Positions 1 through 64,000 of a DNA stretch of 64,000 bases are shown one piece after another. Position 1 is the first letter of the stretch; every line of letters begins with the position of its first letter. Made by a program: the position numbers and the translations under genes. Source of the stretch: Glutamicibacter sp. B1. Lineage in GTDB: Bacteria > Actinomycetota > Actinomycetes > Actinomycetales > Micrococcaceae. The stretch lies in assembly GCF_039602135.1 (NCBI RefSeq), contig NZ_CP125942.1, forward strand, positions 1,054,001 through 1,118,000. The letters are read 5' to 3'. The notes under the pieces were generated by a model that saw only the letters and a program-made list of their open reading frames with translations, ran no database searches and was not told the origin of the DNA.

Positions 1-612
1 CCGAAAGAGCTTGGTGAAATTCCGGTGGTGTTGGCCAATGCTTCCAGCCCTGATTTGAAGTTTTCATCAGTAGTCCCTGATGAAAAACAGATTGGTCTTG
101 ACGCCACGGGTCATTTGCTCAGTTTCGGTCACCAGCGGGTTGGTTTTGCAACGGTTAACGAAAACGTCCCTTCCGCTCTTGGGCGCGAAGAAGGATATCG
201 CTCGGCCATGCGGGCTGCCGGGATTGCCGTGAATGAAGCGTGGGTTTGTGCGAAAACTGGTGACGCTGCCGGCGGCCGTGAAGCAGGACGACTCATCCTG
301 GATCGGGAAGACCGGCCTACTGCCATCTTCTGTTTTAACGATGAAATAGCCATGGGCGTTTATCAGGCAGCCAATGACCTTGGACTGAGAATCCCAGAAG
401 ACCTGTCGGTGATTGGCGTTGATGATCTTCAACTGATCACCCAAGCATTGGTTCCAACACTTAGCACTATAGCCTTGCCTCATTATCAGATGGGGCATTG
501 GGCGGTGTCACAGCTTTTTACTCAGGCAACGGCGCAGAACGGCGCTCGCATCGCCGAGAAGCTTCGATGCCATTTGGTTCAACGTGAATCCGTCAAAGCA
601 CCACGGTCATAA
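1..612 (+). CDS. LacI-family transcriptional regulator, C-terminal part (5' end outside window)
   Basis: The frame is open from the first base and ends at TAA 610-612, leaving 203 residues. These match the ligand-binding/dimerisation half of LacI/GalR regulators (periplasmic-binding-protein fold): AIFCFNDEIAMGVYQAANDLG followed by the DLSVIGVDD stretch and the PTLSTIALP segment typical of the family's end. The helix-turn-helix lies upstream of the window. The gene is convergent with the GH32 gene, with only 4 bases between the stops. Two LacI-type palindromes sit in the nearby GH32/GH68 divergent spacer, so I infer that it controls fructan metabolism in response to a sugar; the effector cannot be read from the sequence. 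Confidence 0.9.
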   Translation, partial: PKELGEIPVVLANASSPDLKFSSVVPDEKQIGLDATGHLLSFGHQRVGFATVNENVPSALGREEGYRSAMRAAGIAVNEAWVCAKTGDAAGGREAGRLILDREDRPTAIFCFNDEIAMGVYQAANDLGLRIPEDLSVIGVDDLQLITQALVPTLSTIALPHYQMGHWAVSQLFTQATAQNGARIAEKLRCHLVQRESVKAPRS

Positions 613-616
613 GAAA

Positions 617-2248
617 TTACTGACGTTGAGTTTCAGCTACCGCCAGTGGCGTAGTTTGTGATTCTCGCACATCGGTGGTTCCGCCCAGCGACTTGAGGGT
701 CACTTCGTGCCCCCCTGGGGTCAGGAAGGCATTGGAGCTCAAAGACACTTCTCCGTCTTGTGCGAAGACCTCAACAGATGTCGTATCCACAACAATGTCT
801 AAGGTAAGCTGCCCATCGTGCACCGGAAGCTGCTCGCTACGAATCTCGCGGTAGAGATCGGGCATGGAGCCTGCGATCTTGTCCTCACCTCGGTTTAGGA
901 ACAGTTTCTGCTCATTGAAGTTGTAGCCAACGGTGACTTTAGCTCCGTGGGCATCATTGAGTTCAACGAGAGTTTCTTCGCTGGGAGCGTTTTTATCTTG
1001 GCTCAGATCGATATGTAGTCGATAAGCATCGGAAGTTGCCTTGCCTAGCGAAGCGCTTTGATCTGCGGTCACAGACTGCGGGTCCGAGGTTTCTGGTTGG
1101 CCTTCGAGTTCGTTGAGGGCAGGGATTGGTTCCGAGAACAATTGAGCCTGTCCATCGACGTCGCGCAGCGAAAGCTGGCGTACCGTGGACATCGTTCCAC
1201 CAGACCAATCGCTCATTGGCAGTTCGCCTGCGTAGGCCCAGTTATTCATCCAGCCCATGGCGTAGCGATGTGCCAATTGGTCTTGCGCATGGGGGTCATC
1301 CCAGGTGACTGCTGCATAGAAGTCGGAACCAGCATCGAGCCAACGCGGATCATTCTGGTCAGCAGAGAAGTTCTTGCCGTCGAAAGAACCGGTCCAATAG
1401 GTGTATCCGGTGGTGCGTCCTGACTCAGCTCCGTTGGCACTGACTCCCAGTACCCACGTGGTTCGTTCAGGATCTCCGTCTACGGACATCTGGAACAGAT
1501 CGGGGCATTCGACAATTCCAAGACCGGTGGTTTCAAAACCTGATTGGTAGTTCCAAGACTTTAGATCGCTAGACGTGTAGAACCCGACTTTGCTTCCTTC
1601 GGCCAGGAGCATGAGCCACTGATTGCGTTCCTTGTCCCATACGATCTTCGGATCTCGCCAAGCTTCGACACCTGGGTTGTCCATGACCGGGTTGCCTTCG
1701 TAGGAAGTAAAAGAGTAACCGCCGTCTGTTGAGTAGAACAGGGACTGACGCTGCACACCATCAACCTGTTGGGTTACCAAAGAGACGACCGCATTTTTGC
1801 CAAAACCGGCAGTGTTCTCGGTGTCGACTACGGCACTGCCAGTCCAGATGTCACCGAGACCGTTTTTGTACTTCTCGATAGCAACGCCTTCATCCTTCCA
1901 ATGAATGAAGTCAGTTGACGTTGCGTGATACCACTCAGTGCCGTTACCTTCCGGGTAATCAGCGTTGTAAAGGTAGTAAAAATGCCACACGCCATCAAGG
2001 AAAAAGGGCCGCTGCGGATCGTTCATCCAATTTGAATTGGGAGTGAGATGTGTTGCCGGGCGGTACTCAGACCAGCTCGCAGAACGTTGAAACGTTAAGC
2101 CATCCTGAGGTGGTTGAGTCTCTTCAGGAACAGAGGCTTGCGGCGTGGAATGCAAAATTTGCCATGACACCACAGTTCCGAGCACCAATGCGCAGAGTAC
2201 TGCTATCGCTATAAGCTTTCTGGTTTTCTTTGGCTGTGGTTCTGTCAT
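617..2248 (-). CDS. GH32 fructan hydrolase (levanase / beta-fructofuranosidase), membrane-anchored or secreted
   Basis: A 543-residue glycoside hydrolase family 32 enzyme that would release fructose from levan, inulin or sucrose. The three GH32 catalytic motifs are present: WMNDP (nucleophile Asp about 77), WRDP (Asp about 199) and ECPDLF (acid/base Glu about 247). A charged N-terminus (PKKTRK) is followed by a hydrophobic stretch at about residues 11-31 with no obvious lipobox, so it is either an uncleaved anchor or a signal peptide. ATG 2248 is chosen because GGAAAG lies about 8 bases upstream; a start four codons earlier is also open. A C-terminal beta-sandwich-like region follows the catalytic domain. 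It is divergent from levansucrase across the operator region. Family assignment is secure; the preferred linkage is not. Confidence 0.92.
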   Translation of the reverse strand: MTEPQPKKTRKLIAIAVLCALVLGTVVSWQILHSTPQASVPEETQPPQDGLTFQRSASWSEYRPATHLTPNSNWMNDPQRPFFLDGVWHFYYLYNADYPEGNGTEWYHATSTDFIHWKDEGVAIEKYKNGLGDIWTGSAVVDTENTAGFGKNAVVSLVTQQVDGVQRQSLFYSTDGGYSFTSYEGNPVMDNPGVEAWRDPKIVWDKERNQWLMLLAEGSKVGFYTSSDLKSWNYQSGFETTGLGIVECPDLFQMSVDGDPERTTWVLGVSANGAESGRTTGYTYWTGSFDGKNFSADQNDPRWLDAGSDFYAAVTWDDPHAQDQLAHRYAMGWMNNWAYAGELPMSDWSGGTMSTVRQLSLRDVDGQAQLFSEPIPALNELEGQPETSDPQSVTADQSASLGKATSDAYRLHIDLSQDKNAPSEETLVELNDAHGAKVTVGYNFNEQKLFLNRGEDKIAGSMPDLYREIRSEQLPVHDGQLTLDIVVDTTSVEVFAQDGEVSLSSNAFLTPGGHEVTLKSLGGTTDVRESQTTPLAVAETQRQ

Positions 2249-2373
2249 CGGTCTTTCCAATAGTTGGGGTTTAAAACGCCAGACTAGTTGGACGGCGCAG
2301 AAGCGTCGTCGCAGAGATTTTGGGGGAGAGATCGTGCATCACTACGAGTGACCGCTAACCACGCTAACGAATA

Positions 2374-2389
2374 TCCAAAACGATTTGCA
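2374..2389. promoter_or_regulatory. Imperfect LacI-type operator
   Basis: TCCAAAACGATTTGCA differs from the perfect palindrome at 2440-2455 at two positions. It keeps the central CG and the AAAC/GTTT-like arms characteristic of LacI/GalR operators. It lies nearer the GH32 start. Confidence 0.65.
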
Positions 2390-2439
2390 AACAATGTGAC
2401 GGAGATTTCGTTATGAATCCTAAAAAATGTGATCCTGCT

Positions 2440-2455
2440 TCCAAAACGTTTTGGA
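2440..2455. promoter_or_regulatory. Perfect 16-bp LacI-type operator
   Basis: TCCAAAACGTTTTGGA is a perfect 16-bp palindrome with a central CG, the hallmark of LacI/GalR operators. It lies 105 bases before the levansucrase start. The likely ligand is the LacI protein encoded at 1-612 (inference). Confidence 0.8.
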
Positions 2456-2559
2456 TACGTTGACACAAGCTATGCGAATCCTTAGATTCGACTGTGGAGA
2501 GAACGTGTATCACGGTCAGAGCGATTGTCCGATTCCATATCGAACAAAGGCAAACAATC

Positions 2560-4131
2560 GTGAACAAACAACGTACGAAGCGTGGCATTCTTACTGCCGC
2601 ACTGAGCATCGGGGCACTTGGTGCTACCTTGATCTCGGGGCCAGCTGTAGCTGCCACCGACGCAGTACCTGGCTTCCCACAGCCAACCGAGCATACTCAG
2701 AAGGCTTACAGCCCAACGGACAATTTCACCTCGCGTTGGACTCGTGCTGATGCAAAGCAGCTCAAGGCCATGTCTGATCCAGATGCCGGTTCGCGTGAAA
2801 ATTCCATGCCTACGGAATACACCATGCCGACCGTTTCTCAGGACTTCCCTGACATGTCCAACGAAAAAGTTTGGGTCTGGGATACCTGGCCACTGATCGA
2901 CGAAAACGCTAACCAGTACAGCGTCAACGGTCAGGAAATCATCTTCTCGTTGGTTGCCGACCGCAAGTTGGGCTTCGATGAGCGTCACCAGTACGCACGC
3001 ATCGGCTACTTCTACCGCCCAGCAGGAATCCCTGCTGACGAGCGTCCCGAAGATGGCGGCTGGACCTACGGCGGCCAGGTCTTCGACGAAGGCGTAACTG
3101 GCAAGATCTTTGAAGATCAGTCTTTCACCCACCAGACCCAGTGGTCGGGCTCCGCACGCGTGAGCAAGAACGGTGAAATCAAGCTCTTCTTCACCGACGT
3201 TGCTTTCTACCGCGACAAGGACGGCCAGGACGTCAAGCCTTATGACTCACGCATCGCATTGAGTGTTGGTCACGTCCACTCGAACAAAAAGGGCGTGAAG
3301 CTGACCGGCTTCAACAAGGTCAAGGAACTGCTGCAGGCAGACGGTAAGAACTACCAGAATGCTGCGCAGAACTCCTACTACAACTTCCGTGACCCATTCA
3401 CCTTCGTAGATCCTGCACACCCAGGCGAGACCTACATGGTCTTTGAAGGCAACTCGGCCATGGATCGTGACGATGCCAAGTGCACTGCTGAAGATCTTGG
3501 TTACCGCGAGGGCGAAACCAACGGTGAAACCGTTGATCAAGTAAACAAGTCCGGTGCAACCTACCAGATCGGTAACGTTGGCCTGGCTCGTGCCAAGAAC
3601 AAGGCACTGACTGAGTGGGAATTCCTGCCACCAATCTTGTCGGCCAACTGCGTTACCGACCAGACTGAGCGCCCGCAGATCTACATGCAGGATGGCAAGT
3701 ACTACCTGTTCACCATTAGCCACCGCTCGACTTTCGCTACCGGCATTGACGGTCCAGAAGGCGTTTACGGTTTCGTTGGTAACGGTATCCGCAGTGACTA
3801 CCAGCCACTGAACCGTGGCTCGGGTCTAGCACTTGGTAGCCCAACGAACTTGAACTTCGCAGCAGGTAGCCCATTCGCTCCTGACTACAACCAGCACCCG
3901 GGTCAGTTCCAGGCATACTCACACTACGTCATGCCAGGCGGTCTAGTTCAGTCCTTCATCGACACCATTGGCACCAAGGACAACTTTGTTCGCGGTGGTA
4001 CTTTGGGCCCAACCGTTAAGCTCAACATCAAGGGCGACTCGGCAACTGTCGACTACAGCTATGGCAACAACGGACTTGGCGGATGGGCAGACATCCCAGC
4101 CAACCGTGAGCTGAAGAACAAAAAGAAGTAG
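2560..4131 (+). CDS. Secreted GH68 levansucrase
   Basis: A 523-residue GH68 enzyme that splits sucrose and polymerises fructose into levan, or transfers it, outside the cell. GTG 2560 is chosen because AAAGG sits 9 bases upstream and it gives a classical signal peptide (NKQRTKR, a hydrophobic core, then AVAA about residues 29-32). Catalytic residues are visible: WDTWP (nucleophile Asp about 108), FRDPF (transition-state Asp about 278) and TERPQIY (acid/base Glu about 370). An upstream in-frame GTG at 2494 would add a non-signal-like tail. The neighbouring GH32 enzyme could recycle the polymer. It ends before a strong bidirectional hairpin. Confidence 0.94.
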   Translation: MNKQRTKRGILTAALSIGALGATLISGPAVAATDAVPGFPQPTEHTQKAYSPTDNFTSRWTRADAKQLKAMSDPDAGSRENSMPTEYTMPTVSQDFPDMSNEKVWVWDTWPLIDENANQYSVNGQEIIFSLVADRKLGFDERHQYARIGYFYRPAGIPADERPEDGGWTYGGQVFDEGVTGKIFEDQSFTHQTQWSGSARVSKNGEIKLFFTDVAFYRDKDGQDVKPYDSRIALSVGHVHSNKKGVKLTGFNKVKELLQADGKNYQNAAQNSYYNFRDPFTFVDPAHPGETYMVFEGNSAMDRDDAKCTAEDLGYREGETNGETVDQVNKSGATYQIGNVGLARAKNKALTEWEFLPPILSANCVTDQTERPQIYMQDGKYYLFTISHRSTFATGIDGPEGVYGFVGNGIRSDYQPLNRGSGLALGSPTNLNFAAGSPFAPDYNQHPGQFQAYSHYVMPGGLVQSFIDTIGTKDNFVRGGTLGPTVKLNIKGDSATVDYSYGNNGLGGWADIPANRELKNKKK

Positions 4132-4195
4132 CTCGAATACTTCATCAACGACCGTTATATCGCTAGGGGCAATATCCCAAGCGAACTGCGGTTAG

Positions 4196-4239
4196 ACAAC
4201 AGCGGCTTCCCCAACTGTGGTTGGGGAAGCCGCTGTTGT
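4196..4239. terminator. Bidirectional terminator between levansucrase and surface-protein genes
   Basis: A perfect 20-bp inverted repeat (arms 4196-4215 and 4220-4239) with a 4-base loop TGTG lies between two convergent stops (4131 and 4275). There is no long T run, so termination strength is inferred from stem length. Confidence 0.8.
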
Positions 4240-4274
4240 CTGCCCACGAGCATTCTTAGTCGGCGAAGCGAATA

Positions 4275-6488
4275 CTAACCGTGGCGGCCCCGTCGACGTA
4301 CGGAAATGGCGATAGCCCCCACTGCAATTAGGCCCAGTGCCAGGCCACCTGCAAGCAGTAAGCCAGAGCTAGCTCCGGTCTCTGCGAGCTTGTCATCCCT
4401 GCCGTGCTCATCCTCGGAAGTTTTTCGTTGGTCATCAGAAGCAGTCGGCGTGACGGTGGCATTTTGTGAAGGCGTGCTCTCATCATCTGATGGTTCCGAA
4501 GTTGGATCGTCAGAAGGCGTATTGGAAGGATCTTCCGATGGCTCGACTGTTGGGTTCTCGGTTGGCTCAGTCGTAGGCTCTGGAGCAGAAGCAAACAGCC
4601 CAAACCAGGTAGAAACGGTTGCTGAATCCTCAGCCGCTACACGTGACTTTGCACCAGTAGCATCATCTTCGGAACCAGAAGTCGTCTTCTTCGTTCCCTT
4701 CAGATAGTACGTTCCGGCAGTTAGCTCGGGCGTCCGAGAATCGTTTATGACCAGAGACCTATCGTTGACAGTGAAGTCGACTGAGTTGAGCGCCGTAGGT
4801 TTGCCATCCGAAGTGACGTACTGCAACTCGTAGTCGTAGTTGTCATCAGTGATCTGTGGGAACTCATTTGGAATCTTGAAAGTAAGTTCCTTTTGGCCGG
4901 TTTCAGCCAGTAGGACGCCGAGTCGGCTATCTACGATCTTCGAGTCCAGCGACAAAGCGCTTGAACCAGCGATAAGTGCAGAGATTACACGCCCGTTTGA
5001 GTCCTCAACGGAAACCAGTAACTGGTTATGGTCTTTGAGGCTACTCGCGAACGAATCATCAGCAGTGATGGTTAGCTTGCCGTCTTTGACTGACCCGGTA
5101 ATGATTTGTGGATTCGCCTCAGGAGAAGTTCGGTACGTGACAGCAACGTCGCCGTCGTTGACATGCGTATTCGTATTGAATACGTAAGTTCCTTCGGCAA
5201 CAGACGAAGACTCACTGTCGTAGGAAAGATTCTCTTCCCCCGGCGCGACGTGGTCGCCTGACTCCGGATCTTGAGCTTCAGGAACTTCGGTTGGTTCTAC
5301 TGTTGGTTCGGTGGTTGGTTCCGAAGTTTCAGTAGGTTTAGCCGTTGGTTCGGTGGTTTCGGTTGGTTCTACTGTTGGTTCGGTGGTTGGTTCCGAAGTT
5401 TCAGTAGGTTTAGCCGTTGGTTCGGTGGTTTCGGTTGGTTCTACTGTTGGTTCGGTGGTTGGTTCCGAAGTTTCAGTAGGTTCTGCCGTTGGTTCGGTGG
5501 TTTCGGTTGGTTCTACTGTTGGTTCGGTGGTTGGTTCCGAAGTTTCAGTAGGTTCTGCCGTTGGTTCCGTGGTTTCGGTAGGTTCTACTGTTGGTTCCGT
5601 GGTTTCAGTGGGTTCTGCCGTTGGTTCCGGCGACTTGTCGTACAGTCCCACATAGCTCGTTGCGTAGTCCTTGCCATTGGCTCCATTGAGTCTCACGAAG
5701 TAGCCGTCACCTTCGGTGAGTTGTGGAAGTCGGCTGTCTTTAAGAACAACTTGATTATTGACAAGCGCGATATCTTCAACGTCTAAATCAACAAATCCGC
5801 TGGTCTCTTCAGCTGCGGGATCCTTCGAGTAGTAAGAAATTGTGGCGGTGGCTCCAGTCAAGGAGAAGAAATCCGCTGGTACATCAAATTTCCAGGATGC
5901 TGATCCTGTCTCAATCAGAGGTGTGCCGGAAAGCTTTTCTATAGACCCTGTCACTAGGCGGAGCCCGTCGGCAGGTTTGTTAATCGCGCCACCGAGATAT
6001 GTGCGGTCCGCATTTTCTAAGTTGAATCCGTAATTGACCTGCCGGGTAATATAACCTTCTTCGTTCGGGGCAGTGGGATTGGGATTCGGATCAATGGTGA
6101 TCGTCACTTGATCGTTGGCAACAGAAACGTTGTCGTAGGCCTCTCCGGAGTTTGGGAATACACTCGCACTGCCTGAGATAGGAGTCCCATCCTTGATGAG
6201 TCCGGGAAGAGTGTCAAAAACAATTTTTCCGGCCTTGAAATCAGTTGCTGCGTCATTGTATTTGAAGTTTTCCTCCCCGTTGTTCACGGCGGTCACGGGA
6301 TGAAGATTGTAAATTGGTGGGGCATCGCTGGCTGGATTTGCTACAGAAATAGATACTTTTGATGCTGCTTCTGCAGGAGTGGAAGATGCGACTCCGACGG
6401 ATATTCCGCTAATGGCTAGCGAACCTGCGGTGATTACGGCGAGGGGTAGGCGCGTGGAGCGTGTGTGCTTGCGAGAGATGCGGTTCAT
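4275..6488 (-). CDS. LAXTG-anchored cell-wall surface protein with Pro/Thr/Glu repeats
   Basis: A 737-residue surface protein. The N-terminus is a signal peptide (basic MNRISRKHTRSTR, hydrophobic core, then PAEAA). The C-terminus has the sorting signal LAETG at about 701-705, a hydrophobic span and the basic tail RRRGRHG. LAXTG is the motif of actinobacterial class E sortases. Two beta-rich regions, about 45-280 and 410-640, share phrases such as SRxPELT and are separated by a PTE/PTT-rich stalk with a 24-residue tandem repeat. No enzymatic motif was recognised; adhesion or a structural role is inference. The gene is convergent with levansucrase. GAAGG lies upstream of ATG 6488 at rather long spacing. 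Confidence 0.88.
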   Translation of the reverse strand: MNRISRKHTRSTRLPLAVITAGSLAISGISVGVASSTPAEAASKVSISVANPASDAPPIYNLHPVTAVNNGEENFKYNDAATDFKAGKIVFDTLPGLIKDGTPISGSASVFPNSGEAYDNVSVANDQVTITIDPNPNPTAPNEEGYITRQVNYGFNLENADRTYLGGAINKPADGLRLVTGSIEKLSGTPLIETGSASWKFDVPADFFSLTGATATISYYSKDPAAEETSGFVDLDVEDIALVNNQVVLKDSRLPQLTEGDGYFVRLNGANGKDYATSYVGLYDKSPEPTAEPTETTEPTVEPTETTEPTAEPTETSEPTTEPTVEPTETTEPTAEPTETSEPTTEPTVEPTETTEPTAKPTETSEPTTEPTVEPTETTEPTAKPTETSEPTTEPTVEPTEVPEAQDPESGDHVAPGEENLSYDSESSSVAEGTYVFNTNTHVNDGDVAVTYRTSPEANPQIITGSVKDGKLTITADDSFASSLKDHNQLLVSVEDSNGRVISALIAGSSALSLDSKIVDSRLGVLLAETGQKELTFKIPNEFPQITDDNYDYELQYVTSDGKPTALNSVDFTVNDRSLVINDSRTPELTAGTYYLKGTKKTTSGSEDDATGAKSRVAAEDSATVSTWFGLFASAPEPTTEPTENPTVEPSEDPSNTPSDDPTSEPSDDESTPSQNATVTPTASDDQRKTSEDEHGRDDKLAETGASSGLLLAGGLALGLIAVGAIAISVRRRGRHG
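5293..5580. repeat. Four tandem 72-bp repeats inside the surface-protein gene
   Basis: Unit starts are at 5293, 5365, 5437 and 5509, each 72 bp and encoding a 24-residue Thr/Glu/Pro unit. The two units at 5293 and 5365 share the variant GGTTTAGCC (Lys codon) while the other two have GGTTCTGCC (Glu codon), which points to recent whole-unit duplication. Degenerate PTE units continue to about 5640. Confidence 0.95.
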
Positions 6489-6961
6489 TGGGAGTAACCT
6501 TCAGCTTCAGTGCAGTGCGGGCAGAACTAGTTCCACCAAGATTTCACCAGCGAAACTTCGATCAGTAGATCACAATTTGATAACAGGTTCAACAACCGAT
6601 TTGATATGCAATCTTGCTGACTACTCGGATTACCTAGTCAGGCTGAACTTTATTTGATTGCTAAAGCGTAGTTTTTTAGAGTGGCTTCACCTGTGGGGAT
6701 TCAAAGTTCAATTCCCGATGCACCCATGTCATTAACCGTTGGCGAAATGCGGTCCTGGTTTCATGGCTAGCTCTGGTTTCGATCTGAGTTGATCTCAAAG
6801 GCTTGGATGCAAAGCTACGACGGTAACGTCCTATTGAAACGTCCTAACGGAGAATTTCCTTGAACATCGGCAGCGTTCTCAGGCTCGCAGTGCAGTTATC
6901 GCTGTGTAGGGCAGAGTTAGTTCGCCGTCGCTCGCTATAGACTGAGGGTGCGGGCTATTTC
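6489..6961. other. 473-base intergenic region, no gene seen
   Basis: It lies between the start of the surface-protein gene (6488) and the stop of the DUF1883 gene (6962). It holds AT-rich stretches that could carry the surface-protein promoter, and a short direct repeat of AACGTCCT around 6825-6846. I found no ORF with a credible ribosome site, no complete tRNA and no strong hairpin. Confidence 0.5.
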
Positions 6962-7255
6962 CTATGGTTCAAACTTCACTGGTTCCTGCACGTCCACGGA
7001 ATGGCGGACTCCACGCGCGCCTAGTCCATCAAGGTCGATGGCTAAGTACCAAGGTCCTGAATGCGGAACCTTGATTCGGTACGGTGCTCGACGGGCAAGA
7101 CCACCATGGAATTTATGCTGTTCGCCATCTTGATAGGCTGCAAAATTCTCTGGGTCCATCAAGCGTAGATTTGCCGGCCCGCTGAGGGTCACCACTAGAA
7201 CACTGCCACGCTCAAGAAAATCCCATGCGTATTCGACGAAACTCTTCTCGCTCAA
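6962..7255 (-). CDS. DUF1883 domain-containing protein
   Basis: A 97-residue protein matching the DUF1883 pattern: a short N-terminus, LxRGSVLVVTLSGPANLRLMD, a GG..RRAPYRIKVP segment and HSGPWYLAIDLDGLGARGVRHSVDV. The domain function is unknown; proteins of this family are small and cytoplasmic, with no signal peptide here. It stands alone on the minus strand; the preceding adh transcript is separated by the hairpin 7300-7342. AGGAGG-like bases (AGGAGGTCAGGGAC) lie upstream of the start. Confidence 0.8.
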   Translation of the reverse strand: MSEKSFVEYAWDFLERGSVLVVTLSGPANLRLMDPENFAAYQDGEQHKFHGGLARRAPYRIKVPHSGPWYLAIDLDGLGARGVRHSVDVQEPVKFEP

Positions 7256-7299
7256 GTCCCTGACCTCCTTATTGGTCCGCTAGTACAAGAATGTAAGAA

Positions 7300-7342
7300 A
7301 GGCGTGTGGCCCAACAACATTGAGCTGTTGGGCCACACGCCT
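7300..7342 (-). terminator. Terminator of the alcohol dehydrogenase gene
   Basis: A perfect 17-bp inverted repeat (arms 7300-7316 and 7326-7342) with a 9-base loop lies immediately downstream of the adh stop at 7357 on the minus strand. Confidence 0.8.
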
Positions 7343-7356
7343 CAAGCAATAAGAAA

Positions 7357-8403
7357 TTAGGCCATCGTTGCGGTGTCGATGACGAAGCGGTAGCGAACAT
7401 CCGACTTCAAAACGCGTTCGTAAGCCTCATTGATCTTGTCTGCGGAAATTACTTCAATTTCTGCACCGATTCCGTGCTCGCCACAGAAGTCCAGCATGTC
7501 CTGGGTCTCCTTGATCCCGCCAATGTTGGAGCCAGCGAATGAACGACGACCACCAATCAGAGCGAAAGCGTTCACCGGAAGTGGCTCGGCTGGTGCACCA
7601 ACGTTGACCAAGGTACCGTCAACGCGAAGTAGTTGCAGGAATGCACTGATGTTGATCGATGCACTGACCGTGTTGATGATCAGGTCGAACGTCTTGTGCA
7701 GGTCCTTGAAAGTAGCCTCGTCGCTGGTGGCGCGGTAGTCGCTGGCACCAAGCTTCAGACCGTCTTCCTTCTTCTTCAGCGACTGCGACAACACAGTTAC
7801 CTCGGCACCCATGGCACTGGCAATCTTGACCGCCATGTGGCCTAGACCGCCAAGACCGACAACGGCAACCTTCTTACCTGGGCCGGCATTCCAGTGATGC
7901 AGTGGGGAGTAGGTGGTAATGCCTGCGCACAGTAGGGGAGCAGCAACATCAAGTTCAATGCTGTCAGGAATGCTCAGGACGAACTTCTCGGTGACGACGA
8001 CATTGGTGGTGTATCCACCCTGGGTGACGGTTCCGTCGCGATCAATGGCGCCATAGGTGCCGGTCATGCCTTCAACACAGAACTGTTCTAGGTCATCGAG
8101 GCAGTATTCGCACTTGCCGCAAGAATTTACCATGCAGCCTACGCCGACGCGGTCGCCGACCTTGTGCTTGGTGACCTCGGAGCCAACTTCTGCCACGATG
8201 CCGGCGATCTCATGGCCTGGAGCCAGCGGGTAAGACTGTGGTCCCCAATCGCCACGGACCGTGTGGATGTCTGAGTGGCAGATGCCAGCGTACTTGATGT
8301 CAATCAGGACATCGTGTGGACCGACTTCGCGTCGTTCGATCTGGATGGGAGCCAGAGGCTCGGTTGCTGACGGGGCTGCGTATGCGTTGGCCATAGTAGT
8401 CAT
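7357..8403 (-). CDS. Zinc-dependent NAD(P) alcohol dehydrogenase (YahK/CAD-like)
   Basis: A 348-residue medium-chain dehydrogenase/reductase. Catalytic zinc ligands are in CHSD (about 42) and GHE (about 65). The structural-zinc lobe is [15 protein letters not shown] (about 95-109). The nucleotide-binding glycine motif is [11 protein letters not shown] (about 178). The overall pattern fits the cinnamyl-alcohol dehydrogenase-like subgroup that reduces aldehydes broadly. ATG 8403 is supported by AAGGAAG about 11 bases upstream; ATG 8394 is an alternative. It is a single-gene unit with its own terminator. Detoxification of aldehydes is a reasonable role but substrate is not shown. Confidence 0.92.
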
Positions 8404-8649
8404 AGGAGTGTTCTTCCTTTGTTTATCTGTTTACGTGATTCCGTCAGCCGGTATCGGCTCACGGAGGTATTCAGTTACTTGCGAATCCAGATTTTCGCGC
8501 ATTGTCGCTATCACTTCGTGTGAGAAATGATGCTTAGTAGGAAAGTTGTGACTTGTTCCCTCTAAGGACAACTTCAATCGATCCGTAAATAATCCCAACT
8601 GGACGAGATTTTTTATCCGAATTTGAGACGGGCTTGGATAGAAGGCGGA

Positions 8650-9897
8650 TTAAACGCTGAGTGCTGGTTCTTGGCGGGCGGAACGCTTCGCAAGAACTGA
8701 GAGTGTGATCACCGGGATCAATGTCAGCGCCGCAACACATGCACCGAGCACGACTGGTCCGGTCGTGCCTAACGCGGATTCTAATGACTTGCCGCCTGCC
8801 CACGAAGCTACCACCGTGCCTGCATTAAAACCGGCGACAGTTAATGACGACGCCAATGTTGGAGCATGCCTGCCATAACTAATCGCAAGGGAGGCAAGGA
8901 TCGGATTGGCCCCGAGTCCAAAGAATCCAAGCAATGTAATCAATACGATCATCGGCAGTTTCATCTCTGAGAGCAGACAAATTGCCAGCAGAACCAGGGT
9001 TGAAGCTGCGGGGGCAATGATAGTGAGCAAGTGTGGATGTGCATCCCCGAGCCTTCCCCCAACCAGAGAACCAATCAAGGAACCGACGCCAAAACCGATC
9101 AATACCAATGGAATAGCGGTCTCGCTGAATCCGGTGCCGTCGATTAGCAAGGGCGAAATATAGGAATAAGTTGCTAAGACGCCGCCGGTGGTGGTGGCGC
9201 AGGCAGCCAGCGTAAGCCATAAACGGGCTGAACGAAGTCCAGCAAGTTCACCGCATATCGATACATTGGAATGCTGCGACAAATTGTTCGGAACGTGGCG
9301 AGCAATGAGCAAGGCAGAGATCACTGCGAGCACTGCAAGACCCCAGAACGATCCGCGCCATCCAAAGTATTGGGAGGCGAAAGCTCCTAACGGCACACCT
9401 AAGACTGTGGCAAGCATGCCTCCTGCATTAATAATTCCCAGCGCACGTGATGCCATGCCGGCTCCCGCGCTCTTTGCCGCAACAACTCCGGCAATGGCCC
9501 AGAAGGCACCGGTGGCTAGCGCCGTGATGAAACGAGCAATCATCAACAGGGTGAAGTCGGATCCCAGCGCAACCACCACATGGCCGACAGCAAAGACGGC
9601 CAAAGCCAGGATCAAGGTCATTCGTTGAGGCAGGCGCAACGTCAACAGTGCCATCAGTGGAGCACCGATCACCATGCCAGCAGCGAAAACGGTGATCAGA
9701 AGGCCAGCTTTCGCGACACTAATATCAAGTTCGGCAGCCAGTTGGGTCAGAATTCCGGCCACGATGAACTCAGTGGTGAGCATCGTGAAAGTGCCTACTG
9801 CAAGCACGTATACAACCAAGGGGATAGTAGGGCTACCGCCCTTGCGTGTTGTTGCAGTGCGAGGCGCCGCTTTCACGCGTGGTTCGTCAACGTTCAT
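8650..9897 (-). CDS. MFS transporter, DHA1-type (AraJ/chloramphenicol-exporter-like)
   Basis: A 415-residue 12-helix major facilitator. PLVVYVLAVGTFTMLTTEFIVAGIL opens helix 1, and the TEF pattern is typical of the AraJ/Cmx group. GAPLMALLTLRLPQRM is the loop 2-3 signature, and GAFWAIAGVVAAKSAGAGMASRALGIINAGGMLATVLGVPLG is the helix 4-5 (motif C) region. ATG 9897 (MNVDEPRVKA) is preferred over the weaker upstream in-frame start at 9930. Export of drugs or sugars is known for the family; the substrate here is unknown. Confidence 0.88.
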   Translation of the reverse strand: MNVDEPRVKAAPRTATTRKGGSPTIPLVVYVLAVGTFTMLTTEFIVAGILTQLAAELDISVAKAGLLITVFAAGMVIGAPLMALLTLRLPQRMTLILALAVFAVGHVVVALGSDFTLLMIARFITALATGAFWAIAGVVAAKSAGAGMASRALGIINAGGMLATVLGVPLGAFASQYFGWRGSFWGLAVLAVISALLIARHVPNNLSQHSNVSICGELAGLRSARLWLTLAACATTTGGVLATYSYISPLLIDGTGFSETAIPLVLIGFGVGSLIGSLVGGRLGDAHPHLLTIIAPAASTLVLLAICLLSEMKLPMIVLITLLGFFGLGANPILASLAISYGRHAPTLASSLTVAGFNAGTVVASWAGGKSLESALGTTGPVVLGACVAALTLIPVITLSVLAKRSARQEPALSV

Positions 9898-10258
9898 TAA
9901 CGTCCGTTCTATTAAGTAGGAATCCTTCAATATCTATTAGACCCGGAGAATCAAGGTGGAGGACGAGTATGTCCATACCGGTACTGGCTGTACCTCTTTG
10001 AAACGTCATTTTAGGATTCCACCTGGATCCTGAACCGGGCTGGCTGACCGACGGTATTCCGTGGGCAAGACGCAGGATTTTGAAAACTTCGCGCAATATC
10101 GACAGCCGGCGTCGCCGATCTATAAGGGCGAGGACGGCGATTTTTGGGATTTTCCGCAACGTAATTTGAAGGGACAAATATTGAATGACGAGCCGAGTAC
10201 TTGAAAGGGTTGTTCGAGCCCTTGGGGTAAAAAATCGCATTCATCAAAGGAGGTTCTG
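9898..10258. other. Divergent intergenic region with a possible leader ORF and weak hairpin
   Basis: It lies between the divergent MFS and small secreted protein genes. On the plus strand GGTGGAGGA precedes a 10-codon ORF at 9969-10001 (MSIPVLAVPL, then TGA). A 6-bp stem (10112-10117/10135-10140) followed by TTTTT lies downstream. These could form a leader for the 10259 gene, but the stem is short with a long loop. AAAGGAGG at 10246-10253 is the ribosome site of that gene. Confidence 0.45.
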
Positions 10259-10654
10259 TTGAACATCAAGAGGAAACTAGCAAGCACACTGATGGCCATG
10301 GCGCTTATTGCTGGCGGCACAGTCATCGCGCCAGCCGCGCAGGCCGGAGAACACATCAGCTCAACCCGCAATGGCGCAACCGGAGTCACCTACAAGTTTA
10401 ATCACTGGACCAATAAGTTCTGTATCAAGCAGAACATCGGCAAGAAGTATCAGGGGATCGCTACTTTCTACGGCTCCCACGACACCTCTTATCTACAAAC
10501 AAATGGCTACCGTAAATGGAGCTGCCTGAACCTGGTCAAGGGAACAAACTCTGGTATTTGGAACGGGGACACCATTCGTTTCTGTCTGAAGAGTCGAGTG
10601 GTGACGTGGTCAAGTGATCGCAATCCTGTCTCCTGCGGATACGTCAAGATCTAA
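10259..10654 (+). CDS. Small secreted protein, unknown function
   Basis: A 131-residue protein starting at TTG 10259, decided by a near-perfect AAAGGAGG five bases upstream. The N-terminus is a classical signal peptide (MNIKRK, a hydrophobic core, PAAQA-GEH, cleavage after about residue 29). The mature part of about 100 residues has four cysteines (in NKFCIKQN, WSCLN, FCLKS, SCGYV), which suggests two disulphides, and is rich in aromatic and basic residues. I do not recognise the family. It resembles in size the small secreted proteins often seen in Micrococcaceae, including the one at 32942. It lies directly upstream of pnp, in its own unit. Confidence 0.8.
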   Translation: MNIKRKLASTLMAMALIAGGTVIAPAAQAGEHISSTRNGATGVTYKFNHWTNKFCIKQNIGKKYQGIATFYGSHDTSYLQTNGYRKWSCLNLVKGTNSGIWNGDTIRFCLKSRVVTWSSDRNPVSCGYVKI

Positions 10655-10976
10655 CGGCCTGTAGGAAGACGTTGCCCGTGCCTGGTGCAGACCCCGGGAA
10701 TTCACCTAAAGGTGGCAGGTCGGGATCTGCACCATTGGGCAATTCCCGGTAGGCTAGTTACTGGGTCTGCATGTTCTGTGCCGTCCCCGTAAGAAAATAA
10801 CTCTCAGGGCTGACTGACCGTTGGTCCCGACCGCCAGTTTCGCGGTCCTCGGTAGTGACTTTCGCTAGGACTATTAAAGGTCTCAGCGCGGGTCTCGATC
10901 GAAGACCAGATCTGGGTAGGGCCACGCGGTTCGCTCATCCACCTAGCTGGGAGCGATCGAAAGGAGCACCCCCTTA
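10655..10976 (+). ncRNA. Structured 5' leader of pnp, candidate Actino-pnp element
   Basis: Downstream of an imperfect hairpin (about 10684-10733, arms TGGTGCAGA/TCTGCACCA), the stretch before pnp holds successive stems: GACC/GGTC (10816-10819/10823-10826), GACCGC/GCGGTC (10829-10834/10842-10847) and GGTCT/AGACC (10891-10895/10903-10907). The AAAGGAG ribosome site follows. A conserved Actino-pnp RNA motif is known upstream of actinobacterial pnp genes; position fits, but I did not verify the consensus. Such leaders are expected to mediate PNPase autocontrol. Confidence 0.5.
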
Positions 10977-13205
10977 ATGGAGGGTCCAGAAATCCAATTC
11001 GCCGAAGCGCAGATCGACAACGGTCGCTACGGTACCCGTACTATCCGCTTCGAAACCGGACGCCTTGCCAAGCAGGCTGCTGGTTCGGCCATGGTCTACA
11101 TCGATGACGAGACCGCACTGCTCTCGGCAACCACCGCAGGTAAGCACCCACGCGAAGGCTTCGACTTCTTCCCACTGACCGTGGACGTCGAAGAGCGCAT
11201 GTACGCTGCTGGCCGCATCCCAGGTAGCTTCTTCCGCCGTGAAGGCCGCCCATCGACCGAAGCCATCCTGGCTTGCCGTCTGATGGACCGCCCGCTGCGC
11301 CCAGCGTTCGTCAAGGGCCTGCGCAATGAGGTTCAGGTGGTTGTTACCGTTCTGTCCATCGAGCCTGACGAACTGTACGACGTCGTAGCAATCAACGCTT
11401 CCTCGATGTCCACCCAGCTTTCCGGTCTGCCATTCTCCGGCCCAATCGGCGGCGTTCGCGTTGCACTGGTTGACGACGGAAACGGCGCACAGTGGGTTGC
11501 TTTCCCTAAGCACTCCGAACTGAAGAACGCTGTGTTCAACATGGTCGTTGCCGGCCGTATCGCTGGCGACGACGTTGCCATCATGATGGTGGAAGCTGAA
11601 GCAACCGACAACGCTTGGGAACTGATCAAGGACCGCGGCGCGGTTGCCCCAACCGAAGAGGTTGTTGCAGAAGGCCTTGAGGCTGCCAAGCCTTTCATCA
11701 AGGTTCTGTGTGAAGCTCAGGCTGACCTGGCTGCTCGCGCTGCCAAGGAAACCGTCGAGTTCCCAGTCTTCCGCGATTACGAAGAAGATGCTTTCGCTGC
11801 CGTTGAAGCTGCTGCTTCGACCCGCCTGGCTCAGATCTACACCATCGCTGACAAGCAGGAACGTGACAACGCTGCTAGCGATTACAAGGACGAAGTTCTT
11901 GCACAGCTGGCTGGCGAAGGTAACACCTTCGAAGGTCGCGAGGGCGAAATCTCCAAGGCCTTCGGCGCTGTCACCAAGCACATTGTGCGCCAGCGTATCC
12001 TGACCGAGCAGATCCGTATCGATGGACGTGGACTGGCTGATATCCGTCAGCTTTCCGCTGAGGTTGAGGTCCTGCCTCGCGTTCACGGTTCGGCAATCTT
12101 CGAACGTGGCGAAACCCAGATCATGGGTGTGACCACCTTGAACATGCTGAAGATGGAACAGCAGATTGACTCGCTGTCCCCAGTGAAGTCCAAGCGCTAC
12201 ATGCACAACTACAACTTCCCTCCATACTCGACCGGTGAGACCGGCCGCGTAGGTTCGCCAAAGCGCCGCGAAATCGGCCACGGCGCACTGGCTGAGCGCG
12301 CACTGGTTCCAGTGCTGCCAAGCCGCGAGGAATTCCCATACGCGATCCGTCAGGTCTCCGAGGCACTGGGTTCCAACGGCTCGACCTCCATGGGCTCGGT
12401 TTGCGCCTCGACCCTGTCGCTGCTGAACGCTGGTGTGCCACTGCGCGCACCAGTAGCCGGTATCGCCATGGGTCTGGTTTCGGACACCGTTGACGGCGAA
12501 ACCCGCTACGCTGCCCTGACCGATATCCTCGGTGCTGAAGATGCCATGGGCGACATGGACTTCAAGGTTGCCGGTACTTCCGAGTTTGTCACGGCTATCC
12601 AGCTGGACACCAAGCTGGACGGTATTCCAGCTTCGGTTCTGGCTGCTGCGCTGACCCAGGCTCGTGAAGCCCGCCTGCACATCCTGAACGTGCTGAACCA
12701 GGCAATCGACACCCCAGATGAGCTGAACGTTAACGCGCCACGCATCATCTCGGTGAAGATCCCAGTGGATAAGATCGGCGAGGTTATCGGCCCTAAGGGC
12801 AAGATGATCAACCAGATCCAGGAAGACACCGGCGCTGACATCTCGATCGAAGATGACGGCACCGTGCTGATCGGCGCAACGGGCGGCGAAGCTGCTGAAG
12901 CTGCCCGCTCGGCCATCAACGCTATTGCTAACCCTCAGGTTCCTGAGGTTGGCGAGCGTTACCTGGGTACCGTCGTGAAGCTGACCACCTTCGGTGCGTT
13001 CGTTTCGCTGACCCCTGGCAAGGACGGTCTGCTGCACATTTCCGAGCTGCGTAAGATCAACGATGGCAAGCGCGTTGAAGACGTTGAAGACGTCGTCGGC
13101 GTTGGCCAGAAGCTACAGGTTGAAATCACCAAGATTGATGACCGTGGCAAGCTGTCGCTGGCTCCAGTGATCGACGAAGCTGAAGAAGAAGCTGCTGCTG
13201 AGTAG
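10977..13205 (+). CDS. pnp: Polyribonucleotide nucleotidyltransferase (PNPase)
   Basis: A 742-residue phosphorolytic 3'-5' exoribonuclease. Two RNase PH-like repeats are separated by the alpha-helical linker. The second (catalytic) repeat is seen in [19 protein letters not shown] and in [19 protein letters not shown], whose Asp residues bind metal. A KH domain (about 590-650, [16 protein letters not shown]) and an S1 domain (about 659-730, [27 protein letters not shown]) follow. Start ATG 10977 has AAGGAG 10-15 bases upstream. Length is standard. The common neighbour rpsO is not upstream here. It acts in mRNA decay together with RNase J (25291). Confidence 0.98.
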
Positions 13206-13223
13206 TCTTTAGACTCCGCAACG

Positions 13224-13256
13224 AAACCCCGGCCCACCTGTGGTGGACCGGGGTTT
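13224..13256 (+). terminator. pnp terminator
   Basis: A GC-rich 15-bp stem (13224-13238/13242-13256) with one mismatch and a TTTT stretch directly after the pnp stop. Confidence 0.85.
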
Positions 13257-13342
13257 TCGCTATCCTGGGCGCCAAGCGAGCGTTAACCGCTGCGTGCCCG
13301 AAGTAGCCTGTCGTGTCCCTGTCATTGACTCTGCAGAAACCA

Positions 13343-13371
13343 AACGCCTGATCGAAGAACGATCAGGCGTT
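13343..13371 (-). terminator. Terminator of the nucleosidase gene
   Basis: A perfect 12-bp inverted repeat AACGCCTGATCG (arms 13343-13354/13360-13371) with a 5-base loop, 41 bases beyond the nucleosidase stop on the minus strand. Confidence 0.75.
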
Positions 13372-13412
13372 GTGGCAGTGGCTTCAGCACAGGATCAATG
13401 GGTGATCCGTTG

Positions 13413-13970
13413 TTAGCTCAGATGCTTGTCAAAGAACTCGCGCAGCTGGACACTCTTCTGCTTGGCAATGTCGTCCCATGCATCGATCGAAATGGAATCG
13501 TCGGCGTAGTCGGAAGGGATCTTGAAGATCTGCAATGGAACGTTAAAACGCTGGCAAATACTGGCGTAGGCGTAGCCTTCCATGTCCACTAGGGAAGCCC
13601 CGAGCTCCTTGACATGATTACGCTGCTTCTCGTCTGAGACGAAAACGTCGCCAGTGGCCATCGTTGCCTGAGTCTCGAGCACGATGTCGCCGGTCGTCTC
13701 CACAGTGGCCGAGGGCAATGGGAAGTCGTGTTGAATGAGCTTCGTGACCTGATAGATGGTATCCAGGCTTGGGCGGTCTTCGCCCGCGTGTCCTACGACC
13801 CCTGCGGTGCCCAACACGATCACGTTTTTGATATTTCCGTCGGCAATAGCGCCGGCCAAAGCCACAGATGCGTTGACCTTGCCTACACCTGAAATCAAGT
13901 GGTCAACATCTGCAAAAGCTACCGCTTCATCCGAATGTGCGAAGACGAGTAAGGACTTCTGTTCCGACAT
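13413..13970 (-). CDS. Nucleosidase, probable 5'-methylthioadenosine/S-adenosylhomocysteine nucleosidase
   Basis: A 185-residue member of the PNP/UDP phosphorylase superfamily, short for MTAN (usually about 230). SGVGKVNASVALAGAI matches the family GIGKVNAA motif, VIVLGTAGVVG the glycine strand, and SLVDMEGYAYASICQ the DMEGAA catalytic region. MTAN converts S-adenosylhomocysteine to S-ribosylhomocysteine, the LuxS substrate, and luxS starts 124 bases away in the opposite direction. The pair therefore forms the two-step SAH recycling route. Divergence from canonical MTAN leaves the exact nucleoside substrate uncertain. Confidence 0.8.
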   Translation of the reverse strand: MSEQKSLLVFAHSDEAVAFADVDHLISGVGKVNASVALAGAIADGNIKNVIVLGTAGVVGHAGEDRPSLDTIYQVTKLIQHDFPLPSATVETTGDIVLETQATMATGDVFVSDEKQRNHVKELGASLVDMEGYAYASICQRFNVPLQIFKIPSDYADDSISIDAWDDIAKQKSVQLREFFDKHLS

Positions 13971-14094
13971 GAATTTCCCCTCTAAAGAAGTCAGTTCGGG
14001 AAGTCTACTGTGCCCGAACGTCCTAAGAAGTCTACCGGTTACGGCGCATTAACAATGGTTCAGGCGCCATTGACCCAACCGATACACTTTATTT

Positions 14095-14586
14095 ATGAGT
14101 GATATCGAACTTGCAGAAGTTGAAAGCTTTGCCTTAGACCACACCAAGGTCAAGGCACCATATGTACGCAAGATTGGTGTGGAGCGTGGTCCCAAGGGCG
14201 ATGCCATCACTAACTACGACATTCGTTTCGTGCAGCCCAACCACGGTGAAATTCCAACGGCAGGTTTGCATACCATCGAACATACGATGGCCGGTCTGTT
14301 GCGCACCCGCATTGACGGCTTGATTGACTTCTCCCCATTTGGTTGCCGTACGGGCTTCCACATGATTTTGTGGGGTGAACCAGAGCCTGCCGAGGTCGCG
14401 GCCGCAGTGAAAAGTTCACTAGAAGATATTGCGGAGCGGATTACCTGGGAGGACGTGCCGGGTACTGAAGCCAAGAGCTGCGGTAATTACCGTGACCACT
14501 CGCTACATTCTGCCCGTGAATGGGCCAAGGTCATCTTGGAGCAAGGCATTAGCCTTGATGCTTTTAAGCGATCCAAGATTGCTTAA
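14095..14586 (+). CDS. luxS: S-ribosylhomocysteine lyase LuxS
   Basis: A 163-residue LuxS, standard length. [13 protein letters not shown] contains the HXXEH metal-binding motif, SPFGCRTGF the catalytic Cys, and SCGNYRDHS the third metal ligand region. The enzyme splits S-ribosylhomocysteine into homocysteine and DPD, the precursor of autoinducer-2. It is divergent from the probable MTAN and is followed by its own terminator. LuxS is patchy among Micrococcaceae and the gene sits in a block that interrupts the pnp-M16 backbone, so lineage-specific gain is plausible. Metabolic methyl recycling is the safer role; AI-2 signalling is inference. Confidence 0.96.
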
Positions 14587-14606
14587 CAAACTTTCAAGTT
14601 CAAAAG

Positions 14607-14636
14607 ATCCCGCACTTCAGCATTGAAGTGCGGGAT
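14607..14636 (+). terminator. luxS terminator
   Basis: A perfect 13-bp stem ATCCCGCACTTCA (14607-14619/14624-14636), 4-base loop, then TTTT: a classical intrinsic terminator. Confidence 0.92.
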
Positions 14637-14708
14637 TTTTGGTTCCTGAATTCCTCGAGTCGAAGCTACGATGTCGGACTCAGCAAAACCATATCTGCTC
14701 TAGGTAGC

Positions 14709-15101
14709 ATGGTTGATATGCGCAAAGTTCTTCCTTCAGCCGCCGTACTTGCCTTCATTGTTTTTTCAGCCAGCGGATGTGCTGATCTGGAGTCAGCGCG
14801 AACAACCACCATCAGTGATGCTTGCCAACAGGCCATTCAGCAGCAAAACGAGGCCTGGTCGGATCACGACGCCTCGGAATCAAAAATTCAAGAAGCGGAA
14901 TCCAAAGGGCTCCAGGCATGCAAGGATTTGGACGAATGGAGTACCGCGGTTTCCTATAACCCTGGTTCCGTCGGCTATGACGAGCTAAGCCTTGAAGAAG
15001 CAGCAAACTCAGTCTATTTGGCTTGCTCTTCAGTGGATTCTGAAAACAAGACCCCGGTATGTATCGATGCCGGTAAGCGTGGCTACCTCGACGAGTCTTA
15101 A
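14709..15101 (+). CDS. Small lipoprotein, unknown function
   Basis: 130 residues from ATG 14709. MRKVLPSAAVLAFIVFSASGC is a lipoprotein signal with lipobox SASGC, so the mature protein would be membrane-tethered from that Cys. The mature part has further cysteines (DACQQ, LQACKD, YLACSS, PVCID), suggesting disulphides. An in-frame upstream start (14628) would lie inside the luxS terminator and is rejected. No family recognised. It sits between luxS and the peptide transporter with no obvious shared operon. ATG 14718 is an alternative start. Confidence 0.75.
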   Translation: MVDMRKVLPSAAVLAFIVFSASGCADLESARTTTISDACQQAIQQQNEAWSDHDASESKIQEAESKGLQACKDLDEWSTAVSYNPGSVGYDELSLEEAANSVYLACSSVDSENKTPVCIDAGKRGYLDES

Positions 15102-15568
15102 GGTCTGCGATCAACTAGGTGGGTAACTAGCACGGGTAACTGACCGAGAGATCTCAAGATCTACAAGAACTTCGGATGTTGCGATCGTGTCGAACTTCAG
15201 GGGCAGCAATGTGGATTGTGACCGACTATCCGAAATTTTAATATGATGAGTGACACAAATTTTGCTCATCTTTACTCACTTTTCATCATGGAGTGATCGG
15301 CGCAAAAAGTCCGAGATTTCAGTAATTCTTGGCACAACTGTGACCGTGGTCTTGTAATAACGGATAATTTTGATCTTCCAAACTATTAATCCGTATGAGG
15401 GTTGGAGCACCTTCAAAGCCCTAGAGTGAGTCCGGTAACAAATGAGCTTTGAGAAACACGGGAAGCCAGAAAGTCACCTTGAGAGCAGTGACTGTCTCGA
15501 TATGACTTCCCGCAGTGCCCGAGGGCCAAGGCTGATCTTCACCTCTTGGAAAGCGGAGACCGACCAAC
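15102..15568 (+). promoter_or_regulatory. 467-base leader/promoter region of the POT transporter with several inverted repeats
   Basis: No gene is seen. Inverted repeats include ATGATG/CATCAT (15243-15248/15284-15289) with nested GATGAG/CTCATC, and ACGGAT/ATCCGT (15360-15365/15389-15394). A nested pair follows: outer GGGAAG/CTTCCC (15460-15465/15506-15511) around GTCAC/GTGAC (15473-15477/15488-15492). The last pair lies about 60-110 bases before the transporter ATG and would be in its 5' UTR. This looks like a regulated leader; no known riboswitch class was recognised. Confidence 0.55.
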
Positions 15569-17077
15569 ATGCCAAACACTGAACTCGATCAGCAACAGCT
15601 GAAATCGGAGTCTGTTCAAGCGCGCCTGGAAACAGCTGATAACGGGGCCAAGCCCCGCGTTCCACGCGGAGTAGGAACGCTCGCTTTTACCGAATTCTGG
15701 GAGCGCTTCTCCTTTTACGGCCTCAATGGCATCTTGACTTTTTACCTTCTGTACACCGCAGCAGAAGGTGGGCTAGGCATTGATGCTGCTTCCGCCTCCG
15801 GCATTGTTGGCGCCTATGGTGGCTCGGTATACCTTGCCCAGCTACTGGGTTCTTGGATGGGCGAACGAGTTATTAGCCCCAAGTGGATGGTCTTTATTGG
15901 TGGCGTGATCATCGCCATTGGACACGTGGCTTTGGCGTTCATTCCGGGCATGTCGGGCTTGGCTGTCGGATTGGGCCTTATCATTTTGGGCACCGGCGCA
16001 CTCAAAACGAATATCACTAACATCGTCGGCCTGGCAGTTGAAGGCCAAGATGAAGGACGTCGCGATGTCGGGTTCGCCTATTTCTACCTAGCCATCAATA
16101 TGGGCGCAGTGACTGGTCCGTTAGCTTCCGGCTTTGCTCAGAATGAGTGGGGATTCCACGTTGGATTCGGTTTGGCCGCCGTAGGTATGCTCATTTCTTT
16201 GGGCGTGTACGTTGCGTCTATGCCAAAGCTCCCGGCTAAGGGTTCAATTGTTGAGCGCCCAATTGAAAAAGCTCAGCTAATTCGCTTGAGCATCATCGCG
16301 GTTGTTGTCCTCTTGGCAATCATCTTTGCGCTGTCTTCCAACTTGCTTCCAGCTGCTTCCTTGTCAGCGATTACGACGGTGCTCATCTTGGCCAGTGCCG
16401 CGTGGTACTTCATCATGATGCTCAGCAGCAAGGAAGTAACGTCTGACGAGAAGCACCGTGTTGGTGCCTACCTTCCACTGTTCTTAGCTGGCGGTCTATT
16501 CTTTGGTCTGTTGTTCCAGCAGTCGACTACTATTGCGATTCTCATTTCAGAACGTGTGGACTTGGTGATTGCTGGGTGGAGCGTACCGGTCGCGTGGATC
16601 ACCATGCTGGCACAGTTTGCAGCCGTACTGATCACTCCCTTTGTGACCTACTTCTGGGGCAAGTCTGGAAACGACGGACCCGGCGCGCCATCCAAGTTTG
16701 CTGTGGGTATGTTCCACATGGGCTGCGCTTACATCATCATGCTGTTCATCCTCAAAATCTATGAGGGTGCGCTCATCCCACTGCTGCTCATTGTTCTGGT
16801 CATGATGGCAGCCGGAGCCTCGGAAGTCTTTGTTGGCCCGGTAAGCCTATCGCTGGCAACTCGAATCGGACCCGAGCGCTTCCGCTCCCAGATGGTCGGT
16901 CTGAACTTCTTGACCCTATCCCTGGGTTCAGCGTTCTCGGGGCTATTCGGACAGTTGTATACGGTAATCAACGATTATGCATACTTCATCTGCATCATTG
17001 CCTCGGGCGTAATTGTCGGCATTTTGTTGTGGGTCTTCCGCCGTAAGCTTCAGCGGAATCTCTACGCAGGTCTCTAG
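15569..17077 (+). CDS. POT/PTR-family proton-dependent di/tripeptide transporter
   Basis: A 502-residue multi-spanning transporter. GTLAFTEFWERFSFYGLNGILTFYLLY contains the ExxER proton-coupling motif in helix 1. The family signature with GTGALKTNITNIVG and FAYFYLAINMGAVTGPLASGF (PTR2 signature 2) lies in helices 4-5. VFVGPVSLSLATRIGPERFRSQMVGLNF matches helix 10. It imports short peptides with protons. The long structured upstream region and the downstream PucR-type regulator suggest regulated expression; whether PucR controls it is untested. ATG 15569 gives a hydrophilic N-terminus of about 30 residues. Confidence 0.95.
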   Translation: MPNTELDQQQLKSESVQARLETADNGAKPRVPRGVGTLAFTEFWERFSFYGLNGILTFYLLYTAAEGGLGIDAASASGIVGAYGGSVYLAQLLGSWMGERVISPKWMVFIGGVIIAIGHVALAFIPGMSGLAVGLGLIILGTGALKTNITNIVGLAVEGQDEGRRDVGFAYFYLAINMGAVTGPLASGFAQNEWGFHVGFGLAAVGMLISLGVYVASMPKLPAKGSIVERPIEKAQLIRLSIIAVVVLLAIIFALSSNLLPAASLSAITTVLILASAAWYFIMMLSSKEVTSDEKHRVGAYLPLFLAGGLFFGLLFQQSTTIAILISERVDLVIAGWSVPVAWITMLAQFAAVLITPFVTYFWGKSGNDGPGAPSKFAVGMFHMGCAYIIMLFILKIYEGALIPLLLIVLVMMAAGASEVFVGPVSLSLATRIGPERFRSQMVGLNFLTLSLGSAFSGLFGQLYTVINDYAYFICIIASGVIVGILLWVFRRKLQRNLYAGL

Positions 17078-17082
17078 AAATC

Positions 17083-17116
17083 AAAGCCCGCTGGATCAGT
17101 TGATCCAGCGGGCTTT
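17083..17116 (+). terminator. POT transporter terminator
   Basis: A perfect 16-bp inverted repeat AAAGCCCGCTGGATCA (17083-17098/17101-17116) beginning six bases after the stop. The nominal gap of 2 bases means the tip will open into a larger loop. Confidence 0.85.
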
Positions 17117-17261
17117 GCAGCACCTGCACTGGTCGAGGTGAACAAGTACACAAGTATTTTTCTCCAAGATCCATCCCACACGAGAGTACGGTTTAATCCA
17201 TGATTCTTGATCCGATGCGTCGCCTCAGCTGGTGCCTGAGTTCCAGAGGGGAGCTGTAGAC

Positions 17262-18722
17262 ATGAAAATTTCGGACTTGCTCGACATGGAAGCAGCCGGA
17301 TGTCGAATCATTGCCGGAGCCGGGGGAGTGGACCGGGAAATTCTCTGGGCCCACAGTTGCGAATTGCCGGACCCCTACCGGTGGCTTGGGCAGAACGAAT
17401 TACTCATGACCATCGGACACTGTCTGCCCGCAGACCCCGCAGAACATGTCGACTTTATTCGTCGCTTGGAGCGGGCCGGGCTCAGCGGCATGGTGATGGA
17501 AGACAGCGAGAAGCCACCCAAGCTTCACCCCGACGCATTGCTCGCTGCTGACCGCCTGGCATTGCCGGTGATACTGATGAAGCGTGCTATTCCATTCGCA
17601 AGTATTGCGCGAATGGTAGCGGCGGCTAACGATAGCAACCAGGCACAGCAACTGATGACACTAAATCAGCTCTATCGTGCCGTGTTAGGAAACTTTGATG
17701 ACCCGCTCGGTTTCAAACGACAGCTTGAGGGCGTCTTTAAAGTAGCAATGACCACCGTGGATCTTTTGACTGGCGTGGAAATTCTCCCAGGAACATTAAG
17801 CCTGCACAGCGAGGAAATCAAGCAGCTGGCTAATGGGGCATTGCCGTACGGGAAAGCCATGATCAACCGCATGGGCTCGTTGAGAGCAGGCGAAGTTTCA
17901 GCCTGGAGCCTGCCCACCCAACGCCCCACAGCGCTATTGGTCGAAGAAAGTCCTGGCTCAATGCTCGACTCATTCACCATGACTCACTTGAGTCAAGTAG
18001 TTGCCGGTGAAGCTAACCGGCGTACCCACACGACACTAGGTTTAGCACACCAACGTAGCCATCTTCTGACCGATGCCTTGGACAGCAGCATCGTTCAGGA
18101 ACGACTGCTGCGCGATGCAGCGCAGCTGCAACAACCAATCCACGACCTCACCGTGGCAGTCACCTCGATGCAGAATGAAGAGTTACTGTTCACTGCTCTG
18201 AGTCTGGCGGGAATTGCACATGCCAGCCACGGACACAATGGGCATTACGTTTCGTTAGTAAGCACCAAAGACGTCCAGGCTTTGGCGAAGCTGGCCGAAT
18301 ATCACCACTTCGGAATCGGTGTTTCTCCTACCATCGCCAACTTGGAAGGAGTCCGAGACGGATTACTGCGTGCACAATTAGCGTATGAGTCTTGGGATGG
18401 TTCCAGTGCGGAAGTCATTAGCTATGAAGATGTGGGATTCTCCATCGCCCCTCGTTCTGAGAGCGAAGCCAAGGAAATCGTCGAACGAGTATTGGGGCCA
18501 CTTCGACAAGCGGGCGCCTCGGAACAAACGCTGATCGATACGCTCTGCGCATATCTAGATGAAGACCGGAACTGGAACGCTACCTCGGCTCGGCTTGGTA
18601 TTCACCGGCAAACCCTTGGCTATCGTATTGGACGGATCGAGCAGTTGACGGGCCGAAACCTAAAGTCAAGCAAGGATCTGGCTGAACTGTGGGTGGCAAG
18701 AACTGCGCTGAAGCGAAGCTAA
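17262..18722 (+). CDS. PucR-family transcriptional regulator
   Basis: A 486-residue regulator. Residues about 1-120 are the PucR N-terminal ligand-type domain (ISDLLDMEAAGCRIIAG, the RWLGQNELLMTIG region and GLSGMVM). The middle is variable, with a GGDEF-like CdaR fold expected. The C-terminus (about 425-480) is the PucR helix-turn-helix LCAYLDEDRNWNATSARLGIHRQTLGYRIGRIEQLTG. ATG 17262 follows GAGGGG at good spacing. Family members control purine catabolism, sugar-diacid or amino-acid genes. No target operator is evident; the upstream peptide transporter is the nearest candidate (inference). Confidence 0.92.
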   Translation: MKISDLLDMEAAGCRIIAGAGGVDREILWAHSCELPDPYRWLGQNELLMTIGHCLPADPAEHVDFIRRLERAGLSGMVMEDSEKPPKLHPDALLAADRLALPVILMKRAIPFASIARMVAAANDSNQAQQLMTLNQLYRAVLGNFDDPLGFKRQLEGVFKVAMTTVDLLTGVEILPGTLSLHSEEIKQLANGALPYGKAMINRMGSLRAGEVSAWSLPTQRPTALLVEESPGSMLDSFTMTHLSQVVAGEANRRTHTTLGLAHQRSHLLTDALDSSIVQERLLRDAAQLQQPIHDLTVAVTSMQNEELLFTALSLAGIAHASHGHNGHYVSLVSTKDVQALAKLAEYHHFGIGVSPTIANLEGVRDGLLRAQLAYESWDGSSAEVISYEDVGFSIAPRSESEAKEIVERVLGPLRQAGASEQTLIDTLCAYLDEDRNWNATSARLGIHRQTLGYRIGRIEQLTGRNLKSSKDLAELWVARTALKRS

Positions 18723-18861
18723 GGAAGTTGCTGTGATCCTGAAACTACAGTGCCTGTTGGGGCGGCCGGTGAATTGCTGAGTGGTGTCGGTGTTGTGGGA
18801 GAATGAGGGCACTGTTCCGAGCCCTGAAGGGTTCATTACTGAAGATCGAAGGACGTAATTC

Positions 18862-20232
18862 GTGGCCATGATTCCGTTGCCGTTACATTCGGTGCAGACG
18901 ACTCAGTTCTCTCCGATCGACCCGGCAGACCCTACCTTGGTTCACCGTGGCGAAGGTGGATCTGAGGTCAGGCGCAGTATCTTGCCAGGTGGTGTACGAG
19001 TTCTCACCGAGGCGATGCCAGGACAACGTTCCACGACCGTTGGATTCTGGATACCTGAAGGTTCCCGAGACGAAGAGGCAGGACACTACGGCTCCACGCA
19101 CTTCCTTGAGCACTTGTTGTTCAAGGGCACCAAGAACCGTTCCGCCTTGGAAATTGCGCAGTCCTTCGATGCGGTCGGCGGCGAGTCGAACGCTGCAACC
19201 GCTAAAGAGTCGACCTGCTATTACGCTCGTGTTCTGGATACCGACCTTCCGATGGCCTTGGACGTTATCGCGGATATGGTGACTTCAGCGACGATCGATC
19301 CACAAGAGTTGGAACAAGAACGTGGCGTCATCATCGAAGAGCTCGCGATGGATGCGGATGATGCGACCGACGTCGCCCATGAACGCTTTGTTGCCCGCGT
19401 CTTGGGAGATCACCCACTGGGGCGCCCTATCGGTGGCACCCCAGATGAAATCAATAAGATCAGCCGCGAAGCGGTTATGGAACACTACCGTGCGCATTAT
19501 CGGCCCAGCGAACTGATCATCACGGCTGCCGGTTCTCTGGAACACGACAAATTGTGCTCGATGGTCCTCAACGCTCTGTCCGAAGCCGGGTGGGAGCTAG
19601 ATCCTCTGGCTGTGCCTGAACCGCGACGTGGCGAAGAACCAGCCCAGATTGTTTCCAAGGCTGGCGTTGAAGTCATTAATCGCCCGGTTGAACAGGCGAA
19701 TATCATCATGGGCTGCGCCGGAATTACGGGACATGATGACCGCCGTCAAATTCTCGCTGTACTTAACGCAGTGCTGGGCGGTGGGATGAGCTCGCGTTTG
19801 TTCCAAGAGATTCGAGAGAAGCGTGGACTGGTGTACTCCACCTATTCCTTCTCCGCCGCCTACACGGACGCTGGTTACTTCGGCATGTATGCCGGATGCG
19901 CGCCAGCAAAGGCCGCCGAAGTCATTACCCTGCTCGGTGCTGAGCTTGACCGCCTGGCCAGTGAAGGCATTACGGAACAAGAATTGGTTCAGGCCAAGGG
20001 ACAACTGGCCGGAGGCACCGTCCTGGCCCTTGAAGACCCAGGAAGCCGCATGTCCCGTTTGGGGCGGGCTGAAATGGTGACCGGAGAATTCCAAGATATC
20101 GATGAGGCCCTTGACCGTGTCAACGCCGTGACGGCCAAGCAGGTTCAAGAACTTGCTCAAGAATTGGCGGGTAGAGATCGAGTGATCACTGTCGTTGGTC
20201 CGTTCGAAAACGAAGACGCGCTGGGTTTATAG
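18862..20232 (+). CDS. M16-family zinc metallopeptidase (processing-peptidase-like)
   Basis: 456 residues from GTG 18862. The inverted zinc motif HXXEH is THFLEHLLFKGT (His80, Glu83, His84), with the third ligand in the ELAMDADDATDVAHE stretch about 76 residues on. The second M16 domain carries the R/Y pair region GGGMSSRLFQEIREKRGLVYSTYS. Length fits the single-chain bacterial PqqL/YmxG-type members. In actinobacteria this gene usually follows pnp; here 5.6 kb of other genes intervene. Cytoplasmic or peripheral peptidase role; substrate unknown. Confidence 0.94.
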   Translation: MAMIPLPLHSVQTTQFSPIDPADPTLVHRGEGGSEVRRSILPGGVRVLTEAMPGQRSTTVGFWIPEGSRDEEAGHYGSTHFLEHLLFKGTKNRSALEIAQSFDAVGGESNAATAKESTCYYARVLDTDLPMALDVIADMVTSATIDPQELEQERGVIIEELAMDADDATDVAHERFVARVLGDHPLGRPIGGTPDEINKISREAVMEHYRAHYRPSELIITAAGSLEHDKLCSMVLNALSEAGWELDPLAVPEPRRGEEPAQIVSKAGVEVINRPVEQANIIMGCAGITGHDDRRQILAVLNAVLGGGMSSRLFQEIREKRGLVYSTYSFSAAYTDAGYFGMYAGCAPAKAAEVITLLGAELDRLASEGITEQELVQAKGQLAGGTVLALEDPGSRMSRLGRAEMVTGEFQDIDEALDRVNAVTAKQVQELAQELAGRDRVITVVGPFENEDALGL

Positions 20233-20236
20233 CCCA

Positions 20237-20286
20237 AAACGAATGATCGTGGCCTGACTGGAAAGTCAGGCCACGATCATTCGTTT
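20237..20286. terminator. Bidirectional terminator between M16 and alpha/beta hydrolase genes
   Basis: A perfect 23-bp inverted repeat (20237-20259/20264-20286) with loop GGAA, AAA at one side and TTT at the other. It lies between convergent stops. Confidence 0.92.
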
Positions 20287-20301
20287 AAGAAGCTTCAACA
20301 G

Positions 20302-21069
20302 CTAGCTCGCAGCGTCAATCAATTCAGCAAGTTCCGGGGCATGTGAAAAGTTGAATCCGTGAGCGCCCTTATTCATGACGGTGAGCTTGGCATGCTCAAT
20401 TCCAGCCACGAGGCGAAGCCCAAATTCGGGAGGGGACAGCGGGTCTTGCGTCCCGCAGACCACGTCAATGGGGCAACGAACTGTCTTGAGTAAGTCGATG
20501 GTGGAGTAGTTCAACATTTGTTCACAGCTCTTGGCCCACCAAGGGATGCCACAACGAAGATAGTCGACAAGCAGAATAGATTTCACCGAGTTCAGTTCGT
20601 TGGGAAAATCTTGAATCAAACGACGTGCCTGTCGAAACAATGTTGCCTCACGGTCGTTAACTGCCGGGGCGGCGATCATGAGGTGTTTGACCAAATCTGG
20701 CCAGGTTCGGGCCAATTCAATGGATACTTGGGCCCCCATCGAATGACCCAATACGATGGCGTTGTCCACCTTGAGCTCACGTAGCGCCAGGGCAACCTCA
20801 TGAGCAAACCGAGGAACTGTGACCGGACGACCATCGTCGAGGTTCTTACCGTGTCCGGGAAGTTCGGGAACGATCACTCGATACTTTTTCGCCAGAATAT
20901 TGGCCAGCGGAGTGAAATAACGGCTTGATGCGCCTAAACCATGGATGAGAACCACGTCAGGCCCTTGGCCCGCCACGCGTACAGATAGACGAGTTTTTAA
21001 AGTCTCGGGTAAATGCCCGAAATATTCGTGGCGCACGGTGGCCTTTCCTTGCGCCAAACGTGCGCTCAA
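20302..21069 (-). CDS. Alpha/beta-fold hydrolase
   Basis: A 255-residue alpha/beta hydrolase. Oxyanion region VVLIHGLGASSRYF, nucleophile elbow GHSMG (Ser about 109), acid in CGTQDPLSPP (about 205) and catalytic His in NKGAHGFNFSHAPELAE (about 234) are all in place. No signal peptide. The set resembles esterase/epoxide hydrolase/MhpC-type enzymes, and the substrate cannot be predicted. It is convergent with the M16 gene and codirectional with the downstream-coordinate lipoprotein gene. Confidence 0.9.
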   Translation of the reverse strand: MSARLAQGKATVRHEYFGHLPETLKTRLSVRVAGQGPDVVLIHGLGASSRYFTPLANILAKKYRVIVPELPGHGKNLDDGRPVTVPRFAHEVALALRELKVDNAIVLGHSMGAQVSIELARTWPDLVKHLMIAAPAVNDREATLFRQARRLIQDFPNELNSVKSILLVDYLRCGIPWWAKSCEQMLNYSTIDLLKTVRCPIDVVCGTQDPLSPPEFGLRLVAGIEHAKLTVMNKGAHGFNFSHAPELAELIDAAS

Positions 21070-21128
21070 ACGATAGGTAGTGTCGGATCTCAGAATGAGA
21101 AAATGTCAGTGCAGGACGCCAGCTAGTC

Positions 21129-21539
21129 CTATTTGGCTAAGCCGGTCGTGTGTTGGCTAATTGCAGAGCGAAGATCTTCGGGGAAGAGCTCTTCGATGTC
21201 CTTCTGATAGTTTTTGCCTTCTTCGGGACGGCGGAGATCTTGGCCATCAAGGCGGAACGGGAACGCATCCACTTGAGTTGCCGTACCCGAAGCATCTTCG
21301 TTGGTGGGAGCACAAGTGGCCCAGCCGTAGGTAGTGGATCCCTCGATACGGAAGACTTCTACTTGGCAGGAAGCCGAGTCAAGAACTGTCCCTTGGTCTT
21401 GGACCACCTTGACTACATCAGCCAATTCTTGGTCGGAAAGCGAAAGGGGCTCGTTGTCTGAACCACACGACGTCACCGCAAAACTAATGGCCAGCACGAC
21501 GCTGATGCCTAGACTTAAACGCCCAAATTTCTGACCCAT
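21129..21539 (-). CDS. Small lipoprotein, unknown function
   Basis: 136 residues from ATG 21539. MGQKFGRLSLGISVVLAISFAVTSC is a lipoprotein signal with lipobox AVTSC. The mature part has two more cysteines (SASCQVE, WATCAPT). The frame stays open upstream into dapB territory, so the longer ORF is rejected; a start 12 codons earlier (ATG 21575, preceded by GGGGA) is possible. It lies between the hydrolase and dapB and is divergent from dapB. No family recognised. Confidence 0.75.
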   Translation of the reverse strand: MGQKFGRLSLGISVVLAISFAVTSCGSDNEPLSLSDQELADVVKVVQDQGTVLDSASCQVEVFRIEGSTTYGWATCAPTNEDASGTATQVDAFPFRLDGQDLRRPEEGKNYQKDIEELFPEDLRSAISQHTTGLAK

Positions 21540-21734
21540 GGCCCTGCTAACTACTTGGAGACTCCTGATACACATTTTTCCCCGTGTCGTAGGGCAATAC
21601 AAGCTGGACTGGCCGAAGCACCATGACCGATTCAAATAAATTGCTTCATTATCGGCACAAACCATCGTCAAACGGACGCGATTGCACGTCATCGTTGGCA
21701 AAGCAGAGCCCCAGAAAACGATAGGCTTGAGTTC

Positions 21735-22493
21735 ATGAGTGCACAGATCAAGGTGGCCGTGCTCGGTGCGGCCGGACGTATGGGAGCCGAAGCTGTAAAA
21801 GCTGTTTCTGAAGCTTCCGACATGGAATTGGTAGCAAGCCTGGGGCGTGGCGACGAGCTGTCCCAGATTCTTGAAGCTGGAGCAACCCACGTGGTTGACC
21901 TTTCTGTTCCGGCTGTCACAGAAGCAAACGTCCGATTTGCCGTAGAAAACGGTCTTCACGCAGTGGTGGGAACAACGGGTTGGGACGATGACCGCCGCGC
22001 TGAATTGGAGTCGTTACTCAACGAACACAGCGAAGTTGGCGTCTTGATCGCCCCGAATTTCGCTTTGGGGTCGGTACTTACTAGTGCATTTGCAGCAACC
22101 GCCGCAAAATACTTTGAGTCGGTCGAAATTATCGAATTGCACCACCCAAACAAGGTCGATGCGCCCAGTGGTACTGCCGTGCGTACCGCAGAACTTGTCG
22201 CCAAATCGCGTGAAGAGGCCGGCGTACCAGCCAGCCCGGACGCAACTGAAACTCAGTTAGATGGTGCCCGCGGATCCGTCGTTGATGGAGTTCATGTTCA
22301 CTCCGTGCGACTTCGTGGTCTGGTCGCTCACCAGGAGGTCTTGCTCGGAGGCCCTGGCGAACAGTTGACCCTGCGCCATGATTCATTTGACCGCGCATCA
22401 TTCATGCCAGGTGTCCTATTGGGCCTGCGCACCGTAGCAACGCGTCCGGGCCTGACTTATGGTTTGGATGGGTACTTGGAGCTTGGCCAGTGA
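21735..22493 (+). CDS. dapB: 4-hydroxy-tetrahydrodipicolinate reductase
   Basis: A 252-residue DapB, NAD(P)H-dependent second committed step of the diaminopimelate/lysine pathway. N-terminal Rossmann motif VLGAAGRMG, the VVGTTGW segment, and the substrate/catalytic signature ELHHPNKVDAPSGTA (about 134-148, catalytic His and Lys). Together with dapA (24360) and dapF (43441) the window supplies three enzymes for the peptidoglycan precursor meso-DAP. The next gene overlaps its stop by 4 bases, so the two are translationally coupled. Confidence 0.97.
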   Translation: MSAQIKVAVLGAAGRMGAEAVKAVSEASDMELVASLGRGDELSQILEAGATHVVDLSVPAVTEANVRFAVENGLHAVVGTTGWDDDRRAELESLLNEHSEVGVLIAPNFALGSVLTSAFAATAAKYFESVEIIELHHPNKVDAPSGTAVRTAELVAKSREEAGVPASPDATETQLDGARGSVVDGVHVHSVRLRGLVAHQEVLLGGPGEQLTLRHDSFDRASFMPGVLLGLRTVATRPGLTYGLDGYLELGQ

Positions 22494-22942
22494 AGACCAA
22501 ACTCTGGGTAGGAGGAATCCTTCTGCTCTTCGCCCTGTACATCGGCATGACCTTCACCCAAGCGGTACGTTTCCTGAGTACCGGAACCTTGATTGCTCAG
22601 ATCATGGGCGTAGCCATTTTGGTGATTCCAGCCTTCTGCACGTGGATCTTGATTCGTGAAGTTCTCTTTGGACTACGAACCGAAAAGATGGGCAAATCCC
22701 TAGCTGCTTCGGGTGAGCTCCCGATGGATCTGCCACGCACGCCCTCTGGACGTTTTGTGCGTTCAGCTGCTGACGAAGACTTTCCTAACCATCAGCGCGA
22801 TGTGGAGGAGAACCCCGAGTCTTGGAAGTCGTGGTACCGACTGGCCTTGGCTTATGAAGCTTGCGGAGATAAAACACGGGCGCGTAAGTCCATGCGTACC
22901 GCGATTGGGTACTGGCTCCAGGACGAAAAAGTTAACAACTAG
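22490..22942 (+). CDS. Two-helix membrane protein with a TPR-like tail
   Basis: 150 residues from GTG 22490, which overlaps the dapB stop (GTGA). Two hydrophobic spans at about 5-24 and 37-60 are followed by a cytoplasmic tail containing one TPR-like unit (ENPESWKSWYRLALAYEACGDKTRARKSMRTAI). This is a conserved hypothetical type seen after dapB in Arthrobacter-like genomes. Function is unknown. Coupling to dapB suggests a link with cell-wall precursor supply (inference only). Confidence 0.85.
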   Translation: MKTKLWVGGILLLFALYIGMTFTQAVRFLSTGTLIAQIMGVAILVIPAFCTWILIREVLFGLRTEKMGKSLAASGELPMDLPRTPSGRFVRSAADEDFPNHQRDVEENPESWKSWYRLALAYEACGDKTRARKSMRTAIGYWLQDEKVNN

Positions 22943-22994
22943 TTTTTGCCTCAGTCAGCAGCCTGAAACTGCGCTGTCCCAGGTTTAAACAATG

Positions 22995-23034
22995 AGGCCG
23001 TGTCTGCTCACCGATGGGTGAGCAGACACGGCCT
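22995..23034. terminator. Bidirectional terminator after the dapB unit
   Basis: A perfect 18-bp stem AGGCCGTGTCTGCTCACC (22995-23012/23017-23034), loop GATG, between convergent genes. Confidence 0.88.
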
Positions 23035-23110
23035 TCCCCGTTTAATGATCCATTGCTGCCATAGATGTTGGGCAACCAGCTTCGATTGTTCGCATCAACC
23101 GTTTAGGTGG

Positions 23111-24292
23111 CTATTCACCTTTGGCCAGGTTGTTGGATGCTGGTGTGGAATCGGCTCCGCTCAGTACCCTGACGCCAAATTCGAGTGGGCCCGGTGACTT
23201 GGTGAAGCTTAGCCATAGCGCGCAACAAACGGTGGCCGCACACAGGATCCACCAGATAGTTGCTGGTTCTAATACCTGCTGTAAGAACGGGAGCAGAATC
23301 AGGTGGCCCACGTACAAAGTGAGCGGGGCACGCCCAGCGGCCGCAAGAACCTGACCTGCTCGGCCGAGCAGAGGAACGATCAAGAGCAACAGGCCAATGA
23401 TCGCTACCGCACAGCCTGCCGCGTGCACTGTGGCCAGTAGCCCGTTGCTGTGCCCTGTTGGCAACCACAGATATTCGGTGTTGGCCAAGTAGGGGTCCAG
23501 AGATTTCCCGGGCAACCGGCCGGCGGTAATGAGCGTAGCAACCTGCGAAAGAGGAACCATGGAGGCCGCCGAAATCTGTTCGGTGAATCCTAGGCTTAGA
23601 ACACGACCGGCAATGTAGCTCACGGCGGCGATGGCCCCACCAACAATGGTGAGTAGCGAAGCAGTCTTGCGGCTAGTTAGATTGAATTTGCTCAATGCCA
23701 CGCCCAGCAAACCGTATCCAAACCACACTAAAAGTGGATAGTAGCCGGTGACGGTGAGGTCTTGGATTAGAAGTCCTGGGGTCAGTAGGTCCAAAAGGCC
23801 TGGATTGTGCCCCAGCGTCTGCCCTAATGTGTCGGCAGCCAGCGGACGCCAAATCACCGGTGCGAGGAGCAACCAAAGCACTGAGACTACCCAAATGGTT
23901 GCTCTTGAGAGCCTGAGAGCCAGAGGAAGCAACAGAAAAAGTAGCCCATAGTGGACAAGAATGACTGCAATACGTTCATTTAACGTCCCAATTCCCATTC
24001 CGAGCACGGCAATAATTAATGCTCTCCGGGCAAGGACTGAGTAAATCTTAGGGTGAGAAAAGCCTTTTCGAGCCAGCGAATCGCTCAGCAGAGATAGCGA
24101 CAATCCGGCAAGCACCATGAACAACACCGAGGCTCGTCCCGAGGCTACAGCCCCGGTGAACGTTGGGGAGTAGGCCTCTGGACCCGTGTATTGATAGAGC
24201 GAAAAAACATGCGCTGCGAACATCCCGAGGATGGCCACGAGGCGCGCTACATCGACCGCGATAATGCGACGTGGCTTACCCAAAATGTTCAT
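23111..24292 (-). CDS. Polytopic membrane protein, DUF418/heparan-glucosaminide acetyltransferase-like
   Basis: A 393-residue protein with about ten hydrophobic spans. It opens with RIIAVDVARLVAILGMFAAHVFSL, the pattern (R..xDxxRxxAxxGM..H) of DUF1624/DUF418 and related acyltransferase membrane proteins. ATG 24292 is 67 bases from the divergent dapA start, so the two share a promoter region. Acyl transfer to a cell-envelope sugar is suggested by the family but not shown. Confidence 0.8.
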   Translation of the reverse strand: MNILGKPRRIIAVDVARLVAILGMFAAHVFSLYQYTGPEAYSPTFTGAVASGRASVLFMVLAGLSLSLLSDSLARKGFSHPKIYSVLARRALIIAVLGMGIGTLNERIAVILVHYGLLFLLLPLALRLSRATIWVVSVLWLLLAPVIWRPLAADTLGQTLGHNPGLLDLLTPGLLIQDLTVTGYYPLLVWFGYGLLGVALSKFNLTSRKTASLLTIVGGAIAAVSYIAGRVLSLGFTEQISAASMVPLSQVATLITAGRLPGKSLDPYLANTEYLWLPTGHSNGLLATVHAAGCAVAIIGLLLLIVPLLGRAGQVLAAAGRAPLTLYVGHLILLPFLQQVLEPATIWWILCAATVCCALWLSFTKSPGPLEFGVRVLSGADSTPASNNLAKGE

Positions 24293-24359
24293 GGAAACAT
24301 CGCATCACGTCTATGGGCGCGGATGCCATTGCAACATGCGCGAGTGTAGATTTAAAGCC

Positions 24360-25271
24360 ATGGCTACAAGTGCAATTGATAATCAGGCATACCCATTCGG
24401 CACCGTGCTCACTGCAATGGTCACCCCCTTTACTGAAGACGGGGAAGTTGACTATGCGCTCGCAGCTAAACTGGCCCAGAAGCTCGTCGACGACGGATGC
24501 GACGGTCTAGTTGTTACCGGTACTACCGGCGAGACCTCAACTCTGAGCGATGACGAAAACATTCAGATGTTCCGCACTGTAGTTGAAGCCGTCGGCGATC
24601 GCGCCGCGGTGCTGGCTGGTTCAACCACCAACGACACCCGTCACTCGATCAAGCTCTCGCTCGCAGCCAAGGAAGCGGGCGTTGACGGTGTGCTGTTGAC
24701 CACCCCGTACTACAACAAGCCAAGCCAAGCAGGCGTCATCGCGCACGTCAAAGCCATTGCCGAAGCCGTTGAGCTGCCCATCATGCTCTACGACATCCCA
24801 GGCCGTACCGGAATCTCGCTGGCACCAGAAACAATTATTGAACTTGCCCAGATTCCACAGGTTATCGCACTCAAGGACGCTAAAGCCGATTACCAGTCCA
24901 CCACCACCGTGCTTGCCAATACCGATCTGCACGTCTACTCGGGTGACGACGGACTGACTTTGCCGCTCATGGCAGCTGGTGCTGTCGGCGTGGTTTCGGT
25001 CACTGCTCACGTTGCAGCCGGGAAGTACCGTACGCTTGTTAATGCAATGCATGCAGGTGATTTGCCCACCGCACGCACCACTCACTTTGAGCTGGACGCG
25101 ATCCAGCGCGGCATCATGGGCCACATTCAGGGCGCTGTAGCCGCAAAATATGGACTTCACTGGCAGGGTGTCCTGCCGAACACCGTCGTCCGACTGCCGC
25201 TTGTGGCACCGTCGGACGCAGAGCTCGATGCCATCCGCGCGGACCTACGTGAAGGTGGATGGGATCTGTAA
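24360..25271 (+). CDS. dapA: 4-hydroxy-tetrahydrodipicolinate synthase
   Basis: A 303-residue class I aldolase of the DHDPS family: pyruvate plus aspartate semialdehyde to the DapB substrate. Visible motifs are GTTGETSTLSDDE, TTPYYNKPSQ (the YYNKP substrate loop), MLYDIPGRT (catalytic Tyr) and VIALKDAK with the Schiff-base Lys. ATG 24360 gives a normal-length protein; the upstream in-frame extension overlaps the divergent membrane gene and is rejected. RNase J follows 19 bases after the stop, so the two are probably cotranscribed. Confidence 0.97.
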   Translation: MATSAIDNQAYPFGTVLTAMVTPFTEDGEVDYALAAKLAQKLVDDGCDGLVVTGTTGETSTLSDDENIQMFRTVVEAVGDRAAVLAGSTTNDTRHSIKLSLAAKEAGVDGVLLTTPYYNKPSQAGVIAHVKAIAEAVELPIMLYDIPGRTGISLAPETIIELAQIPQVIALKDAKADYQSTTTVLANTDLHVYSGDDGLTLPLMAAGAVGVVSVTAHVAAGKYRTLVNAMHAGDLPTARTTHFELDAIQRGIMGHIQGAVAAKYGLHWQGVLPNTVVRLPLVAPSDAELDAIRADLREGGWDL

Positions 25272-25290
25272 CGAAAGGGACTAACTACAT

Positions 25291-26997
25291 ATGACTGAGA
25301 GTTCAGTAGGCAAGGCCGATTCTGCACGCATGCAGACTCCGGCCCGGCTGAAGAAGGGAACAATGCGCATTGTTCCTCTCGGAGGCTTGGGTGAGGTCGG
25401 ACGCAACATGACCGTCTTCGAACTCAACGGGAAACTGTTGATCGTTGACTGCGGTGTGCTCTTCCCCGAAGAACACCAGCCTGGCGTGGATCTGATCCTG
25501 CCGGACTTCTCGTACATCAAGGACCGCTTGGACGATGTGGTGGGCGTAGTGCTCACCCACGGCCACGAGGACCACATCGGTGCTGTCCCTTACCTGTTGC
25601 GCCTGCGCGAAGACATCCCACTGTACGGGTCGAAGCTGACCCTGGCCTTCGTTGAAGCAAAACTGGCAGAACACCGGATCAAGGCCAACACCAACATCGT
25701 GGTGGAAGGCGAGATCGCACAGATCGGCAACTTCGAATGTGAATTCGTGGCCGTGAACCACTCGATCCCGGACGCACTGGCTGTGTTCCTGCGCACCGAA
25801 GCCGGTACCGTGCTGCACACCGGTGACTTCAAGATGGATCAGCTGCCACTTGATGGTCGCATCACCGACCTGCGTCACTTCGCACGACTGGGTGAAGAAG
25901 GCGTGGACCTGTTCCTGCCAGACTCCACCAACGCTGAAGTCCCCGGATTCACCGTGGCAGAACGCGAAATCGGCCCGGTCCTTGAGGCCAAGTTTGCGCG
26001 CGCCCGTCGCCGTATCATCGTTGCTTCGTTCTCCTCGCACGTGCACCGCGTGCAGCAGGTGCTCGATGCTGCAGCAATGCACGGCCGCAAGGTGGCCTTC
26101 ATCGGCCGCTCGATGGTACGCAACATGGGCATCGCCGAGCGCTTGGGCTACCTCGATATCCCACAGGGTGTCCTTGTGGACCTGAAGCAGATCGACACCC
26201 TGCCGGACCACAAGGTTGTGCTCATGTCTACCGGTTCGCAGGGCGAGCCAATGGCAGCGCTTTCGCGTATGGCTAATGGTGAGCACAAGGTTCAGATCAA
26301 CCCGGGTGACACCGTCATCCTGGCCTCCAGCCTGATCCCAGGTAACGAGAACTCTGTCTTCCGCGTGATCAACGGACTGATGCGCTTGGGCGCAGAGGTC
26401 ATTCACAAGGGCATGGCCAAGGTGCACGTTTCCGGTCATGCCTCGGCCGGTGAGTTGCTGTACTGCTACAACATCTTGCGTCCAAAGAACGTACTTCCGG
26501 TCCACGGCGAAACCCGCCACCTGATTGCCAACGGCCGTTTGGCTGCGCAGTCCGGCGTGCCGGAAGAAAATGTCTTGCTGGCCGAAGACGGTTCCGTCAT
26601 TGATATGAAGGATGGCGTCGCTCAGCTGGTTGGCCAGGTTGAATGTGGTTACGTCTACGTTGATGGTTCCAAGGTTGGCACCATTACCGATGATGACCTC
26701 AAGGACCGTGTCACCCTGGGTGAAGAAGGTTTCATTTCGGTGATCACCGTGATCAACCGACAAAATGGCACCATTATTTCCGGCCCAGACATTCACGCAC
26801 GCGGTGTGGCTGAAGAAGACTCGGTCTTCAATGAAATCAAGCCAAAGATTGCTGCTGCCATTGTGGAGGCGGTTTCGAATAACCCGAACCACACCACACA
26901 CCAGCTACAGCAGATCACCCGTCGTGTGATCGGTTCATGGGTATCGCGCAAACTGCGTCGTCGCCCAATGATCGTTCCGGTCGTGCTCGAAGCATAG
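25291..26997 (+). CDS. rnj: Ribonuclease J
   Basis: A 568-residue metallo-beta-lactamase/beta-CASP RNase. Metal motif LTHGHEDHIGAVPYLL (about 87-102), the DCGVLFPEE strand, the GDFKMDQ region, the beta-CASP core SSHVHRVQQVLDAA and the later HVSGHAS motif. It provides 5'-3' exo- and endonuclease activity in mRNA and rRNA maturation, complementing PNPase. AACGAAAGGGA provides the ribosome site. The dapA-rnj arrangement is conserved in actinobacteria. It ends at a strong terminator. Confidence 0.97.
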   Translation: MTESSVGKADSARMQTPARLKKGTMRIVPLGGLGEVGRNMTVFELNGKLLIVDCGVLFPEEHQPGVDLILPDFSYIKDRLDDVVGVVLTHGHEDHIGAVPYLLRLREDIPLYGSKLTLAFVEAKLAEHRIKANTNIVVEGEIAQIGNFECEFVAVNHSIPDALAVFLRTEAGTVLHTGDFKMDQLPLDGRITDLRHFARLGEEGVDLFLPDSTNAEVPGFTVAEREIGPVLEAKFARARRRIIVASFSSHVHRVQQVLDAAAMHGRKVAFIGRSMVRNMGIAERLGYLDIPQGVLVDLKQIDTLPDHKVVLMSTGSQGEPMAALSRMANGEHKVQINPGDTVILASSLIPGNENSVFRVINGLMRLGAEVIHKGMAKVHVSGHASAGELLYCYNILRPKNVLPVHGETRHLIANGRLAAQSGVPEENVLLAEDGSVIDMKDGVAQLVGQVECGYVYVDGSKVGTITDDDLKDRVTLGEEGFISVITVINRQNGTIISGPDIHARGVAEEDSVFNEIKPKIAAAIVEAVSNNPNHTTHQLQQITRRVIGSWVSRKLRRRPMIVPVVLEA

Positions 26998-27010
26998 GCT
27001 CCGTACAAGT

Positions 27011-27048
27011 ATTGCCCCAAACTAATTTCTGGTTTGGGGCAATATTTT
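27011..27048 (+). terminator. RNase J terminator
   Basis: A 12-bp stem ATTGCCCCAAAC (27011-27022/27032-27043), 9-base loop, then ATTTTT. Confidence 0.92.
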
Positions 27049-27079
27049 TGTCTGAACTCCTGATCCGGCGGGCTAAAAC

Positions 27080-27418
27080 CTATTGCAATCCCAATAGGGT
27101 CGCGAGCTTGGCAGGTGCGATGAGAGCCGGACCCATCTTCTGGCCGACGCAGGCTTCAGGTGTGCTGGCATCTTGCCATGGGTCGCATTTAGTGATCTGT
27201 TGGATCCGTCCTGTTCCTGCTTCCATTTCAACAATTGAGTCCCATTGTGCTGGAACCCATTCGCTCAGGATCTTTCCCGTGGTGACCTCTTGGACGATGA
27301 TTGAATTTACCTCGTCCGAGGGCGCCGGAAAACTATCGCTGGCCGATGCTGGCGTCGCTACCGCGAATGCTGCCGTGAGTAATAAGGCCGGGGCCACCAG
27401 TAGGGTGTGAAGCTTCAT
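27080..27418 (-). CDS. Small secreted protein, unknown function
   Basis: 112 residues from ATG 27418, preceded by GAAGGACC. The signal peptide MKLHTLLVAPALLLTAAFAVATPASA-SDS is clear. The mature portion (about 84 residues) has two cysteines (ITKCDPW, EACVGQ) and begins with an acidic, proline-rich stretch. The frame is open further upstream but that overlaps the ABC transporter gene, so the short form is chosen. No family recognised. It is convergent with rnj and divergent from the ABC operon. Confidence 0.78.
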   Translation of the reverse strand: MKLHTLLVAPALLLTAAFAVATPASASDSFPAPSDEVNSIIVQEVTTGKILSEWVPAQWDSIVEMEAGTGRIQQITKCDPWQDASTPEACVGQKMGPALIAPAKLATLLGLQ

Positions 27419-27583
27419 GCTGGTCCTTCTAAAAATTGATGACAATAACTTGATCCTAGCGTTGACCAGCGAGTTATTCTTCCGCTGCGTAGCGTGGTGA
27501 TTGGCGTGTTGACCTTCCGATTTGTATCGTGAAGCGCATTTATGAGGCAGAATAACCTCAGAGCCATCTTGAGGAGTCGAGCA

Positions 27584-28411
27584 GTGATCGAATTCGAAAA
27601 TATTTCCAAGCACTATCCTGATGGCACCAAAGCGGTCAGCGACTTCAATCTGCAGATTCCGGCGCACAGCTCAACCGTTTTTGTCGGATCATCTGGCTGT
27701 GGCAAAACGACCCTGCTTCGAATGATTAACCGCATGGTTGACCCCAGCGCAGGTACCGTACGCATTGACGGCGAAGATATTTCGACCAAGAACGCTGTCG
27801 AATTGCGTCGCAGTATTGGCTACGTCATGCAGAATTCGGGACTGCTTCCACACTTTAGCGTGGCCGATAACATCGCCACGGTGCCACGACTGATGGGGGA
27901 GTCCAGGAAGACTTCACGCCGGCGGGCGCTGGAACTGATGGATACCGTCGGACTATCAGTCACTATGGCAGATCGATATCCGCATCAGTTATCTGGTGGG
28001 CAGCAACAACGTGTAGGTGTGGCCCGGGGCTTGGCATCTGATCCGAATATCCTGCTCATGGATGAGCCATTTGGCGCGGTGGATCCGATCGTACGTGCAG
28101 AGCTGCAAAATGAGCTGCTGAGACTTCAAAAGGAACTGGACAAGACTATCGTTTTTGTCACCCACGACATCGATGAAGCGTTCTTGTTGGGGGATCAGGT
28201 CGTCATCCTTGCCGCCGGTGCTCAAAAGCTTCAGGTAGGCAGTCCGAGCGAGATCATCGAGAATCCCGCCAATGACTTTGTTGCATCCTTTATTGGCGCC
28301 CAGCGAGGTTCCCGCGCCCTGCGAGTCAAGCAAACAGCTCACGGACCAGTGTTGGTCGATGCCCAAGGACGTACTCAGGGCCGACTCGTCGAAGGCGGGC
28401 TAAATCAATGA
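27584..28411 (+). CDS. Osmoprotectant ABC transporter, ATP-binding subunit
   Basis: 275 residues from GTG 27584, selected by GAGGAG 7 bases upstream. Walker A VGSSGCGKTT, signature LSGGQQQRVGVARGLA, Walker B ILLMDEPFGAVD and the switch His in FVTHD identify an ABC ATPase of the glycine betaine/carnitine/choline (OpuA/OpuC/ProV) type. The C-terminus is short and lacks the tandem CBS domains that sense ionic strength in OpuA-type members. It is the first gene of a four-gene operon with 4-base overlaps. Confidence 0.93.
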   Translation: MIEFENISKHYPDGTKAVSDFNLQIPAHSSTVFVGSSGCGKTTLLRMINRMVDPSAGTVRIDGEDISTKNAVELRRSIGYVMQNSGLLPHFSVADNIATVPRLMGESRKTSRRRALELMDTVGLSVTMADRYPHQLSGGQQQRVGVARGLASDPNILLMDEPFGAVDPIVRAELQNELLRLQKELDKTIVFVTHDIDEAFLLGDQVVILAAGAQKLQVGSPSEIIENPANDFVASFIGAQRGSRALRVKQTAHGPVLVDAQGRTQGRLVEGGLNQ

Positions 28412-29094
28412 CCTGGATTTCAGATAATCTGGCGTTGATTGCCTCGTTATCCGTTGAGCACTTGCGGCAATCTTTGATAGCGATCCTCATCGGATTTGTG
28501 CTCTCCATTCCCTTGGGCTGGGTCGCCTGGCGCTACAAGCTAGTGGGTGGCCCAATAGTCACCCTGACTGGACTGTTGTACACCATTCCGTCGTTGGCCT
28601 TACTCATGATCCTTCCGGTGATCACCGGAATGAGCGCCATTAGCGAAGCCAACTTGATCGTTGCTCTGAGCATCTATGCGGTGGCCATCATGGTCCGAGG
28701 CGTGGTTGATGGACTGAACTCGGTGGATCCTGCAGCACGTTCGGCGGCCACCGCGATGGGCTACGGAAACACGCGTCGCTTTTTCGCTGTTGACCTTCCT
28801 CTGGCTGGGCCGGTCATCTTGGCAGGGCTGCGAGTGACGGCAGTGAGTACCATCGCGCTGGCCACCGTCGGAATCTTGGTTGGCGTCACCAACCTCGGAT
28901 ACCTCTTCACCAACGGTCTCCAGCGACGCATCATCGTCGAAGTATTTTCGGGCTTGGTGGCCGTAGCAATCATCGCTTTGCTTATTGACGTGCTGTTGGT
29001 TTTGCTCGGGCGTTGGCTTATGCCATGGAGCCGTAAAGACCGGAAGCAGAAGCCAGCAGATCTGGCGCAGAGCGTCCAGGCGGTGGCACCGTGA
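28408..29094 (+). CDS. Osmoprotectant ABC transporter permease 1
   Basis: 228 residues, about six membrane spans. The ABC-permease loop is GLNSVDPAARSAATAMGYGNTRRFFAVDLPLAGPVILAGLR, carrying the EAA-type A-x-G motif that contacts the ATPase. The start ATG overlaps the ATPase stop (ATGA). Related to OpuCB/OpuBB and ProW. The protein ends in a charged tail. Confidence 0.93.
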   Translation: MTWISDNLALIASLSVEHLRQSLIAILIGFVLSIPLGWVAWRYKLVGGPIVTLTGLLYTIPSLALLMILPVITGMSAISEANLIVALSIYAVAIMVRGVVDGLNSVDPAARSAATAMGYGNTRRFFAVDLPLAGPVILAGLRVTAVSTIALATVGILVGVTNLGYLFTNGLQRRIIVEVFSGLVAVAIIALLIDVLLVLLGRWLMPWSRKDRKQKPADLAQSVQAVAP

Positions 29095-29822
29095 ACCTGC
29101 TCAGCGAAGCGATCTCCTGGCTTTTTGCTCCGGAGCAATGGGAAGGCAAAGACGGTCTTCAAGCGTTGCTGGGACAGCATTTGCTCTTCACTGTACTCTC
29201 CGTGCTGATCGCCGGAGTTATTGCCATCCCGACTGGCTGGGCAATTGGGCACACAGGGAAGGGGCGCGAAATTGCGGTGGCTGCCGCGGGAATCGCTCGT
29301 GCGGTGCCGTCCTTCGGGCTACTGATTCTCCTAGTGCTGCTCTTCGGCGTTACTCATAAACCGGCCGCTGCACTGGTGGCCTTTGTGGTTCTGGCCATCC
29401 CATCACTGCTTGCCGGGGCCTATACCGGCTTTGAAGCTATTGATCGCAAAACGATTGATGCAGCACGAGCCATGGGAATGACTGAATGGCAAGTCTTGTT
29501 GAAAGTTGAGATCCCCTTAGGGCTTTCATTATTGGTTGGAGGACTCCGGGCGGCCACCTTACAGGTTGTTGCCACGGTGACCATCGCCGCCTATGTAAAT
29601 CTTGGGGGACTGGGACTACCGATTATCACCGGATTGAACCTTCGACGCTTTGACATGGTGCTCGGCGGCGCGTTGATGGTTGCGGTTCTAGCCCTGCTAT
29701 TGGATTTGGTGCTAGCTATCGCGCAGAAGGCTTCGGTCCCTCGCGGGCTGGGCCACAGAAAAACTACAACTAAAAATCACGATGCAGATCACTTACCAGT
29801 ACAAGATAAGGAACTGACATGA
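29091..29822 (+). CDS. Osmoprotectant ABC transporter permease 2
   Basis: 243 residues, about five to six spans. The EAA-type loop is TIDAARAMGMTEWQVLLKVEIPLGLSLLVGGLRAA. GTG 29091 overlaps the preceding stop (GTGA). It pairs with permease 1 to form a heterodimeric channel, as in OpuC systems. A basic/acidic soluble tail follows the last span. Confidence 0.93.
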   Translation: MNLLSEAISWLFAPEQWEGKDGLQALLGQHLLFTVLSVLIAGVIAIPTGWAIGHTGKGREIAVAAAGIARAVPSFGLLILLVLLFGVTHKPAAALVAFVVLAIPSLLAGAYTGFEAIDRKTIDAARAMGMTEWQVLLKVEIPLGLSLLVGGLRAATLQVVATVTIAAYVNLGGLGLPIITGLNLRRFDMVLGGALMVAVLALLLDLVLAIAQKASVPRGLGHRKTTTKNHDADHLPVQDKELT

Positions 29823-30721
29823 GAATCAAACAGGCACTTCGAGTAGCGGCAGTGGTGACGGCAGGAACTCTGGCTTTGGCTGGTTGCTCAAGCTCTGATC
29901 CCTTAGCGACGCAGAGCAATTCCGAAAAATCGGGATCCGAGAAAATCGTGGTTGGCTCTCAGGCCTACTATTCCAACGAGATCGTTGCCGAGATTTATGC
30001 GCAGGCCCTAGAAAACTCGGGACTGGAAGTTGAGCGCCAATTTAACATCGGGCAGCGCGACGCGTACATGCCCCAGCTGGAAAACGGCAGTATCAACGTT
30101 TTCCCGGAATACACCGGTAACCTGCTGCAGTTCTTCAAGGAAGACACCGAGGCCCGCTCATCCACCGATGTCTATCAAGAACTTGAAAAAGAATTGCCTG
30201 ATTCTTTGGCTGTTCTAGATCAGGCCGAGGCATCTGATCAAGACTCCTACACGGTGACTCGAAAATTTGCCGAGGATAACGATCTGAAGAGCATCGCGGA
30301 CCTGTCCAAGGTCAAAGACCAGCTGACCCTTGGTGGCCCACCAGAACTTGCCGAACGCCCTTACGGCCCGAAAGGTCTGGAGAGCACCTATGGTGTGAAG
30401 ACTGAGTTCTCGGCTACGGGCGATACCACGGTGGAAGACCTTGTTGCTGGAACGGTCAACGTGGCTAACGTTTTCACCGCGGATCCACGCATTAAGACCG
30501 AAGATCTTGTCGTTCTTAAGGATCCGAAGTCGCTGTTCCTTGCATCCAATGTGGTGCCGGTAGTCTCCGCCGATCAGTCTGAAAAATTGGGCGAGATCTT
30601 GAATCCAGTGAGTGAGAAATTGTCGGCGGAGGCACTCGTGGATCTAAATGTGCAGAGCACGGTTGATAAGAAATCGGCTGCTGACATTGCCAAGACGTGG
30701 CTGTCAGATCAAGGTCTGTAG
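29819..30721 (+). CDS. Osmoprotectant-binding lipoprotein
   Basis: A 300-residue OpuAC-family binding protein tethered by a lipid. The signal MRIKQALRVAAVVTAGTLALAGC has lipobox LAGC. VVGSQAYYSNEIVAEIYAQAL and NVFPEYTGNLLQFF are typical of the choline/glycine-betaine-binding family. The start overlaps the previous gene (ATGA), completing a full importer: ATPase, two permeases, binding protein. Ligand specificity (betaine, choline, carnitine or proline-betaine) is not readable. Confidence 0.93.
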   Translation: MRIKQALRVAAVVTAGTLALAGCSSSDPLATQSNSEKSGSEKIVVGSQAYYSNEIVAEIYAQALENSGLEVERQFNIGQRDAYMPQLENGSINVFPEYTGNLLQFFKEDTEARSSTDVYQELEKELPDSLAVLDQAEASDQDSYTVTRKFAEDNDLKSIADLSKVKDQLTLGGPPELAERPYGPKGLESTYGVKTEFSATGDTTVEDLVAGTVNVANVFTADPRIKTEDLVVLKDPKSLFLASNVVPVVSADQSEKLGEILNPVSEKLSAEALVDLNVQSTVDKKSAADIAKTWLSDQGL

Positions 30722-30755
30722 GCCTCTTACCTCTGACGTGATATAAGGATTACTT

Positions 30756-30797
30756 CAACGGTTAGTACCTGGTCGAATGATCAGTTACTAACCGTTG
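30756..30797 (+). terminator. Inverted repeat after the ABC operon
   Basis: A 12-bp perfect inverted repeat CAACGGTTAGTA (30756-30767/30786-30797) with an 18-base loop and no T run. Either a weak terminator or an operator upstream of the mycothione reductase gene. Confidence 0.5.
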
Positions 30798-30893
30798 GAC
30801 TGCGTCAAAAACAACTTAAGATACGTTGAATTTTTTCCTCAGTGATAGCCTCCGATAGGGGCCAACAGTCACTGTGAAAGGGACAAACCAAAG

Positions 30894-32294
30894 ATGACTT
30901 CCAATTCCGTTTCGGTAGATCAGCACTATGATCTGATTATTCTCGGCACAGGTTCGGGTAACTCTATCCCTGGCCCCGAATTTGATGACAAATCAATTGC
31001 CATCATCGAAAAGGGTGCTTTCGGTGGCACCTGCCTGAACGTAGGTTGCATCCCCACCAAAATGTATGTTTACGCTGCAGATTTGGCGTTGGAAACCCGA
31101 GAGTCTTCACGCTTGGGCATTGACGCTCAAGTGAATGCAGTGGATTGGCCCGGTATCGTCAATCGAGTCTTTGACCAGCGTATTGACCTCATTGCCAAAG
31201 GCGGGGAAGAATACCGCCGCGGTGAGCAGACGCCGAACATCGACGTTTATGATCAGCATGCCCGTTTTGTCGCACCTCGCACCTTGCAAACCGGACAAGG
31301 TGCGCAGACGAAGACCATTAGCGCGGATCAAATCGTACTGGCTGCTGGCTCCCGTCCGTTTATTCCTGAGATCATCGCAGAGTCTGGTGTCCATTTCCAC
31401 ACCAACGAAGACATCATGCGCCTGACTCGACAACCGAAGTCGATCGTCATTATCGGTGGCGGCTACATCGCTATGGAATTTGCGCATGTGTTTGAAGCTC
31501 TAGGCACCAAGGTCAGCATCATTGCCCGTTCAGAACTCCTCCGACACCTAGATACTGACCTGCGTGAGCCTTTTAATGAGCTGGCTGACCAACGCTACGA
31601 TGTGCATCGCGGGCGAAATATCACTGCAGTGAGCCAGAACGAGCAAGAAGTGAGCGTGACGCTTGATAATGGAAGTATCGTCAGCGCAGAAGTCATGCTG
31701 GTTGCCACTGGCCGCACTCCCAATGGGGATGAACTGGATTTAGAGCTGGGCGGCATTGAATCCACTAACGGGCGCGTCAGCATTGATGAATTTGGGCGGT
31801 CCACTTCGGCACAAAGCGTTTGGGCGCTGGGCGATATTTCCTCCCCATACTTGCTTAAGCACGTGGCTAACGCGGAGATGCGCGCTGTTCGCCACAATCT
31901 CTTGAACCCAGAAAACATGAAGAAGATGCCGCACGAGCATGTTCCTGCAGCGGTCTTCACGCACCCACAAATTGCTTACGTCGGTATGACTGAGCAAGAA
32001 GCTCGGGAAGCTGGGCATGACATCACGGTCAAGGTGCAAAAGTATGGTGATGTGGCCTATGGGTGGGCGATGGAAGACCAAAGCGGTATTGCCAAGCTGA
32101 TTGCCGATAAGAACACCGGCAAATTGCTGGGTGCTCATTACATGGGACCTCAAGCCTCAACGCTGATTCAGCAGATGATCACGGTGATGGCTTTCGGCCT
32201 TGATGTCCGAGATGTTGCCACGGAACAATACTGGATCCATCCTGCCCTGCCTGAGGTCACCGAGAACGCCTTGCTTGGCTTGGACTTCTCTTAA
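30894..32294 (+). CDS. mtr: Mycothione reductase
   Basis: A 466-residue FAD/NAD(P)-dependent disulphide oxidoreductase. The redox-active pair is in GGTCLNVGCIPTKM (about 44-57). IIGGGYIAMEFAHVFEALG is the NADPH Rossmann motif, VWALGDISSPYLLKHVANAE the second FAD motif, and HPALPEVTENAL the C-terminal catalytic His-Glu. The IPxxxFDD start and the length match mycothione reductase rather than dihydrolipoamide dehydrogenase. It reduces mycothiol disulphide, the actinobacterial thiol. Ribosome site GAAAGGGAC precedes ATG 30894. Confidence 0.94.
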   Translation: MTSNSVSVDQHYDLIILGTGSGNSIPGPEFDDKSIAIIEKGAFGGTCLNVGCIPTKMYVYAADLALETRESSRLGIDAQVNAVDWPGIVNRVFDQRIDLIAKGGEEYRRGEQTPNIDVYDQHARFVAPRTLQTGQGAQTKTISADQIVLAAGSRPFIPEIIAESGVHFHTNEDIMRLTRQPKSIVIIGGGYIAMEFAHVFEALGTKVSIIARSELLRHLDTDLREPFNELADQRYDVHRGRNITAVSQNEQEVSVTLDNGSIVSAEVMLVATGRTPNGDELDLELGGIESTNGRVSIDEFGRSTSAQSVWALGDISSPYLLKHVANAEMRAVRHNLLNPENMKKMPHEHVPAAVFTHPQIAYVGMTEQEAREAGHDITVKVQKYGDVAYGWAMEDQSGIAKLIADKNTGKLLGAHYMGPQASTLIQQMITVMAFGLDVRDVATEQYWIHPALPEVTENALLGLDFS

Positions 32295-32347
32295 ACCTCA
32301 GAGGTGTCAACGTTTGAATTGATCCCTAGTCCTCCTAGAGTTGAGCC

Positions 32348-32839
32348 ATGAATCAGAAACTAGCAAGGTTCTTGTCTTCAACGCTCGCTCGGATGCTCCT
32401 GGTTTCGGCATTCGTGGGAACGTGCTTGGGAATGCTGGCAACCCTGTTGATGTTTTGGCCGCTTGCTGAAGATGGCCACGGCACCGGTCCGTACGATCTC
32501 GCATTGCCCTTAACCTATGGGGCAATTGCAGGACTGCTGATGGGAATTTTGTGCGGTACCGATGCTTACCTTGGCCTCTGGATCCAAAACATCAACGATT
32601 GGGAGCCTTCCGCTCAGAGCCAAGCAACCGCGGCTGGATTCGGCTCAATGCTCGCAGCACTTGTTCCGGCGCTCCTGATTGTCGTCGCTGGACTCGGTGA
32701 AGCCAGCCCGGCTGCGTTCATCGCTACTGCCTTGGGATTTTTGGCCCTAAGCTTCGCCTCGGGATTCGCCGTAGTGGCCTGGCTTAATCGGCGCAATTCC
32801 TTCGATTCAGTTACGTCGGGATACGGTATTAAGGGCTAG
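32348..32839 (+). CDS. Four-helix membrane protein, unknown function
   Basis: 163 residues with four hydrophobic spans at about 15-37, 50-75, 95-117 and 123-147 and few charged loops. No family recognised. A weak GAG-rich site (CTAGAGTTGAGCC) precedes ATG 32348. It is codirectional with mtr but 53 bases away. Strongly hydrophobic composition and codon usage like its neighbours support a real gene. Confidence 0.78.
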   Translation: MNQKLARFLSSTLARMLLVSAFVGTCLGMLATLLMFWPLAEDGHGTGPYDLALPLTYGAIAGLLMGILCGTDAYLGLWIQNINDWEPSAQSQATAAGFGSMLAALVPALLIVVAGLGEASPAAFIATALGFLALSFASGFAVVAWLNRRNSFDSVTSGYGIKG

Positions 32840-32941
32840 TTGCTAGGCTGAGACCTGCTCGATGCATGCTCAAGCCTGGCTGACTTTGCTCAACAGATCC
32901 AAAGACTTAAGTACTGATCCCACAGTGGACGAGGAGGAAAA

Positions 32942-33193
32942 GTGAAATTCAAACGCCACCTTGCAGCGTGTGCCACGGCCGGAATCTTGGCCGTAGGAAT
33001 GGGCCTGCTTGCCGTTCCGGCAGCCCAAGCAAGCAACAAAACCTACACACAGGATGTGGCCAGCGCCGGAACGTGCGCAAAAATGGAGACGGCCACGGTC
33101 CAAGCCTTTAAATCTTCGGGCTATAAGGTCAAAAGCCATGCATGCCTAAAAAGTTCTGGAACCTATACCCTGATGATCAGTTACTCAAAGTAA
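32942..33193 (+). CDS. Small secreted protein, unknown function
   Basis: 83 residues from GTG 32942, fixed by GAGGAGGAAAA immediately upstream. The signal peptide MKFKRHLAACATAGILAVGMGLLAVPAAQA is clear. The mature peptide has about 53 residues with two cysteines (GTCAKME, HACLKSS), so probably one disulphide. It is basic and rich in Ser, Thr and Lys. It resembles in architecture the protein at 10259 but no clear sequence match is visible. Could be a small effector, inhibitor or wall protein; unknown. Confidence 0.8.
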   Translation: MKFKRHLAACATAGILAVGMGLLAVPAAQASNKTYTQDVASAGTCAKMETATVQAFKSSGYKVKSHACLKSSGTYTLMISYSK

Positions 33194-33292
33194 CTCACCA
33201 GCCCACGACGTGATCATTCTCTAGCACCTGCCAAACCCCGTGCAGACGTGTAAATTCGGGGTGCATACAGCTGATGGCGATACCCTTGAAGT

Positions 33293-36289
33293 ATGGCCCC
33301 ACGTACTCAGTCTCAGGGGACAAAGAAGCCAACGACGCGTAAACCCAAGGCGTCCAGCTCTTCGTCCTCCAAGAAAACGCCCGAGAATCCGGATGCGGAA
33401 CTCGCTCTACCATTGCGCGTCCTGCGCAGCGTATGGATGGGCATTGCTCGGATTTTTGGTGGCGCCTTCCGTCGCATCGGCGGAACGGTCAGCCCTGACT
33501 ACGAAGTGCGCCGTGACGGCACAGGCCTCTTCCTTGCCCTGATCGCAATTACTGTTGCCATCATTGAATGGTGGGGCTTGCGGGAATCAGGTTGGTTCGG
33601 ACAGGGCGTCCATGCCGTCGTTGGCGGCACCCTAGGTTTCATGGCAGTGCTCCTGCCAGTCATCCTCTTTATCGGGGCCTTCCGACTTTTCCGCTACCCA
33701 GAAGCAGTCACCGCCAATAACCGCATTGGTATTGGCCTGCTGATCATGACGCTTTCGGGCTCTTCGATCGCTTCATTGGCTCAAGGTTCGCCTTCGGTCA
33801 CCGACGACTTTGAGGTTCTGTGGAACGCCGGTGGCATGGCTGGTTCCATCCTCGGAACACCATTGGGACTGCTAATCTCGGTTCCAGGCGCCATGGCGGT
33901 CTTTATTTTCTTGGCCTTCATGTCCATCCTGATTGTCACCGCAACACCGGTGATGCAGATTCCTCAGCGGATCCGTGCCGGTTACAACCGTCTTTTGGGT
34001 CAGGATCCTCAGGCTCCTAAGCCAGCGCGTTCCTCGGCTAAGTCCGAGCTGGATCCGCATAGCGAAGAACACGATCAGTCCTACCTCTACCCAGAGGAAG
34101 AACCGGTAGCACCGGCGCCAAAAAAGAAGAAGCCTGGCTTCTTCGAACGCCGTGCCGCCGCCGCTCGTCAGGTGACTGAAGTCTATGACGTGGACGGTCA
34201 CGAAAGCACCGAACGTTCCGGCGACGTCGCCTATGACAAGGCCGTGATCGATCAAGAAGATGCCTCGGAAGCCTCGACTACCGCACTTCCGGTGTCTAAC
34301 CGTAACTCCGGTAAGATCTTCGACGCCGATGAAGCGGCCACCCAGGCTATCGCCCGGCCGAACTTTGACGAACAGGATGCCACTGAGGCTGCCACCCAAG
34401 CGATCCCGTCTGCCGCGATCCCTAAACCTGCCGGGCCACCTCCCGGGGTGAAACGACCTACCAAGGCCGAAAGCGAAATGGCCGAGATCATGGCCAATAT
34501 TGGCCTCAAGGCAGAACCAGAAGCAGCAACCTCTGCCATGGACCAGGTTTCCTCGCGTGCAGCTGGTTTATCTTCCAGCCCACAGGCCCCGATTCCGGCC
34601 CGTAGCGAGCAGCTACAACTTTCAGGCGATGTCACCTATACCCTGCCCGAAGATCATTATCTGCCAGCTGGTCCACCAGCCAAGGAAGCCTCTGAAGCTA
34701 ACCAGGTAGTAGTTGATGCGCTGACCAACACCCTGCAGCAGTTCAAGGTTGACGCCCAAGTCACCGGTTTCTCTCGAGGTCCAACGGTGACCCGCTACGA
34801 AATCGAGCTGTCCCCGGGCACCAAGGTGGAAAAGGTCACCGCGCTGGCCAAGAACATCTCCTATGCGGTTGCGTCTTCCGACGTGCGTATCCTTTCGCCA
34901 ATTCCTGGCAAGTCCGCCATCGGTATTGAGATTCCCAATACCGATAAGGAAGTTGTTGCCCTGGGCGACGTGTTGCGCAGCAATAACGCGCGTAAGACCG
35001 AGCACCCCATGGTGATGGGTGTGGGCAAGGACGTTGAAGGTGGCTTCGTAGTTGCCAACTTGGCGAAGATGCCGCACCTGTTGGTGGCCGGTGCTACCGG
35101 TGCTGGTAAGTCTTCGTTTGTGAACTCCATGATCACCTCGATCTTGATGCGCGCGACCCCGGACGAAGTACGCATGGTTATGGTTGACCCTAAGCGTGTG
35201 GAATTGACCGCCTATGAGGGCGTGCCGCATCTGATCACTCCGATCATTACCAACCCTAAAAAGGCTGCCGAAGCCTTGCAGTGGGTAGTGCGTGAAATGG
35301 ACACACGCTACGACGACTTGGCGAACTTCGGTTTTAAGCACATCGATGACTTCAACAAGGCTGTTAAGGCCGGCAAGGTGCACCCACCGGAAGGTTCCCA
35401 GCGTGTGCTCAAGCCGTACCCATACCTGTTGGTGATTGTCGACGAGCTTGCCGACTTGATGATGGTGGCTCCACGCGATGTCGAAGAGTCGATTGTTCGT
35501 ATCACCCAGTTGGCGCGTGCGGCAGGTATTCACCTAGTGCTGGCGACCCAGCGTCCTTCGGTGGATGTTGTCACCGGTTTGATCAAGGCCAACGTGCCTT
35601 CACGTATGGCCTTCGCGACCTCCTCGGTCACCGACTCCCGCGTGGTCTTGGATCAGCCCGGTGCGGAGAAGCTGTTGGGTCAGGGTGACGCGCTGTTCCT
35701 GCCAATGGGTACCTCTAAGCCGATGCGTGTGCAGGGTGCATGGGTGACCGAATCTGAAATCCAACGCGTGGTCGAACACGTGAAGACACAGTTGGCTCCG
35801 GAATACCGTGAAGACGTCATCCCGGCCGCCGAGAAGAAGAAGCAGATCGACGAGGATATCGGAGACGATCTGGACCTGCTGTTGCAGGCCACCGAATTGG
35901 TGGTCACCAGCCAGTTTGGTTCCACCTCGATGTTGCAGCGTAAACTGCGCGTGGGCTTTGCCAAGGCCGGGCGTTTGATGGACTTGATGGAATCACGTGG
36001 TGTGGTGGGCCCTTCCGAGGGCTCCAAGGCTCGCGATGTACTCATCCAGCCCGATGACTTACCAATGGTTTTGGCAGCTATGCGTGGGGATGATCCGGCG
36101 ACCACTGCGCCTTCAGCCACCGAAGCAGCGCTGGTGCAAGAAGCTAATGTGAATCACGCTGAACCGGTCACCGAATATGCTGAAGACCTGGTGGCTAAGG
36201 ATCTGGATAATCGCCCGCAAGCCGTAGACTACTTTGACGGCTCCGACGAACCCGGCGAAGACGCCTGGGACCTGACAGGAAGAAACTAA
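33293..36289 (+). CDS. ftsK: FtsK/SpoIIIE DNA translocase
   Basis: A 998-residue septal DNA translocase. A short basic Ser/Lys/Pro N-terminus precedes four membrane spans (about 75-230). A long acidic, Pro/Ala-rich linker follows (about 235-460, with repeated ATEAATQAI phrases). The motor has Walker A GATGAGKSSFVNSM (about 600) and Walker B YLLVIVDELADLMM. The C-terminal gamma domain (about 860-925) is ELVVTSQFGSTSMLQRKLRVGFAKAGRLMDLME, which reads KOPS/chromosome polarity sequences. It pumps chromosome DNA at division. pgsA starts five bases after its stop. Confidence 0.97.
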   Translation: MAPRTQSQGTKKPTTRKPKASSSSSSKKTPENPDAELALPLRVLRSVWMGIARIFGGAFRRIGGTVSPDYEVRRDGTGLFLALIAITVAIIEWWGLRESGWFGQGVHAVVGGTLGFMAVLLPVILFIGAFRLFRYPEAVTANNRIGIGLLIMTLSGSSIASLAQGSPSVTDDFEVLWNAGGMAGSILGTPLGLLISVPGAMAVFIFLAFMSILIVTATPVMQIPQRIRAGYNRLLGQDPQAPKPARSSAKSELDPHSEEHDQSYLYPEEEPVAPAPKKKKPGFFERRAAAARQVTEVYDVDGHESTERSGDVAYDKAVIDQEDASEASTTALPVSNRNSGKIFDADEAATQAIARPNFDEQDATEAATQAIPSAAIPKPAGPPPGVKRPTKAESEMAEIMANIGLKAEPEAATSAMDQVSSRAAGLSSSPQAPIPARSEQLQLSGDVTYTLPEDHYLPAGPPAKEASEANQVVVDALTNTLQQFKVDAQVTGFSRGPTVTRYEIELSPGTKVEKVTALAKNISYAVASSDVRILSPIPGKSAIGIEIPNTDKEVVALGDVLRSNNARKTEHPMVMGVGKDVEGGFVVANLAKMPHLLVAGATGAGKSSFVNSMITSILMRATPDEVRMVMVDPKRVELTAYEGVPHLITPIITNPKKAAEALQWVVREMDTRYDDLANFGFKHIDDFNKAVKAGKVHPPEGSQRVLKPYPYLLVIVDELADLMMVAPRDVEESIVRITQLARAAGIHLVLATQRPSVDVVTGLIKANVPSRMAFATSSVTDSRVVLDQPGAEKLLGQGDALFLPMGTSKPMRVQGAWVTESEIQRVVEHVKTQLAPEYREDVIPAAEKKKQIDEDIGDDLDLLLQATELVVTSQFGSTSMLQRKLRVGFAKAGRLMDLMESRGVVGPSEGSKARDVLIQPDDLPMVLAAMRGDDPATTAPSATEAALVQEANVNHAEPVTEYAEDLVAKDLDNRPQAVDYFDGSDEPGEDAWDLTGRN

Positions 36290-36294
36290 ATCCT

Positions 36295-36897
36295 ATGAGC
36301 GAGCAAGCTGGCCACGGCGCCCAGCCACCGGTTCCAACGCTAAACATCGCCAACGTGCTCACCAGCATCCGCATCCTCATGGTGCCCTTCTTCGTTTGGG
36401 CCCTGCTGGCCGATAATAGCGAACAGGGCCTGTGGCGTTGGGTAGCCTTGGTGCTTTTCGTCTTGGCCATGTACACCGACAAGCTCGATGGAGACCTGGC
36501 TCGAAGCCGTGGGCTGATCACGAACTTCGGCAAGATCGCCGACCCGATCGCTGACAAGCTGCTGACCGGTTCGGCTCTGGTCTGCTTCTCCATCTTGGCG
36601 GAATTGCCATGGTGGGTCACGATCGTGATTTTGGTTCGCGAATGGGGCATCACGCTCTTGCGTGTTGTGGTGATTCGCTATGGTGTCATCGCAGCCAATA
36701 TGGGCGGAAAGATCAAGACGGTGCTGCAGTCTGTCGTGATCGGGCTCTACCTGCTTCCTTACACTCACACCATTGAATGGTTACATACCGTCGCTTGGTG
36801 GCTGATGCTGTTGACCGTTGCTGTCACCGTCGTGACGGGCGTCGAGTACCTCATCAAGGCAGGCCAATTGGTTGCTAATTCCAAGAAGCAAAAGTAG
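36295..36897 (+). CDS. pgsA: CDP-diacylglycerol--glycerol-3-phosphate 3-phosphatidyltransferase
   Basis: A 200-residue membrane enzyme for phosphatidylglycerophosphate synthesis. The CDP-alcohol phosphotransferase motif DxxDGxxAR..G..D..D reads DKLDGDLARSRGLITNFGKIADPIAD (about 62-87). Several membrane spans follow. It sits in the conserved ftsK-pgsA-cinA-clgR order and is probably cotranscribed with ftsK. Confidence 0.95.
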   Translation: MSEQAGHGAQPPVPTLNIANVLTSIRILMVPFFVWALLADNSEQGLWRWVALVLFVLAMYTDKLDGDLARSRGLITNFGKIADPIADKLLTGSALVCFSILAELPWWVTIVILVREWGITLLRVVVIRYGVIAANMGGKIKTVLQSVVIGLYLLPYTHTIEWLHTVAWWLMLLTVAVTVVTGVEYLIKAGQLVANSKKQK

Positions 36898-36907
36898 GCA
36901 CTCGCTC

Positions 36908-37393
36908 ATGATGAAATCTCAAGCTCCGGCTGTCATCGCCGAGGCCATTGCACAAGGCGTACAGCTGGCCACGGCAGAATCGTTAACTGCTGGAATGGTT
37001 GCCGCTCGTTTGGCAGAAGTATCTGGGGCTTCGGCAGTATTACGTGGGGGAGTCGTTAGCTACTCCTCGGACGTTAAACGAGAATTGCTCAAGGTCGATG
37101 CTGATTTGCTTGAAACCCATGGTTCCGTTGACCCTGAGGTCGCTAGGCAGATGGCCCTAGGAGCATTGCAGGCTTGTGGTGCGGACCTGGCGGTTTCAGC
37201 AACGGGCGTGGCCGGCCCAGAGGCTCATGATGGCAAGAGCGTTGGCACCGTCTTCATCGGCTGGGCTCGTGGCGAAGAGTCGGGGTCCAAGGAACATCAC
37301 TTTGTTGGCGACCGCGCCCAGATTCGGGAGCAGAGTACGCAAGCAGCCCTTCAACAGTTGGCTGTCATACTGAATAAAGCTTCTTCACAGTAA
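36908..37393 (+). CDS. cinA: CinA-family nicotinamide-nucleotide amidohydrolase (C-terminal domain only)
   Basis: 161 residues from ATG 36908. AESLTAGMVAARLAEVSGASAVLRGGVVSYSSDVKRELL and the SATGVAGPE signature define the PncC/CinA C-terminal domain, which deamidates NMN in pyridine-nucleotide salvage. The N-terminal competence domain of full CinA is absent, as is common in actinobacteria. It is 10 bases after pgsA. The upstream in-frame start at 36872 would overlap pgsA and is less likely. Confidence 0.92.
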   Translation: MMKSQAPAVIAEAIAQGVQLATAESLTAGMVAARLAEVSGASAVLRGGVVSYSSDVKRELLKVDADLLETHGSVDPEVARQMALGALQACGADLAVSATGVAGPEAHDGKSVGTVFIGWARGEESGSKEHHFVGDRAQIREQSTQAALQQLAVILNKASSQ

Positions 37394-37681
37394 GACGCGT
37401 AAGACTATTTCTCCCGAGACATTACGCAAAAATCGATCTTTATGTGGCATGTATCGCATTTTTCAGATTAGGCTGAAGATCGGGGAACAAAATCGTATGA
37501 CCCACCGTTGTACGAATTACAGGGTCGCAAGGTTGGCCCCCGTATTAAACAGATCTTCGAGATGGACCTAGGAGCAAAGGCTAAATTTATGGTCAAGCAA
37601 CCCGTTACTGTCAATGGTGTTGTCCGTTGGCGCGATATGGGAGAAGCCCATACGGTCCAGCCCGAGAAGGAGGAGCACAAA

Positions 37682-38002
37682 ATGGTAGTACTCCGTCATG
37701 AAATCGGCGATGTTCTGCGTGACGTCCGTCAGCGCCAGGGACGCACACTTCGCGAGGTTTCACATAGCGCCCGAGTTTCCCTCGGATATCTTTCCGAAGT
37801 TGAACGCGGTCAGAAAGAAGCATCTTCAGAGTTGCTTTCCTCGATCTGCGTGGCGCTGGAAATTCCACTGTCCCTGATGCTTCGTGAGGTATCCGAACGC
37901 GTAGCTTTAGCTGAAGGTATCGCCATCCCTGATACCGTGCCTACGGACATGGCTAACGAATTCGCTGACAAGGCCACCGGCAAGCCACTGGCTTCCGTCT
38001 AA
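37682..38002 (+). CDS. clgR: ClgR-like XRE-family transcriptional regulator
   Basis: 106 residues from ATG 37682, set by AAGGAGG eight bases upstream. The helix-turn-helix is [54 protein letters not shown] (about 10-62), characteristic of ClgR, the activator of clp protease genes in actinobacteria. The reading frame is open with coding-like codons back to 37472, so a longer form starting at TTG 37508 (164 aa) cannot be excluded. The C-terminal tail is short. A terminator hairpin follows. Confidence 0.92.
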
Positions 38003-38058
38003 TTTCAAAAAATCTTTTGGTGTCCGCTACTCAGTAATCGAGTTTTCCGGAGCCGCTC

Positions 38059-38089
38059 AAGGAGTCCACGCTTAATGCGTGGGCTCCTT
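38059..38089 (+). terminator. clgR terminator
   Basis: A 13-bp stem AAGGAGTCCACGC (38059-38071/38077-38089) with one mismatch and a 5-base loop, between clgR and the DUF3046 gene. Confidence 0.75.
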
Positions 38090-38114
38090 GCCTATGTCAT
38101 GGGAGAATGGTTAG

Positions 38115-38339
38115 GTGAAAATCAGCGATTTTTGGCGCAATATGGAGGCCGAGTTCGGGGCAAGGTATTCTCATGTTCTTGCTGACTCAATGGCATTGAC
38201 CGAGCTTGATAGTCTCACACCTTCCGAAGCCCTGAAAAAAGGCATTAAACCCAAGCAAATCTGGGAGGCTCTGTGCCGCGCCCAGGATGTTCCCGTTGAG
38301 CGTTGGCTTGGCGTGGATATTGAACCCAAGGATTCCTGA
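38115..38339 (+). CDS. DUF3046 protein
   Basis: 74 residues from GTG 38115. MKISDFWRNMEAEFGARYSHVLADSMALTELDSLTPSEALKKGIKPKQIWEALC matches DUF3046, a small actinobacterial protein nearly always found beside recA. It is acidic and cytoplasmic with no known function. It has its own start region after the clgR terminator and ends 55 bases before the recA SOS box. Confidence 0.92.
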   Translation: MKISDFWRNMEAEFGARYSHVLADSMALTELDSLTPSEALKKGIKPKQIWEALCRAQDVPVERWLGVDIEPKDS

Positions 38340-38385
38340 GCGGCGAATTCGAAGTCTGTATTTTCGATACTTAGGAAACGGCGTG

Positions 38386-38415
38386 TTGGATTTCGAACAT
38401 CTGTTCGGATATGAT
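38386..38415 (+). promoter_or_regulatory. recA promoter with LexA (SOS) box in the spacer
   Basis: A -35-like TTGGAT (38386-38391) and a -10 TATGAT (38410-38415) are separated by 18 bases. Within the spacer lies a perfect actinobacterial SOS box CGAAC-ATCT-GTTCG (38394-38407). LexA bound here would occlude RNA polymerase. Confidence 0.88.
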
Positions 38416-38539
38416 TATTCTAGAAACGGCGCAGGAAACTGCACTAAAAAACTTAAGCACTGAGAATGTCCACACTGGCGGGCTATCAGGGTCCAAAGTG
38501 TCGGTGGGCGAGCATACTGTCTACAGCAGGACATAAATC

Positions 38540-38578
38540 ATGAGCAAGTCATTACCGACTTGCACGAGCAAAAGGTGA
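38540..38578 (+). other. Possible 12-codon leader ORF before recA
   Basis: ATG 38540 opens a 12-codon frame (MSKSLPTCTSKR, TGA 38576-38578) ending three bases before the recA ATG. It contains a perfect 7-bp hairpin GCAAGTC/GACTTGC (38544-38550/38557-38563) and the recA ribosome site AAAGG. AGGA lies upstream. Could couple or gate recA translation; it may also be chance. Confidence 0.35.
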
Positions 38579-38581
38579 ACC

Positions 38582-39634
38582 ATGGCAGCAAATAATGATC
38601 GAGAAAAAGCACTAGAGGCTGTCCTCGGCCAAATTGACAAGGCCTATGGCAAGGGCTCGGTTATGCGCCTGGGTGATGAAACTCGTGCACCCATTGAAGT
38701 CATTCCTACTGGTTCGGTCGCATTGGACGTCGCTCTGGGTATTGGCGGACTGCCACGCGGACGTGTCGTGGAAATTTATGGTCCAGAATCCTCGGGTAAG
38801 ACCACTGTCGCACTGCATGCTGTTGCCAGCGCACAGAAGGCTGGCGGCGTTGCAGCATTCATTGACGCCGAGCACGCTCTGGATCCTGAATACGCGAAGA
38901 AGCTTGGCGTAGATACCGATGCTCTTCTCGTCTCGCAGCCAGATACTGGTGAGCAGGCTCTGGAGATCATGGACATGCTCGTAGGCTCCGGTGCGTTGGA
39001 CATTATCGTCATTGACTCCGTGGCTGCACTGGTACCACGTGCCGAAATTGAAGGCGAAATGGGCGACAGCCACGTCGGCCTGCAAGCTCGTCTGATGTCG
39101 CAGGCTCTGCGAAAGATTACCGGCCGTTTGTCGGCTTCCAAGACTACGGCCATCTTCATCAACCAGCTGCGTGAGAAGATCGGCGTCTTCTTCGGCAGTC
39201 CTGAAACCACTACCGGTGGCAAGGCACTGAAGTTCTACGCCTCGGTTCGTATCGATATCCGCCGTATCGAGACTTTGAAGGAGGGAACCAACCCGGTCGG
39301 TAACCGTACCCGTTGCAAGGTCGTCAAGAACAAGATGGCTCCTCCTTTCAAGCAGGCTGAATTCGACATCCTGTACGGCCACGGAATCTCCCGTGAAGGT
39401 TCCTTGATCGATATGGGTGTTGAGCACAACTTGGTCAAGAAGTCCGGTGCTTGGTTCACTTACGATGGTGATCAGCTGGGTCAGGGTAAAGAAAATGCCC
39501 GTCGATTCCTTCGCGATAACCCAGATCTGGCCGACGAGCTTGAGCGCCAGATCTTGCAGAAGCTCGGCGTCCTACCAAAGGACGAAGTTGAAGAAGACGA
39601 GACAGAACTGCGAGTTGTCGAGGGCGACAAGTAG
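38582..39634 (+). CDS. recA: RecA recombinase
   Basis: A 350-residue RecA of standard length with no intein. Walker [10 protein letters not shown] (about 67-75), Walker B in [25 protein letters not shown]2 region [29 protein letters not shown], and an acidic C-terminal tail ([16 protein letters not shown]). It mediates strand exchange and stimulates LexA self-cleavage; lexA is in the same window at 49180. The SOS box lies in its promoter. recX overlaps its stop by one base. Confidence 0.98.
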
Positions 39635-40500
39635 TGTCTTCAAACTTCAAACGACGTAGCGTCCGACCCGGATACAAATCCGGGTCGGACGCTACGTCCG
39701 TTTCACAAGAGTTTCAAGGGGACCTTGATGACATGCCGGACTGGGCTAAGCCAGATCCGGCGGAAACAAGGGCCGATGCGGATGAAAACGTCAGCAGTTC
39801 CTTAGAATCGGACGGTCCCGAACGAGGACGCCAACCGATCATCATTCCGGTTTCACGTAAAAGTAAACAACCTCAAAGTGTTGAAGAATTACGTGCCGCC
39901 ATGGCGCGCATTGAGGCCACACCACCACCGCCGGCACCGACGAAAAAGGAGCGGCGTGAGGCACGGGAAGCTCGTAAAGTCGCGCGTGAGTCGGGAGAAG
40001 CAGAAGAACTCACCGACGATCAATGGCGTGAGAAAGCACGTGGAATCTTACTCCGTCAGCTCACTGCCAGTGACAAAACGGCAAAGCAGCTCAAAGACAA
40101 GCTGATTGAAAAGGAATGTCCGGAGGATATTGCTGAGGAAGTTATCGAGCGGTACGCCGAGATTAATCTCGTGGACGACGAACGCTTCGCTAAGTCCTGG
40201 ACTGTCGCTCGCGCCCGTTCAAAGGGGTTGGCTCGCGGCGCCATCAAACATGAACTACGTTCCAAAGGCGTTGACGATGAACTCGTTGCTGAAGCCTTAG
40301 AGCAGATCGACGATGAAGCAGAAGAACAACGCGCCAGAGAGCTAGTCCGTGTAAAACTCCGCCCGGAATACATGGGAGTAGACCGGGACAGGGCCTTACG
40401 TAGACTCGTTGGAATGCTGGGTCGCAAGGGCTATAACGGGTCAATGGCGTTCAAAGTTGCGCGCGAAGAATGGAATGACCGATTTGGGGCTGAGAATTAA
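39634..40500 (+). CDS. recX: RecX regulatory protein, with long N-terminal extension
   Basis: 288 residues from GTG 39634 (TAGTG overlap with recA). The RecX core, three helical repeats, occupies about 130-285 (ARGILLRQLTASDKTAKQLKDKL, then the VDDERFAKSWTVARARSKGLARGAIKHELRSKGV signature). The first roughly 125 residues are charged and low-complexity, and a 20-bp perfect inverted repeat lies within codons 7-22. Translation may therefore start further down in vivo, for example ATG 39733. RecX modulates RecA filaments. The protein overlaps the convergent gene at its last 4 bases. Confidence 0.92.
   Translation: MSSNFKRRSVRPGYKSGSDATSVSQEFQGDLDDMPDWAKPDPAETRADADENVSSSLESDGPERGRQPIIIPVSRKSKQPQSVEELRAAMARIEATPPPPAPTKKERREAREARKVARESGEAEELTDDQWREKARGILLRQLTASDKTAKQLKDKLIEKECPEDIAEEVIERYAEINLVDDERFAKSWTVARARSKGLARGAIKHELRSKGVDDELVAEALEQIDDEAEEQRARELVRVKLRPEYMGVDRDRALRRLVGMLGRKGYNGSMAFKVAREEWNDRFGAEN
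39654..39697 (+). promoter_or_regulatory. 20-bp perfect hairpin in the recA-recX junction
   Basis: Arms ACGTAGCGTCCGACCCGGAT (39654-39673) and its exact complement (39678-39697) with a 4-base loop ACAA, starting 20 bases after the recA stop and inside the annotated start of recX. No T run follows. It probably lowers recX expression by attenuation or by stabilising the recA 3' end. Confidence 0.8.
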
Positions 40501-40847
40501 CGCTTGTTGCACCGAATAGGTGCGCCGCTACTCCAACTGGTAATCCAGGCATCTACTCCAACGCATACCCAGATCACGATCGTAGGGATTCCCATCAACA
40601 CCGCGCCTACTTCGACTTGGAACAGTAGATCATCGGTCTTGTAATCTATTGGCGGAATCACGCCGATGATCACCGGAATGACAATGACGAACAGTGCAGT
40701 GAGCGATGCCATCCACCAATGGAAAGTCTTCATCCTGCGTGACATCTTGGACGAACGCGGCTTTGAACTTTTTGATGGCTGCTTATCGGGCAAGTGACTT
40801 ATCGTCCTGTTTGTGGGCTTAAGAATCGTCAGTGGACGAAACAACAT
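40497..40847 (-). CDS. Small membrane protein, unknown function
   Basis: 116 residues if started at ATG 40847, which has TAGGATC just upstream; an earlier in-frame start (40931) is possible. A basic, Ser/Lys-rich N-terminal half is followed by two hydrophobic spans at about 45-65 and 80-102. It is convergent with recX, sharing 4 bases at the stops, and divergent from miaB. No family recognised. Start uncertain. Confidence 0.6.
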   Translation of the reverse strand: MLFRPLTILKPTNRTISHLPDKQPSKSSKPRSSKMSRRMKTFHWWMASLTALFVIVIPVIIGVIPPIDYKTDDLLFQVEVGAVLMGIPTIVIWVCVGVDAWITSWSSGAPIRCNKR

Positions 40848-40971
40848 GATCCTACAGGTAACCTCTGTGCCGTTGCTCCGATGTTTCTTCAAGCTGAAGC
40901 TCACGGTACTGAACATGTTCCCTAGGTTCACCTACATTTCAGCTGTATCGAAACTTCGGTAATCTTGAAGG

Positions 40972-42501
40972 GTGACTGAGCAACATACCGTGAGCAACCC
41001 GGACACTGAAGAAACCTCGCGTACCTACGAGGTGCGTACCTTCGGTTGCCAAATGAATGTCCATGATTCCGAACGACTTTCAGGTCTTTTGGAAGACGCT
41101 GGTTTAAACCGCAAGCCTGAAGAACTCAAGGACGAGGTCGCCGACGTCGTCGTGTTCAATACTTGTGCAGTGCGCGAAAACGCGGACAACAAGCTTTACG
41201 GAAACCTTGGCATTCTCAAAGCTATTAAGGCAGAACGCCCTAACATGCAGATTGCCGTCGGCGGTTGCTTGGCTCAAAAGGACCGAGACACCATTTTGAA
41301 GAAGGCCCCATGGGTCGATGTCGTCTTCGGTACCCACAACATTGGATCGTTGCCTACCCTTTTGGCCCGTTCGGAGCACAACAAGCAGGCAGAACTCGAG
41401 ATCTTAGAATCCCTCGATGTCTTCCCATCGACATTGCCCACCCGCCGTGAGTCCGTCTACGCCGGATGGGTCTCGATCTCCGTTGGTTGCAACAACACCT
41501 GTACTTTCTGCATCGTTCCGTCACTACGCGGTAAGGAACGTGACCGTAGACCCGGTGAAATCCTGGCTGAAATCCAAGCGCTGGTAGATGACGGCGCCAT
41601 TGAGGTCACCTTGCTTGGCCAAAATGTTAACTCTTACGGCGTCGAATTCGGAGATCGATTGGCCTTCGGCAAGCTCCTACGTGCATGTGGCGAAATTGAA
41701 GGGCTCGAACGCGTTCGTTTTACCAGCCCGCACCCGGCAGCGTTCACCGATGATGTCATCGAAGCCATGGCTGAAACACCAAATGTAATGCCACAGTTGC
41801 ACATGCCACTACAGTCTGGATCCGACAAGGTCCTCAAAGACATGCGTCGCTCCTACCGTTCCAAGAAATTCCTTGGCATCCTCGATAAGGTCCGCGAACG
41901 CATTCCACACGCTGCGATTACCACCGACATCATTGTCGGGTTCCCGGGAGAAACCGAAGAGGATTTCCAAGCAACTTTGGATGTCGTAGAAGCTTCGCGT
42001 TTTTCCTCGGCCTTCACCTTCCAATACTCGAAGCGCCCGGGCACACCGGCAGCTAACCTAGACGACCAGCTGCCCAAGGCAGTCGTTCAAGAACGCTACG
42101 AGCGTTTGACCGCGCTTCAAGATCGTATTGCCAAGGAAGAAAACGCTAAACAGCTGGGCCGAACCGTTGAGGTAATGGTGACCGAGCAATCAGGTCGCAA
42201 AGCTGAGGAAACTCACCGACTTGCTGGCCGTGCCCAGGACCAACGCCTCGTGCACTTCTCGGTGCCACCGACAGCTGAAGTGCCACGCCCCGGCGATCTG
42301 GTGACCCTGCCGATTACCGAGGTCGCAGCGTTCCACCTGATTTCTGATCCAGAGCTAGAACAATACTCGTTGCGTCGTTCGCGTGCAGGTGACGCATGGG
42401 ATCGCTCCCAGGCAGAAAGCTGTGGTGTACCGACCCCAGGAGCTTCGAGCACGCCGGGACGCACAAGTCTGGGTATGCCAACGCTCAAGGTTCGTAGCTA
42501 A
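40972..42501 (+). CDS. miaB: tRNA-2-methylthio-N6-dimethylallyladenosine synthase
   Basis: A 509-residue radical-SAM methylthiotransferase from GTG 40972. The UPF0004 domain carries three Cys ([18 protein letters not shown]). The radical-SAM cluster is CNNTCTFC, and a TRAM domain lies at about 385-455. A C-terminal tail of about 50 residues beyond TRAM ([14 protein letters not shown] and on) is unusual for MiaB in general. It acts on the product of MiaA, whose gene starts five bases after the stop, to give ms2i6A37 in UNN-reading tRNAs. Confidence 0.96.
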
Positions 42502-42505
42502 CCCG

Positions 42506-43414
42506 ATGACCGAAACTAATTTGCCGGTGATCGCAATCGTTGGACCTACCGGTACCGGCAAATCAGATTTAGCGATTGCCCTAGCCCAAGAACTGGGCGG
42601 TGAAATCGTCAATTCTGATGCTTTGCAGTTCTATCGCGGAATGGATATCGGGACGGCAAAATTGCCGGTATCTGAACGTGGCGGAATCGAACATCATTTA
42701 TTGGATACCCTATCGATCACCGAAGAAGCATCGGTGGCCGCATTCCAAGAGCAGGCCCGCGAACAGTTCTCGCGGATTCGTGCTCGCGGTAAGGTTCCAG
42801 TGATGGTGGGAGGCTCAGGGCTTTATGTCAGAGCAGCCCTCGACGTGATCGATTTCCCGCCCACGGACCCAGACGTCAGAAAACGACTGGAAGCAGAAGT
42901 CCAGGAACATGGCGATGGCGATCTACGTCGTCGATTGGCCAGTGTGGATCCGGTGTCGGCTGAACGCAATCTAGATCTGCGACGGGCTATCAGGGCAATG
43001 GAGGTCTACGAGATTTCGCAGCGTCCGTTTAGCTCCTATATGCCACAGCGAGAGTACGTGGCCCCGGCGCTTCAAATCGGACTAAACTACGATCGTTCAG
43101 CGTTACACGAGGCACTAGAAACTCGTGTGCAGAAAATGGACTCCATGGGATTGGCTGCAGAAGTTGCTGGACTCTTGGAGCAAGGATTACGCGAGGGGAA
43201 GACCTCTTCGCGCGCGATCGGCTACCAGCAATACACCGATTATCTTGACGGCAAGATTACTCGGGCTGAAGCCATTGAGCAGACGGTAATCGCCACCAGA
43301 AAATTTGCTCGACGACAGATCACTTGGTTCAATGCTGACCCCCGGGTCAACTGGCTGAACCCCACCGAGCCGAATCTTATTGGCAAGGCCCTGTCCCTTG
43401 TCGGCAAGTCATAA
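42506..43414 (+). CDS. miaA: tRNA dimethylallyltransferase
   Basis: 302 residues from ATG 42506. P-loop GPTGTGKSDLAIALA (about 12-26), substrate-binding SDALQFYRGMDIGTAKLP, VGGSGLYVRA, and the C-terminal YQQYTDYL and ARRQITWF motifs. It transfers dimethylallyl to A37 of tRNA and provides the MiaB substrate. The upstream in-frame extension to 42383 overlaps miaB and is rejected. dapF follows 26 bases later. Confidence 0.97.
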   Translation: MTETNLPVIAIVGPTGTGKSDLAIALAQELGGEIVNSDALQFYRGMDIGTAKLPVSERGGIEHHLLDTLSITEEASVAAFQEQAREQFSRIRARGKVPVMVGGSGLYVRAALDVIDFPPTDPDVRKRLEAEVQEHGDGDLRRRLASVDPVSAERNLDLRRAIRAMEVYEISQRPFSSYMPQREYVAPALQIGLNYDRSALHEALETRVQKMDSMGLAAEVAGLLEQGLREGKTSSRAIGYQQYTDYLDGKITRAEAIEQTVIATRKFARRQITWFNADPRVNWLNPTEPNLIGKALSLVGKS

Positions 43415-43440
43415 GACTCACCAATACGCTAGGAGCATCG

Positions 43441-44376
43441 ATGTACAGCACTGAACTAGGTCAATTGGCGGGGCAGCCCTTCGCCAAGGGGCATGCCACG
43501 GGTAATGACTTTGTTTTAATCGCTGATCCGAACGCAGAAATTGATCTCAGCGCCCAGCAAGTTGCTGCGCTGTGCCATCGACGTTTTGGTATCGGCGGAG
43601 ACGGGATGATCCGCGCAGTACCTACATCGAAGATGCCGGGATACGAGCAACTAGCAGATCAAAATCCTGACGCTTACTGGTTTATGGATTATCGAAATTC
43701 CGACGGGTCAATTGCAGAGATGTGCGGAAATGGCGTGCGTGCCTTCGCGCACTTCCTGATTGCTGAAGGCTTGATAGAACTTCTTGTCGGTCAAAGCTTC
43801 TACATTGGCAGCCGTGCTGGGATCAAGATGATCACCAGGATCGCCGACGGATACGCGGTGAATCTTGGGCCGTGGGGACTGATCTTTGAAGATAAAGCTG
43901 AAGCAGATTCCATTGATTCACTGGTTAAGCCTCGTGGATGGGACCAAGCGCTACCGGCTTTGAGCATCACTATGGGCAACCCACATACGGTCGTGGCCCT
44001 TCCAGATGGGGGCATGCTCGATGCTCTTGATCTGTTTGAAGAACCAGAGGTTGCTCCAAAGCCTGAACATGGCACGAACGTGGAGTTTGTTGTTCCCAAT
44101 GAGCCCCTGATTGAAGAAGACGGCGTCGCTCAGATAAAGATGCGTGTTCACGAACGCGGGGTGGGGGAGACGCTCTCGTGCGGGACCGGGGCCTGTGCAG
44201 CGGCCGCCGCAGTACGATATTGGGCTCGTGGCACAGCGCTTATCAATCAGTGGGCCGTGACGGTGCCAGGCGGTGTTGTCGGGGTCGAATTCCGTGCCAA
44301 CGAAGCAGGTGGCGAGGACACGATTCTGTCCGGGCCAGCCGAATTGGTTGCCCGAGGAGTAATTGGCGCCAAGTAG
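43441..44376 (+). CDS. dapF: Diaminopimelate epimerase
   Basis: A 311-residue DapF that converts LL- to meso-diaminopimelate. The two active-site cysteines are in AEMCGNGVRAF (about 99) and SCGTGACAAAAA (about 247). It has the usual two-lobe length. Ribosome site TAGGAGCATCG precedes ATG 43441. The miaB-miaA-dapF order is a conserved actinobacterial cluster. It is followed by a terminator. Confidence 0.97.
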   Translation: MYSTELGQLAGQPFAKGHATGNDFVLIADPNAEIDLSAQQVAALCHRRFGIGGDGMIRAVPTSKMPGYEQLADQNPDAYWFMDYRNSDGSIAEMCGNGVRAFAHFLIAEGLIELLVGQSFYIGSRAGIKMITRIADGYAVNLGPWGLIFEDKAEADSIDSLVKPRGWDQALPALSITMGNPHTVVALPDGGMLDALDLFEEPEVAPKPEHGTNVEFVVPNEPLIEEDGVAQIKMRVHERGVGETLSCGTGACAAAAAVRYWARGTALINQWAVTVPGGVVGVEFRANEAGGEDTILSGPAELVARGVIGAK

Positions 44377-44392
44377 TCTAAGACGTAAAAAC

Positions 44393-44427
44393 TGCAGTCA
44401 TCTTGTTCAATGAACAAGATGACTGCA
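44393..44427. terminator. Bidirectional terminator after dapF
   Basis: A 17-bp inverted repeat TGCAGTCATCTTGTTCA (44393-44409/44411-44427), nearly continuous, flanked by AAAA upstream and TTTT downstream, between convergent genes. Confidence 0.9.
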
Positions 44428-44444
44428 ACGTTTTAATGGTTGTC

Positions 44445-45050
44445 CTAAGCTGGACGGGAAACTTTTAATACTCGGAAGGCCTTGGCCGTGGCTTCACGGG
44501 TGACTGACCAGGTGGCAGGAAGCTGCTCGATGAGCCACTTCTGCAGAGAATCACTTCCCAGATTCTTCTGTACGACTAACCAAGCATCTCCACCGGCAGC
44601 CAAGCGCGGTAGCCAGAGCATCAGCAGTTCGTGTAGTGCTTCTTTTCCGATGCGGATCGGTGGGTTGGACCAGATCGTATCAAACTCAAGCGTCGGATCC
44701 ACAGATTCAGGGGTTCCGACCACCACGTTGCTCAATGACAACTGTTGGGCGTTTAGTCGTGTTAGTTCAATCGAACGCTCGTTCACGTCTACGCCATACA
44801 CGGTAGATTCCGGTGACTGTTCAGCAGCGGTCAGCGTGATAGGTCCCCAGCCGCAACCGATGTCCAGTACGCGGCCGCGGGGCGCTGGAACGTACTGCAA
44901 CAACACTGCGGTGCCCTTATCTAAACCAGCAGGCGAGAAGATGCCTGCGGCAGTTTGAACCTTGCGCACCTTGCCGTTGAGTTCGACTTCAATGGTGCGT
45001 CGCTCATCAGCGGAGGCAGGGGTGGCCGTGAAGTAGTGATCCGAGGTCAT
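44445..45050 (-). CDS. Class I SAM-dependent methyltransferase (RsmC-like domain)
   Basis: 201 residues from ATG 45050; an in-frame TTG two codons earlier is less likely. SAM-binding motif I is VLDIGCGWGPITLTAA (about 63-78), motif II VYGVDVNERSIELTRLN, and the N6-type NPPI motif is in WSNPPIRIGKEALHELL. This is the catalytic half of RsmC/RlmG-like rRNA guanine methyltransferases without the N-terminal pseudodomain. The target is probably RNA but unproven. It is convergent with dapF. Confidence 0.88.
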   Translation of the reverse strand: MTSDHYFTATPASADERRTIEVELNGKVRKVQTAAGIFSPAGLDKGTAVLLQYVPAPRGRVLDIGCGWGPITLTAAEQSPESTVYGVDVNERSIELTRLNAQQLSLSNVVVGTPESVDPTLEFDTIWSNPPIRIGKEALHELLMLWLPRLAAGGDAWLVVQKNLGSDSLQKWLIEQLPATWSVTREATAKAFRVLKVSRPA

Positions 45051-45470
45051 AGCCAAAGTTTATCCTTGTGTATCCCGAGGCCAAAGACCAGCGCAATCAA
45101 CGTGAGCAAAGCTATATAGGCAACCGGAACAATGACTGATAGAGTTTTCTCTATGACTTTCGTTTTCGTCTAATACGTAACCGCAGTGGTTACCTCGCGA
45201 TCAGATATATCCACGCGTGCTTTTCGAGCGCGCGGATATTGAAATCAGCAGGCAGCAAAGTCATTTTTTTGTTTTCCGCACGTTGTGTATCACACACCTG
45301 CCATTCGCCTTTGCTCCTTGGTAACCGCGCATTCACCTGCCTCACTAATGTTTCGAGTGCTCTGAAAAGGACCGCGAATGTTTGATGAACCGACTGAATC
45401 CTCACGCGCCACGTCGCGAAGTGGGGGTCACCCGCACTATTCTGGAATGCGAAGTACTTCTAAGGAGACC
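45051..45470 (+). promoter_or_regulatory. hflX leader region with candidate ribosome-mediated attenuator
   Basis: A 420-base spacer. A six-codon ORF (45153-45173, MTFVFV then TAA) begins with ATGACTTT, which is exactly complementary to AAAGTCAT at 45257-45264. Between them are two hairpins, GTAACC/GGTTAC (45177-45182/45188-45193) and an 11-bp stem (45207-45217/45229-45239) with one mismatch. Seven T's (45264-45270) follow the closing arm. A TATATA-like -10 lies at about 45113-45118. An AAAGGA-ATG at 45366-45380 offers a second in-frame hflX start. Confidence 0.6.
45153..45173 (+). CDS. Putative six-residue leader peptide upstream of hflX
   Basis: ATG-ACT-TTC-GTT-TTC-GTC-TAA. Too short for standard detection and with only a weak purine-rich site (GATAGAG) upstream, but its first eight bases form one strand of the stem that precedes a T run. 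That makes it a candidate regulatory uORF. Confidence 0.4.
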   Translation: MTFVFV

Positions 45471-47039
45471 ATGACTAACTCCGAGTCACACGAGCACGAT
45501 TCGGCATCAATGGATGATGCCCAGATCCAGGCCGCCATCGACCGGATCCTCGAAGCCGACGATGCCCAGAGCCCACAAGTCCAACACTTCGGCGAAGAAG
45601 AAAACTCAATCTTCTCCGGACAGGCCACTGCGCTCAATCGCTTTTCGTCAGGCTTAAGCCAATATGACGGGGACCAAGACGACCTCGCCGAGCGTCGCGC
45701 CTTGCGCCGTGTAGCTGGCCTGTCCACTGAGCTCGAAGACGTTACCGAAGTCGAGTATCGCCAGCTTCGCCTTGAGCGAGTTGTCTTGGCTGGTATTTGG
45801 AGCGAGGGAACCGTCAACGACGCCGAAAATTCCTTACGTGAACTTGCGGCTCTAGCTGAGACCGCAGGTTCCGAAGTTTTGGACGGGGTCGTCCAACGAC
45901 GCAGTAAGCCGGATCCTTCGACGTTCCTCGGCTCAGGCAAGGCTGAGGAACTGCGCGGAATTGTGGCATCTACCGGCGCCGATACCGTGGTGGTTGACGC
46001 CGAACTGGCTCCTTCGCAGCGCCGTGCGCTCGAAGACATCGTGAAGGTCAAGGTTATTGACCGCACCAGCTTGATCTTGGACATCTTTGCACAACACGCG
46101 AAGTCCCGAGAAGGTAAAGCACAGGTCGAACTGGCTCAGCTGGAATACCTTTTGCCACGACTTCGCGGTTGGGGTGAATCCATGTCGCGTCAGGCTGGTG
46201 GTCGTGTAGGTGCGGCCGGTGGCGGTATCGGCTCCCGTGGTCCTGGTGAAACCAAGATCGAAATGGACCGTCGTCGTATTCGTGACCGCATGGCGAAACT
46301 ACGTCGTGAGATCAAAGCGATGAAACCTGCACGTGAAGCCAAACGAGCGAACCGAAAGCGCAATGAAGTTCCGGCAGTAGCAATCGCTGGGTACACGAAC
46401 GCTGGAAAGTCTTCGTTGCTCAATCGCCTGACTAACGCCGGCGTCCTGGTTGAGAACGCACTGTTCGCCACCCTGGATCCGACCGTACGCCAGTCTGCGA
46501 CCGAAGACGGACTGACTTACACACTGGCCGATACTGTGGGGTTCGTATCGAACCTGCCTACACAGTTGGTCGAGGCCTTCCGTTCGACTTTGGAAGAAAT
46601 CGCGGATTCAGATCTGATCTTGCATGTTGTTGATGCTTCACACCCTGACCCGGAAGGACAGATCCAGGCTGTTCGTACGGTCCTTGGAGAAGTTGATGCG
46701 TTGAATATTCCGGAAATCATCGTCCTAAATAAGGCTGATGTTGCTGATCCGTTTGTTATTGAACGAATCAGAAACCGTGAATCGAACACTTCGGTTGTTT
46801 CGGCTCACACCGGCGAGGGCATTGACCAGCTCCTAGAAAAGATCAGCACCTCAATCCCGCGTCCCGGTATCCAGCTTGAAGTTCTTATTCCTTACGAGCG
46901 TGGGGATCTGATTGCTAAGTTGCACCAGAGTGAGTCCGAAATCTTGGAAAGCGAACACCTAGAAAATGGCACGCGGATGATCGTGAAGGTACGAGATTCC
47001 CTCGCTGCAGAGTTGGAGACTTTCAACATTCATGGATAA
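45471..47039 (+). CDS. hflX: Ribosome-associated GTPase HflX
   Basis: 522 residues from ATG 45471, which has AAGGAG seven bases upstream; an in-frame ATG at 45378 with AAAGGA is an alternative. The HflX N-terminal domain includes VVQRRSKPDPSTFLGSGKAEEL, and the glycine-rich linker GGRVGAAGGGIGSRGPGETKIEMDRR precedes the GTPase. G1 is GYTNAGKSS (about 306), G3 DTVGF, G4 NKAD. HflX rescues stalled or antibiotic-blocked ribosomes. The start of the helicase gene overlaps its end by 8 bases. Confidence 0.96.
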   Translation: MTNSESHEHDSASMDDAQIQAAIDRILEADDAQSPQVQHFGEEENSIFSGQATALNRFSSGLSQYDGDQDDLAERRALRRVAGLSTELEDVTEVEYRQLRLERVVLAGIWSEGTVNDAENSLRELAALAETAGSEVLDGVVQRRSKPDPSTFLGSGKAEELRGIVASTGADTVVVDAELAPSQRRALEDIVKVKVIDRTSLILDIFAQHAKSREGKAQVELAQLEYLLPRLRGWGESMSRQAGGRVGAAGGGIGSRGPGETKIEMDRRRIRDRMAKLRREIKAMKPAREAKRANRKRNEVPAVAIAGYTNAGKSSLLNRLTNAGVLVENALFATLDPTVRQSATEDGLTYTLADTVGFVSNLPTQLVEAFRSTLEEIADSDLILHVVDASHPDPEGQIQAVRTVLGEVDALNIPEIIVLNKADVADPFVIERIRNRESNTSVVSAHTGEGIDQLLEKISTSIPRPGIQLEVLIPYERGDLIAKLHQSESEILESEHLENGTRMIVKVRDSLAAELETFNIHG

Positions 47040-49029
47040 GCAAGAGCAGGCCCTTGAGCTACTCGAGGCCGCGGTAACTTCCATGGGTGGCGCCATGCGT
47101 ACTGGCCAGCAGGAAATGGTCAAGCACGTGGTGACTGCTTTAGAAGACGAGGAACACTTATTGGTTCAAGCAGGTACTGGTACGGGAAAGTCGATGGGCT
47201 ATCTCATTCCGGCACTAGCTCACGCGCAAACGAGCGCTAAACCAGTGATTGTTTCTACCGCAACACTCGCGCTGCAGTCGCAAATTGTTGGTCGCGATGT
47301 GCCACGATTACTTGAGTCGCTCAAGGGCAAGCTCTCCCGTCCGATGGACGTTGCCCTACTCAAAGGCCGTTCTAACTATCTTTGCCAGTACAAACTCGGT
47401 GGGGGATACCCTGACGATGAAGGCACCCTGTTCTCGATGGACGAACCGGCGGTACCTGCGGGGACAACCTATTCACCACTTGCCAGTGAAGTGATGAAAC
47501 TTCGGGACTGGGCCGAGCGCACCGACACAGGTGACAGGGACGAATTGGTTCCTGGCGTCAGTGATAAAGCATGGAAACAAGTCTCCGTTTCTGCGATGGA
47601 GTGTCTAGGTTCCCAAAAATGTCCGATGGCCGATGAATGCTTCTCGGAAATGGCACGCGCACGAGCCTCCGAATCTGACGTGGTCATCACCAACCACGCG
47701 TTGCTCGCTGTATCTGCCTTCGAAGGTCTGTCGGTATTGCCTGACTTTGATGTGGCCATCATCGATGAGGCCCACGAATTGCAAGACCGCGTCACCAGTT
47801 CGGTCTCTGGCGCGCTATCGGCGCGCATGGTGATGACCGCTGCCGGCGGAGCGAAGCGTCATTGTGGCGTGAACGTTGACGAAATGGTCAAGGCTGCCAA
47901 TCGCTTGGAAAAGTCCCTCACCGGGATTCCAACTGGTCTCTTGGAGCAAGGCCTGCGCGAGGATATGGGCATTGCCCTCAACGACATTGTTGAGCAGGCG
48001 CGTCTCGCGTTGGCGCTATCTAAACCAGAGGCTAATGCACCTGCTGATGGCGGTCGTCAGACCGCACGGTCTCAGCTTCAGGCTGTCATGGATGACGCGA
48101 TTCGCATGCTTGAATCCGAGGAACGACGTGAAGTGCTTTACACAACGCGTCCTAGGGAGTTTGTCGAAGGCCGAGGCTATGTTGAGGCGGAAGAATCACA
48201 ACCAGCGACTTTGAACGTCGCGCCGCTGTCGGTTGCAGGCAAGCTTCGTGAAGGCCTCTTCGATGGGCGCACCGTGGTACTAACGAGTGCAACATTGGCC
48301 ATTGGTTCGCAATTTGATGCTGTCGCAGGCTCTCTAGGCCTGATGGGAGCCGGTGCACCCTCTTGGACGGGTGTTGATGTGGGCAGTCCCTTTGATTACC
48401 CCAAGCAGGGCATTTTGTATGTGGCCAAGCATTTGCCAAAACCGGGCCGACAACTAGCCGCAGAAACCTTGGACGAGATCGAAGACCTTATCAAGGCCTC
48501 CGGCGGCGGGGCCTTGGCCCTGTTTACTTCAAAACGCTCAGCGGAAGAAGCAGCCAGCATCTTGCGCGAACGGTTGGACGTGGACATTTTGTGTCAGGGT
48601 GAAGCCAGCATGAAATCCTTGGTGGAGCAGTTCGCAACGGAACGCGACACTTGTCTGTTCGGCACGATGACACTGTGGCAGGGAGTTGATGTCCCGGGCG
48701 ATTCTTGCCGCCTGGTCATCATCGATAAGATTCCTTTTCCGCGGCCTGATGACCCGATATCGAAGGCACGTACCGAGGACGTTGCTAAACACGGCGGCAA
48801 TGGCTTTATGCAGGTTTCGGCTACGCATGCTGCCATTCGGCTGGCACAGGGTGCGGGTAGATTGATTCGATCGGTTAATGACCGAGGTGTTGTTGCCATT
48901 TTGGATTCACGCATGGCAACCGCACGTTATGGGAGCTTCTTGAAAGCAACGTTGCCACCGATGTGGCCAACAGTCGACAAGAAAGTTATTTCTGGTGTTC
49001 TAGAGCGTTTGAAGCCCACCAAGAAGTAG
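47032..49029 (+). CDS. DinG/XPD-family ATP-dependent DNA helicase
   Basis: A 665-residue superfamily 2 Fe-S helicase. Walker A QAGTGTGKSMGYLIPAL (about 45-61), DEAH box IDEAHELQDR, and four cysteines (NYLCQY, MECLGSQKCPMADECF) for the Fe-S cluster. Motif V/VI region is GTMTLWQGVDVPGDSCRLVIIDKIPFPRPDDP and RLAQGAGRLIRS. It probably unwinds DNA with 5'-3' polarity in repair. Overlap with hflX by 8 bases implies cotranscription. In actinobacteria this gene commonly sits between hflX and lexA. Confidence 0.94.
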   Translation: MDKQEQALELLEAAVTSMGGAMRTGQQEMVKHVVTALEDEEHLLVQAGTGTGKSMGYLIPALAHAQTSAKPVIVSTATLALQSQIVGRDVPRLLESLKGKLSRPMDVALLKGRSNYLCQYKLGGGYPDDEGTLFSMDEPAVPAGTTYSPLASEVMKLRDWAERTDTGDRDELVPGVSDKAWKQVSVSAMECLGSQKCPMADECFSEMARARASESDVVITNHALLAVSAFEGLSVLPDFDVAIIDEAHELQDRVTSSVSGALSARMVMTAAGGAKRHCGVNVDEMVKAANRLEKSLTGIPTGLLEQGLREDMGIALNDIVEQARLALALSKPEANAPADGGRQTARSQLQAVMDDAIRMLESEERREVLYTTRPREFVEGRGYVEAEESQPATLNVAPLSVAGKLREGLFDGRTVVLTSATLAIGSQFDAVAGSLGLMGAGAPSWTGVDVGSPFDYPKQGILYVAKHLPKPGRQLAAETLDEIEDLIKASGGGALALFTSKRSAEEAASILRERLDVDILCQGEASMKSLVEQFATERDTCLFGTMTLWQGVDVPGDSCRLVIIDKIPFPRPDDPISKARTEDVAKHGGNGFMQVSATHAAIRLAQGAGRLIRSVNDRGVVAILDSRMATARYGSFLKATLPPMWPTVDKKVISGVLERLKPTKK

Positions 49030-49123
49030 ACCGAACAGCACTCCAGACCACTTTATGGTCTATGCACAATGGCTTGAACTGACTCCGTGCCATGGCTGAT
49101 ACGTGGAGTGTCAAGTAAGACCA

Positions 49124-49173
49124 AATGCCAAGAAGGGTGTTGATGCACATGCATCAACACCCTTCTTGGCATT
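49124..49173. terminator. Bidirectional terminator between helicase and lexA
   Basis: A perfect 23-bp inverted repeat (49124-49146/49151-49173), loop ACAT, between convergent stops at 49029 and 49180. Confidence 0.93.
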
Positions 49174-49179
49174 ACGTGG

Positions 49180-49899
49180 CTAGAGCGAGCGCATCACCGA
49201 AACGACACGGCCCATAATCGTCGCTGCGTCGCCCAGAATTGGCTCGTAGCGCGAATTCTGGGGTAACAACCACGTGTGACCGTCTCGTTGGCGGAAAGTT
49301 TTGACGGTGGCTTCTTCGTCAAGCAAGGCGGCGACAATGTCACCATTTTCCGCGTTCTGCTGACGTCGGACTACCACCCAGTCGCCATCGCAAATTGCGG
49401 CATCGACCATTGAATCGCCAGAAACCTTGAGCATGAACAATTCTCCGTGCCCGACCAGTTGTCGGGGCAACGAGAAAACATCCTCAACGGACTGATCGGC
49501 CAAGATTGGCCCACCTGCTGCGATTCGTCCGACCAAAGGAACCATTGTTGTGTCGGCCGAGGTGCTGAGCTCAATCACCATGGCATCTTCGCTGGTCTTA
49601 GCATCAGCGCTCTCAGACTGCGTAGCGTTTTCTGCATCATCTGTCAGTTGCAGAGGCAACAAGATTTCCATCGCGCGCGGACGGCGTGGATCTCGACGAA
49701 TGTATCCGAGCTTTTCTAGCTGGCTCAACTGATGCGTGACGCTAGAGAGGCTCTTGAGTCCCACCGAGTCGCCAATCTCACGCATGGATGGTGGATAACC
49801 ATTCTTGCCAATGGCACGCTGGATGGTTTCCAGAATCTTCTTTTGGCGAATCGTCAGCGAGCGTGCATTCGATCGGGGAGTGCGTTGTGAAGCTGACAT
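49180..49899 (-). CDS. lexA: LexA repressor
   Basis: 239 residues. The winged-helix DNA-binding domain (about 12-75) is [57 protein letters not shown]. The S24 peptidase domain has cleavage site Ala-Gly in GRIAAGGPI, catalytic Ser in [11 protein letters not shown] and Lys in DEEATVKTF. RecA filaments trigger self-cleavage. It is divergent from a LysM gene whose promoter carries SOS-like boxes. A linker of about 45 residues, rich in Ser, Thr, Glu and Asp, separates the domains. Confidence 0.98.
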
Positions 49900-50086
49900 G
49901 AGATTTTGCCTTCCCTAGCGTTCTGTCGAAAGTTCGATAGTCCAAACTGTCGGAGCCAGATGATGTGATGTTTTCATTGCTCGTCTACTTCGAAATCTTA
50001 GTCGATAGTGGAGCTTCTTTCAAAGATTTGTTCGAAAACTTCTGGACAAGTCGGACGAAGCTCTGTTAGAACAGATGTACTAGATT

Positions 50087-50100
50087 CGAACACTGTTTCG
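50087..50100 (+). promoter_or_regulatory. SOS box upstream of the LysM gene
   Basis: CGAAC-ACTG-TTTCG, one mismatch from the actinobacterial consensus CGAAC-N4-GTTCG, 57 bases upstream of the LysM start. Confidence 0.75.
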
Positions 50101-50112
50101 AAACACTAGTGT

Positions 50113-50126
50113 CGAACACACCTTCG
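50113..50126 (+). promoter_or_regulatory. Second SOS-like box upstream of the LysM gene
   Basis: CGAAC-ACAC-CTTCG, one mismatch from the consensus, 12 bases after the first box. Confidence 0.5.
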
Positions 50127-50157
50127 CTTCGCTCACCAATCTTGAGGAGATAAAGTC

Positions 50158-50511
50158 ATGGCAACCATCGCACTTGACTCAAATCAAAGCCAGACACCCA
50201 TGAAGATCCGCATCAACCGCCGCGGCTGGGCCATCTTGGTAGGTGTCCCCGTTTTTGTACTCACCGTGATTGCCGCATTCCTGGTCTCCATGTTCGCTTC
50301 TGACGCGCACGCCTCATCCGACCTTCCGACAGGAGTCGAAACGGTTGACGTTACAGTCATCCCGGGGGACACCGTGTGGAGCCTGGCCAAAGAATATGCT
50401 CATGGCTACGACATCACTTCTGCCGTGAACCACATCTCTGAATTGAACTCCCTCAGCGGAAGCGAAATCCGCGTCGGCGATTCACTGTCCATTCCAGTAC
50501 TAGCTGAATAG
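50158..50511 (+). CDS. LysM-domain membrane protein, probable SOS-induced division inhibitor
   Basis: 117 residues. A single membrane span (about 23-46) is followed by an extracytoplasmic LysM domain (about 60-115: VTVIPGDTVWSLAKEYA through IRVGDSLSIPV) that binds peptidoglycan. GAGGAG precedes ATG 50158. A LysM gene divergent from lexA is the conserved position of SOS division suppressors (Rv2719c/ChiZ in mycobacteria, DivS in corynebacteria, YneA in Bacillus). SOS boxes in its promoter support damage induction. Division arrest is inferred. Confidence 0.9.
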   Translation: MATIALDSNQSQTPMKIRINRRGWAILVGVPVFVLTVIAAFLVSMFASDAHASSDLPTGVETVDVTVIPGDTVWSLAKEYAHGYDITSAVNHISELNSLSGSEIRVGDSLSIPVLAE

Positions 50512-50591
50512 CAACACCAACGAGTCTAGGATTGTTACCTTGGCTCGTAGCGGATTCACCCGCCAAGCTGGTCCACACGTAGACTTAACAC

Positions 50592-51698
50592 GTGAATGAC
50601 CGCAGTGAACTTTTGAGTCAGCTGCCCTTGCGTGAGAATCTCCGCGGGCTATCTCCATACGGCGCACCTCAAATCGATGTGCCCATTCAGCTGAACGTCA
50701 ACGAGAACACCCATCCGCTTCCTCCTACGGTGGTAGAAGCGATCGCGCAAGAAGTCGCGAAAGCAGCAACAAACCTCAACCGGTATCCAGATCGCGAATT
50801 CACTGAATTGCGCGAGCTACTAGCCGACTACTTGGGTCACAGTTTAACTTCTGAGAATATTTGGGCCGCCAACGGATCCAATGAAATCCTTCAGCAAATC
50901 CTGCAGGCCTTCGGAGGACCAGGGCGAAGCCTCATGAGCTTCGGGCCAACTTATTCCATGTACCCACTACTTGCTAGCGGAACCGACACAAAGTATGTGC
51001 CAGGAGTGCGCGCGGACGACTTCACGCTGTCTGCAGAATCTGCTGCTCAGCAGGTTCGCGAACACCAGCCGGACATTGTTTTTCTGTGTTCCCCCAACAA
51101 CCCTACGGGCACCGCACTTGGCCTTGACGTGATCACCGCCGTTTACGATGCCATGAGTGAACACAACGGCATGGTGATCGTTGATGAGGCCTATGCCGAA
51201 TTTTCCCTCTCCAGTACCAAATCGGCACTGACTCTGCTTGAAGGGCGTCAGCGACTGATTGTCTCGCGCACGATGTCGAAGGCTTTCGGCCTGGCAGGTG
51301 CCCGAGTTGGCTATCTTGCCGCTGCGCCCGAAGTTACCGATGCCATTCGCTTGGTGAGATTGCCTTACCACCTCTCTGCGGTGACACAAGCTACCGCTGT
51401 AGCAGCGCTGAAGAACATCGAATTGCTCTTAGCACAGGTCGAAGACATCAAAACGCAACGCGACCGAATCGTTTCCCACTTGAAAGAGCTGGGCCTTCAG
51501 CCATCGGTCTCGGATTCCAACTTTGTCTTTTTCGGCGGGCTCGATAACCCGCATGCGGTGTGGGAAGGACTGCTAGAAGCAGGCATTATTGTCCGCGACA
51601 ATGGAATCCCAGGTACATTGCGCGTGACTGCCGGAACAGAATCAGAAACTACCGCGTTTTTGGACCGTCTTGCCGAGCTACTCGGCGCTGAAAAATAA
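50592..51698 (+). CDS. hisC: Histidinol-phosphate aminotransferase
   Basis: A 368-residue class I/II PLP aminotransferase from GTG 50592. LRGLSPYGAPQIDVPIQLNVNENTHPLP is the HisC N-terminus, SPNNPTG the cofactor motif, VDEAYAEF the Asp/Tyr region, SRTMSKAFGLAGARVGYL holds the Schiff-base Lys. It converts imidazole-acetol phosphate to histidinol phosphate. hisD, often its upstream neighbour, is absent here. hisB follows 22 bases later. Confidence 0.96.
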   Translation: MNDRSELLSQLPLRENLRGLSPYGAPQIDVPIQLNVNENTHPLPPTVVEAIAQEVAKAATNLNRYPDREFTELRELLADYLGHSLTSENIWAANGSNEILQQILQAFGGPGRSLMSFGPTYSMYPLLASGTDTKYVPGVRADDFTLSAESAAQQVREHQPDIVFLCSPNNPTGTALGLDVITAVYDAMSEHNGMVIVDEAYAEFSLSSTKSALTLLEGRQRLIVSRTMSKAFGLAGARVGYLAAAPEVTDAIRLVRLPYHLSAVTQATAVAALKNIELLLAQVEDIKTQRDRIVSHLKELGLQPSVSDSNFVFFGGLDNPHAVWEGLLEAGIIVRDNGIPGTLRVTAGTESETTAFLDRLAELLGAEK

Positions 51699-51720
51699 GC
51701 AAGAATAAGTGAAGGAAGAC

Positions 51721-52341
51721 ATGTCTGCCGAATTGATTGGCGCACGTCGCGCCCGTATGGAACGCGTCACCAGCGAATCGTCTGTATTTGTCGAGCTCGA
51801 TCTCGATGGCACGGGCGTGTCAGAGATCAGCACCTCAGTGCCTTTTTACGACCACATGCTCACCGCTTTATCCAAGCACTCGCTGATTGACCTAACGGTA
51901 AGAGCCACTGGTGACACCCATATCGACGTGCACCATACGGTGGAAGACACTGCGATCACCATTGGTGAAGTACTGCGAGTAGCACTGGGCAACAAGGCCG
52001 GCATTCGACGCTTTGGCACTGCCTACGCCCCTTTGGATGAGGCACTCTCACGCTCTGTCGTTGATGTCTCTGGACGCCCATATCTGGTCCACTCAGGCGA
52101 GCCAGCTGGTCAGGAATACCACCTCATTGGTGGACACTTCACCGGTTCTATGACCCGTCACGTATTCGAAGCGATTACCTTCCACGCCCAGATTTGTGCT
52201 CATATCGAAGTCCTTTCGGGCCGCGATCCACACCATATCGTCGAAGCTCAGTTCAAATCCTTTGCACGTGCACTACGTGAAGCTGTCGAATTAGATGCAC
52301 GCATGGGCGACAAGATTCCATCCACGAAGGGTGCACTGTAA
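51721..52341 (+). CDS. hisB: Imidazoleglycerol-phosphate dehydratase
   Basis: 206 residues from ATG 51721, selected by GAAGGAAG just upstream (an earlier in-frame GTG at 51709 lacks this). Signature [13 protein letters not shown] and HHTVEDTAI carry the Mn-binding histidines; a repeat-symmetric [12 protein letters not shown] and [17 protein letters not shown] complete the active site. It is the monofunctional type, without the phosphatase domain of enteric HisB. hisH starts at the next base after the stop. Confidence 0.97.
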
Positions 52342-52977
52342 GTGGAAAAGAAGAATGTAGTTGTTCTGGATTACGGTTCGGGGAATGTCCGTTCCGCTGT
52401 CCGAGCACTTGAAGCCGCAGGAGCTTCAGTTGAACTGACGGCAGATCCTGAAAAAGTCATGAATGCCGACGGACTGGTTGTGCCTGGCGTAGGTGCCTAC
52501 GCCTCTGTGATGGAACAACTCACCAAAATCGGAGCATTGCGCTGGATCGGACGCCGTATTGCTGGTGGACAACCAGTGCTCGGAATTTGTGTCGGTCACC
52601 AGGTCTTCTTTGAAGAAGGCGTTGAGCACGGTGTGAAGACCGCCGGTATCGGTGAGTGGCCAGGGAAGGTCGAGCGGCTCCAGTCCGATGTTATTCCGCA
52701 CATGGGGTGGAATACCGTGCAGCCTCCCGAGGGAAGCAAACTCTTTGCCGGTGTCGAGAACGAGCGATTCTACTTCGTCCACTCCTACGCAGTGCAGAAG
52801 TGGGAATTCGACGTCACCCAGCCAGCGATGACTCCGCCACAAGTCACCTGGAGTACTCACGGCTCGCCGTTTATCGCTGCCGTAGAAAACGGTCCACTCT
52901 CTGCTGTGCAATTCCACCCGGAAAAGTCGGGCGAAGCCGGTGCACAACTACTGCGTAACTGGCTGGGCACCCTGTAA
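52342..52977 (+). CDS. hisH: Imidazole glycerol phosphate synthase, glutaminase subunit
   Basis: A 211-residue class I glutamine amidotransferase from GTG 52342. Nucleophile Cys in [14 protein letters not shown], oxyanion VPGVGAY, catalytic His-Glu in [10 protein letters not shown]. It supplies ammonia to HisF, which is not in this window. The gene abuts hisB with no spacer and is followed three bases later by a 49-aa membrane protein gene. Confidence 0.96.
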
Positions 52978-52979
52978 GT

Positions 52980-53129
52980 ATGTGGACTATCGTGCTTGGA
53001 TTCGTTGGTGCATTTCTGGCCGGTGGAGCGATCTCGCTCAAAAGCCAGAAGGCCCATATTTCTTGGATCATCGCGCTATGGGTGCTCGCCGTCATGAGCA
53101 TCGTTGCCGCGTGGGTATTGACCCTCTAA
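52980..53129 (+). CDS. 49-aa two-helix membrane protein inside the histidine operon
   Basis: ATG 52980 to TAA 53127-53129. The product starts [19 protein letters not shown], has a polar hinge LKSQKAHIS and a second hydrophobic span to its end ([21 protein letters not shown]). It begins 2 bases after hisH and ends 25 bases before priA, so it is translated within the operon. No strong ribosome site is visible, and coupling to hisH is likely. Function unknown; small membrane ORFs occupy similar positions in other actinobacterial his operons. Confidence 0.75.
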
Positions 53130-53154
53130 AAATTATTACTTCACTAAGGACATC

Positions 53155-53892
53155 ATGAGCGAGCAACCAATTCTCGAACTACTGCCTGCAGTAGACATCG
53201 CCGGTGGACAGGCAGTTCGTCTGGTTCAGGGCGAAGCTGGGTCCGAGACCGGCTACGGCGACCCACTAGAAGCAGCACTCTCTTGGCAGAACGCCGGTGC
53301 ACAATGGTTGCACCTAGTTGACTTGGACGCTGCGTTTGACCGAGGTAGCAACGTTGATATCGTTCAGCGTATCGCCAAGGAACTGAACATTAAGGTCGAA
53401 CTCTCCGGTGGTATCCGCGACGACGCCTCCTTGGATCGTGCCTTGGAATTCGGTGCCACCCGCGTCAACTTGGGGACTGCAGCACTGGAAAATCCAGAAT
53501 GGACCAAGCAGGCCATTGCCCGACACGGCGACAAGATCGCAGTCGGCATGGATGTTCGTGGCACCACGCTATCGGGCCACGGTTGGACCAAAGACGGTGG
53601 AGACCTGTGGGAGGTCCTTGCACGATTGGAAGATGCAGGCTGTGCCCGATACGTCGTCACCGACGTGACGAAGGACGGCACCTTGCGTGGACCCAACGTT
53701 GAACTACTGCGAGAAATAGCTGCAAAGACGAACAAACCTGTTGTAGCTTCCGGCGGAATTTCTTCGCTGGAAGACCTACGCGTACTTCGCGAGCTGGTTC
53801 CGGAGGGCATTGAGGGCGCCATCATGGGCAAGGCCCTCTACTCGGGACAGTTCACCTTGCAAGAAGCCCTGGACGTAGCAGGACGAAGCTAA
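53155..53892 (+). CDS. priA: Phosphoribosyl isomerase A (HisA/PriA)
   Basis: A 245-residue TIM barrel. [59 protein letters not shown] and [16 protein letters not shown] match the actinobacterial PriA type, which isomerises both ProFAR (histidine) and PRA (tryptophan) in species lacking trpF. Catalytic Asp residues are in PAVDI and TDVTKDG. ACTAAGGACATC gives the ribosome site. Bifunctionality is a family inference. Confidence 0.94.
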
Positions 53893-53914
53893 GTCCAGCA
53901 CTGCCCTTGTGAAT

Positions 53915-53952
53915 ACGACGGCTTGAAAGCTCCATTGCTTTCAAGCCGTCGT
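53915..53952 (+). terminator. Terminator of the histidine cluster
   Basis: A perfect 16-bp stem ACGACGGCTTGAAAGC (53915-53930/53937-53952), 6-base loop, then TTGTTTTC. Confidence 0.9.
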
Positions 53953-54116
53953 TTGTTTTCTGAAGTGGGCAAGGGAATCAGCTTCCCGGTTTACGGTCCT
54001 TTCCCACGAAACGACACAAAAAAGATCTGAAGCAACTTTCTGGTGGTGTTCAAGCTCATGAGAGAAGATTCCGCTCTTCCCTCCAACAGAAGCAGATCCA
54101 CCGATAGCATGGAGTT

Positions 54117-54998
54117 ATGAGTACGGAGCATTCTGAATCAGCGCCTCAACGCCACCTGCCTGGACATATTGTCGCTGCGCTGGCTCAGGCCGGTTCATCT
54201 GCCGACTCTGCGGGGCAGAGTTGGGAAGGGCGAGACCTCAGCGGTGAGGGGAACCCACTACATAACTTCGACAAAGACGATGGCAGCGCCGACGCTAAAA
54301 CCATGAAGGTATTGGCGCAACTGCGTGCGGGCGAAGGCTCGGAATCCGAAGTACATAAGGCCTTGGCCACCGCCCGAGTTTTTGTTGCCGTGGTTGCGCA
54401 ACTGGGCGAGGAAGCGCTGACCGATCACGGTTTCGCCTCGGATAAAGAAGCCGACATGGCGTTGGTGAAGATCAAAGCACCAGATGGACGCATGGCACTG
54501 CCTGTCTTCACCACGGTGGAGCGCCTGCAAGCGTGGCATAAGGAAGCCCGACCGGTAGCTGTATTTGCTCCGCGCGCGGCACTCTCTGCAGTCAGTGAAG
54601 AATGTCAGCTACTGGTTCTTGATCCTGGCAGCGACTTTACGTTCGTGCTTCGACGACCGGGCGTATGGAACCTTGCCAAACAGGTCGACTGGATTCCGAG
54701 CTATCAGAATCAGCAGATCGCCAACCTTGTGCAGGACGCCACCGAAGGCTTTAGCCAACTACAGACCGTGAAGCTGGCTCCCGGCAGAGGAGTAGGCTCA
54801 AGATCCCGAGATGGCCAAATGGTCCCCGGCGGTGGCTCAGGACCAGAACTTAATTTGCAGTTTGTTTTCGCACCGGGAACAAGCCAAAACCAAGCGCAGG
54901 AAATTGCCGGCGCTATTCAGGGACGGTTGTCCCAGAACACACAATTCACTGAAGCAGTGGATTCCCTAGAACTCAGTTTGCACAGCGCGCCAAGTTAA
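54117..54998 (+). CDS. SseB-family protein
   Basis: 293 residues. An N-terminal SseB domain (about 60-185) includes VFVAVVAQLG, MALVKIKAPDGRMALPVFTTVERLQAWH and the ALSAVSEECQLLVLDPGS strand. The C-terminal part (about 215-290) resembles the SseB C-terminal region (LQFVFAPGTSQNQAQEIAGAIQGRL). The first 50 residues are low complexity. The family is named for serine sensitivity in E. coli; its molecular role is unclear. A gene of this type after hisA is common in Micrococcaceae. Confidence 0.85.
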   Translation: MSTEHSESAPQRHLPGHIVAALAQAGSSADSAGQSWEGRDLSGEGNPLHNFDKDDGSADAKTMKVLAQLRAGEGSESEVHKALATARVFVAVVAQLGEEALTDHGFASDKEADMALVKIKAPDGRMALPVFTTVERLQAWHKEARPVAVFAPRAALSAVSEECQLLVLDPGSDFTFVLRRPGVWNLAKQVDWIPSYQNQQIANLVQDATEGFSQLQTVKLAPGRGVGSRSRDGQMVPGGGSGPELNLQFVFAPGTSQNQAQEIAGAIQGRLSQNTQFTEAVDSLELSLHSAPS

Positions 54999-55038
54999 AC
55001 TCGGCGGGCTCCTTGGAAAAGTAAGGAACACGTCGGGC

Positions 55039-56376
55039 ATGAAAAGCTATTGGCAGATTTTGCGTCAACCGCAGATTGCGATGTTGCTGCTCATTGGCAT
55101 GATTGCCCGACTTCCTCACTCAGCGCTGAGCATGCTCTTGCTGCTGCACCTGGTCAATAACCTCGACCAGAGCTGGGTATCGGCCGGTTTGGTGACCGCG
55201 TTGATGACTCTGGGCATCGCTATCGGCGCCCCATGGCGCGGCGCACGCGTGGACATGTGGGGACTACGCCGGGCCATGTTGCCCTCGGTAATAGTGGAAA
55301 CTGCTGTGTGGTGCACTGTCCCGCACGTACCACTGGTGTGGGTCTATCCGCTGGCGTTTATCGGCGGACTGTTCGCCCTCCCGGTATTTTCTGTGGTCCG
55401 TACAGCGCTGGGCATCATGACCACTGGTGAACAGCGTCGAACCGCTTTCGCCCTGGACGCGACCGCCACTGAACTTGTATTCATTGTCGGTCCTGCCACC
55501 GCTGGCATCGTGGCTACCCAAATCAGTAGCGTGATTGGCCTGAGCGTCATTGGGTTGACTGCCTCAATGGCCGGTCTGGCATTGATGCTACTTAATCCAC
55601 CTACACGAAGTGATGATCCCAAGGCTATCGGCATGCAAGCCAATGCTCATGAGGAGCGCTTGGGTGCTGAAGCTAGCTTTATCGCAGCCGCACCGATGGG
55701 TGTACCAGAGGTTGAAGGTGAGCTCATTGTTGCTGGTTGGAAGTCAGCACGGGCCAGAATCAAGAAACGCGGACGCGCCTTCAAGAGCCGTTTCAACTGG
55801 ATTAGCGCCTCAGTTCTGGCAGTCTTCATTGCTTCGGCCGGTGCAGGGATGTTGCTGACCGGAACCGAGGTGGCCATCGTGGCCGAACTTGATGCTGCGA
55901 TGCAAAGCCACCGTCTTGGGTTGGTCTTCTTCTTCTGGTGTGGTGCCTCACTGATCGGTGGTTTGATCTACGGCTCCATGAAGCGCGTGATTTCACCTCT
56001 ACTGTTGTTGCTGTTTATGGCGATTTTGACCATTCCAATGTTCTTCGCTTGGGATACGTGGTCATTGGCTTTGTTCTCGGCTTTGCCAGGGTTCTTGTGC
56101 GCGCCCACCCTGTCGGCAGCCTCAGAATGGCTTACGGATCTGGTGGCTGAAAAGCGTCGTGGTGAAGCCATGGGTTGGTATGGCTCCGCGATGACTGCCG
56201 GTACTGCCTTGGGTTCGCCGGTGACCGGTCTCTTTGTTGACAGCATTGGTCCGTCCTACGCCTTCGTAGGCATCGGTATTATGGCTGCCATTGTGGTTTT
56301 CGCTGCCCTGATCGCCCAGCAGATTCGGCGGCGCCTGCGCCGCAGTCGCAGGCAGCGTTGGGAAACGACGGCTTAA
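55039..56376 (+). CDS. MFS transporter
   Basis: A 445-residue, twelve-span major facilitator. GAPWRGARVDMWGLRRAMLPS is the loop 2-3 signature, and the mid-protein cytoplasmic loop (about 190-255) is long, basic and acidic by turns. It ends in a highly basic tail (RRRLRRSRRQR). ATG 55039 lies 41 bases after the SseB gene. Substrate unknown. Its last codon overlaps the 3' end of the convergent GNAT pseudogene by 2 bases. Confidence 0.88.
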   Translation: MKSYWQILRQPQIAMLLLIGMIARLPHSALSMLLLLHLVNNLDQSWVSAGLVTALMTLGIAIGAPWRGARVDMWGLRRAMLPSVIVETAVWCTVPHVPLVWVYPLAFIGGLFALPVFSVVRTALGIMTTGEQRRTAFALDATATELVFIVGPATAGIVATQISSVIGLSVIGLTASMAGLALMLLNPPTRSDDPKAIGMQANAHEERLGAEASFIAAAPMGVPEVEGELIVAGWKSARARIKKRGRAFKSRFNWISASVLAVFIASAGAGMLLTGTEVAIVAELDAAMQSHRLGLVFFFWCGASLIGGLIYGSMKRVISPLLLLLFMAILTIPMFFAWDTWSLALFSALPGFLCAPTLSAASEWLTDLVAEKRRGEAMGWYGSAMTAGTALGSPVTGLFVDSIGPSYAFVGIGIMAAIVVFAALIAQQIRRRLRRSRRQRWETTA

Positions 56377-56924
56377 TCCTTGAGGGTAGGGGGTATCCGT
56401 GAGTACATATACAGGTCTTTGGCTTCGCCGCCGATAATTTCCCAGCTGCGAAGTAAACCTTCACGCTGAAATCCGCAGCGTTAGGCAGCTCGCCAGGAAC
56501 CTTCATTCCATGGTTCGACGTAGAGCTCAACGCGGTGGATGCCCGGGTAGCTTAATCCCCACTCACTTATTGTCTTCAGCGCAGTGCTGGCAACACCCCG
56601 TCGCTGATGCTGGGGAGATACCTAATAGCCAATACTCGCCCGCCCGCGATCCGCATTGCGTAGCCAGAGGCCGATTTGTCCGACTGCAAGGTTGGTCGCT
56701 GACTGAGCGATGGCAAAAGAGTAACCAGTGCCATCGACGGTCCTCTGGCGCTGACGCTCAATGAAGTCCAAACACTGCTGGCGTGATCCCTGAAAAGGGA
56801 CGGTGGTGATCTGCGTGATGTACAGATCCTTCGAAGCCCCGTGGATCAGATCGAGGTCCGAATCTTGAAATGGGCGCAAGAGAAAGGTGCCGGCATTGAG
56901 CACAGGTTGCTCGATCAATTCCAT
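56373..56924 (-). pseudogene. RimJ/RimL-type GNAT acetyltransferase broken by two in-frame stops
   Basis: Reading the minus strand from ATG 56924 in one constant frame gives a complete GNAT of 183 residues except for two stops. TAG at 56622-56624 replaces the Trp expected in IGYW-VSPQHQRRGVAS, and TAA at 56481-56483 replaces the Glu expected in WRAAERCGFQREG. The frame then continues to RSWEIIGGEAKDLYMYSRI and ends at TAA 56373-56375. Each stop is a single-base change from the expected sense codon (TGG, GAA). No frameshift is needed, so this is a recently inactivated gene. The first 100 codons could still yield a truncated peptide. Confidence 0.92.
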
Positions 56925-56990
56925 GGCACCAAGACTAACCCGATGACTTGGCCTCGTGCGGCTTGTATGATTCTTGTGATTTAAGCAACG

Positions 56991-57021
56991 ATGGGCTCGC
57001 TTCCCAAGGAAGCGAGCCCAT
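56991..57021. terminator. Terminator after the DUF1844 gene
   Basis: A perfect 14-bp stem ATGGGCTCGCTTCC (56991-57004/57008-57021) with a 3-base loop, downstream of the DUF1844 stop on the minus strand. Confidence 0.8.
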
Positions 57022-57055
57022 GATGTTAATCTCTTAAAAATGCCAGAATATTTGC

Positions 57056-57421
57056 TTAGTTGACGGCGCCGGTGTACTTCTCACCCGGGCCCTTGCCTGG
57101 TGCATCTGGGATCAAGGAGGCCTCGCGGAAGGCTAGCTGCAGACTACGCAGACCATCGCGCAGTGGGGCCGCATGCTGCGAACCGATCTCCGGTGCACCT
57201 GCGGTGACTAGGCCAGCAAGGGCGGTGATGAGCTTGCGTGCTTCGTCCAGATCCTTCAGCTCAGTGGCGTCTTCGCCCTCAGCCAGACCACATTTAACTG
57301 CTGCTGCGCTCATCAGGTGAACGGCTGCAGTGGTGATGATTTCTACTGCCGGAACTTCGGCGATATCGCGCACCTGCTGGTCGACGAGGTGCTGATGCGA
57401 GTTGGTGTCTTCGGTACTCAT
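57056..57421 (-). CDS. DUF1844 protein
   Basis: 121 residues from ATG 57421; a longer form from 57466 is open but less likely. IAEVPAVEIITTAAVHLMSAAAVKCGLAEG and DLDEARKLITALAGLVTAGAPE match DUF1844, a small helical protein family of unknown function conserved beside infC in actinobacteria. It is divergent from infC. Confidence 0.88.
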   Translation of the reverse strand: MSTEDTNSHQHLVDQQVRDIAEVPAVEIITTAAVHLMSAAAVKCGLAEGEDATELKDLDEARKLITALAGLVTAGAPEIGSQHAAPLRDGLRSLQLAFREASLIPDAPGKGPGEKYTGAVN

Positions 57422-57714
57422 ACTGCTAAGCTTGTCACAGACCGACTCGATGCCGGTACTTCTCATGACGTTCAGTTAGCTCTGAATGGGGATTCGTACT
57501 AGTATTGAGCCATGCAAGTGGAGGCCAACTCCCACCCGCCGTCGCCGTTTCAAGGCTTCCGGGTTTTTCGGCAGGATCGCATGTATGCAATCCCAAGATG
57601 TAGGCGCAATTCTTTGCGCCTTTCGTCATGTCGTTCACTTTGGCCTTCGCCTGCAATCGCAGACGGGGGCCTTCTTCGTTTGTGGTTATGGATTACGAAT
57701 TTCAGGAGTGACAC
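57422..57714 (+). promoter_or_regulatory. infC leader with two hairpins
   Basis: A 293-base divergent spacer. AGGCGCA/TGCGCCT (57602-57608/57615-57621) and a 12-bp stem GCCTTCGCCTGC (57643-57654/57659-57670) with two GU pairs and one mismatch, followed by CTTCTTCGTTT. AGGAG (57704-57708) is the infC ribosome site. This position corresponds to the L20/IF3 leader attenuators known in other bacteria; no consensus match was checked. Confidence 0.6.
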
Positions 57715-58398
57715 ATCAGCGATCCACGCATTAATGAGCGCATTCGCGTGCCAGAGGTACGTCTCGTCGGCCCCAATGGTGAGCAGGTAGGCATCGTCCG
57801 CATCGAGGACGCGCTTCGTTTGGCTCACGAGTCCGATCTGGACTTGGTCGAGGTGGCACCCAACGCCAAGCCTCCAGTGTGCAAACTGATGGACTTCGGC
57901 AAGTACAAGTACGAAGCCGCTGTCAAGGCTCGCGAAGCTCGTAAGAACCAGACCAACACGGTCTTGAAGGAAGTTCGCTTCCGCCTAAAGATTGATACTC
58001 ATGACTACGAGACCAAGGTTGGGCATGCATTGCGCTTCCTGGGCGCTGGCGACAAGGTGAAAGCCATGATCCAGTTCCGCGGTCGTGAACAGCAGCGACC
58101 AGAGATGGGTATCCGCTTGCTGGAAAAGTTTGCAGCAGACGTAGCTGAGGCCGGAATCATTGAATCCAGCCCACGCATCGATGGCCGAAACATGGTTATG
58201 GTTGTTGGTCCGCTGAAGAACAAGGCAGAGGCTCGCCGCGAACAGCAGCAGAAGTCGGGTGGTCGTAATTCGGCCAAGCGTAAGATTCGCACCGACGCTC
58301 CAGCTGAGACCGAGGGCCAGAACGTTGCAGCAGCTATGGATGACGAAGCCCGCGCCAAATTGGAGCAGGCACGCCAAGCAGCTGAAGGCGACGCCTAG
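57715..58398 (+). CDS. infC: Translation initiation factor IF-3
   Basis: 227 residues starting at ATC 57715: AGGAG lies six bases upstream and the frame reads [28 protein letters not shown], the standard IF3 N-terminus, with no ATG or GTG nearer than codon 12. Non-canonical AUU/AUC starts are a known IF3 feature that lets the factor repress its own translation. The N-domain (about 12-85) and C-domain (about 95-180, [25 protein letters not shown]) are intact. A C-terminal Ala/Gln/Glu tail of about 45 residues is added. First gene of infC-rpmI-rplT. Confidence 0.95.
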
Positions 58399-58409
58399 CC
58401 AAGCCTGTT

Positions 58410-58465
58410 GGGCTTTCGAGCCCGTCACCGTTTACGGTGAAGGATCTTGCCTTTTGGGAAGATCC
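58410..58465 (+). ncRNA. Three tandem hairpins between infC and rpmI
   Basis: GGGCT-TTCG-AGCCC (58410-58423), TCACCG-TTTA-CGGTGA (58425-58440) and GGATCTT/AAGATCC (58442-58448/58459-58465) follow each other almost without spacer, 12 bases after the infC stop. No T run. Likely an operon-internal control or processing element. Confidence 0.75.
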
Positions 58466-58567
58466 AACTACAAGAGAACAACAGCGGTCACCATAAAAAG
58501 GGGCCCGCTTCGGATGATCCCCATGCGGTAATTTCACCGTGTGGAGCACGTAAGGAGAACGGCAGCT

Positions 58568-58762
58568 ATGCCGAAGTTCAAGACTCACAGTGGCGCCAAG
58601 AAGCGCTTCAAGCTCACCGGTAGCGGTAAGCTCGCTCGCCAGCAGGCCAACCGTCGCCACTACCTGGAGCACAAGTCCTCGCGCGTTACCCGTCGCCTGG
58701 CTTCTGACCAGATCGTCGCTAAGGCCGATGTAAAGACCATCAAGCGGATGCTGGGCCTCTAA
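58568..58762 (+). CDS. rpmI: Ribosomal protein L35
   Basis: 64 residues, standard length, from ATG 58568 with AAGGAG about 10 bases upstream. [43 protein letters not shown] is a textbook bacterial L35. Part of the IF3-L35-L20 operon. Confidence 0.98.
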
Positions 58763-58866
58763 GCTCTCCCTTTCGCATTTCGGGGAAGCAATACCCCACC
58801 ACCCATAGATTTCTCCCATCCCGCAATACCGTGGGCACTGGGGAACTGACTTGAAGGAGTACACAC

Positions 58867-59517
58867 GTGGCACGTGTGAAGCGGGCAGTAAACGCCCACA
58901 AGAAGCGTCGCGTCGTTCTGGAACGCGCAAAGGGTTACCGCGGTCAGCGTTCGCGCCTGTACCGTAAGGCCAAGGAGCAGCTGCTCCACTCGTTCGTTTA
59001 CAGCTTCAACGACCGCCGTAAGCGTAAGGGTGACTTCCGTCGCCTCTGGATCCAGCGCATCAACGCTGCATCCCGCGCTAACGGCATGACCTACAACCGT
59101 CTGATCCAGGGCCTGAAGGCTGCTGAGATCGAGGTTGACCGTCGTATGCTGGCCGAGCTGGCTGTATCGGACTCCAACGCATTCGCAACCCTGGTTAAGG
59201 TTGCTAAGGAAGCACTGCCAGCTGACGTCAACGCTCCACGCGCTGCTGCTGAGACTGCTGCTCCAAAGGCTGCAAAGGCTCCTAAGGCTGCTGCTGCAAA
59301 GTCCGTTGAGGGCGAAGGTGTTATCAAGGCTGTTGAAGGCGAAGACGCTCCTGAGGGCTTCGTTATCAAGGGCAACGCCGGCTCGAACAAGTACCACGTT
59401 CCAGGTTCGACCTGGTACGAGCAGACCGAAGCTGAATTCTGGTTCAACTCGGTTGAAGCTGCTAAGGCTGCAGGCTTCGAACCAGCTGGTGGAGAATCCC
59501 GCCAGCAGATGAAGTAA
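58867..59517 (+). CDS. rplT: Ribosomal protein L20 with a long C-terminal extension
   Basis: 216 residues; ordinary L20 is about 120. Residues 1-120 are canonical ([37 protein letters not shown], ending [12 protein letters not shown]). They are followed by an Ala/Lys/Pro linker (about 125-155) and a compact terminal module (about 165-216: [22 protein letters not shown] then [19 protein letters not shown]). The module resembles the short sunset-type domain seen in other actinobacterial proteins. No frameshift; codon use is as highly biased as the L20 core. The extension's function is unknown. Confidence 0.95.
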
Positions 59518-59562
59518 ATCTTTCCCCCTTTGAGCTGAAGCTCAGGTAGGACAGATCACACC

Positions 59563-59600
59563 AATGGGTGGGTATCGCGCAGGGCGCGAACCCACCCATT
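59563..59600 (+). terminator. Terminator of infC-rpmI-rplT
   Basis: An 11-bp stem AATGGGTGGGT/ACCCACCCATT (59563-59573/59590-59600) with an inner TCGCGC/GCGCGA stem, followed by AGTGTTTC. Confidence 0.85.
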
Positions 59601-59626
59601 AGTGTTTCTACCGGTATTCTCGAAGT

Positions 59627-60526
59627 ATGAGCAGTTTTTCCCCTGAAGTGATGTCCAATCCGCGCGCCGAACGAGTCAAGTCGGTCGCTCGCCTTGCCAA
59701 CCGCAAAGGACGTGAAGCCACAGGGGAATTCCTCGTTGAAGGTCCCCAAGCGGTGCGTGAAGCTCTTAAAGCGCACTTACTAGATGACAACCTAGTACAA
59801 GCCGTATATGTGGTCGGCGGATTCCTTGAAAGCCATGAAGAATTCGCTCAGTTACTCGAACAAGCCCAGATCCATCCTCGGATTGTCACCGGCGAGGTTC
59901 TCCATGCCATGGCTGACACACAGACGCCACAGGGCATTCTTGCCGTTGCTGCGATTTCGCAGCCACAGCTGAGCGAAGTGCTTAGCTCCAAGCCAAAACT
60001 CATCGCAGTACTGTGCAGAGTTCAAGACCCCGGGAACGCCGGAACCGTGCTACGAGCAGCCGACGCCGCCGGAGCTGACGCGGTAATCCTCACCAAGGGC
60101 AGCGTCGATATTTACAACCCGAAGGCAGTACGTTCCACCGTAGGCTCCGTGTTCCACCTGCCGGTACTCAACAACATCGAATTTGACCACCTGATCGAAG
60201 CCGCAAAAACCACCGGTAGCCAAGTATTGGCAGCTGATGGCTACGGTGCGCTGAATCTCGATGCACTACAGGACGCCGCTGTGCTGCGCGCCCACCAAGC
60301 GGGGGATAGCAAACAGGAAAGTGATGGCCAGCCAGAACTCGAAGCCCCTACGCTGTGGCTCTTTGGCAATGAAGGACAAGGCCTTGATGAGCATGAAAAA
60401 CAGTCTGCCGACCATGCGGTTGCCGTCCCGCTATATGGCGTCGCCGAATCGCTGAATGTCGGAACCGCAGCAACCGTATGCCTGTACGCATCAGCCCGCG
60501 CCCAGCACACTTCTCAGCGGAGCTAA
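59627..60526 (+). CDS. SpoU/TrmH-family RNA 2'-O-methyltransferase
   Basis: A 299-residue SPOUT enzyme. The N-terminal L30e-like substrate domain (ERVKSVARLANRKGREATGEFLVEGPQAVREAL) precedes the knotted catalytic domain with motif 1 in VQDPGNAGTVLRAADAAGADAVIL, motif 2 LFGNEGQGL and motif 3 VPLYGVAESLNVGTAATVCLY. The family methylates rRNA or tRNA ribose; this subgroup commonly follows rplT in actinobacteria. The exact nucleotide is unknown. Confidence 0.93.
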   Translation: MSSFSPEVMSNPRAERVKSVARLANRKGREATGEFLVEGPQAVREALKAHLLDDNLVQAVYVVGGFLESHEEFAQLLEQAQIHPRIVTGEVLHAMADTQTPQGILAVAAISQPQLSEVLSSKPKLIAVLCRVQDPGNAGTVLRAADAAGADAVILTKGSVDIYNPKAVRSTVGSVFHLPVLNNIEFDHLIEAAKTTGSQVLAADGYGALNLDALQDAAVLRAHQAGDSKQESDGQPELEAPTLWLFGNEGQGLDEHEKQSADHAVAVPLYGVAESLNVGTAATVCLYASARAQHTSQRS

Positions 60527-60529
60527 GCC

Positions 60530-60976
60530 GTGGAGCAAATACCACTGTTGAAGCAGATTGTTGCGGTCGCCATCGTTGACGATTTGGCAGCACCAGGCAA
60601 ACTTTTGGCTGCCCGGCGCAACCGCCCCGAATCCCTGGCCGGGCTGTGGGAATTCCCCGGAGGAAAAGTTGAGCCAGGGGAGAGCGAAGTCGAGGCGGTG
60701 CACCGTGAACTACGCGAAGAGCTAGGCGTAGAAATCCGACTCGGCGCATCGATCCCAGGTCCACATCCGCAAGGATGGCAATTGAATGAAAAGGCCGCCA
60801 TGCGCATGTGGTTCGCGCAGATTATTCACGGTGAACCAGATACCCTCGATGGGCATGATCAGTTGGCATGGCTGACCCTTGATGACACCTTGAATAACGT
60901 AGTTCAGTGGATTCCCGCGGACGCACCTATTGTTGCGGCTTGCCTAGAACAAGTACGTGCAAGTGTGAGCAAATAA
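60530..60976 (+). CDS. NUDIX hydrolase, MutT/8-oxo-dGTPase-like
   Basis: 148 residues from GTG 60530, three bases after the methyltransferase stop. The NUDIX box GGKVEPGESEVEAVHRELREELGVE is complete. LAAGRRNRPESLAGLWEFPGGK-type context (here LAARRNRPESLAGLWEFPGG) is typical of MutT enzymes that sanitise 8-oxo-dGTP. Substrate is inferred from this pattern. Confidence 0.9.
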   Translation: MEQIPLLKQIVAVAIVDDLAAPGKLLAARRNRPESLAGLWEFPGGKVEPGESEVEAVHRELREELGVEIRLGASIPGPHPQGWQLNEKAAMRMWFAQIIHGEPDTLDGHDQLAWLTLDDTLNNVVQWIPADAPIVAACLEQVRASVSK

Positions 60977-61054
60977 AGACGCGTAAACTTGAAGTAGCGC
61001 CCTTCGTGGCATTGCACGAATTCTGAACCCCAACTTTTTGAGGAGCCCTTTTCC

Positions 61055-61696
61055 GTGAAGAGACTTTTGAGCGTGATCGCGCTGGTCTTTACCGCTGTCC
61101 TAGCATTGTCCGGCTGCGTCAACATGAATGCAGAAGTCAACGTTCAGGGTCAAAATAAGACGACCGGCGTCGTTGAAGTGACCTTGAACAAGGAAAACCT
61201 TCAGGGCATGAGCCTGGACGAGCTTCTGGCAACTCAGGTAGACACCGAAGCCATGGAAAAGGAACTTGACGGTAAGTGGACTTACTCCAAGATCAATGAA
61301 GGTGAGAACGTCGGCCTGCGCTTCGAAACCGATGGCGTCAAGACCTACACCCAGCTCAAGGACGCGTTTAAGGTCTTCGGATTTGAGATCAACCTTGCCG
61401 ATGATGGCCAGGAAGTTACCTTCTCCATGCCAGGGGACAAGGCCACCGTTGATTCTTCCTTCACCGAAGCTAACCTCCTGGTGAACTTCCCCGGTGAAGT
61501 CACCTCGCACACCCCGGGCGAAGTTGAGCACCACACCGTCACCTTTGACATGATCAAGGGCGCTCAGGTCTACCAGGCCACCGGCAAGTTTGACCACTCA
61601 CTGTTCTACTCGTCGATTTTCGGTGGAGCATTGCTGGTATTGACCCTCGTCTTCGTGCTGGCCTTCGCACCTAAGGGTGTTAAGGAAACGCACTAA
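61055..61696 (+). CDS. LppM-family lipoprotein with C-terminal membrane span
   Basis: 213 residues from GTG 61055 with GAGGAG-like bases (TTGAGGAGCCC) upstream. Lipoprotein signal MKRLLSVIALVFTAVLALSGC, lipobox LSGC. The mature beta-rich domain (VNMNAEVNVQGQNKTTGVVEVTLNKE) resembles LppM of mycobacteria, and a second span near the C-terminus (about 185-207) gives a double anchor. In mycobacteria LppM affects envelope glycolipids; role here is unknown. Confidence 0.82.
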   Translation: MKRLLSVIALVFTAVLALSGCVNMNAEVNVQGQNKTTGVVEVTLNKENLQGMSLDELLATQVDTEAMEKELDGKWTYSKINEGENVGLRFETDGVKTYTQLKDAFKVFGFEINLADDGQEVTFSMPGDKATVDSSFTEANLLVNFPGEVTSHTPGEVEHHTVTFDMIKGAQVYQATGKFDHSLFYSSIFGGALLVLTLVFVLAFAPKGVKETH

Positions 61697-61732
61697 GTAG
61701 CAAAAATCTAGCTTCGAGGTAAGAAGCTTCAC

Positions 61733-61774
61733 GCCAAGGGCCCGTCATCGGTGAAACGATCACGGGCCCTTGGC
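61733..61774 (+). terminator. Terminator after the LppM-like gene
   Basis: A 13-bp stem GCCAAGGGCCCGT (61733-61745/61762-61774) with a 16-base loop. Confidence 0.8.
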
Positions 61775-61838
61775 AATAGAATGGAACCAAAGTGTTCTAC
61801 GCGTAAGTACAAGATAAGAGTAAGGATCGATCGATCCC

Positions 61839-62918
61839 ATGTCTGATCAGACAACTGGACAAGCTCCCGACGGGGAGTCCAACGTTCCGCACCCAACCGA
61901 TGAAGCAGGAATCCAGGCCGCCGTTGAAGCTGCTTTGGCTGCCATCGAGGCTGCTGGCGACCTTAACGAACTAAAAGAAGCCCGCCTGGCACATACTGGT
62001 GAAAAGTCAGCACTGTCCCTGGCAAACCGCCAGATCGGCAAGCTCGACAAGTCAGAAAAGGCCGTGGCCGGCAAACTTGTCGGTTCCGCCCGCGGACGGG
62101 TCAACAAGGCCCTTGCTGCTCGCACCACCGTGCTCGAAGAAGCCGAAGCTGCCCGCATCCTCATCGAAGAGACCGTTGACGTTACCGCAGCGGCTCGCCG
62201 TCGCCCGATTGGCGCACGCCACCCACTCTCGGTCCTGCAGGACCGCGTTGCCGACATCTTCGTTGGTATGGGATGGGAAATCGCCGAGGGTCCAGAAGTT
62301 GAATCCGAATGGTTCAACTTCGACGCGCTGAACTTCAAGCCAGATCACCCGGCCCGCGAAATGCAAGATACGTTCTTCATCGAGCCAGCCGACGCCCACC
62401 TGGTCTTGCGCACCCACACCTCACCGGTACAGGTCCGCTCCATGCTCGAACGTGAGGTGCCAGTCTACGTGCTGTGCCCGGGACGCACCTTCCGCACCGA
62501 TGAGCTGGACGCCACCCACACCCCGGTCTTCCACCAGTTCGAAGGTCTGGCCGTAGATAAGGGCCTGACCATGGCTGACCTGCGAGGCACCCTGGAGCAC
62601 TTTGCCCGTCAGATGTTTGGTGAAGAAGCACAGATCCGCCTGCGCCCAGCGTACTTCCCGTTCACCGAGCCTTCGGCAGAGCTGGATATTTGGCACCCAG
62701 GTGCCAAGGGCGGACCGCGTTGGATCGAATGGGGTGGCTGTGGCATGGTCAACCCGAACGTGCTGCGCGCGGCAGGCATCGACCCGGAAGAATACTCCGG
62801 ATTTGCCTTCGGTATGGGCATCGAGCGTACGCTCATGTTCCGCAACGACGTACCTGACATGCACGACATGATCGAGGGCGACGTCCGTTTCAGCCAGCAC
62901 TTCGGGATGGAGATCTAA
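61839..62918 (+). CDS. pheS: Phenylalanine--tRNA ligase alpha subunit
   Basis: A 359-residue class II synthetase subunit. N-terminal coiled-coil for tRNAPhe contact (about 20-105), motif 1 around [38 protein letters not shown], motif 2 [23 protein letters not shown] and motif 3 [13 protein letters not shown]. It charges tRNAPhe together with PheT. pheT starts three bases after the stop. A start-proximal GATCGATCGATC run lies in the leader. Confidence 0.98.
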
Positions 62919-62921
62919 GTA

Positions 62922-64000
62922 ATGCGTATTCCACTATCTTGGTTGCGCGAGTACGCGCAGGTACCAGCCGAAGCAACGGCTGAGGACGTCATGGCAGACC
63001 TGGTCAAGGTTGGGCTGGAAGAAGAAGACGTTCACCGCCCCACCGACGAGCTTTCTGGCCCGATTGTGGTCGGCCAGGTACTCTCGCTCGAAAAGGAAGT
63101 AGCCTCCAACGGCAAAACCATCAACTGGTGCCAGGTTCGTGTGGTTCCAGAAGGTGCCGAGCAGACCCTGACCGGCAAGGGCATCGACCCCTCCGGCGTG
63201 CAGGGCATTGTCTGTGGTGCCCACAACTTCGTGGAAGGCGACAAGGTTGTTGTCACCTTGCCAGGAGCCGTGCTGCCTGGAGACTTCAAGATCTCCCCAC
63301 GCAAAACCTACGGCCACACCTCGGCAGGTATGATCGCTTCCTCCCGTGAGCTGGGCATCGGCGATGACCACGACGGCATCATCGTGCTATCAAACTACGG
63401 GCTAGATCCGGAACTGGGCACCGATGTGTTCGAGCTGTTCGGCCTGAACGACCAGGCCGCTGAAATTAACGTCACCCCGGACCGCGGTTACTGCTTCTCC
63501 ATCCGTGGTGTGGCGCGCGAATACGCACTGGCTACCGGTACCTCCTTCACCGACCCAGCAACCACCGTTGCCGTGAGTGAAGCCAGCGAAGCTGGACACG
63601 AAGTCGTGCTGGCCGATCAGGCACCGATTTACGGTGTTCCAGGTTGCACCCGCTTCGTCACCCGTGAAGTCACCGGCATCAACCCTTCGCTGCCAACTCC
63701 ACGTTGGATGGCTTCGCGCCTGCAGCTTGCTGGCATGCGTTCCATCTCCTTGCCGGTGGACATCTCCAACTATGTGATGCTTGAACTCGGTGCACCACTG
63801 CACTTCTACGATGCTGACAAGCTCAACGGAGCGATCACCGTGCGCCGCGCTGAAGCTGGCGAGAAGTTGACGACCCTGGATGACAAGGAACGTGAACTCT
63901 CGGTTGAAGACCTCCTGATCACCGATGAGTCCGGTGCCCTGGGTATCGCAGGTGTCATGGGTGGGGCTTCGACTGAAGTCTCGGAGACGACCTCACGCGT
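62922..64000 (+). CDS. pheT: Phenylalanine--tRNA ligase beta subunit, N-terminal part (3' end outside window)
   Basis: 359 codons from ATG 62922 are in the window, of about 840 expected. MRIPLSWLREYAQVPAEATAEDVMADLVKVGLEEEDVHR is the PheT start. A tRNA-binding (EMAP-like) domain spans about 40-155. The B3/4 editing region begins with REVTGINPSLPTPRWMASRLQLAGMRSISLPVDISNYVMLELGAPLHFYD. The frame is open at the last base. Cotranscribed with pheS. Confidence 0.97.
   Translation, partial: MRIPLSWLREYAQVPAEATAEDVMADLVKVGLEEEDVHRPTDELSGPIVVGQVLSLEKEVASNGKTINWCQVRVVPEGAEQTLTGKGIDPSGVQGIVCGAHNFVEGDKVVVTLPGAVLPGDFKISPRKTYGHTSAGMIASSRELGIGDDHDGIIVLSNYGLDPELGTDVFELFGLNDQAAEINVTPDRGYCFSIRGVAREYALATGTSFTDPATTVAVSEASEAGHEVVLADQAPIYGVPGCTRFVTREVTGINPSLPTPRWMASRLQLAGMRSISLPVDISNYVMLELGAPLHFYDADKLNGAITVRRAEAGEKLTTLDDKERELSVEDLLITDESGALGIAGVMGGASTEVSETTSR

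Follow-up and report, generated by a model that had tools for sequence, protein, structure and literature searches.

HflX is a ribosome-rescue protein that splits stalled ribosomes, and a very short reading frame upstream of its gene raises the question of whether a ribosome could control hflX from within the leader of the same message. The initial annotation of the window (the whole stretch of 64,000 nucleotides analysed here) read this leader as a ribosome-mediated attenuator, and comparison with related genomes, together with RNA folding models, supports that interpretation. The comparison across genomes makes the case far stronger than the single sequence alone, and is strong evidence that the leader is a real, conserved, two-state element.

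The family sample comprised 197 genomes with hflX, from which 110 upstream regions were read (12 from the genus of the window, here g1, and 98 from 19 other genera). These cover 20 of 32 genera, with g2, g3, g4, g6, g9, g12, g13, g15, g16, g17, g22 and g25 left out. Within g1, six further genomes were added to the 12, giving n = 18. The HflX of the window shares 96% identity with the G. nicotianae NBRC 14234 protein, and the features of the locus are collected in the table below.

Features of the hflX leader, in positions of the window
Feature	Positions	Strand	Basis or remark
Conserved CAACGTGAGCAAAGCTATATAGGCA-type block	45099..45122	+	Alignment of 18 congeners; about -54 to -31 of the presumed transcription start
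Weak -35, TAGGCA, within the CAACGTGAGCAAAGCTATATAGGCA-type block	45117-45122	+
Extended -10 element TGATAGAGT	45137..45145	+	Congener alignment; 7 nt before the mini-ORF ATG
Mini-ORF MTFVFV-TAA, six codons, probably leaderless	45153..45173	+	Congener comparison, 18/18; 5' strand of P0 (45153-45160 and 45168-45171)
P1 strand A, GTAACC	45177..45182	+
Strand B, GGTTACC	45188..45194	+	Partner of A (P1) or of C
Hairpin P2	45207..45239	+	Sequence variable
Anti-ORF strand of P0	45250..45264	+	AGGC 45250-45253, AAAGTCAT 45257-45264
T7 run after P0	45264..45270	+	Candidate termination or pause site
CTTTGC	45309..45314	+	Alternative partner of GCAAAG (45255-45260, in the anti-ORF strand)
Strand C, GGTAACC	45320..45326	+	Alternative partner of strand B
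Upstream in-frame hflX start (ATG 45378) with Shine-Dalgarno AAAAGGA	45365..45380	+
TATTCT	45438..45443	+	Conserved; possible internal -10 for a shorter HflX
hflX	45378..47039	+	TIGR03156, 440 bits (cut-off 216.75); Pfam domains; usual start 45471, AAGGAG 45462-45467

The mini-ORF and its presumed promoter

In the window, 45153-45173 translates to MTFVFV-stop. Conservation of this ORF in relatives had been put forward as a check on the attenuator interpretation, and a six-codon ORF indeed stands upstream of hflX in all 18 genomes of g1, with its ATG, frame and stop kept in every one. The encoded peptides are MTFVFV (7), MTLIFV (5), MTFIFV (2), MTLFFV (2), MTLIYS (1) and MILIFV (1), and the best-conserved stretch in the alignment of the 18 congeners is CTGATAGAGTTTTCyCTATGACTTTsrTTTTCGTCTAA. 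When whole genomes were searched for a -10 element followed by seven bases and a hydrophobic six-codon ORF, each of the 18 gave one match, at the hflX leader, whereas the backward control of the same pattern matched in 1 of 18. The share of synonymous changes among single-step codon variants of the mini-ORF (2/5 in g1, 0.16 expected) rests on too few cases to decide. A longer ORF from the ATG at 45132 was rejected, that ATG being present in only 4 of 18 congeners.

Only 7 nt separate the extended -10 element from the ATG, so that the mini-ORF is probably leaderless, with transcription expected to start at the A of its own start codon. The spacing between the -10 and the ATG, at 6-7 nt, is kept across genera while the intervening sequence changes. 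A leaderless ORF needs no ribosome-binding site, and the poor ribosome site that the initial annotation had listed as a weak point of the ORF is thus probably no weakness, given this -10 geometry. A generic promoter scan of the window listed nothing at the mini-ORF promoter. The CAACGTGAGCAAAGC-ATAT block at 45099-45122, kept in most congeners, may be an activator site or an unusual -35, and a further partial match to the promoter block, with 3 mismatches, occurs elsewhere in the window's genome. A hairpin ATAGAG/CTCTAT over the -10 region was discarded, CTCTAT being kept in only 4/18 congeners.

Two neighbouring features are recorded here in their own right. At 45050-45090, the minus-strand methyltransferase gene (MTS domain) has a conserved, -10-like GATAAACTTTG just before its start, which gives it the look of a leaderless gene. 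Between the convergent dapF (+) and methyltransferase (-) genes, 44391-44429 holds a near-perfect stem of 16-18 pairs, likely a two-way terminator.

Outside g1, a -10/ATG mini-ORF was found upstream of hflX in 61 of the 98 regions. It is present in g10 (11/11, mostly MFLIFE), g23 (11/11; MTYL, MTFL, MTLIFL, MTYPYL), g7 (9/9; MRLFK, MFLFK, MLLFD and others), g20 (4/4; MLSFL, MLIFL), g11 (3/3; MTYLFFV), g27 (2/2; MILTQRVYTRIRFVG, MILTQRVLIRIRFVG) and g8 (8/10; MWNK, MANK, MTNK, MKK and a bare start-stop), as well as in g21, g26 and g28 (4/5 each) and g29 (1/1). It is absent from the regions of g31 (8), g32 (11), g24 (4), g18 (3), g14 (2), g5 (2), g19 (1) and g30 (1); g31 and g32 have short upstream regions in the alignments shown. 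The start-stop case belongs to one g8 genome (L185, G184), whose mini-ORF is ATG-TGA and whose close relatives encode MWNK.

Outside the genus, 63 of 176 regions carry a strict form of the pattern (extended -10, at most 8 codons), a count that includes at least two leaders twice (L036 = G124, L025 = G101, L019 = G054). Shuffles gave an expectation of 0.4, and the reverse strand held no strict hit. Among the 176 are 78 additional loci with 15 strict hits, kept from a set of 80 from which L001 and L002, duplicates of G013 and G007, were removed. Among L038-L080, mostly from other families, the mini-ORF was found in 0/43. One further locus (L012, WNZI01000016.1), titled Vibrio cholerae strain 35D, carries an hflX 72% identical to that of the window, within the Arthrobacter range, and is probably mislabelled or contaminated.

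For duplex energies, swaps, codon variants and peptide statistics, a looser set was used (loose -10 pattern, ATG starts, ORFs below 18 codons, 13 loci added to g10). In this set, MFLIFE is kept in 18/24 g10 leaders despite codon differences at three positions; the synonymous share of single-step codon variants (4/10, 0.17 expected) again comes from too few to decide.

Pairing between the ORF and the downstream arm

The first eight bases of the ORF, ATGACTTT (45153-45160), are exactly complementary to AAAGTCAT (45257-45264), as first described, and the closed branched structure with two hairpins inside is recovered by an RNA fold of 45153-45272 (-35.8 kcal/mol, z -2.75). Taken alone, the duplex between the ORF and the downstream strand in the window is at chance level (z -0.15, p 0.44). 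Single-sequence duplex energies were accordingly set aside as proof of the closing stem P0, their mean z being -2.0 in g1 but, for most other groups, either between about 0 and -0.9 or above zero.

Covariation of the two arms, the second check that had been suggested, also came out in favour. In the alignment of 18 leaders, P0 and P1 together reach 94.8% pairing, and three of their pairs have changed on both sides; the informative species are G004 (ATGACTCTG with CAGAGTCAT) and G003 (ATGATCCTG with CAGGGTTTT). No shuffle in 500 equalled the observed paired percentage or covariation score; 3 of 500 had as many two-sided pair changes and 169 of 500 as many pair types, and slid versions of the pairing fell to 21-61% paired. 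Leaders swapped between congeners paired more weakly with the ORF than did their own partners (P 0.0002 in g1). Both shuffles and swaps ignore relatedness among the leaders, so that these significance values are optimistic. The outermost two P0 pairs are poorly kept in this alignment, the second being unpaired in 9/18 and the first gapped in 17/18. RNAalifold recovers P0 unprompted and adds a pairing of the ORF end (45168-45171) with 45250-45253, so that the start and the end of the ORF both belong to a single P0 strand. We judge the pairing to be more than chance from the conservation of the ORF in 18/18, the two-sided changes in P0 and the swap test, not from the duplex in the window.

In g10, the ORF end and the downstream strand also seem, by eye, to co-vary (TCCAAGT/ACTTGGA, TTCGAGT/ACTCGAA), with a swap P of 0.017. 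For g28, with 4 leaders, the same test returned P 0.04; it did not reach significance in g7, g8, g20, g21, g23 and g26 and was uninformative in g11.

These results bear on the simplest alternative, namely that only a promoter is conserved here and that the ORF and pairings are incidental. The conserved block does include the extended -10 element, and single-sequence pairing is not significant. Yet such a reading sits poorly with an ATG, frame and stop kept in 18/18, with one match per genome, with other genera that keep the layout of -10, ATG and short ORF in a different sequence, with the excess of strict hits (63/176 against 0.4) and with P0 changes on both sides, and we regard it as very improbable.

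Possible termination, the alternative fold and the hflX starts

The anti-ORF arm had been described as running into seven T. This stands for the window, where the run is T45264-45270 and its first T is the last base of the stem, but only 14 of 18 congeners have a U-rich tract (at least 5 of 8) at this place. Mean U-richness after the P0 arm in the genus is 5.28 of 8 against a background of 2.17, and intrinsic termination after P0 is plausible within the genus on this sequence evidence. In g23, ATGACTT and AAGTCAT are kept in 11/11 leaders as read by eye, and just 1/11 has at least 5 U; for G197, the arm taken in this count was the adjacent AAAGTC, not AAGTCAT.

The weak tract in g23 would suit a version in which the same ribosome-sensing leader works through Rho-dependent termination, in a tnaC-like manner. 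Here, untranslated C-rich RNA after the mini-ORF would load Rho unless a stalled ribosome or an alternative structure hides the RNA, and P0 would mainly re-close the start codon. C exceeds G by 0.07-0.15 in the leaders of all 12 genera with the ORF, which is also in keeping with Rho; upstream of those promoters the difference is -0.07 to 0.02, and three genera that lack the ORF show -0.03 to 0.05. However, a surplus of C relative to G is weak evidence for Rho sites, and the enrichment of U after P0 within the genus speaks against this version. We hold the Rho version to be less likely, though a serious rival.

When the leader of the window is extended to 45345 it folds differently (-51.7 kcal/mol, z -2.39): GGTTACC (45188) moves from P1 to GGTAACC (45320), and GCAAAG moves from P0 to CTTTGC (45309). 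The strands of this second fold are conserved in the congeners, without an excess of covariation. The pairing of GGTTACC with GGTAACC is a possible antiterminator; it was overlooked in the initial annotation, as were the probable leaderless start, the pairing of the ORF end in P0 and the upstream hflX start. In these models the two structures are mutually exclusive, P0 being backed by two-sided changes and the alternative by conservation alone.

Ensemble folding gave P0 a probability of at least 0.86 in 18/18 transcripts cut just after the P0 arm. For the full-length leader of the window in the absence of a ribosome, P0 fell to 0 and the alternative rose to 1.0. This counts against the attenuator reading, as does the lack of the T run in some relatives. 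The off state would therefore have to be set kinetically, during RNA synthesis; P0 would have to form first and the alternative later, in a co-transcriptional decision. Probabilities of the alternative helix cover 17 species (G003 is without a value), and in full-length leaders the second fold is dominant (at least 0.75) in 7/17, with P0 ahead in most others. When nt 1-31 were blocked to mimic a ribosome sitting on the stop codon, the alternative formed in 17/17, with probabilities of 0.51-1.0. The models thus reproduce the logic originally proposed, that a ribosome on the ORF breaks the closing stem. The modelled footprint agrees with the msrDL toeprint at +31 to +33 given in the available part of that report (PMC10314930).

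The position of the switch relative to hflX needs correction. The T run was first placed about 200 bases before hflX, but an upstream in-frame start at 45378, present at the matching place in 18/18 congeners, puts 45270 at about 107 nt before the first possible start. This second start, with its Shine-Dalgarno sequence, is found in g1 (18/18), g23 (11/11), g10 (11/11), g7 (8/9) and g8 (8/10), and in 0/11, 1/8 and 0/4 regions of g32, g31 and g24, genera without the leader. The link is imperfect, since g11, g20, g21 and g27 carry the mini-ORF without the second start. Between the two starts, a conserved ACTATTCT resembles an internal -10 in g1, g23, g10 and g7 and is absent in g8; the form ACTAT[TC]CT occurs at a fixed distance in g1 (18/18), g23 (11/11), g10 (10/11), g7 (8/9) and g21 (5/5). 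The attenuated message may therefore encode a longer HflX, with a shorter form made from an internal promoter. For the 31-residue extension, codon-position statistics gave no clear third-position excess as a mark of coding constraint.

The signal, the proposed mechanism and known systems

The leader peptides are hydrophobic, the mean share after Met being 0.65 across 43 genus-peptide combinations against 0.24 in 119 other short ORFs of the same regions. Of 39 peptides with 4-7 residues, 22 have Leu or Ile at position 3, against 7% in the comparison, and M-x-L-I-F-x-stop accounts for 25 of 92 leaders (6 in g1, 18 in g10, 1 in g23); the peptide of the window, MTFVFV, does not fit it, having F3 and V4. 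The g7 peptide MRLFK resembles MRLFV, which we take to be a selected erythromycin resistance peptide. Arg-Leu-Arg occurs in none of the 43 combinations, and two leaders of g27 have RIR, in keeping with the +X+ motif for macrolides reported in the available text (PMC10314930).

According to the same partial source, MsrDL (MYLIFM) arrests ribosomes at its stop codon with erythromycin and azithromycin, Ala at L3 or I4 abolishes induction and position 2 is tolerant (PMC10314930). HflX, for its part, is described in the excerpts at hand as a macrolide and lincosamide resistance factor in Listeria (PMC6310831) and in mycobacteria (PMC12493154). By this analogy, a macrolide-type signal is our best guess for the hflX leader.

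Not all leaders fit a drug sensor equally well. The g8 peptides are non-hydrophobic (MANK, MKK, start-stop), which suggests that something other than the peptide is sensed there. The leader might respond to ribosomes in general, through 70S initiation on its leaderless start or through starvation for Phe, Leu, Ile or Val, rather than to a drug; the range of peptides from hydrophobic to MANK, MKK and start-stop would favour this, as would the binding of 70S particles by leaderless starts, stated in the accessible part of one source (PMC9031893). Against it stand the retention of MFLIFE in 18/24 g10 leaders with codons differing at three positions and the hydrophobic share itself, as well as the fact that HflX is not a biosynthetic enzyme. 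We consider general ribosome sensing improbable.

A related and, in our estimate, rather unlikely idea is that what the hflX leaders of the Micrococcaceae detect is intact or idle 70S ribosomes, just what HflX splits. If leaderless starts bind 70S directly, 70S abundance would set the occupancy of the mini-ORF and with it hflX output, HflX would feed back by removing 70S, and the peptide would add drug specificity only, which would explain a range from MFLIFE and MRLFK to MANK and start-stop. Were this so, the leaders would form a natural, diversified library of macrolide-type mini-genes.

The reading we prefer, with a probability of roughly 0.56, remains a ribosome-mediated attenuator of hflX, composed of a leaderless six-codon ORF, a stop or pause at P0, and readthrough when a macrolide holds the ribosome. 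Transcription would start at the ATG of the ORF, as the -10 geometry suggests. By default, the ribosome would finish and leave, the ORF would pair with the anti-ORF strand to form P0, closing P1 and P2 within it, and transcription would stop or pause at the U-rich tract. A ribosome held at the last codon or the stop codon would, most likely, owe its arrest to a macrolide that acts on the hydrophobic hexapeptide as it does on MsrDL, and would cover the ORF and P1 strand A. With P0 blocked, strand B would be free to pair with GGTAACC, the polymerase would read into hflX and the HflX produced would split stalled ribosomes.

So far, hflX attenuators are known in Firmicutes, and hflX has been reported as a WhiB7 target in M. 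abscessus. If the attenuator reading is true, an actinobacterial family controls hflX in cis through probably leaderless ORFs of few codons, and the sensor ORF, beginning at what is presumably base one of the mRNA, itself supplies one strand of the switch. The peptides would be natural likenesses of macrolide-sensing leaders and of laboratory-selected resistance peptides, and would offer an existing set of natural variants with which to ask what very short peptides arrest ribosomes. A search of the open-licence PMC literature found no paper that connects hflX with a cis leader of leaderless or actinobacterial type, and an Rfam search with E up to 5 gave one chance-level match (E 1.4), inside the coding region.

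Several known systems share parts of this layout. Laboratory-selected erythromycin resistance mini-genes encode peptides of 4-6 residues in which Leu is common, in the available account (PMC2928234), with Leu or Ile at position 3 as here, according to the part of the MsrDL report at hand (PMC10314930). Those peptides act by drug ejection, whereas the ORF described here is part of the hflX leader.

The window's genome holds three WhiB proteins, and none of them has the RGRP ending that we take to be the AT-hook of WhiB7; two are ordinary and the third is a divergent WhiB-like protein (L273, G000:C1:1221000-1222000, 44.5 bits). Leaders of WhiB7 resemble the hflX leader as actinobacterial uORFs and, in the excerpt available, combine a uORF with a terminator and an antiterminator (PMC10727445). 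The same excerpt has M. abscessus hflX controlled via the WhiB7 protein, whereas here the element sits on hflX itself (PMC10727445). Mycobacterial leaderless short-ORF attenuators, likewise actinobacterial uORFs, are represented by Cys-rich upstream small ORFs for which a role in attenuation has been proposed, as far as the partial text describes them (PMC4633059).

Close likenesses are also Listeria rli80-hflXr (lmo0762) and the related uORFC-6-1 motif of Bacillales; in the parts of the reports available, an hflX gene is likewise preceded by a uORF and by RNA structures that exclude one another (PMC6310831; PMC8632094). As described there, rli80 encodes a 14-residue peptide with RLR and uses an intrinsic terminator; the actinobacterial ORF has six residues without RLR and is apparently leaderless. 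Lacking RLR, the hflX leader is not a member of the rli80/uORFC-6-1 type. MsrDL is also a hexapeptide, and its critical residues L3 and I4, as identified in the accessible text, recur in the M-x-L-I-F-x-stop leaders (PMC10314930). It differs in that msrD is an ABC-F gene, in the F3 and V4 of the window peptide and in its start, the available portion of the report describing MsrDL without mention of a leaderless one (PMC10314930). On the best reading of these analogies, the hflX leader is probably macrolide-sensing and works like rli80-hflXr and MsrDL, from both of which it differs in being apparently leaderless and in using the sensor ORF itself as a strand of the long-range stem.
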